Notes: generated by a model from the letters alone, not told the origin. 23,850 bases of DNA from a virus (IMGVR_UViG_3300042945_003013:1-23850), one strand, 5' to 3'; shown: positions 1 to 23,850, counted from the stretch's first letter. Numbers and translations are program-made.

Positions 1-1929
1 AAGTGGTGGCCGTACCCATACCCGTACGGCGCGTCGCAGTGTGATTGCGGCAGTGTGATTGAAAGCTGGGACTTCGTTTCCGCTAACGACAGTATCTCGG
101 TCTCTCATACATTACTAAGCCCGTGCTACGGCTCCGACTTCGGCGTAGCGGAAGACAACTCGGAGTTGAACTACGTTTGCAGCTCGCAATGCCAGCAGGA
201 TTTGGCGATCGGCGGCGAAGGCTGGACTCAATACCCAGCACCACATGGCGGCTCATGCTCGACTTACGCCTGTGCTAAATGTGAGTGCCCGGCAGGATTT
301 CAATTTACAGTCAACGACTATCCGCTCGGCGGCGGGTTCTACGGACCAGCGACCGCGTCGCTTCCGATAACCAATGTCCCAGACTGCTGCGTCGACGAGT
401 GCCAGAACACGCTCGGGCTGTGTAACTGGCCGGATGGGGTTTACGACGTTGTGATCGGACCGTTCGATTCTACCGTACCAGCGACGTGTGACCACGATGG
501 CCTAACCCTTCGCGTCAGAATCTCTGGTGGGGGCGGCATCAACAGCCCTAACCAAGCGACGTTTGACGGTTGGTGGCGCATGCCGCAGCCGGTGAACTAC
601 GGAAATACTCCAGCCCCACTAACGCTGATCCGCCCTCCAGAAAACTGCGGCTGCCCTCCTGGGTGGACAATCAAGGTCAACGGAGTTGAACTCCCGGCTC
701 TTGGACCGGCCGCTTTCGTGCTGCCGGGGTTGTTCGACGATCACCCAGAGTGCATCGACCACGAGACATTTGAAAGTTACATCTCGGCCGTAGCCACAAC
801 GTGCGACAGCGATTTTGTTACAGTCGAACTCAATGTCGCGGTCCCGCTTTGGGGTTGCAACGTAGAGGCGTTCGACGATTTTCGCGTCTGGTTTCGGATG
901 CCGTACCCCGGCTTCTCCACAAACGGCTCTGTCGAGGCGTTGCTTGTCGCGCCTCCCGCCAACGCTGTCTCCCAGAACCCCGGAAGCGTTGTACAGGGCA
1001 GCGTGTTGCGGCTGACGAACAACAGTCCAGAGATCGTTTTGGACCCGTCTGCATTGTTGGTCGCACTGGAGTGCCCCAGCGTCAAGAACAATCTGTATCA
1101 GGTCAGCGGCCCATCCGGTTTCGCGCTCGACCCTTCCAGCCTGGAGATCAAGGTCACCTGCCCGGGCTGCTGCTGTGGCGGTGGCGATTCGTATACGGAT
1201 TGTGTGAATGGTGATGGCAAGTGGCTGACCTCGCCGGTCTGCTTGACTTGTAGGTGCTGCGCGCATTCCGGCCTGCTCTGTTTTCAGACAGTGTACGAGC
1301 GAATGCAATACAGGGCCGGACGAGCGCCGTGCTGCACAAGGCAGTATCAGTATCGGGTTTACGATTTTGAAACCGGAGAATACACCTGGGGGCCAACACA
1401 AGAAGGCACTGGTTGCGATCCAGGCATAACCCAGGCGGACTGCGAAAACGCGGAATACTACGAAGATGATCAAGTTCGATATTTCGCTGGCGGCGTGTTT
1501 TCACCTGCCTGCGAGCCGGTCGGCAGCGGCATAGACATGGCAAGCCAGCCGGATGGCACGTTTTCGGTTGGGCCAAATCAAGTTGGCATTGGGCAGTGCA
1601 TCGACACCACGCCGAGCGGCGGGTTCGGCGCGGGTTTCGTAAGTAGGGCGTGCAGCGACGGCCGCTTTTTGTCTGGCTGCGATCAAGATGAAGTTCAGAT
1701 CAGGTACACCCGCGTGCGAATCGTGCAGGACTGTAGTGAGTGCGTTGACACGGGAACGCTCGTTCCGCCAGACGACAACGCCTTCGCCTGTCAGGAGCCT
1801 GGCGTCTACGGCTCTGTCTGCCGGCCGATAAACACGGCCGGAGGATGGGACGACCTTGAGAGTCTCATCTGCCCATGCCCGACGGCGATGGCCCTCACCG
1901 GGTGCGGATCGGAGAACCCATTCCCATGA
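1..1929 (+). CDS. Cysteine-rich repeat protein, probable virion/structural protein (5' partial)
   Basis: The frame is open from base 1 with no stop, so the gene very probably begins upstream; the first start codon inside the window is GTG at 55. The product is very rich in Cys, including CC, CxC and CPGCCC clusters, and in Gly, Pro and Trp. Two similar modules lie in tandem, at about residues 76-193 and 198-301 counted from GTG 55. Each starts with CxCPxG(F/W), a short stretch and VN, has a central TCD-x-D motif, and ends with a W/F-F/W-RMPxP motif. A second Cys-rich region follows from about residue 370. No transmembrane segment is visible in the part seen. The protein family is not recognised. 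Position at the end of a late-looking block suggests a tail, fibre or surface protein stabilised by disulfides or metal; this is inference. Its GC content looks lower than that of the genes downstream. Confidence 0.8.
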   Translation, partial: KWWPYPYPYGASQCDCGSVIESWDFVSANDSISVSHTLLSPCYGSDFGVAEDNSELNYVCSSQCQQDLAIGGEGWTQYPAPHGGSCSTYACAKCECPAGFQFTVNDYPLGGGFYGPATASLPITNVPDCCVDECQNTLGLCNWPDGVYDVVIGPFDSTVPATCDHDGLTLRVRISGGGGINSPNQATFDGWWRMPQPVNYGNTPAPLTLIRPPENCGCPPGWTIKVNGVELPALGPAAFVLPGLFDDHPECIDHETFESYISAVATTCDSDFVTVELNVAVPLWGCNVEAFDDFRVWFRMPYPGFSTNGSVEALLVAPPANAVSQNPGSVVQGSVLRLTNNSPEIVLDPSALLVALECPSVKNNLYQVSGPSGFALDPSSLEIKVTCPGCCCGGGDSYTDCVNGDGKWLTSPVCLTCRCCAHSGLLCFQTVYERMQYRAGRAPCCTRQYQYRVYDFETGEYTWGPTQEGTGCDPGITQADCENAEYYEDDQVRYFAGGVFSPACEPVGSGIDMASQPDGTFSVGPNQVGIGQCIDTTPSGGFGAGFVSRACSDGRFLSGCDQDEVQIRYTRVRIVQDCSECVDTGTLVPPDDNAFACQEPGVYGSVCRPINTAGGWDDLESLICPCPTAMALTGCGSENPFP

Positions 1930-2330
1930 TTACCGGGCCACGCCGTCTATTTGAAGCTCGCTGCCGTGAGCGTGGCTACACGCTGGACGAGGTGCGGCCG
2001 TGCATCGTCTCGGAAGACGGCGACAGCATCACGGTTGACGAGACGCACGGCAGTTACCCGCGCGAGCGGCGGCCCGGGCCGTCGCTGCTCACGAAAGCGC
2101 TGAACTTCACGAGGTCCGCCGTGAACCATGTCGCCGCCGGGATGCCCAGCGCGAGCGAGGCCGAGGTAGAGCGGCGATTTTCGATCTGCCAGGGCTGCGA
2201 ACACTACGACGGGTCGGCCTGCACCCAGTGCGGATGCCCGGTCGTGCGGGAGAAGAAGTTCATCAGCAAACTCTCGTGGGCCAACGAAGCCTGCCCGGTT
2301 GGCAAGTGGGGCAAGGAGGAAGTCGGTTGA
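1926..2330 (+). CDS. Small zinc-ribbon-like protein
   Basis: 134 residues from ATG 1926, which overlaps the upstream stop as ATGA and has GGAG at 1911-1914. An upstream in-frame ATG at 1875 would lie deep in the previous gene and is less likely. The C-terminal half has a metal-binding pattern: Cys88, Cys91, Cys99, Cys102, Cys104 and a last Cys123 in a CPVGKW ending. The N-terminal half is basic and polar. The Cys pattern, with a CGC turn and a lysine/tryptophan-rich end, resembles small phage zinc-ribbon proteins, but no specific function can be assigned. Translational coupling with the large Cys-rich protein suggests expression with the structural genes. Confidence 0.8.
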   Translation: MITGPRRLFEARCRERGYTLDEVRPCIVSEDGDSITVDETHGSYPRERRPGPSLLTKALNFTRSAVNHVAAGMPSASEAEVERRFSICQGCEHYDGSACTQCGCPVVREKKFISKLSWANEACPVGKWGKEEVG

Positions 2331-2377
2331 CGCATACCCGATCCATGGCACGCTCACGACATCCACGGAGAACTGCC

Positions 2378-2626
2378 ATGGCAAAGACCACAGACATCGT
2401 CGCGGAGATCGCTGGGCAGATACGACCGCGCCGCAACATGCGGTGGCACCAGAAGGTCTCCCCCGAGCATGTCGGCACCCTGGATGAGATCGCCAAAGCC
2501 TACAAGGCTGGCAAGTTCGGACCGTGCAAACTCCCCGCCGCGAAGGCCATCGCCGCAACGCTCAGTCAGCTTGGGATCACGAACATCAAACACAACATGG
2601 TGATCCAATGGCTCGACAGCCTGTGA
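2378..2626 (+). CDS. Small helical phage protein, possible DNA-binding
   Basis: 82 residues. ATG 2378 was chosen because GGAG lies 7 nt upstream at 2367-2370; the frame is open further upstream but that part reads against the preceding gene. The product is basic in the middle (RPRRNMRWHQK) and its C-terminal half looks helical, ending in a VIQWL segment that could form a helix-turn-helix-like unit. The last 19 nt overlap the start of the phosphoesterase gene, implying coupled translation. The family is not recognised, and DNA binding is only a suggestion. Confidence 0.7.
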   Translation: MAKTTDIVAEIAGQIRPRRNMRWHQKVSPEHVGTLDEIAKAYKAGKFGPCKLPAAKAIAATLSQLGITNIKHNMVIQWLDSL

Positions 2627-3798
2627 AGCAGATCGTGGCCGAGGTGGCCGCGAAGGCTGCCGGCGACAAGGGCCTCACCATCGAGGAGGTCACGAAGCGC
2701 GAGACCGCCGACGGGCTGGAGGCCCGCAGCGTCTCGGCCCGCATCCGCACGGTCGAAGACCTGCTCCGGCACATCGAGGCCGACATGGAACGCTTCGAGG
2801 TCGCCCAGAGCGAGGCCACGAAGTGGGAGGGGCTGACCGCTGACCGGGAGACCGGGCAGCCGGTCGTGACCGAGCTGCACCGCGTCCACGTGCGGCTCAA
2901 GCCGCGCGGCGGGCCGACCACGCGGGAGTGTGTGGAGGCGATGATCGAGGCGGCGAAAGCCGACATCCGCAAGCCGATCAAGCCGCGGCCCAGGTACACG
3001 AAGCCGACCGACCAGTGGGCCGTGCTCGTGCTCGCCGACCCACACTTTGGCAAGTACAGCTGGAGGCGGACGGCCGGTGCCGACTACGACCTCGACATCG
3101 CGGCCCGGCTTGTGCGGGAGGCGTCGGCGGAACTGCTCGACACCGCGACCCGCTACCGTCCGGGGCGGCTGACGGTGGCCACGCTCGGCGACGTCTACCA
3201 CTACGACTCACCGGCCGGCACGACGACGAAGGGCACGCCGCTGGAGCGGGACGGTCGGCTCCAGAAGATGCTCAACGTCGGCACCGATTCGCTCCTGGCG
3301 ATGATCGACGCCGCGGCGACGGTGGCCCCGGTGGACACGCTGGTCGTGAATGGCAACCACGACGAGACGCTCACCTACGGCTTTCAGCGGATCCTCGTCG
3401 AGCGGTTCCGCAACGACCGCCGCGTGCGAGTCGAGCAGGAGTACACGCCGCGGAAGTATCTCGACCACGGGAAGAATCTGTTGGGCTTCGCCCACGGCCA
3501 CAAGGCCAAGCGGAAGCTGCCGCAGCTCATGGCGATCGAGGCGGCTCGATACTGGGCGAAGTGCCCGTACCGCGAGATCCACACCGGCCATCTCCACCAC
3601 CAAGCGGCGGAGTGGTCGCGGCCGATCGAGACCTACGACGGCGTGCTCGTGCGGGTGGCCCCTGCCCTGTGCCCGCCCGACGACTTCCACGCGGTCGAGG
3701 GCTTCATCGGCAACCGGCAGGCGATGGAGCTGTTCGTCTACGACGCGGGCGGCGGGCTCACGGCCATGCACGTCGCCGGGCCGAGGATGGAGACATGA
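2608..3798 (+). CDS. Calcineurin-like metallophosphoesterase
   Basis: 396 residues from ATG 2608. The metallophosphoesterase motifs appear in order: D144-x-H146 (ADPHFGK), G194-D195 (GDVYHYD), G249-N-H-D-E253, H296-G-H298, and G327-H-L-H-H331. These are the residues that bind the two-metal centre in calcineurin-like phosphatases and nucleases. The first 130 residues are a separate helical, charged region of unknown role. Phage members of this family are often encoded near nucleotide-metabolism or DNA-processing genes, and here a dNMP kinase follows with an ATGA overlap. The substrate (phosphoprotein, nucleotide or nucleic acid) cannot be read from sequence. Upstream in-frame codons to 2524 overlap the previous gene and lack a good ribosome binding site. 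Confidence 0.9.
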   Translation: MARQPVKQIVAEVAAKAAGDKGLTIEEVTKRETADGLEARSVSARIRTVEDLLRHIEADMERFEVAQSEATKWEGLTADRETGQPVVTELHRVHVRLKPRGGPTTRECVEAMIEAAKADIRKPIKPRPRYTKPTDQWAVLVLADPHFGKYSWRRTAGADYDLDIAARLVREASAELLDTATRYRPGRLTVATLGDVYHYDSPAGTTTKGTPLERDGRLQKMLNVGTDSLLAMIDAAATVAPVDTLVVNGNHDETLTYGFQRILVERFRNDRRVRVEQEYTPRKYLDHGKNLLGFAHGHKAKRKLPQLMAIEAARYWAKCPYREIHTGHLHHQAAEWSRPIETYDGVLVRVAPALCPPDDFHAVEGFIGNRQAMELFVYDAGGGLTAMHVAGPRMET

Positions 3799-4904
3799 GG
3801 CTGCCCGACGACTACCTGGCGGCGTGCGAGAAACGGGCGCGGCGATTCATGGGGCAGTGGACGGGCACGAGCGGAGCACTGGCGGCGGACGTGATACGGC
3901 TGTTGAAGGAGCGAAAGGAAATCATGGCGAGCATGGACGAGATCAACGCGGGCATCCGCGAGGCGGTGGCTGCACGCATGGCGGCCACGCCGGCCGACGA
4001 CCCGAAACTGGTCGGCTACCAGACGGCGGATTGCCCCGGGTGCGAGGGGCACCCGTTCGCCCGCATGGTCCGGCCGGCGGTTGAGGCCCAAGGTACGGTC
4101 GTGCCGCTCGGCGTGGCGGCCCCGGCTGACCTGGAGGAACTGCGGCGCGAACTGCCGCCGGAGTTCCTGGAGGCGACGAAGACGCTCAGCTTCCGCCCGG
4201 CCAGGCCGACGCCGGCGGCGGAGTTCAAGGTGGAGCGGATCGGCGGGACGCTGACGCCCGACCAGCTCGAGGCGGCATGGGCCGGGGTAAAGGCACGGCG
4301 TGAGGACATGCTGGCCCGGATGCGGGGCGATGCCGAGCCGATCCAGACGGAGGTGATCACGCCACCGCAGCGGCCGCGGATCATCGGCCTCACCGGCCCG
4401 GCCGGGTGCGGGAAGACATTCGTGGCCAGCATGGTGCCCGATGCCGTGGTGATCGGTCTGGCCGACCCGATCTACGCCGCCCTCGCGTCGATCCTCGGCA
4501 TCCCCGAGACCGTCCTGCGGCAGCGGGCCACGAAGGAGCGGCCGATCGAGTGGCTGGGCAAGTCGCCGCGGCAGCTGCTCCAGACTCTCGGCACTGACTG
4601 GGGGCGGACGCTCGTGGCCGAAGACCTCTGGCTGCGGATCGCCAGGCGGCGGATCGAGGAACTGGCCGCCGCCGGAGCGACAACCATCGTGATCGAGAAC
4701 GTCCGCTTCGACAACGAGGCCGACATGGTCCGCATAGAGATGGGCGGCGAGGTCTGGCTGGTGGACCGCCGGCCGGCCACAGAGACCGCCCCGCACGTGA
4801 GCGAAGCCGGCCTGTCGCCGGGCATGATCGACCGCGTCATCGACAACACGGGCACGCCCGAGCAGACCCGCGCGAACGTCGCCGCGATTCTTGCGAGCGA
4901 GTGA
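3795..4904 (+). CDS. Deoxynucleoside monophosphate kinase with extra N-terminal region
   Basis: 369 residues, with the start overlapping the previous stop (ATGA at 3795-3798). The C-terminal half, from about residue 194, is a P-loop kinase: Walker A GPAGCGKT at 201-208, then a dNMP-kinase-like segment (SPRQLLQTLGTDWGR at 257-271), a conserved ENVRF-NEA strand near 301-309 and a D-N-TG ending near 350. This matches phage enzymes that phosphorylate dNMPs for DNA synthesis. The N-terminal 190 residues are not part of the usual kinase, which is normally about 180-250 residues. They contain a CPGC motif at 80-83 and helical charged stretches. They may be a fused domain, or a second gene merged in frame; a later ATG at 3924 is possible but has no clear advantage. 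Confidence 0.88.
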   Translation: MRLPDDYLAACEKRARRFMGQWTGTSGALAADVIRLLKERKEIMASMDEINAGIREAVAARMAATPADDPKLVGYQTADCPGCEGHPFARMVRPAVEAQGTVVPLGVAAPADLEELRRELPPEFLEATKTLSFRPARPTPAAEFKVERIGGTLTPDQLEAAWAGVKARREDMLARMRGDAEPIQTEVITPPQRPRIIGLTGPAGCGKTFVASMVPDAVVIGLADPIYAALASILGIPETVLRQRATKERPIEWLGKSPRQLLQTLGTDWGRTLVAEDLWLRIARRRIEELAAAGATTIVIENVRFDNEADMVRIEMGGEVWLVDRRPATETAPHVSEAGLSPGMIDRVIDNTGTPEQTRANVAAILASE

Positions 4905-4912
4905 TCCACCAC

Positions 4913-4930
4913 CCCCCGATGCCCAGGGGG
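4913..4930 (+). other. C/G hairpin in the gap after the kinase gene
   Basis: Five C (4913-4917) can pair with five G (4926-4930) across an 8-nt loop, in the 87-nt gap between the kinase and the next operon. There is no T tract, so it is only a weak candidate for a terminator or mRNA end. A TACAAT box at 4962-4967 follows, but no convincing -35 lies 16-18 nt upstream. Confidence 0.3.
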
Positions 4931-4991
4931 CGGCACACCCCCGGCCATACCTGGACAGGCGTACAATGAAACGGAACCGAGGAGCGTGGCT

Positions 4992-5270
4992 GTGAGCGGA
5001 AGAATCGAGGAGTCGATGTTCCGCCGCACGGCCAACGGCCGGGAGGCGATGGCCCCGGCCGGGGAGACGAGCCAGCACGTTCACTACGAGCCGCTCCGAC
5101 GGGCCGGCATCGGGACGATCACGAGCAAAAAGGGTGGAGAGGACAAGGACTTCTACTACTACCTCGCCCTCACGCTGGCAGGGGTAGGCGGTGATCCATC
5201 GAAGGCGATCGTGCCGTTTTGCACGCCCGCCATGGCCAAGGAACTGCACGAAAAGGGACTGATCCAATGA
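4992..5270 (+). CDS. Small unknown protein, first gene of late/lysis block
   Basis: 92 residues. GTG 4992 is chosen over GTG 4986 because the strong GAGGAG at 4979-4984 is 7 nt from 4992 but only 1 nt from 4986. The product is mostly hydrophilic, with a basic N-terminus (RRTANGREAMAP), a KKGGEDKDFYYY stretch and a moderately hydrophobic C-terminal third. No family is recognised. Its stop overlaps the next start (ATGA at 5267-5270), so it opens the coupled gene string that leads to the proteases and membrane proteins. Confidence 0.72.
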   Translation: MSGRIEESMFRRTANGREAMAPAGETSQHVHYEPLRRAGIGTITSKKGGEDKDFYYYLALTLAGVGGDPSKAIVPFCTPAMAKELHEKGLIQ

Positions 5271-5641
5271 GCATTGCCGATGCCCCTGTCGCCGTCGCCG
5301 AGAACCTCGACGGCGGCCTGCTCGCGAAGATCAAGGCGTTCGTCGAGACGGCCAAGTCGGCCGCCGCCGACGGCCTCACGTGGGCCGAGTTCGGCGACCT
5401 CATGCTCGCCCTGCTGCGGCTAGTGATCGCGGGCCTCGACGTCGCCAACGTCCTGACCGGTGCCGCGAAAAAGGACCTCGCCTTGATGGCGGTCGCGAGC
5501 CTGTTCGACGCCGTGGCAGACAAGGCCGTTCCCACGGTCCTCTGGCCGGTGTGGATGCTCGCCAGGCCCGCCGTGCGGGCGCTCGTGCTGGCACTGGCGT
5601 CGGGGGCCGTAGAGCAAGTGCTGCCGCTCGTGAGGCGCTGA
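5267..5641 (+). CDS. Unknown protein with hydrophobic C-terminal half
   Basis: 124 residues, starting in an ATGA overlap. Residues 44-65 and 71-115 are Ala/Leu/Val-rich with few charges (LALMAVASLFDAV, VPTVLWPVWMLA, VRALVLALASGAV) and could be two or three membrane-associated or amphipathic helices. No catalytic motif is seen. Proteins of this type are common in phage lysis and tail-end clusters, but no family is recognised. Its position among membrane proteins suggests a role at the cell envelope; this is inference. Confidence 0.7.
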   Translation: MSIADAPVAVAENLDGGLLAKIKAFVETAKSAAADGLTWAEFGDLMLALLRLVIAGLDVANVLTGAAKKDLALMAVASLFDAVADKAVPTVLWPVWMLARPAVRALVLALASGAVEQVLPLVRR

Positions 5642-5642
5642 C

Positions 5643-5897
5643 ATGCTGGCCAACGTTCGTCTGCTCGTGGAATGGGCTCCCCTGCTCGGCTACGGCCGGC
5701 GGCTGTCGGCCGCCCCCGATGACCGGCATCGGGCCGAGGTGATCGCCGACGCCCTGGAGTGGCTCGCCTCGAAGACCGGCAACCGCCTCGACGACGAACT
5801 GGCCCGCCACCTGGCGGACGTGCTGAAGACACCCGAGGGTGCGGCCCTCGCGGGATGGATCGCAGACAAAGCCGCGGAGATGGAGGAGACGAAGTGA
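5643..5897 (+). CDS. Small acidic helical protein, unknown
   Basis: 84 residues, starting one base after the previous stop. The sequence is almost entirely helix-forming (EVIADALEWLASKTGNRLDDELARHLADVL) with no Cys, no signal peptide and no clear membrane span. It ends in an acidic KAAEMEETK tail, and the DNA encoding it carries the GGAGGAG ribosome binding site of the next gene. The function is unknown. Conserved placement between the two membrane-type genes is the only clue. Confidence 0.7.
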   Translation: MLANVRLLVEWAPLLGYGRRLSAAPDDRHRAEVIADALEWLASKTGNRLDDELARHLADVLKTPEGAALAGWIADKAAEMEETK

Positions 5898-6133
5898 ACT
5901 ACATGACCCTGGCCCAGATCGTGATCGCCGTCGGCCTCGTCGGCTACGGCGTGGTCGTGGGTGTGCAGCAGCTCCGCGGCCGGCTTGGCCGGCGGACCAG
6001 GACGCGGGTGGACGACCTTCGCCTTGTGATCGACCTCGCGGCCCGGCTCCGGGACACGGGGCACACCGATGCCGTGGCCGTGTGCGAGCAGCTCACGCAC
6101 GAGTTGCTGAAGCCGGAGGCCCCGAAGTCGTGA
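5894..6133 (+). CDS. Small single-span membrane protein
   Basis: 79 residues from GTG 5894 (GTGA overlap with the previous stop). The ribosome binding site GGAGGAG at 5882-5888 is 5 nt away; the ATG at 5903 would be 14 nt away. Residues 5-25 form a hydrophobic segment (LAQIVIAVGLVGYGVVVGV), followed by a basic stretch (RGRLGRRTRTR), so the C-terminus is predicted to be cytoplasmic. The rest is helical. It could be a holin-like or spanin-like partner in lysis, but small membrane proteins cannot be assigned on sequence alone. Confidence 0.72.
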   Translation: MNYMTLAQIVIAVGLVGYGVVVGVQQLRGRLGRRTRTRVDDLRLVIDLAARLRDTGHTDAVAVCEQLTHELLKPEAPKS

Positions 6134-6495
6134 GGCCGCTCGCCTTCATCGCCGCCGGGCTTCTCATCCTGACGCTGCCGCGCGTCGAGTGGGGCCGCGT
6201 CGCGCCGTCGGCGGCCGACGCCGCCGTCTACGTCTACGAAAAGGACGATGGGGCCGTGCCCGCCTACGTGACCGTGGCGGTCAACCGCCTGAACCGCGAG
6301 CGGCGGGTGGTCGCCACGCTCCTCGAGGCCGACACGACCGACGGCGACGGCGACGTGCCGGAGCAGTATCGCTCCGCCCTGGATGCGGCCCGCAAAGCGG
6401 GGCTGCCGGCGGTCGTCGCCCTCGCGGGCCGGACGGTGATCCGCGTGACGACGAAGCCGGGGAGTGAGGCCGCGGTGATGGAGGCAGTGCCGTGA
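6130..6495 (+). CDS. Membrane-anchored or secreted small protein
   Basis: 121 residues from GTG 6130, overlapping the previous stop as GTGA. Residues 3-18 are strongly hydrophobic (PLAFIAAGLLILTLP), which fits a signal anchor or an uncleaved signal peptide. The remainder looks like a small alpha/beta fold (VYVYEKDDG, AYVTVAVNRLNRERRVVATLLEAD, PAVVALAGRTVIRV) with no recognisable active site. The arrangement is mildly thioredoxin-like, but there is no Cys pair. It is exported or membrane-tethered, with unknown role in the late block. Confidence 0.7.
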   Translation: MRPLAFIAAGLLILTLPRVEWGRVAPSAADAAVYVYEKDDGAVPAYVTVAVNRLNRERRVVATLLEADTTDGDGDVPEQYRSALDAARKAGLPAVVALAGRTVIRVTTKPGSEAAVMEAVP

Positions 6496-6653
6496 ATCCA
6501 ATCGCATGCGAGAAGGCGGACGGCAAGAGTCGCCGGGCTGGCGGCTACCACCAGTTCATCAAGCGGCGGAAGAACCGCGTCGAACGCCGCCGCGCGAAAC
6601 ATGACCCGGAGTGCCAACCCGGATACGGCCGCTACAGGGGGTGGGAGACATGA
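6492..6653 (+). CDS. Small basic protein (53 aa)
   Basis: This short frame starts at GTG 6492 inside the previous stop (GTGA) and ends in an ATGA overlap with the protease gene, so both ends are coupled. The product is highly basic in the middle (HQFIKRRKNRVERRRAKH) with two Cys. It could bind nucleic acid or simply be a coupling peptide. It has no recognised family. The tight overlaps at both ends are the main evidence that it is translated. Confidence 0.6.
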   Translation: MNPIACEKADGKSRRAGGYHQFIKRRKNRVERRRAKHDPECQPGYGRYRGWET

Positions 6654-7537
6654 TCGACCCGCGCCTGATCGACGTCTTCCCGTCCGAGCACGACGGCTAC
6701 CCGGCGAGCCTCGCGATCGAGGACACGCCCGACGCCCTCCGCGACGCCTGCGGCTCCGCCTCGCGGGAGTTCCCGGCGGCCCTGTGGATCGAGCCGCGCG
6801 ACTGGATCGCGAAGGCCCGCGAGAACGACGCGGCCGGGGCGTGGGCAATGAACTACGTCGATCGGTTCACGAACCAGGGGCCGGGAAACGGCGGGCAAAA
6901 CACCCACGAATGCACGGCCCACAGTCTGCGGGCCAACGTCGAGGCCGCCCGCAACCGTGCGCGGGGCGTGAACTACGGCGGGCCGCGGAAGGACTACCGA
7001 TACCCCGAGTCTCGCGACTTCGGCTCGGTCTGGCTGTCGCCGCTGTCCGTCTACGCCGAGGCCAACCCGCGGCAGTGGGGCGGGGCCAACGTCCGGGCGG
7101 TCCTGGAGATCGCCTGCCGCCGCGGGATGCTGCCCGAGACGGTGCAGCCCTACGACTACCAGTTCCGCCACGCCCTCCACGGCACGACCGGCCGGGGCGG
7201 GTTCAACCAGGCCCGCGGCCCGTGGACGCCCGTCTCGCGGTTCCCGGCCGGGTGGGAGGAGACGGCCAAGTGGTTCCGGCCCTTGGAGGTGATCTTCCCG
7301 GAGAGCTACGAGCAGGCCGTGTGCCTCGTGCTCCACGGCTACGTCGTGAGCGTGGGCCGCAACGGGCACGCGGTGCCGTGGGCGCGGTGGATGCCCGACC
7401 AGCGGCTCATGGCCTACCCCGACAGCTACGACATCGTCCGCTACGACTCCGAGCGGACCGCGAAGTCGGCATGGAAAGGATCGTTCGCCGTGGCGAGCGT
7501 GGCCCTCCCCGATGACTGGAGCCGGCCCGCCGGGTGA
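6650..7537 (+). CDS. Papain-like (C1-type) cysteine protease
   Basis: 295 residues from ATG 6650. The pattern fits a papain fold: NQG at 75-77 followed by Cys88 in an ECTAHS context (compare QGxCGSCWAFS in papain), then a His240 in a GHAVPWARW context and an Asp/Asn-type region near 258. The usual CGSC turn is replaced by a Gly/Asn-rich loop, so the oxyanion-hole region differs from classical papain. There is no signal peptide, and no prodomain is evident. Next to a secreted trypsin-like protease and single-span membrane proteins, it may act in cell-wall or envelope disruption at the end of infection, or in head processing. Catalytic assignment is by motif only. Confidence 0.75.
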   Translation: MIDPRLIDVFPSEHDGYPASLAIEDTPDALRDACGSASREFPAALWIEPRDWIAKARENDAAGAWAMNYVDRFTNQGPGNGGQNTHECTAHSLRANVEAARNRARGVNYGGPRKDYRYPESRDFGSVWLSPLSVYAEANPRQWGGANVRAVLEIACRRGMLPETVQPYDYQFRHALHGTTGRGGFNQARGPWTPVSRFPAGWEETAKWFRPLEVIFPESYEQAVCLVLHGYVVSVGRNGHAVPWARWMPDQRLMAYPDSYDIVRYDSERTAKSAWKGSFAVASVALPDDWSRPAG

Positions 7538-8319
7538 AACCCATGAAATCGCCTTTCCTTGCGCTGCTTTTCGCCCTATTCTGCGCGACCGCCGCGGCCG
7601 CCCCGTGCGGAAACTGCCACGGCGACCGCGTCGTCGGCCCCGGCCCGGTGCGGTTCGCCTGCCCGGTGTGCGAGGGCAGCGGCGAGATCCCGGACCCGCC
7701 GGCGCCCCAGTCCCCGCCCGTGGCCGCCGCCGCCCCCGGCCCCCGGCCCGCCGTCTGCCGGATCGAGTGCGGGGCCGGCCCGGCGAAGGACTGCGGGACC
7801 GGCGTGCTCGTCGAGGCCCGCGACGGCCGGGCGAAGGTGCTCACCGCCTGGCACGTGGTCCGCGACGGCCGGAACGCGATCACGCTCCGGTGGCCCGACG
7901 GCACGAGCGGCACGGCCCGCGTGACCGCGTGGGATTCCGCCTGGGATCTGGCGGTCCTCTCGGCCGCGGCCCCAGCCGCCGCCCCGATGCCGATCGCGGC
8001 TCGGCCCCCGGCCGTCGGCGACCGGCTGACGCTCGCCGGCTACGGGCCAGTGCCGTTCACCTACCGGGAGGCGAGCGGCGAGGTGACACAATTCCTCGGT
8101 CCGACGGGCCGGCACCCCATGCACATGCTCGAGGTCCGGGCCGCCGCCCGGCAGGGCGACTCCGGCGGGCCGATCTTCAACGCCCGCGGCGAGGTGGTCG
8201 CGGTGCTGTGGGGCTCGACCGGCGGACTGACGGCCGCGAGCCACGTGACCGAGATCCGGCGGATGCTGGGCCAGCCGGTGGCGGCCGCCGTCTGCAAGGA
8301 CGGGAGGTGCGAGCGATGA
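7534..8319 (+). CDS. Secreted trypsin-like serine protease with zinc-finger-type N-terminus
   Basis: 261 residues from GTG 7534 (GTGA overlap); ATG 7543 is a close alternative giving a slightly shorter signal peptide. Residues 7-23 form a typical signal peptide ending in ATAAAA. Directly after it are two CxxCxG-type units, CGNCHG (25-30) and CPVCEGSG (43-50), as in DnaJ-type zinc fingers, then a Pro/Ala-rich linker. The catalytic triad of the S1/trypsin fold is visible: His107 (TAWHVV), Asp138 (WDLAV) and Ser210 (QGDSGGP). The protein is probably exported and active outside the cytoplasm. Fusion of a zinc-finger-like module to an exported protease is unusual. Confidence 0.88.
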   Translation: MKPMKSPFLALLFALFCATAAAAPCGNCHGDRVVGPGPVRFACPVCEGSGEIPDPPAPQSPPVAAAAPGPRPAVCRIECGAGPAKDCGTGVLVEARDGRAKVLTAWHVVRDGRNAITLRWPDGTSGTARVTAWDSAWDLAVLSAAAPAAAPMPIAARPPAVGDRLTLAGYGPVPFTYREASGEVTQFLGPTGRHPMHMLEVRAAARQGDSGGPIFNARGEVVAVLWGSTGGLTAASHVTEIRRMLGQPVAAAVCKDGRCER

Positions 8320-8609
8320 CCGACTCTGACTACGTGTGGGCCGAGCTGGCCCGCCACCCGATCCGCCGGGCGATGCTCGGCCGCGAGCGGTGCGACGAGA
8401 TCACCGCGACGGCCGCCGCGATGTCGCCCACAGGCCAGGCCGCGGCGACGGCGAACAACCGGGCAGCCGTGCGGCGGCTCTGGGAGGGCCGCGTTCGCGA
8501 CGAATACGCGAGCCGCGCGGGCTTCGCGTTCATGACCATGCTGATCATGTGGGCCATCGGGGCCATCGTCCAGGCATTGGTGAAGCAGTGGTGGGAGGAG
8601 CACAGGTGA
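8316..8609 (+). CDS. Small C-terminal single-span membrane protein, holin candidate
   Basis: 97 residues from ATG 8316, with GGGAGG at 8302-8307. The N-terminal 65 residues are hydrophilic and helical. Residues 70-89 form a hydrophobic segment (FAFMTMLIMWAIGAIVQAL), followed by a short charged tail (KQWWEEHR). One span near the C-terminus fits small phage membrane proteins such as class III holins, antiholins or tail-anchored proteins. Function is inferred from position after the proteases. Confidence 0.72.
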   Translation: MTDSDYVWAELARHPIRRAMLGRERCDEITATAAAMSPTGQAAATANNRAAVRRLWEGRVRDEYASRAGFAFMTMLIMWAIGAIVQALVKQWWEEHR

Positions 8610-8887
8610 GTACCGAGACAATCGAAATCGCTCTGCGGACGGCCCGCGAGTTTGGCGTGCCGTTCATTTTTCTGGTGGCGATCATGTGGCTGATCCGCGA
8701 GGCGGCTCACGCCATGCACCGGACGGTCGTTATTCCCGTTGTCGACGCTCACTCGACCTTCCTCCGGCAGACGACCGCCACGCTGGAGGGCCTCGGCCGC
8801 ACTCAGGAGCGGCAGGCCGAGACGCTCGCCGAGCTGGCCGCCGGCCAGCGTGAGATCCACGCCGCCCTCGCTGGGAAGACACGGTGA
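8606..8887 (+). CDS. Membrane protein with coiled coil, holin/spanin candidate
   Basis: 93 residues from GTG 8606 (GTGA overlap), with a strong GGGAGGAG at 8592-8599. A hydrophobic segment at about residues 17-31 (GVPFIFLVAIMWLI) is followed by a long helical region, 50-90, rich in Glu, Gln, Arg and Leu with a coiled-coil-like pattern. This topology resembles the one-span inner-membrane component of phage lysis systems (i-spanin) or a small holin, but no specific family is recognised and there is no lipobox partner in view. Confidence 0.7.
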   Translation: MSTETIEIALRTAREFGVPFIFLVAIMWLIREAAHAMHRTVVIPVVDAHSTFLRQTTATLEGLGRTQERQAETLAELAAGQREIHAALAGKTR

Positions 8888-9249
8888 CCGACGACGCCCT
8901 CGCATCGCTCCAGGCCCACGTCCGGGCCACGCTCGGCTCCCGGGTCCACTACGCCCAGTCCTGGCGGGTGGACGAACTGACGCGGCTGGTGGTCAGGCAT
9001 TGGCCAAGCCGCCACCTCGAGGACATCGAGCGGCTCGGCGGCGAGAACCACAAGGCGATCGACCACGTGCTCACGCTCGTGCGGGCACAGGTCCGCGAGC
9101 GGTGGGAGGCGGCCCACGGCGTCGGGCCGCTGTGGCCGATGCTCCTCGCCGGCACGACGTCGGCCATCTGCCAGGTTCTCCTCGGCCTGTGGTGGAGCAC
9201 GCCGTCCTGGCGGGTGCAGCTGGAGCAGATGGCGAGCCGGGTAGACTGA
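8884..9249 (+). CDS. Small protein with C-terminal membrane span
   Basis: 121 residues from GTG 8884 (GTGA overlap). The N-terminal 78 residues are soluble, helical and rich in His/Arg. Residues 81-104 (GPLWPMLLAGTTSAICQVLLGLWW) form a likely transmembrane helix, with a short tail after it. It closes the eleven-gene coupled block and is followed 4 nt later by a tRNA. Function unknown; probably membrane-bound and expressed with the lysis genes. Confidence 0.7.
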   Translation: MTDDALASLQAHVRATLGSRVHYAQSWRVDELTRLVVRHWPSRHLEDIERLGGENHKAIDHVLTLVRAQVRERWEAAHGVGPLWPMLLAGTTSAICQVLLGLWWSTPSWRVQLEQMASRVD

Positions 9250-9253
9250 ATCC

Positions 9254-9329
9254 AGCAGCGTAGAGGAGGCCAGTCGTCCTCGCCGGGCTCATAACCCGGA
9301 GATCGTCGGTGCGAATCCGACCGCTGCCA
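9254..9329 (+). tRNA. Initiator-type tRNA-Met (CAT anticodon)
   Basis: A complete cloverleaf can be folded. The acceptor stem 9254-9260/9322-9328 has six pairs plus a first-position A.C mismatch. The D stem is GAGG/CCTC with an 11-nt loop. The anticodon stem is CCGGG/CCCGG with loop CTCATAA (CAT at 9290-9292). The variable loop is 5 nt, and the T stem GTCGG/CCGAC has a 7-nt loop. Three initiator hallmarks are present: an unpaired 1.72 position, A11-T24 in the D stem, and three G-C pairs next to the anticodon loop. CCA is not encoded (ACT follows). The D loop lacks the usual GG at 18-19 and the T loop reads TGCGAAT, so two tertiary-contact positions are atypical. It starts 4 nt after a stop codon, so it is probably processed from the late transcript. 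Confidence 0.88.
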
Positions 9330-9396
9330 CTGAAACCCCGAGCCGCTGAAACACGCGGCCGGGTCGCCGGCGGGAGCCCCCATCCGCGCCGCTGCG

Positions 9397-9430
9397 GCCG
9401 CTGCCGGGTGGGGGGATTCCCGGCAGCGGC
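9397..9430. terminator. Strong hairpin between converging operons
   Basis: Bases 9397-9408 (GCCGCTGCCGGG) and 9419-9430 pair perfectly over 12 bp with a 10-nt loop. The hairpin lies between the rightward late block with its tRNA and the leftward early operon, so it can act on transcripts from both sides. There is no T tract on either strand. It could be a bidirectional terminator or a transcript-end stabiliser. A smaller hairpin, GCCGC/GCGGC, lies at 9342-9359. Confidence 0.6.
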
Positions 9431-9435
9431 ACCGC

Positions 9436-9570
9436 TCACTTGATGACGGCCACGACGATCTCGATCACGTCGTGGATCGCCCGGGCCAGCCGCGAGTCGG
9501 TGCCGAGCTCCTGGCCGAGCCGGATCAGTACGAGGGAGTGGACAAGGGAGGACCAGTTGGGGCGGATCAT
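9436..9570 (-). CDS. Small unknown protein (44 aa), last gene of leftward operon
   Basis: Starts at 9570 with GGAGAGG 5 nt upstream and overlaps the previous stop as ATGA (9567-9570). The product has a hydrophilic N-terminus, a helical middle and a hydrophobic Ile/Val-rich end (DVIEIVVAVIK) that may contact the membrane. It ends just before the large hairpin. No family is recognised, but the good ribosome binding site and coupled start support translation. Confidence 0.6.
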   Translation of the reverse strand: MIRPNWSSLVHSLVLIRLGQELGTDSRLARAIHDVIEIVVAVIK

Positions 9571-10199
9571 GTGTGCCTCTCCAGATTCCTATACGGCACA
9601 TCCAAGTCGTAGACCTTCCACTTCTCAGGATTGTCTTCAAAGTCGTCGGCAGAGAAGACTTGGAAACGTCGCGGATCGGAATCAGTAAACCAGAAATCCA
9701 CCAACGCTTGCCCGTAGTATTCTCTCAATATGCCGTAAGAGACACACGAAGCGAGTGACGGCATCAAGCGACAGAGTCCACTGCCGATATGCCCGATTGC
9801 CATCGTCTCCTTCTCATGCGGCTTGGCCTCCGCTTTCTCAGCCAATGCCAACGCCGCCCGCAAGCACGCGAGGCACACCCATGCCGTCGCAGATTCGTAG
9901 TCCGGCTCCTCGCCAAGTTGAACCACAGCGTCCTTTTGTGCTCCGCATTCGTTGCAGGCGGGCGGTTGCGTCCATGTCGGCACGTTTCCTGACGGCCACA
10001 TGTGCTGGTCGAGCTGCTGCCGTATCACGGCATCGCATTTGTCTGGGTCTGGGTTTGGGCCGAGTTTCCTCAATTCTTCTACGGGCCTTCCAAGTCCGCG
10101 AGACCGGAGGTGGTCGCAGTATTTCCGTGTCGCCTTTTCCCAATCCTCGAATCTGGCCACTAGGTCATTTGCTTGCGTCTGTCGCGTGATGATCTTCAC
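9567..10199 (-). CDS. Zinc-ribbon protein of unknown function
   Basis: 210 residues from GTG 10199, overlapping the previous stop as GTGA. The centre has a four-cysteine site, Cys82 and Cys85 (CNEC) with Cys109 and Cys112 (CLAC), separated by an acidic loop, which fits a zinc ribbon. The N-terminal third is charged and helical. The C-terminal third is aromatic-rich (YGQALVDFWFTDSDPRRF). Its base composition is visibly poorer in GC than the right arm, suggesting a different origin. No enzymatic motif is seen. Confidence 0.78.
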   Translation of the reverse strand: MKIITRQTQANDLVARFEDWEKATRKYCDHLRSRGLGRPVEELRKLGPNPDPDKCDAVIRQQLDQHMWPSGNVPTWTQPPACNECGAQKDAVVQLGEEPDYESATAWVCLACLRAALALAEKAEAKPHEKETMAIGHIGSGLCRLMPSLASCVSYGILREYYGQALVDFWFTDSDPRRFQVFSADDFEDNPEKWKVYDLDVPYRNLERHT

Positions 10200-10474
10200 G
10201 TGTTCGCCTCCCCCTGCTCTTTCGCGGCCATGATCCTCCTCATCCGCTGCCCTATGATCCGCACGAGATTGTCGCAGGCGTCTACAACCTTGCATTCCTC
10301 ATCCGATCGCCGCCGCATTTCCGCCCGACCGTCTGGCGGTATGGTGTCGCTGTCCGCGAGCTTGCCATAGGACACGGCAAGATTCATGTGGCTGGAAGAC
10401 AGCATCTTCAGCGCGTCGCACGTGATCCGCATTTCGTCCAGCGTGAAACAAAACTCGTAGGATTCGTCGGTCAT
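10196..10474 (-). CDS. Small helical protein, unknown
   Basis: 92 residues from ATG 10474 with GGAGG about 7 nt upstream. It looks wholly alpha-helical, with Asp/Glu and Arg/Met-rich stretches (EMRRRSDEECKVVDACDNLVRIIGQRMRRI). There is no signal or span. It is coupled to neighbours on both sides (tcat at 10471-10474 and GTGA at 10196-10199). Function unknown; the position directly after the primase-polymerase gene makes an accessory early role likely. Confidence 0.72.
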   Translation of the reverse strand: MTDESYEFCFTLDEMRITCDALKMLSSSHMNLAVSYGKLADSDTIPPDGRAEMRRRSDEECKVVDACDNLVRIIGQRMRRIMAAKEQGEANT

Positions 10475-10965
10475 GCCACGGCCTCCTTCGCCAACAGTTG
10501 AGCAGGAAACGCCGCCACGGCAACGTCCTGCGGGCTCACAATCCATTCGTAGACGGTCCCATCCGGGTGCCTGGACGGCGGGAGGACGCTCTGGGCGGCG
10601 CGGCCGCCGAGGCGGATCTCCAGCATCCCGAGTTTCACCACGGCGGTCTGCGGCATCCACGGCTCCCAGCAGTACAGCCGGTGCTCGCCGCGGCTCGACT
10701 TCCACCGCGGCGTCGGGATGTCGGTGATGCCGTAGGCGGCGAGCTCCTCGATCCCGGGCCACTCGTCAAACTCGACGTCCACGACGCCGGAGGCCGGCCC
10801 CAGCAGGAGGCCGACGTTCGCCCCGGCCCGCAGCCAGGCGGCGACGTCCTCCGGGCTGCCCGTGCTCCTGGTCTGCCATGCGGCCCCGACGGGCCGCTTC
10901 TCGCGGCGGGCCAACCGGACGAACCGGCAGCCGATGGACGCGAGGGATTCGATTTCGGGGTTCAT
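10471..10965 (-). CDS. Stand-alone primase-polymerase (AEP, Prim-Pol domain)
   Basis: 164 residues from ATG 10965. The order of motifs matches the bifunctional primase-polymerase N-terminal domain: a W30 and helical start, a W44 segment, GANVGLLLGPASG (48-60), the metal-binding strand VVDVEFD (D63, E65), a SSRGEHRLY motif with H95 (compare the usual sGGxH), and QSVLPPSRHPDG-YEW (125-141), the conserved PPS motif. These proteins make primers or extend DNA. The usual fused helicase or C-terminal domain is absent, so it is a minimal Prim-Pol. The DxD pair is present as DxE. It lies in an early leftward operon rather than beside the origin. Confidence 0.85.
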   Translation of the reverse strand: MNPEIESLASIGCRFVRLARREKRPVGAAWQTRSTGSPEDVAAWLRAGANVGLLLGPASGVVDVEFDEWPGIEELAAYGITDIPTPRWKSSRGEHRLYCWEPWMPQTAVVKLGMLEIRLGGRAAQSVLPPSRHPDGTVYEWIVSPQDVAVAAFPAQLLAKEAVA

Positions 10966-11225
10966 GCTGCGGCCTCCATCACAAGGGCGGACTCTATCAG
11001 CCGCACGGCCTCGCGTGCGGTCACCAAGGTGCCGGGCTCCAGCCCGGCATCGGGGCAGACGACGGAATAGGTGGCCGGCCCGGGCTGCCAGCCCATGCGG
11101 CCCGTCGGCATGAGCCGCTCCACCATCGGGGCGTGGCAATACACGTGGATGTCCTCTCGACCGATCCATCGGCACTCGCCGGAGGCGAGGCCGTGGACGG
11201 CGGCGGTGCGGGAAGCGGCGGTCAT
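10962..11225 (-). CDS. Small unknown early protein
   Basis: 87 residues from ATG 11225, coupled upstream and downstream through ATGA overlaps. It contains CRWIGREDIHVYCHAP, GPATYSVVCPDAG and TAREAVRLIESA segments, which look like a compact alpha/beta fold with several Cys. No family is recognised. The position before Prim-Pol suggests an early host-takeover or replication accessory role, which is inference. Confidence 0.68.
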   Translation of the reverse strand: MTAASRTAAVHGLASGECRWIGREDIHVYCHAPMVERLMPTGRMGWQPGPATYSVVCPDAGLEPGTLVTAREAVRLIESALVMEAAA

Positions 11226-11419
11226 GCTGCGGCCTCCAGTTCGCCGCACAAAGCGAGGAACAGGGCGGAGGACATGCGGGCCTCGGCGACCTTCATGCAG
11301 GCGGAGAACACGATGTCGGACTCCGGGCGGAAATCGGCCATCAGGCCGCACATCACGTCGCGGATCTGATCGTCGGTCAGGGCTTCGATGCGGGCGGTCA
11401 TGGCTTCGGCGGCGGTCAT
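11222..11419 (-). CDS. Small helical early protein
   Basis: 65 residues from ATG 11419, which has GGAG 9 nt upstream; a second ATG at 11401 lacks a ribosome binding site. The upstream in-frame extension to 11503 has no support. The product is helical with a DDQIRDVMCGLMADF segment and an Ala-rich end. No family recognised. Overlaps the next gene by ATGA. Confidence 0.65.
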   Translation of the reverse strand: MTAAEAMTARIEALTDDQIRDVMCGLMADFRPESDIVFSACMKVAEARMSSALFLALCGELEAAA

Positions 11420-11486
11420 GGGGGTGGGCTCCGGTGTTCGTGGTGGTGTTGCCCGCCGGCCCTGTGCCGGCGGGCGTGGTGGTCGG

Positions 11487-11831
11487 TCAGACGGCGAACT
11501 CAACTACAACTTGGTTCACCCCGTTGAACGCCTGGAACTTGCCGTTCTTGATCCAGCAAGGAAAGCCAACTGGCAGCTTTTGGACAGCGTCCAGAGTGCC
11601 GCCGGCGGCCAAAATCTTCTTGGCTTGCTCGGCAAACGTTGCAAACTTGGCCAGGTACTTTGTGTCGGCCGCTGTGCCGCGTTCGCCGCGGGCCTTGCTG
11701 GCACAGATGACGCCCCAGTGCTGCTCTTCTCCATTCACCTCAACGCGAACAGTTCGCTTGAGGTTTGTCTTGCCGCAGCAACCGCAAGTGTCTTCGTCGC
11801 TCATCCCGATGATTTTGATTCCGGCGTTCAT
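11487..11831 (-). CDS. CxCC zinc-finger-like early protein (first gene of leftward operon)
   Basis: 114 residues from ATG 11831, with GGGAGAG 6 nt upstream. The N-terminus has a compact CGCCGK motif (residues 16-21) followed by a TNLKRTVRVEVNG strand, as seen in small phage metal-binding proteins. The middle, KARGERGTAADTKYLAKFATFAEQAKKI, is basic and helical, and the last third is aromatic (FPCWIKNGKFQAFNGVNQVVVEF). It is the first gene after a promoter-operator at 11886-11914, with a leader of about 50 nt. Its exact role is unknown. Confidence 0.75.
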   Translation of the reverse strand: MNAGIKIIGMSDEDTCGCCGKTNLKRTVRVEVNGEEQHWGVICASKARGERGTAADTKYLAKFATFAEQAKKILAAGGTLDAVQKLPVGFPCWIKNGKFQAFNGVNQVVVEFAV

Positions 11832-11885
11832 CGTTTCTCTCCCGGCTGGCGTCTCGCGGGTCTCACTCGCCCGCGTCATGCCCAC

Positions 11886-11914
11886 ACTGTATCCAATCGG
11901 ATACAGCCATGCAA
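11886..11914 (-). promoter_or_regulatory. Leftward early promoter with embedded palindromic operator
   Basis: On the minus strand: -35 TTGCAT (complement of 11909-11914), a 17-nt spacer, and -10 TACAGT (complement of 11886-11891), about 55 nt upstream of the first leftward gene. The spacer and -10 contain an 18-bp operator at 11888-11905, TGTATCCGATTGGATACA on the minus strand, with two 7-bp inverted arms around GATT. A repressor bound here would block RNA polymerase. The rightward promoter at 14106-14134 has the same layout. Confidence 0.75.
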
Positions 11915-11964
11915 GGGCATGAGCCAAAAAAATCCGTGGGGCCTGTTTTCCCCGCGGAAAGGGG

Positions 11965-12153
11965 CTACTTTTCGCCGCCCGGAGGGGCGGGCTTGAACCG
12001 GACAGCGTCCGCCCGGCGGATGAAGTTTTGGCCGTCGATGGCCACCGCCGGGAGGCGGCCGGCTGCGATCAGGCGATTGAGGTACGCGCGGGTCTTCCCG
12101 GCCAACTTGGCCGCGGTGCCGATTCGCACGTATTCGCTCGGGTCGATCTTCAT
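11965..12153 (-). CDS. Small MerR/excisionase-type helix-turn-helix protein
   Basis: 62 residues from ATG 12153. The sequence reads as a compact winged HTH of the excisionase/AlpA type: YVRIGTAAKLAGKTRAYLNRLIAAGRLPAVAIDGQNFIRRADAVRF, where helix-turn-helix is followed by a short wing. These proteins bind DNA and often direct excision or act as small regulators. It lies downstream of the integrase on the same strand, which fits Xis. There is no clear ribosome binding site before the ATG. Xis is a reasonable but unproven assignment. Confidence 0.72.
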   Translation of the reverse strand: MKIDPSEYVRIGTAAKLAGKTRAYLNRLIAAGRLPAVAIDGQNFIRRADAVRFKPAPPGGEK

Positions 12154-12184
12154 GGCCGCAAGTATTGCCGATCGGTGGCCGCGG

Positions 12185-12670
12185 TCAACCGTCGTCCAGC
12201 AGCTCGGCCTCGAGCACCTCCGCTGTGCCGTCATCCCGCAGCCGCAATCGAACGACGTACCACGTTCGGATCATCGCGCCGAAAGAGTTTTGAGCATCCA
12301 CGAACGACCGCACGACATACGTTCCGTCCCGCATCTTAGTGGCGTGGTTCCGAAGGTCAGCCACATCGAACATGCCAGGCCATTTTGCAGACCGCGGTGC
12401 CTTGAGCAGCGACTTGATATGCGACTGAGCATTGACGATTGCGAGGCTCCGATTGTCGGCGCTGGCGTCTACTTTCGATGGGGCGACAGGTCCATTCTGG
12501 ACCATGTAGACGCATCCACCGACAAACAACAGGAACGCGAGACAGCCCGCAGCGGCCGACGGATCGGATTTCTTTTTCGGCTGCGGCGTGGGCCGCCGTC
12601 GTGCCTGTCCGGCGTTGATCCGGATCGCCCCTTTGTCATCTTCGTCATCGAGAAAACTGAAGTCTGGCAT
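12185..12670 (-). CDS. Membrane-anchored protein with LKAPRSAKWP motif
   Basis: 161 residues from ATG 12670, with GGAGGG 6 nt upstream. The N-terminus is cytoplasmic and acidic then basic (RRRPTPQPKKK); residues 39-57 form one membrane span (AAAGCLAFLLFVGGCVYMV). The exported part carries SLLKAPRSAKWP at 87-98, a motif of the LKsPsSAkFP type known from many small bacterial membrane-anchored proteins of unknown function, followed by beta-strand-like segments (TYVVRSFVDAQNSFGAMIRTWYVVRLRL). It lies between integrase and Xis-like genes, a common place for lysogenic conversion or exclusion genes. Function not established. Confidence 0.75.
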   Translation of the reverse strand: MPDFSFLDDEDDKGAIRINAGQARRRPTPQPKKKSDPSAAAGCLAFLLFVGGCVYMVQNGPVAPSKVDASADNRSLAIVNAQSHIKSLLKAPRSAKWPGMFDVADLRNHATKMRDGTYVVRSFVDAQNSFGAMIRTWYVVRLRLRDDGTAEVLEAELLDDG

Positions 12671-12708
12671 GGAACCCTCCGGTTCGGTGGTGGGATAGTA
12701 CCTTGCCG

Positions 12709-13584
12709 CTACCCCGCGTCCAATCGCGGGAGCATGTCCGCCGGCTTCGGGCCGCGATTCAGGTAGCGCGGGTCGATGTACCACTTTCGCGTCGTCGCCG
12801 CCTGGGCGTGCCCGGCAAAGGCCACGGCCGTAGCGTCGTTCGTCGCCTTCGCCATGTGGCTGATTGCCGACCGCCTCACCTGCTGAAAGGCCATCCGTTT
12901 CCCGGCGAGGCCGGCCCGCGACAGGATGCCCTTCACCTTGTCCCAGAGGTACGTCCTCGCCTGTTTCCACGCGAACACGCGGTCCTTGTTGACCTTCAGC
13001 AATCGCTCGATCATGTCGCAGGCGGTCGGCGAGAGCTCATAGACGCGGGCTCGCCGCCCGCCCTTGCGGATCTCTCCTGGCACCGTCAGGAACGGCCGCG
13101 TGTAGTGGTGCGGCTCGACGTCGAGCAACGCACCGATCCGCTCGGTGGTCTCAAAGCAGACAATAATCAGGGCCGGGAAGAACTCGGCCGCTGGCACCAG
13201 GCCAACGTACCCCGGCGTGCTGGCAGCGGCCTTGAACATCCGCCGCAGCTCGTCTTCCGACCATGACACCGGCACGCGATCCGGCAACGGGGACGGTTGG
13301 CATGAAGGCAACGATGGAATCATGCGTCGATCGTTCGCCAGCCTCGCCAGGGCCATGAGCTGCGACCGCTCCTTCTCGGCAGAGTACGGCGACACAGTCG
13401 ATTGTCGGTGATCCATGTACCGGGCGAGAGTAATCTCGTCGGCGATGTCCTCAAGCTGCGGCGTGCGGCCGAGGAACTTTCCGAAGGCCCGGATCGTGCA
13501 GCCGTAGAGGCGGAACGTGTTCTCCGACTTCCCGCGGAGTTTGAGGGGCTTGTAGTAGCCGTCGAAAAACTGTTGCAAAGTCAT
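12709..13584 (-). CDS. int: Tyrosine recombinase / phage integrase
   Basis: 291 residues from ATG 13584, chosen because GGAGG lies about 8 nt upstream; a GTG at 13599 would place that sequence inside the gene. The N-terminal SAM-like core-binding domain (about 1-100) precedes a catalytic domain. Visible active-site positions are Arg149 (TTERIGALLDV), Lys174, Arg237 (QQVRRSAISH), His259 (AGH) and Tyr269 (KWYIDP). The first His of the HxxR box is replaced by Gln234, a variation that may affect activity. The gene sits beside a tRNA-like sequence that may be attP. It would mediate site-specific integration of the phage genome. Confidence 0.9.
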   Translation of the reverse strand: MTLQQFFDGYYKPLKLRGKSENTFRLYGCTIRAFGKFLGRTPQLEDIADEITLARYMDHRQSTVSPYSAEKERSQLMALARLANDRRMIPSLPSCQPSPLPDRVPVSWSEDELRRMFKAAASTPGYVGLVPAAEFFPALIIVCFETTERIGALLDVEPHHYTRPFLTVPGEIRKGGRRARVYELSPTACDMIERLLKVNKDRVFAWKQARTYLWDKVKGILSRAGLAGKRMAFQQVRRSAISHMAKATNDATAVAFAGHAQAATTRKWYIDPRYLNRGPKPADMLPRLDAG

Positions 13585-13680
13585 GGCGTGTACCTCCACG
13601 TAAGGGATAGTTCACGCATCCGTGCCATGTCGGCCGGTCTGCTCCGCGGGCCGGTTATGCGGGTTATCGGGCCTTTTTTC

Positions 13681-13699
13681 CGAATCCTACCCCCGCCAC
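13681..13699. other. Possible attP core resembling a tRNA 3' end
   Basis: The sequence CGAATCCTACCCCCGCCAC reads like the 3' part of a tRNA gene: the end of a T loop (CGAAT), the 3' T-stem strand (CCTAC), a 7-nt 3' acceptor strand (CCCCGCC) and A73. The matching 5' tRNA halves are not nearby, so it is not a tRNA gene. Phage integrases often use such tRNA 3' ends as attachment cores, and this one is about 100 bp upstream of the integrase start. The call rests on resemblance only. Confidence 0.45.
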
Positions 13700-13706
13700 T
13701 CAGGCT

Positions 13707-13739
13707 GCCGCGGTGGTCCTTTCGGAAGGACGCCGCGGC
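13707..13739. repeat. Imperfect hairpin in control region
   Basis: GCCGCGG (13707-13713) pairs with CCGCGGC (13733-13739), and inside it GTCCTT (13716-13721) pairs with AAGGAC (13726-13731) around a TCGG loop; a small TG/G bulge separates the two stems. The hairpin lies between integrase and repressor genes. No T tract follows, so a regulatory or protein-binding role is as likely as termination. Confidence 0.55.
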
Positions 13740-13755
13740 GGCTTCTTATCGACCA

Positions 13756-13780
13756 TTGCTTCGCGTCGGAGCCGAAGCAA
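13756..13780. repeat. Inverted repeat upstream of the repressor gene
   Basis: TTGCTTCG (13756-13763) and CGAAGCAA (13773-13780) are perfect 8-bp arms around a 9-nt spacer, ending 25 nt before the repressor start. The symmetry and position suggest a binding site for autoregulation or for the integrase/Xis proteins. It does not match the TGTA-N10-TACA operators at the two early promoters. Confidence 0.5.
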
Positions 13781-13805
13781 GTCTTAGCAGGGAGGCCGCG
13801 GAATC

Positions 13806-14063
13806 ATGGCTACCGGAAGCAAAGGACAGGTTGGCGGCAGGCCGCGTGAGTGGGAACTTTGCGAGCTTGGCCAACGCATCGAGCGTCGACTGGAGAAACT
13901 CCGCATGTCCGTAGACGAACTTGCGGAAGTGACAGGCGTCCACCGGCAGACTATCTACGACATGATGTCCGGCGAGACCAAGGAACCTCGCAACTCGACG
14001 CTTCGCAGTGTCGCCTCGGGGCTTGGGACAACTCGCGAAGAACTGGCCGGCGACCTCTTCTAG
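13806..14063 (+). CDS. Xre/Cro-CI-type helix-turn-helix repressor
   Basis: 85 residues from ATG 13806, with GGGAGG at 13790-13795. Residues 18-80 form a five-helix Xre-type DNA-binding domain: LCELGQRIERRLEKLRMS, then VDELAEVTGVHRQTIYDMMSG (the HTH) and TLRSVASGLGTTREELAGDLF. There is no C-terminal peptidase or oligomerisation domain, so unlike lambda CI it cannot self-cleave; it must be controlled another way. It lies between the integrase and the rightward early promoter and is the best candidate to bind the 18-bp operators at both early promoters. Confidence 0.85.
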   Translation: MATGSKGQVGGRPREWELCELGQRIERRLEKLRMSVDELAEVTGVHRQTIYDMMSGETKEPRNSTLRSVASGLGTTREELAGDLF

Positions 14064-14105
14064 CCCCTGCAAAACAGCAGTTGTACGGCGTCCCCGATTT
14101 CGCTG

Positions 14106-14134
14106 TTGACACGTTGTAGGGGATTCCCTACAAC
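14106..14134 (+). promoter_or_regulatory. Rightward early promoter with embedded palindromic operator
   Basis: TTGACA at 14106-14111 and TACAAC at 14129-14134 with a 17-nt spacer form a good sigma-70 promoter in the 175-nt gap before the right operon. The spacer and -10 hold a perfect inverted repeat, arms GTTGTAGGG / CCCTACAAC around GATT (14113-14134). Its inner 18 bp (14115-14132) read TGTAGGGGATTCCCTACA. The leftward promoter has the same TGTA-N3-GATT-N3-TACA design starting 3 nt after its -35. Confidence 0.8.
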
Positions 14135-14238
14135 CTCGCCCAACATCGACCACCGCGGTTGATGGAACCACATGGCGAGGGACGCGCCGATGGGACGAGC
14201 AAGGAAGCCAGCGGCCGGCCCGACGAAGGGAGGTCGAG

Positions 14239-14457
14239 ATGTTCAAGGACGAACGGAGTTCGCGGCTCGGGAAAACGGGCGGCGAGTTCGAGAAGCAAGC
14301 CGACCCGAATCTGATGCAGGTGCTCGCGGCCTGTGCGGTGATCAGGATGGAGTGGTCGGACGACGTTCGCGAAGCGCGGTGGCAGATGGCCCGCTTTCGT
14401 CAGCAGTCGGCCCACTGCCCGCCGGAGCTTCAAGAGATGCTTCGCGGCTCCGGCTGA
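14239..14457 (+). CDS. Small unknown protein, first gene of rightward early operon
   Basis: 72 residues from ATG 14239, chosen for the GGGAGG at 14226-14231. The frame has the strong third-position G/C bias expected of a real gene. The product is charged and helical (ADPNLMQVLAACAVIRMEWSDDVREARWQMARFRQQ), with no recognised domain. It is the first gene after the rightward promoter, about 100 nt downstream, the position where many phages encode a Cro- or N-like early regulator, but there is no motif to support either. Confidence 0.68.
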   Translation: MFKDERSSRLGKTGGEFEKQADPNLMQVLAACAVIRMEWSDDVREARWQMARFRQQSAHCPPELQEMLRGSG

Positions 14458-14891
14458 TCGACGCCGCCATCGCGGCGTGTGCAGACACGCTCGGCAGGCT
14501 TCACCGGTGCAAGGGATGCCGCGAGGTGCTGCCGCTCGCGGAGTCGATGCGGATGCCGATCGAGCGACGGCTCGACCTGGGCGACAACCTCGCGGCCTAT
14601 GACGTGATCGTCGAGGGACGCGACCGGCTCACCGCGATCCTGCCGGAGTTGGGTGTCGTGCTGGTCGACGACCCGGCTGCAATCGACAGGCTTCGCGAGC
14701 TCGAGCGGCAGAAGCCCCGCTACGGGGCAGAGCCCATCATCGCCGGCGGCAGGCAGGCCGGCGAGCAAGTCAACCAGGAGACCGCGGGCTCGGAAGCCAG
14801 CGGGAAGGAGTGCCGGAGGATCGGCACATGCAAAGGAGCGTGCCCGCGAGCCACGGGTGGCCAGCGGGGAGGGAGGAACGAGGCGTGCTGA
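14379..14891 (+). CDS. Unknown early protein with CxxC motif (start uncertain)
   Basis: The frame is clearly coding from about 14460 (high third-position GC). The start is uncertain: GTG 14379 overlaps the upstream gene by 79 nt, a CTG at 14454 overlaps its stop, and GTG 14526 lies inside the coding part. None has a good ribosome binding site. The product contains LHRCKGCREVLPLAE, where CKGC is a possible metal site, then an alpha/beta stretch (AAYDVIVEGRDRLTAILPELGVVLVDDPAAIDRLRELERQ), and ends in a Gly/Arg/Cys-rich tail. No family recognised. It overlaps the CsrA-like gene by 7 nt. Confidence 0.6.
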   Translation: MADGPLSSAVGPLPAGASRDASRLRLIDAAIAACADTLGRLHRCKGCREVLPLAESMRMPIERRLDLGDNLAAYDVIVEGRDRLTAILPELGVVLVDDPAAIDRLRELERQKPRYGAEPIIAGGRQAGEQVNQETAGSEASGKECRRIGTCKGACPRATGGQRGGRNEAC

Positions 14892-15115
14892 TTCTGAGCA
14901 GGAAGATCGACGAGGGCGTGACTGTGACCGGCCCCGACGGGCGTGAGTGGCACGTGATGGTCTGCGGAATCCGCAATGCGTGCGGGGAGCATCCATCCGT
15001 GAAGCTCGGGTTCACCGCGGACAGGGACATCCACGTGCGTCGGGACGAACTGAAGACGCTGCACGTCACCACGGAGGGAGGGGCCAATGATGCCGACGTC
15101 GATTCGGACGTTTGA
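14885..15115 (+). CDS. csrA: CsrA-like RNA-binding translational regulator
   Basis: 76 residues from GTG 14885, with GGGAGG at 14871-14876. The N-terminus (M-LILSRKIDEGVTV, start codon read as M) matches the first strand of CsrA (MLILTRRVGE), and the later segment SVKLGFTADRDIHVRRDEL matches the CsrA pattern of a strand followed by V-x-R-x-E. The domain is somewhat long because of an inserted loop around GPDGREWHVM and NACGEHP. CsrA dimers bind GGA motifs in mRNA leaders and control translation and stability. A phage copy could regulate its own early mRNAs or host mRNAs. Confidence 0.85.
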   Translation: MLILSRKIDEGVTVTGPDGREWHVMVCGIRNACGEHPSVKLGFTADRDIHVRRDELKTLHVTTEGGANDADVDSDV

Positions 15116-15311
15116 CAGGCGGACCTCGGAGGGGCGGTTGAGCTACCGCTACGCCAAGGCCGTGCAGGTGGTGAGGGCCGCAGAGCAGCTCGTGCATGAG
15201 ATGCGGCACACGGGACAGAAGGGTGTCTACGAGATCAAGCCCGAGGTCGTGCTTCGGTTGTGCAGTGCAATCGACGACCACCGGGACCAGGGAGGTGACC
15301 AATGGGACTGA
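15087..15311 (+). CDS. Small helical early protein
   Basis: 74 residues from ATG 15087, with the strong GGAGGGAGG just upstream. It overlaps the CsrA-like gene by 29 nt and the ATPase gene by 10 nt. The sequence is basic at the start (SIRTFDRRTSEGRLSYRYAK) and helical afterwards (AVQVVRAAEQLVHEMRH). No family recognised. Placement directly before the recombination ATPase suggests a partner or accessory protein. Confidence 0.68.
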   Translation: MMPTSIRTFDRRTSEGRLSYRYAKAVQVVRAAEQLVHEMRHTGQKGVYEIKPEVVLRLCSAIDDHRDQGGDQWD

Positions 15312-16243
15312 AGATCGTTCGTGGGAAGCAGCGTCCGCCGCTGCGGGTCGTGGTGTACGGGGTCGAGGGCATCGGGAAGACGACGCTCGTGTCGCAGTTC
15401 CCAAAGCCGATCATCCTCGACACCGAGGATGGATCGTCGCACCTGGATGTTGACCGCGTGCCGTGCCGCACGATGGCCGACCTCCAGGGGGCCATGCACT
15501 CGCTCGTCCGGGATCCCGAGGGCTACCAGACGGTCGTGGTCGACTCGGCTGACTGGGCCGAACGGATGGCCCAGGAGCAGTTGCTGGGCGACGAGAAGAA
15601 GGACTCGATCGAGCAGTTCGGGTTCGGAAAGGGCTACGTGATGCTGGCCGAAAGGCTGTCGCGGATCCTCGACCTCGCCGACCAGCTGCTCGCCCGCGGC
15701 CTGAACGTGGTCTGGGTGGCTCACGCCAAGGTGGTGCGTGTGAGCCCGCCAGACCAGACCGACGGCTTCGATCGGTACGAACTGAAGATGCACAAGCAAG
15801 TCGCGCCGCTGTTCAAGGAGTGGTGTGACCTGCTGCTGTTCTTGAACTACCGCACGATCGTCACCGAGGGCGACGACGGCCGCATGAAGGGCCGCGGCGG
15901 CAAGGAGCGGATCATGTACGCCCAGAGGTCGGCGGCATGGGACGCGAAGAACCGGTTCGGCCTGCCGGAGTCGATGCCGATGTCGATCGACACGCTGCGG
16001 CCGCTGTTCACGGGCACGGCCCCGGCGGCCCAGGCCACGGCCGAACCGCCCCTGCACGAGCGGATGGCGGCGTTCATCTCCGACGCGAAGACCGTGAGGG
16101 TGCTCGGCACCGTGGGCGACAAGATCGACGCCTACGAATCCGACGGCCAGCTGACGGCCGACCAGGCCGACGCCCTGCGGGCGGCCATCGCGGCCCGGCA
16201 CGACGCGATCGAGCCGAAGGAGGTGGCCGATGGCGTGGCATGA
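15302..16243 (+). CDS. RecA-like P-loop ATPase, phage recombination protein (Sak4-type)
   Basis: 313 residues from ATG 15302. Walker A is G20-VEGIGKTT28 and a hydrophobic Walker B, TVVVDS, follows at 77-82. Further conserved segments include VWVAHAKVVR near 142-151 and a DLLLFLNYR strand near 176-184. This is the pattern of the AAA/RecA-fold ATPases used by phages for single-strand annealing or recombination, normally beside an SSB. Here the SSB-like gene follows one gene later. The C-terminal 60 residues are an acidic tail region that could bind partners. The Sak4 name is by family resemblance. Confidence 0.82.
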   Translation: MGLKIVRGKQRPPLRVVVYGVEGIGKTTLVSQFPKPIILDTEDGSSHLDVDRVPCRTMADLQGAMHSLVRDPEGYQTVVVDSADWAERMAQEQLLGDEKKDSIEQFGFGKGYVMLAERLSRILDLADQLLARGLNVVWVAHAKVVRVSPPDQTDGFDRYELKMHKQVAPLFKEWCDLLLFLNYRTIVTEGDDGRMKGRGGKERIMYAQRSAAWDAKNRFGLPESMPMSIDTLRPLFTGTAPAAQATAEPPLHERMAAFISDAKTVRVLGTVGDKIDAYESDGQLTADQADALRAAIAARHDAIEPKEVADGVA

Positions 16244-16448
16244 CGGATCGCCGTGGCGGAACCGCTACAAGTCGCGCGAGGTGACCGCGGCGGAGCGGCT
16301 CGCGGAGGTGGAGAAGAAATGCAGGGCCGGTGACCTCGGGCTCCACGAAGCCCTGGTCGCCGCCCATGCGATCGGGATCGAGCACGGCCGGGCGACCCCG
16401 GCCGTCACGGGGATCGGTGAGACACATACCCAAGAGGTGCAGACATGA
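16230..16448 (+). CDS. Small early protein between ATPase and SSB
   Basis: 72 residues from ATG 16230, with AAGGAGG 7 nt upstream. The middle (TAAERLAEVEKKCRAGDLGLHEALVAAHAIGIEHGR) is helical with one Cys, and the C-terminus is Thr/Glu-rich. It overlaps both neighbours. No family is recognised, but tight coupling to the recombination ATPase and the SSB-like gene suggests it works with them. Confidence 0.68.
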   Translation: MAWHDGSPWRNRYKSREVTAAERLAEVEKKCRAGDLGLHEALVAAHAIGIEHGRATPAVTGIGETHTQEVQT

Positions 16449-16927
16449 GATTTGACCATTTTGACCAGGCGTTCGAGGCGGCGGATGAGCTGCTCCCGGA
16501 CGGCGTCCACGAGTGCGAGATCACGAAGCGGAAGCGGTGGGAGGCCAAGGACGGCAGCCGATCGGCCCTGATCATCACGCTGACGCCGGTCGAGGGCACT
16601 TGCCAGCCGGTTGAGAAGTGGCTGGACCCGACCAACAAGCGGGACCACAAGGCGGCGATGCAGCTAGCGGACGCGATCGGCCTCCCGCGGGATGCGGACT
16701 TCGACGACGCGATCATCGGCCGCCGGGTGCAGATCACGACGGCCAGGGGCGTGAAGAAGACCACCGGCGAGACGGTGGTCTACGTCGACGCCTTCGCCGC
16801 CTCGTCGGCCCCTGCCTTCGAGCAGTTCCGCGAGCCGGTGGCCGAGAAGCCTGTGGTCAACCGGACGCCGACCCAGCGGGCCGACGCGGCCTCCGGCACG
16901 ATGCCCAACGACGACATCCCATTCTGA
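16445..16927 (+). CDS. Single-stranded DNA-binding protein (DUF669-like)
   Basis: 160 residues from ATG 16445 (ATGA overlap). The N-terminal 110 residues are rich in beta-strand segments with aromatic and basic positions (GVHECEITKRKRWEAKDGSRSALIITLTPVEG, RRVQITTARGVKKTTGETVVYVDAF), fitting an OB-type SSB. The C-terminus ends in acidic DDIPF, the tip by which SSBs recruit other replication proteins, after a flexible Ala/Pro-rich linker. It would protect ssDNA during recombination or replication, consistent with the ATPase upstream. Confidence 0.78.
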   Translation: MRFDHFDQAFEAADELLPDGVHECEITKRKRWEAKDGSRSALIITLTPVEGTCQPVEKWLDPTNKRDHKAAMQLADAIGLPRDADFDDAIIGRRVQITTARGVKKTTGETVVYVDAFAASSAPAFEQFREPVAEKPVVNRTPTQRADAASGTMPNDDIPF

Positions 16928-16935
16928 GGTGACAC

Positions 16936-17187
16936 ATGGCAACGGTCCACAAGATCGAGGTCTACGGCTGCAACGTGACCACCTACGCGAAGGAGGGCGA
17001 GGCCCTCGACGTGCACGGCGTGCCGATGGTGCAGCTGCGGCACGGCACGATCGTGAAGCCGGACGGATTCCACGCCAGCCTCGCGGACGCGAGTCGGGAG
17101 GCGGCCGACAAGATCGACGCGATCCGCGAGCAGCTCGCGGAGCGAGCCGCGGAGCTGCGGAAGGAGGCGGACGCATGGAATGGGTGA
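16936..17187 (+). CDS. Small unknown protein
   Basis: 83 residues from ATG 16936, with GAGGTG at 16926-16931. The N-terminal half looks beta-rich (IEVYGCNVTTYAKEGEALDVHGVPMVQL), and the C-terminal half is one long charged helix (DKIDAIREQLAERAAELRKEADAW), likely a coiled coil. The family is not recognised. It overlaps the next gene by 13 nt. Confidence 0.68.
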   Translation: MATVHKIEVYGCNVTTYAKEGEALDVHGVPMVQLRHGTIVKPDGFHASLADASREAADKIDAIREQLAERAAELRKEADAWNG

Positions 17188-17417
17188 GCCGGCAAGGCCA
17201 GACCGCGATCGGCATCCGCTCGGCGATCGAGATCGTCTGCGGCCGACTGGAGTACCTCGCCAAGAAGCGGCCGGACAACCCCCGGCTGCTGATCGAGGAG
17301 GCCCTGGAGTACGCCCGGCGGGTGCGGTCGTGGGTGGTTGAGAACGAGCCGCCACCGCCGCCTCGGGTGCCAAATCGGGACCGCCACGGGAAGCCCGGAC
17401 CAATGTCGGACGGGTGA
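17175..17417 (+). CDS. Small helical protein with Pro-rich tail
   Basis: 80 residues from ATG 17175, with AAGGAGG 7 nt upstream inside the previous gene. The product has two helical segments (QTAIGIRSAIEIVCGRLEYLAKK and PRLLIEEALEYARRVRSWVVENE) followed by a PPPPPR tail. No recognised domain. Coupling with the neighbouring small genes indicates joint expression in the early operon. Confidence 0.68.
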   Translation: MEWVSRQGQTAIGIRSAIEIVCGRLEYLAKKRPDNPRLLIEEALEYARRVRSWVVENEPPPPPRVPNRDRHGKPGPMSDG

Positions 17418-17458
17418 GCAGGGGCTGGGAACGGCGAAGACACGAAGGAGCGTGAGTC

Positions 17459-17608
17459 ATGCCAGCGGTCAATCGGATCGACGTCGAGCGGGTGCGGCAG
17501 CTGCTCCGCCAGGGCAGCACGCAGAAGCAGATTTGCGAGAGGCTCGGGATCAACAAGTGCAGCGTTTCGCTGATCGCCAGGGCGATGAGGCAGGAGGCCA
17601 AGACATGA
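17459..17608 (+). CDS. Tiny helix-turn-helix protein (49 aa)
   Basis: This short gene starts at ATG 17459 with AGGAG 8 nt upstream and ends in an ATGA overlap with the next gene. It is almost only a trihelical HTH: VERVRQLLRQGSTQKQICERLGINKCSVSLIARAMRQ, like the DNA-binding end of resolvases. It could be a small regulator. The clean ribosome binding site and overlap support translation. Confidence 0.65.
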   Translation: MPAVNRIDVERVRQLLRQGSTQKQICERLGINKCSVSLIARAMRQEAKT

Positions 17609-17925
17609 GCGACTACTACCCACAGACCATCGACTACGGGCCGCTGTTCCAAGCACCGAAGGCGAGGGCCACAGACCCGGCGACGTCGCACGCGGCCGCG
17701 AAGCGGGCCGCCTCGACGGCTGGAGGGCACCGCGAGGCCATCGTCGAGGCCCTGGCGGCCGGACCCGCCGGCCAGACCGAGATCGCCCGGCGGGCCGGGC
17801 TGACGGTGGCCGCGGTGTCGAAGCGGCTCAAGGAGCTGCGGGACGCCGGCAGGATCGAGCGGTTTGGCGAGTGCCGGTCGGGGACAGGCGGGCGTGAGGC
17901 GATGTATCGGAGGGTATTCAAGTGA
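17605..17925 (+). CDS. Winged helix-turn-helix DNA-binding protein
   Basis: 106 residues from ATG 17605. After a 35-residue N-terminus (YGPLFQAPKARATDPATSHAA), a winged helix is visible: HREAIVEALAAGPAGQTEIARRAGLTVAAVSKRLKELRDAGRIERFG, then a wing. This is like MarR- or ArsR-type domains. Phages often carry such proteins as operon regulators. A good coding bias and coupled start support it. The ligand or target site is unknown. Confidence 0.78.
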   Translation: MSDYYPQTIDYGPLFQAPKARATDPATSHAAAKRAASTAGGHREAIVEALAAGPAGQTEIARRAGLTVAAVSKRLKELRDAGRIERFGECRSGTGGREAMYRRVFK

Positions 17926-18335
17926 GTTGTGCAATTGGTGCTGAGTTTGAGCGGAAGGCCAGCGAGATCTGCGAACTGCTTGGTTATCAGGTCATCGAAC
18001 CAGCGAAACAAAACCATGCACACTGGGATCGGCTCATTAACGGGCACCGAACGCAGATCAAGAAGCGATGGATCGACCCATTCAGCCCCAATCGCGTTCG
18101 TCTTATCACGGGCATGTCGTCTTCGGTGATCGTTTGCACGACCCAAGACGTTGATGCGTTTGCGATTTTCTGGGGAGACGACTGGTACGTCTTTCCTGCT
18201 GATCGTGTTGCCGACCGGAACGGCGTCATTCGGAACAACATTCATATGCCTGCATTGGCGGCATTTAGGGACCGCTGGGACGTGCTTGATGGGTCGCGAA
18301 TTGACTACGACAGGCAAACCGAGTTTGGTTTTTGA
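17922..18335 (+). CDS. PD-(D/E)XK-type nuclease-like protein, QxK variant
   Basis: 137 residues from GTG 17922 (GTGA overlap). A restriction-endonuclease-like core is suggested by Glu8/Glu10 in the first helix, Asp36 (HWDRLING), and Gln45-x-Lys47 on the following strand (TQIKK), the spacing of D-(Q/E)xK sites as in Mrr-like enzymes. The region after it, GMSSSVIVCTTQDVDAFAIFWGDDWYVFPADRVA, fits the later strands. The gene is clearly poorer in GC than its neighbours and uses different codons, suggesting a recent arrival. It could cut DNA in recombination, exclusion or host takeover. The active site is inferred, not proven. Confidence 0.6.
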   Translation: MSCAIGAEFERKASEICELLGYQVIEPAKQNHAHWDRLINGHRTQIKKRWIDPFSPNRVRLITGMSSSVIVCTTQDVDAFAIFWGDDWYVFPADRVADRNGVIRNNIHMPALAAFRDRWDVLDGSRIDYDRQTEFGF

Positions 18336-18416
18336 TGAATGGATGTGCGAATGGCCGGTGACACCTCGGCACCTACTTACACTGAAATTATGTCCAGTGA
18401 TGAGGAGAGAAGCGGC

Positions 18417-18665
18417 ATGATCCAACCGGAAGCATTTTTGACGCGGCAGGAGATCGCCGAACGGTGCCGCGTCTCGCCAGGGACGCTCGCCAACTGGGCG
18501 GTGGCTGGTCGAGGCCCAAGGCCCACACGGTTCGGCGGATGCGTCAGGTACTCGATCCGCGAGTACGAGAAGTGGTGTGCCGACCCGGAGCGGTACGAGG
18601 CCGAGACGTTGGCCATGCGGAAGTCGTCCAAGAGGCGTCAGAAGGCCACACATAAAGGGGTTTGA
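18417..18665 (+). CDS. MerR/excisionase-type helix-turn-helix protein
   Basis: 82 residues from ATG 18417, chosen because GGAGAGA at 18404-18410 is 6 nt away; earlier ATGs at 18339 and 18390 lack this. The first 55 residues, FLTRQEIAERCRVSPGTLANWAVAGRGPRPTRFGGCVRYSIREYEKWC, form the standard small HTH used by AlpA/excisionase and phage DNA-binding proteins. The basic tail (RKSSKRRQK) may also contact DNA. It lies directly before the replication gene. Confidence 0.78.
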   Translation: MIQPEAFLTRQEIAERCRVSPGTLANWAVAGRGPRPTRFGGCVRYSIREYEKWCADPERYEAETLAMRKSSKRRQKATHKGV

Positions 18666-18668
18666 GCG

Positions 18669-19448
18669 ATGGCAAGGAAAGCCGACAGCCACCACGTTTT
18701 GCCGCTGTTTTGCGACGACCTGATCGCGTCATGCGTCGATATGACGCCGGCGTGCTTCGGGGCGTACATGCGGCTGCTGTGCTACGCCTGGACCCGTGGC
18801 GGCATCCCGGACAATCAGGCCGCTTGCGGCCGCATCGCCGGCGGCCTGGAGCCGGATGACTGGCAGCAGATCCGCGAGCGGCTGACCGTCCTCGAAGACG
18901 GACGTCTGAGCCACGACCGCCTGGAGCGTGAGCGGGTGGCGGTGGCCGACATCCGCGAGGAACGCGCGAAGGCAGGCAAGGCGGGCGGGGAAGCAAAGGC
19001 CAGGAATCTAGCAAACGCCAAGCAAGCGTCTAGCAAACATCTAGCAAATGCCAAGCAAACAGGTAGCAAAAGTGTAGCCCCTTATCCTTCCCTTATCCTA
19101 GAAGAGAACACACACACACACACGGCGGCGGGCGACGAGTTTCGCCAGCCAGGATGGGCGGCCGACGAGTGGCAGCAGTTCGTGGCCGAGTGGAACGCCA
19201 CCGGCCGGGCTGTGCCCTGGACAGCCCTCGGGCCGCCTTCGACGTGGGTGGACTACGCCGCGTCCCCGGGATGGCTCGGGCGGGCGCGTGAGGCGATGGC
19301 GCGGCTGCCGTCGTGCCAGTGGTTCGAGCAATCGCTCGCCGTCACCCGGTTCTTCGACTACGTGGATCGGATCTTGGCGGGTGAGTTCGACAACGCCAAG
19401 TCGAGAGCAGGCACGAGGGGTCGCCAAATGGCAGGAGGAAATCTATGA
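18669..19448 (+). CDS. DUF1376 (YdaU-like) replication protein, probable initiator
   Basis: 259 residues from ATG 18669. Residues 10-90 match the DUF1376 pattern: a PLF-x-DD start, MTPACFGAYMRLLCYAWTRGGIPD, and a W-x-x-I-(x)-RL-(x)-VL ... RLSHDRLERER region. This domain is common in phage replisome organisers. A low-complexity linker (about 100-155) with Ala/Lys/Ser/Gln repeats separates it from a C-terminal domain (160-259) that may contact a helicase loader. The linker DNA carries 11-bp repeats (see 19008-19082), as in phage initiator genes that contain their own origin. The gene overlaps the next by ATGA. Confidence 0.78.
   Translation: MARKADSHHVLPLFCDDLIASCVDMTPACFGAYMRLLCYAWTRGGIPDNQAACGRIAGGLEPDDWQQIRERLTVLEDGRLSHDRLERERVAVADIREERAKAGKAGGEAKARNLANAKQASSKHLANAKQTGSKSVAPYPSLILEENTHTHTAAGDEFRQPGWAADEWQQFVAEWNATGRAVPWTALGPPSTWVDYAASPGWLGRAREAMARLPSCQWFEQSLAVTRFFDYVDRILAGEFDNAKSRAGTRGRQMAGGNL
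19008..19082 (+). repeat. 11-bp iteron array, probable replication origin
   Basis: Six 9-mers related to CTAGCAAAC start at 19008, 19019, 19030, 19041, 19052 and 19063, exactly 11 bp apart; a seventh, weaker copy (GTAGC) starts at 19074. Two CCTTATCCT copies follow at 19080 and 19091, again 11 bp apart, and then a CA repeat (19108-19123). The 11-bp period is not a multiple of 3, so protein repeat selection does not explain it; this points to a DNA-level element. Placement inside the initiator gene, as in lambdoid O genes, suggests the origin with initiator binding sites and an easily melted flank. Confidence 0.7.
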
Positions 19449-19960
19449 GGACGTGGGATCAAAACAAGTTGGCCATGAACCAGCTCTGGCCGCAGTGCCA
19501 GTGGTCGGACGAGGAGCGACGTCTGCTGAACGACGACCTCGGCGGCCTCGACCAGGACACGCTCTACGATGCCCTGCGGAACGTGAAGCGGACCCGCGAC
19601 ACGCTCTACCCGCAGTTGCCGTGGATCTTGCAAGCGTATCGGGAGCTGCACTCGGCCAAGAAGCAGGCTGCTTCGTCACGCAAGCCCATGGAGCGTCACA
19701 AGGCGGTGCATGTTGACGCTGACGAATCGAAGCGGCTTGCGTCTGAGTTCGTGAGCATGATCGACGATGCAACGCCATCCGATTTCGGAATGATCGAAGG
19801 GCTTGTGCTCGACAAGGTCGAAGGACTGAAGATCGACATGCTTCCGGCCCACAAGGTGCTCATGTACGCCCGCAAGCGGCTGCTCGGGCAAGAGGCCATG
19901 TTCGGCCGCATCACCAGCGACGGGGAAGTCGATCCCATCGCATTCGGGAAGGCGTCATGA
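19445..19960 (+). CDS. Helical protein next to the initiator, possible replication partner
   Basis: 171 residues from ATG 19445 (ATGA overlap). The sequence starts WDQNKLAMNQLWPQCQWSDEERRLL and continues with helical stretches (LVLDKVEGLKIDMLPAHKVLMYARKRLLG). It has no P-loop and no metal-binding motif, so it is not a classical DnaC-type loader. Position directly after the initiator gene makes a loader-adaptor or replisome accessory plausible, but the family is not recognised. Confidence 0.7.
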   Translation: MRTWDQNKLAMNQLWPQCQWSDEERRLLNDDLGGLDQDTLYDALRNVKRTRDTLYPQLPWILQAYRELHSAKKQAASSRKPMERHKAVHVDADESKRLASEFVSMIDDATPSDFGMIEGLVLDKVEGLKIDMLPAHKVLMYARKRLLGQEAMFGRITSDGEVDPIAFGKAS

Positions 19961-20217
19961 AGTGGAACAGCATCGAAGCCCAGCCACGGGACCGCCATGG
20001 CCGCGTCCAGCTGGCACCGCGGCAACGGGACGTCGTGGCGGCGATCCGCCGGCTCGCGAAGGAGCACGGCTACCCGCCGACCATCCGCGAGCTCGGCGAC
20101 GACCTGGGGATCACAGGGCCGAACGGCGTCAAGCAGCACCTACGGCTGCTGGCCCGCAAGGGCTGGGTCACGTGGGAAGAGGGCAAGGCCAGGACACTCC
20201 GGGTTGTGGGAGGATGA
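19957..20217 (+). CDS. LexA-type DNA-binding domain without peptidase
   Basis: 86 residues from ATG 19957 (ATGA overlap). Residues 19-72 follow the LexA N-terminal winged HTH: LAPRQRDVVAAIRRLAKEHGYPPTIRELGDDLGITGPNGVKQHLRLLARKGWV, comparable to the LTPRQ-EVL...GYPPT-EIA...SPN-V--HL--L--KG pattern. The second half of LexA, the self-cleaving S24 peptidase, is missing. It therefore cannot be cleaved in the SOS response in the normal way and may act as a stable repressor or antagonist at LexA-like sites. Confidence 0.8.
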   Translation: MKWNSIEAQPRDRHGRVQLAPRQRDVVAAIRRLAKEHGYPPTIRELGDDLGITGPNGVKQHLRLLARKGWVTWEEGKARTLRVVGG

Positions 20218-20221
20218 GGGT

Positions 20222-20725
20222 ATGGGAATCGTGATCGGGATCGACCCGGGCGTGAGCGGTGCGGTGGCCGCAATCTGGGGAGACGCAATCGAAGCGTTCG
20301 ACATGCCCACCGTCGAGGTGCGTGGCAAGCGGCACGTATGCCCACATGGGCTGCGGGATATCCTCGCTGGCCAGCCAGGCGACATCGACGCCGTCGTGCT
20401 CGAGCACGTGCAGGGCGTGCAGGGCACGGGGGCGACATCGGCGTTCTCCTTCGGCCGCTCGTTCGGCCTGGTCGAAGGTGTGGTGGCAGGGCTTGCCCTG
20501 CCGCTCGTGCTCGTGCGACCGCAGGCATGGACGAAGGACCTCGGGGTGTCTCGTGACAAGGGGGCTCACAGGCAGGCAGCGGCCAACCTGTGGCCACGGC
20601 AGGCGTCACTGTTCGCACGGGTGAAGGACGATGGGCGAGCGGATGCGGCGTTGCTGTGCCATTGGTGGGTGAGGCATGGGAATGGCATGGCGGTTGCTCA
20701 CGGCGTCGAGCGTGAGGTCGGTTGA
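20222..20725 (+). CDS. RuvC-like Holliday-junction resolvase
   Basis: 167 residues from ATG 20222, 4 nt after the previous stop. The RNase H-like fold of RuvC is visible: first strand GIDPGVSGA with Asp8, a middle acidic residue Glu61 (AVVLEHVQG), and a last motif KDDGRADAALL with Asp137 and Asp141. These acidic residues bind the two Mg ions that cut four-way junctions. Phages use such enzymes to resolve branched DNA before packaging, consistent with the terminase downstream. Confidence 0.85.
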   Translation: MGIVIGIDPGVSGAVAAIWGDAIEAFDMPTVEVRGKRHVCPHGLRDILAGQPGDIDAVVLEHVQGVQGTGATSAFSFGRSFGLVEGVVAGLALPLVLVRPQAWTKDLGVSRDKGAHRQAAANLWPRQASLFARVKDDGRADAALLCHWWVRHGNGMAVAHGVEREVG

Positions 20726-20749
20726 CTGGCGTGCAAAAACCCCTAGAAA
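20722..20749 (+). promoter_or_regulatory. Possible promoter before terminase gene
   Basis: TTGACT (20722-20727), a 16-nt spacer and TAGAAA (20744-20749) resemble a sigma-70 promoter in the 165-nt gap before the terminase. It overlaps the last codons of the resolvase gene. The rest of the gap has no TGTA-type operator; a packaging (cos/pac) site might also lie here but none can be recognised. Confidence 0.4.
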
Positions 20750-20890
20750 ACAAGGGCGCAACGCACATGACATGCGAAAAACACGGGCGAAACGCGGCTT
20801 TTGGTCGCGGCCAACGGGTCCTCCCGGCCGCGGCACGCCCTGTGCCCCGGCTGCGAAATCCACTTTTGCCCTGACTCTCTCCCGACCACG

Positions 20891-23011
20891 ATGGCCAAGA
20901 AACACGCTCCTGAAGCAAATGGCGTGGCCGCTGTGGCCAGTTCGACGGCCAAGCGGGCCGCGGATGTCGAGCGGTCCCGCGCCCGCACGCGGGCCGGGAG
21001 CGACATCGGCGATGTGCCGAAGTGTGCCAACCCAGAACGCCGTGCGGCCTGCGAACACGACCTCGAGCGGTTCCTGATCACCTACTTCCCGTTCTCAACC
21101 GGGATGTCGCCATTCTCAGACGACCACCGCCGGGTGATCGCCCGCATCCAAGGCTGCCTGATCGGTGGCGGCCGATTCTGCAACGCCGTCTACCGCGGGT
21201 TCGCGAAATCCACGATCTCGGAGAATGCCCTGCTCTGGGCCACGCTCTACGGCCACCGGAAGTTCGTCGCCATCTTCGCTGCCGAGGCAGGGCTGGCCGA
21301 CAAGGCCATCACGAGCATCAAGACAGAGCTCTCCGACAACGACCTGCTCTACGAAGACTTCCCCGAGGTGTGCCACGCGGTGCGGGCCTTGGAGGGCAAG
21401 CCGCAGCGGTGCAACTCACAGACATGCGGCGGCAAGCGGACGCACATCCAGTGGAAGCAGGACACGCTCGTGCTGCCGTCCATCGACGGGAGCAAGTCGG
21501 CCGGGTCGATCATCGTGTCGAAGGGCCTCACGGCGTCGATCCTCGGCCTCCGCCACAAGGCCCCGGACGGCCGGCAGCTGCGGCCCGACTTCACGATCGT
21601 GGACGACCCGCAGACTCGGGAGTCGGCGAAGTCGCCGGTGCAGTGCAAGGCGCGGCTCGACATCCTGAAGAAGTCGGTGCTCAAACTCGCGGGCCACCGC
21701 ACGACCATGGCCTGCGTGGTCAACGCCACCGTGATCGAGGTCGATGACATGGTGGACGAGCTGCTCCGCACGCCCGGGTGGCAGTGCGAGCGGATCCCGA
21801 TGGTCAGGGGGTGGTCGAAGCGGCACGAGGATTTGTGGATGGACCGGTACGCCTCCATCAGGCGGACGTTCTCCCGCGACGTCATCGGCGACCAGGAGCG
21901 AGCGAAGGCAGCGGCGAACGAGTTCTATCTGGCCAACCGGGCCGACATGGACGAAGGCTGCGTCGTCTCGTGGGACTCGTGCTTCGACCCGGATTCGGAA
22001 CACTCCGCGATCCAGCACGCCTACAACGCCCTGATCGACGACGGTGAGGACGTCTTCGCGAGCGAGTTCCAGCAGGCTCCGCTGAAGAACGAGGCGGCCA
22101 ATGCCGGGCTGAAGCCGGAGGATGTGCGGAACCGCGCCATCAACGTCCCCCGCTGGACCGTGCCGCGCGGCCTCGACACGCTCACCGCGTTCGTGGACGT
22201 CCAGAAGGAGCTGCTCTACTGGGCCGTCGTGGCGTGGGGCCACCAGTTCCGGGGCCACGTCGTGGCCTACGGCACGTACCCCGACCAGGGCCGGGCCTAC
22301 TTCACGCTGCGGGACGCCAAGAAGACCCTCTCGCGTGCCCACGGTGCGAACGTGGAGGCGGCGATCCTCGCGGGCCTGGAGGCCCTCGCCGGCGACCTGC
22401 TCGAGCGGGAGTTCGTCCGCGAGGACGACGACGCCGTGCTGCGGCTTGGCCACCTGTTCATCGACGCCAACTGGGCACAGTCGCAGGGCGTGGTCCGCGA
22501 CTTCGCCCGCCGGTCGAAGTGGGGGCCGAGGGTGCTGCCGACCCACGGCCGGTTCGTAGGGGCGTCGTCGCAGAATCTTGGCGACAAAGCCCCCGACCGC
22601 GGCGAGCGGATCGGGGCCAACTGGCGGACATCGACCATTACCCGCCAGCGGCACGTGCTCTACGACACAAACGCCTGGAAGACGTTCGTGGCCGCACGGT
22701 TCAAGCTGCCGCTTGGCGACCCGCAAGGGCTGACCGTCCACACCGGCGAGCACGACATGCTCGCGGAGCAGCTGTCGAGCGAGGTGCCGGTCCGTGTCGA
22801 GAGCCGGCAGCGGGTGGTGGACGAGTGGCGGCTGATCCCGGGCCGGGACAATCACCTCTGGGACTGTGTGATCGGGGCGGCCGTGGCCGCGAGCTACTCC
22901 GGGATCTCGGCCGTGGGTGCCGAGAGCACGAAGGTGGCCCCGGCCCGCGTGATCACGTCGGAGGAGATGGCCGCCAGGCGGGCGGAACTGCTCGCGAAAC
23001 TCGGCCGATAG
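20891..23011 (+). CDS. terL: Large terminase subunit (ATPase and nuclease)
   Basis: 706 residues from ATG 20891. A TTG at 20801 would add a CPGC-containing extension, but neither start has a clear ribosome binding site, and family members usually begin with a short charged Lys/Ala-rich region like MAKKHAPE. The motor domain has a terminase-type Walker A, YRGFAKST (101-108), and Walker B, FTIVDDP (234-240). The nuclease domain has acidic residues in AFVDVQ (Asp436), HLFIDANW (Asp525) and GRDNHLWD (Asp653/Asp658), as in the RNase H-fold nuclease of large terminases. The protein pumps DNA into the procapsid and cuts it. No small terminase is recognised immediately upstream. Confidence 0.9.
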   Translation: MAKKHAPEANGVAAVASSTAKRAADVERSRARTRAGSDIGDVPKCANPERRAACEHDLERFLITYFPFSTGMSPFSDDHRRVIARIQGCLIGGGRFCNAVYRGFAKSTISENALLWATLYGHRKFVAIFAAEAGLADKAITSIKTELSDNDLLYEDFPEVCHAVRALEGKPQRCNSQTCGGKRTHIQWKQDTLVLPSIDGSKSAGSIIVSKGLTASILGLRHKAPDGRQLRPDFTIVDDPQTRESAKSPVQCKARLDILKKSVLKLAGHRTTMACVVNATVIEVDDMVDELLRTPGWQCERIPMVRGWSKRHEDLWMDRYASIRRTFSRDVIGDQERAKAAANEFYLANRADMDEGCVVSWDSCFDPDSEHSAIQHAYNALIDDGEDVFASEFQQAPLKNEAANAGLKPEDVRNRAINVPRWTVPRGLDTLTAFVDVQKELLYWAVVAWGHQFRGHVVAYGTYPDQGRAYFTLRDAKKTLSRAHGANVEAAILAGLEALAGDLLEREFVREDDDAVLRLGHLFIDANWAQSQGVVRDFARRSKWGPRVLPTHGRFVGASSQNLGDKAPDRGERIGANWRTSTITRQRHVLYDTNAWKTFVAARFKLPLGDPQGLTVHTGEHDMLAEQLSSEVPVRVESRQRVVDEWRLIPGRDNHLWDCVIGAAVAASYSGISAVGAESTKVAPARVITSEEMAARRAELLAKLGR

Positions 23012-23020
23012 CCTCGGTTG

Positions 23021-23037
23021 ACGGATACGGCATCCGT
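23021..23037 (+). other. Small hairpin after the terminase gene
   Basis: ACGGAT (23021-23026) and ATCCGT (23032-23037) pair across a 5-nt loop, 10 nt after the terminase stop. No T run follows. It is too short to call a terminator; it may simply mark the gap before the secreted protein. Confidence 0.3.
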
Positions 23038-23084
23038 GGGAGGCTGCGGGCGGTTCGGTTCACCCTTGCTGAAAGGAATCCAGC

Positions 23085-23381
23085 ATGAAGTTTCTTTCGA
23101 TTGTCGCCGCCCTGCTCTGCACCACCGCGATCGCACAGGACGTGATCGTGGCACCACGGCGGTCGGTTGTCATCACGGCCCAGGACCACGCCACGATCAT
23201 CGCGAGCCGCGGCACGCTCGTGCATTCGTCGTGCGGCCAGTGCGAGGGGATCGGCTCCGGCTCGACGCCGGAGGCCGCCCGCAGGAACTGTTGCTTCTTC
23301 GGCAAGCGGCAGATCGTCGAGGAAGGCGTGGCCTACTCGCCGGCCCGCCGGCAGTGGTTCGCCGTGATCCGGTATCGCTGA
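23085..23381 (+). CDS. Small secreted protein with signal peptide
   Basis: 98 residues from ATG 23085 with AAAGGAA upstream. Residues 1-17 are a clear signal peptide (MKFLSIVAALLCTTAIA), probably cleaved after IAQ. The mature part has a CGQC pair and a CC pair, which may form disulfides, and a short YSPARRQWFAVIRYR C-terminus. No family recognised. Export of a small disulfide-rich protein next to terminase genes is unusual and suggests a host-surface or exclusion role. Confidence 0.72.
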   Translation: MKFLSIVAALLCTTAIAQDVIVAPRRSVVITAQDHATIIASRGTLVHSSCGQCEGIGSGSTPEAARRNCCFFGKRQIVEEGVAYSPARRQWFAVIRYR

Positions 23382-23494
23382 CCATCGCTGAGAACGTCGG
23401 TCCCGCTCCCGCTGAATCCTCACGCGCTGTGCGTGGGGAAACTTCGTCGAGCACAGGCGGGGCGGGGCCGACTCTCACCGCAACCGAGGGCAAC

Positions 23495-23707
23495 ATGCCA
23501 AGCAAGCCGCAAGACCTGAAGCTCCGAAACGCCGTTGTCGAAGGCGAGAAGGCCGAGTGCCAGCAGTGGTGCGTCGTCGGCGGCGGCGAGTGCGGCCGGT
23601 CGGTGTTCCTGCCGGCGATGATGTTCGACGAGGGCGACGCGCGAGACATGCGGCGGCTCGCGGCGTGGCTGGAGAAGGCTGCGGTGTGGGTGGAGGAGCG
23701 GGCATGA
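23495..23707 (+). CDS. Small unknown protein
   Basis: 70 residues from ATG 23495. The sequence has several Cys (AECQQWCVVGGGECG), a GRSVFLPAMMF segment and a helical, charged C-terminus (ARDMRRLAAWLEKAAVWVEERA). No recognised domain. It overlaps the next gene by ATGA at 23704-23707. Confidence 0.62.
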   Translation: MPSKPQDLKLRNAVVEGEKAECQQWCVVGGGECGRSVFLPAMMFDEGDARDMRRLAAWLEKAAVWVEERA

Positions 23708-23850
23708 GACCTGACGAGACGAGCGTGAACGGCTCTTGGCAAGCTGTGCAAGAGGCACTCGCCCGCAAGCGCGCCTGGGAGGAGCGCGGGCCGTCGCAGT
23801 GGGGCTACGGCGTGGCCATTGACCTGCTGGCCCTTGAGCGGCGAGTGTCG
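23704..23850 (+). CDS. Unknown protein, truncated by window end
   Basis: Starts at ATG 23704 (ATGA overlap) and runs out of the window without a stop after 49 residues. The visible part is helical and charged (SWQAVQEALARKRAWEERGPSQWGYGVAIDLLALERR). Nothing can be assigned. Confidence 0.6.
   Translation, partial: MRPDETSVNGSWQAVQEALARKRAWEERGPSQWGYGVAIDLLALERRVS

Follow-up and report, generated by a model that had tools for sequence, protein, structure and literature searches.

Two early promoters of a virus contig, similar in operator outline, are probably controlled by two different repressors

In the 23,850-base IMG/VR virus contig IMGVR_UViG_3300042945_003013 of an uncultured temperate phage, analysed here over its whole length and called the window, two early promoters are probably controlled separately: HTH17, a small winged-helix protein, is predicted to repress the left promoter, which precedes an accessory-gene slot, and Xre, a Cro/C1-type protein, is predicted to repress the right operon. 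A first-pass annotation had proposed an OL/OR-type switch with Xre acting at both operators; this is contradicted by co-inheritance and by the comparison of natural swaps, according to which each of the two sites very probably has a protein of its own as reader. Its alternative of two related specificities was right as to their number; the proteins come from different families (MerR/Xis-like winged helix and Xre/Cro HTH). The observations comprise the sites and their geometry, co-inheritance, a correlation between half-site and recognition helix, and natural swaps, all of them read from sequence.

On the minus strand, Int is followed by a 161-aa protein, HTH17, the left promoter, L2 and further small genes; on the plus strand, Xre is followed by the right promoter, R1, a CsrA-like protein and a Sak4-like ATPase. 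Features are listed in Table 1.

Table 1. Features of the window in order of position.
Feature	Position	Strand	Basis or remark
L2, first gene of the slot that the left promoter precedes; 114 aa with two CxxC-like pairs	11487..11831	-	PHROG 1643 (unknown function), weak
5' leader hairpin CGCGGG-CGAGTGAGA-CCCGCG, directly downstream of the left -10	11855..11875	-	stem sequence varies; hairpin kept in many relatives
Left promoter: -35 TTGCAT (11914-11909), GGC, 17-nt spacer, -10 TACAGT (11891-11886)	11886..11914	-	sequence; layout as in 34 unique strong HTH17-family sites
Left operator, halves TGTATCCGA and TTGGATACA, i.e. TGTATCCGATTGGATACA (11905-11888)	11888..11905	-	assigned to HTH17 by comparison
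Likely intrinsic terminator past HTH17 and ahead of the left promoter, a stem followed by TTTTTTT	11926..11958	-	inverted repeat scan
HTH17, 62-aa MerR/excisionase-like winged-helix protein, predicted left-promoter repressor	11965..12153	-	HTH_17 family matches, AlphaFold2, Foldseek
161-aa protein, function unknown, between Int and HTH17	12185..12670	-	PHROG 13160, E 2.3e-14
Tyrosine integrase (Int)	12709..13599	-	family assignment; swapped along with Xre in recombinants
Xre, 85-aa Cro/C1-type HTH, predicted right-promoter repressor	13806..14063	+	HTH_3 E 2e-9; PHROG transcriptional repressors
Possible extra half-site GTTGTACGG, same orientation, 33 bp upstream of the right operator	14080..14088	+	sequence
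Right promoter: -35 TTGACA (14106-14111), CGT, 17-nt spacer, -10 TACAAC (14129-14134)	14106..14134	+	sequence; alignment
Right operator, full 9-bp arms GTTGTAGGG-GATT-CCCTACAAC	14113..14134	+	longer than first described; assigned to Xre
Right operator core TGTAGGGGATTCCCTACA	14115-14132	+	sequence
CsrA-like protein, rightward operon	14810-15115	+	weak PHROG match

Both promoters and their palindromes had been annotated correctly to the base, with 17-nt spacers, and the sequence confirms that the operators start 3 nt past the -35, overlap the -10 and have the frame TGTA...GATT...TACA in common. Their inner triplets are opposite (TCC left, GGG right). The pattern TGTA-N3-GATT-N3-TACA occurs exactly twice in the window and in none of 100 dinucleotide shuffles, and the left-type operator profile gave nothing else above shuffle level, so that the annotated lack of a third copy stands. 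Length by itself does not make palindromes with 9-bp arms and a short loop rare (8 in the GC-rich window, 3-4 in shuffles). Neither promoter was called by a strict sigma-70 scan: TTGCAT and TACAGT each match at 4/6 positions, and TACAAC is without the final T. Because palindromes of this size are no rarity and the strict scan was silent, the functional case had to rest on comparison, for which more than 80 related viral loci were used.

HTH17 relatives were found at 80 viral loci by a profile search with ten HTH17 sequences; the same search gave no match in bacterial genomes. Neither HTH17 nor TerL had a relative in genome contigs, and cultured phages gave a single HTH17 match (32%). HTH17 is the sole window protein common to all loci with a left-type operator that are not near-identical to the window (the L032 group, L004, L052, L056 and L065). 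It is the only window protein in the L032 group and L052, and is accompanied by L2 in L004; the operators still match. A left operator with at most slight changes is present in L056 and L067, whose Xre is different, and in the L032 group, L004 and L052/L086; a relative of the window Xre was not found in the L032 group and L004, and only a distant one in L052/L086, and all of these encode HTH17.

A strong site was defined as TTG or TGG, six further bases and an 18-bp palindrome with at least 7 of 9 pairs, together with TAnnnT at a 17-nt spacer. The 80 HTH17 loci contain 34 unique strong sites at the observed centre, against 0-2 at 14 other centres (shifts of 1-7 bases either way). As a control, 45 loci picked regardless of HTH17 yielded two unique sites only, one of them unrelated and the other an HTH17 operator from L032-group contigs that encode HTH17. 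At a looser threshold (6 of 9 pairs) a promoter-embedded palindrome, always centred on the same spacer base, was present in the fetched stretch for 42 of the 63 distinct HTH17 proteins. The other 21 had no such 17-nt-spacer site within the fetched stretch, some stretches being cut, and at least five of them have a 16-nt-spacer version. Some phages carry several sites (four downstream of HTH17 in L132), and each site lies directly ahead of a small gene.

A scan of viral contigs found the exact left 18-mer in 36 contigs. Where the 18-mer sits in the promoter layout (a -35-like hexamer whose last base is 3 nt ahead of the palindrome, and a -10 overlapping the palindrome's end), the contig is a GC-rich phage contig and in every case has an HTH17 relative (66-100%). 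About two thirds of the 36 contigs are unrelated and lower in GC, and have neither HTH17 nor the layout. For this reason the 18-mer was rejected as evidence by itself and is meaningful only in context. One unrelated contig (L061; GC 0.52, no HTH17) carries it twice, at 785-802 and 982-999, 197 bp apart. A host regulator (LexA-like) acting on the left site is unsupported, because the half-sites vary among phages along with each phage's own HTH17.

This covariation follows the recognition helix. Half-site GTATCC goes with helix RAY[ILV][NR]R, TATTGCC with R[FQA]W[ML] (TATTGTC for RQWML), ACTTGCC with RFWLRE/RYWMRQ and TATRGAC with RALAYR, the inner CGA being mostly kept. At half-site position -8 the commonest base is G in 7/8 RAY clusters and in 0/7 others (15 protein clusters; Fisher p = 0.0014, a value that overstates independence because the clusters are related by descent). 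As the helix classes are few clades, the correlation rests on few independent changes. On a RAY-class operator profile built with the window excluded, the left site reached 32.7 of 32.9. The score of the right site was 2.5 (rank 22 of 47,666), lower than the maxima of 20 shuffled windows (4.0-15.7).

The HTH_17 match of the window protein itself lies under the Pfam cut-off, and 19/28 family members match at E<=0.01. Its AlphaFold2 model (mean pLDDT 84.7) has helix-turn-helix and wing in the order of MerR/Xis proteins and stops after the wing helix, so that the 62 aa include no C-terminal dimerisation coiled coil and no effector domain. The best Foldseek matches, all weak by E-value, were the P2 DNA-binding protein 4lhf, RacA, BldC, the Xis of mycobacteriophage Pukovnik and SoxR. 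HTH17 has its own promoter (TTGACC-16-AATACT, 12188-12161, minus strand). An autoregulatory operator is full in the L073-L093 subgroup and degenerate in the window; a convincing one was not upheld there, since the core CCGATCGG in the window promoter reads CCAATCGG in close relatives.

The likely terminator upstream of the left promoter has a perfect stem in L068/L056; a stricter scan did not call it. Many HTH17-type transcripts (L069-L142) open with a GC-rich leader hairpin whose stem sequence changes and whose pairing is kept (CGCGGG/CCCGCG, GCGAG/CTCGC, GGCCG/CGGCC), with z below -1 in about half of 48 such leaders. Promoter, operator and leader are conserved in L003, L056, L067, L069, L070, L071 and others while the first gene changes completely. 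L2 is precisely replaced in L003, L056 and L067; between the window and L003, which are otherwise 92-98% identical in this part, the sole difference is the L2 gene at 11500-11821, a hypervariable gene slot. By eye, the slot proteins of L003 and L067 look distantly alike; none of eight slot proteins examined had an informative family match. Elsewhere, the Sak4-like gene (15302-16243) is 53% identical to that of L003 (7497-8438), with flanking genes mostly at 89-100%, a divergence that looks like another local exchange. The phage also carries a tRNA-Met (CAT) at 9254-9330 (plus strand), present as well in L003, L067 and L029.

Natural recombinants separate the two regulators. L056 matches the window in two blocks: 11827-12703, which holds the HTH17 module (96%), and the part from 14102 on (94%). 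It retains HTH17 with the left operator, and Int, Xre and the right operator are replaced. Its right promoter has a different spacer sequence, with TTGACA and the downstream leader kept. In L067, HTH17 is identical and the left operator has one base changed; Int, Xre and the right promoter/operator are different. L139/L140 and L141 have the same HTH17 as each other, with different Xre proteins and different right operators. L139 and L056, with Xre proteins 72% identical, have the half-site AGTTYTTAGGTG in common in their right operators. The Int-Xre intergenic regions of L056 (940-1195), L014 (3020-3300) and L015 (2000-2300) contain a tRNA-3'-end-like stretch, GGTTCGAGCCCTTCCGGGTGTA, which is likely an attachment site; ARAGORN found no whole tRNA in these regions.

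At the right promoter, TTGAC and the TA of the -10 are invariant in six aligned promoters; a terminator reading of the palindrome was rejected, as there is no T-run and TTGAC/TA is conserved in relatives. The first-pass annotation had suggested a search for the operator pattern in close relatives; there the left site was recovered, and the right site was absent outside one near-identical contig, where it occurs with an identical Xre. The window Xre has only one close relative, so that its predicted link to the right operator is drawn from this single co-occurrence and from swaps that involve distant Xre proteins; fewer comparisons bear on it than on the assignment of HTH17. Where a right operator is visible in other Xre relatives, its inverted arms mostly flank the -35, which makes the in-spacer palindrome of the window an unusual exception, and its likeness to the left operator is therefore more likely convergence than the mark of a shared reader. 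The common outline of the two sites would mostly reflect coincidence and promoter constraint at the -10 (TA), which is more likely than one protein reading both.

The arrangement suggests that HTH17 would bind the left palindrome as a symmetric pair inside the 17-nt spacer. Judging from the position of the site and the length of the spacer, the bound protein would cover the spacer and the -10 and block RNA polymerase, and this repression would shut off or limit the variable slot, that is L2 here and other genes in relatives. Xre would bind the right palindrome adjoining its gene and repress the rightward operon (R1, the CsrA-like protein, Sak4 and beyond); a protein repressing this operon is a probable lysogeny or immunity repressor, a role that is put forward from the predicted repression.

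If a single protein read both sites, it could be Xre, binding the two palindromes with differing affinities as in a lambda-like OL/OR system. The TGTA/GATT/TACA frame, the equal placement and spacing, and the position of the Xre gene between the sites favour this. The reading is nevertheless highly improbable: the left operator is unchanged beside an entirely different Xre, or where no relative of the window Xre was found, the inner triplets are opposite, and the right site is noise on the left-type profile. HTH17 as common regulator is very unlikely. The spacer centre of the right palindrome does coincide with that of HTH17-family operators, but RAY-class operators almost always have CC at half-site positions -4/-3, where the right site has GG, and L056 and L067 have lost the right site while keeping an HTH17 that is 96-100% identical.

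Separate control by HTH17 and Xre has also to be weighed against other functions of HTH17. MerR-style activation of the left promoter would agree with a MerR-type fold and a site within the spacer. Promoters activated in this way have spacers of 19-20 nt. The spacer here is dominantly 17 nt: among strong palindromes with TTG/TGG at -9, a fitting -10 gives a 17-nt spacer in most cases (15) and a 19-nt spacer less often (4). This optimal length argues for repression, and HTH17, unlike MerR, is without C-terminal coiled coil and effector site, so that activation is improbable. It is unlikely, too, that HTH17 is mainly a phage excisionase (recombination directionality factor, RDF) with promoter binding secondary or absent, even with int near HTH17 in the window, weak excisionase-family matches and a fold nearest the P2 protein, Xis and BldC. 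Apl-type RDFs and BldC use direct repeats, whereas HTH17 sites are inverted repeats set within promoters, of which a phage often has several, and HTH17 also occurs in loci without the window integrase nearby.

Similar divisions appear in the comparison with known systems. Aca1 and Aca2 are small HTH repressors beside a phage accessory gene, with an inverted repeat over the -35/-10 (PMC8434428); likewise, the HTH17-type inverted repeat overlaps the -35/-10 of the adjacent accessory-gene promoter. HTH17 differs from them in its MerR/Xis-like winged-helix fold and in lying upstream of the promoter behind a likely terminator, whereas Aca is co-transcribed downstream of its target; no slot gene here is known as an anti-CRISPR, the slot proteins having no informative family match. 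The MerR-like BldC of Streptomyces is a winged helix only, has no dimerisation coil and binds direct repeats head to tail (PMC5859096). HTH17 is like it in size (about 60-70 aa) and in the coil-less winged helix, and differs in that its sites are inverted repeats in the spacer. Apl (186), Cox (P2) and RdfS are HTH_17-type winged-helix proteins, some of which also repress promoters (PMC7498355, PMC11963761), and the direct repeats that Apl-type RDFs are reported to bind are spaced by about one helical turn (PMC7498355). HTH17 is also a small protein of HTH_17 type in the neighbourhood of int (the window protein being under the Pfam cut-off), but the sites found for it are inverted 18-bp palindromes. 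As a protein HTH17 is close to BldC and the RDFs, and in where its sites lie it is close to Aca; it belongs in full to neither. For lambda/434 CI-Cro, the likeness is confined to the right side, where Xre beside a palindromic early-promoter operator fits a classical repressor-operator pair; here the left and right operators go with different proteins instead of a single repressor, and Xre is co-directional with the operon under its presumed control.

More tentatively, and with rather less than even confidence, HTH17 may be the founding member of a family of repressors that consist of a winged helix only, have no coil, and recognise inverted repeats at a fixed position in the spacer by a readable helix-to-half-site code, each member controlling one or several promoters in front of exchangeable, possibly anti-defence, accessory genes in many uncultured phages. 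If this is true, the operator could serve to locate such slots and the genes in them. The two similar sites also amount to a natural experiment: phages exchange the repressor cassette together with its operator on one side and keep the other pair. The comparison further provides a recognition code, open to testing, for a small DNA-binding protein that occurs in many uncultured viral contigs, and, in promoter plus operator, a sequence handle for fast-exchanging accessory genes that are invisible to family searches.
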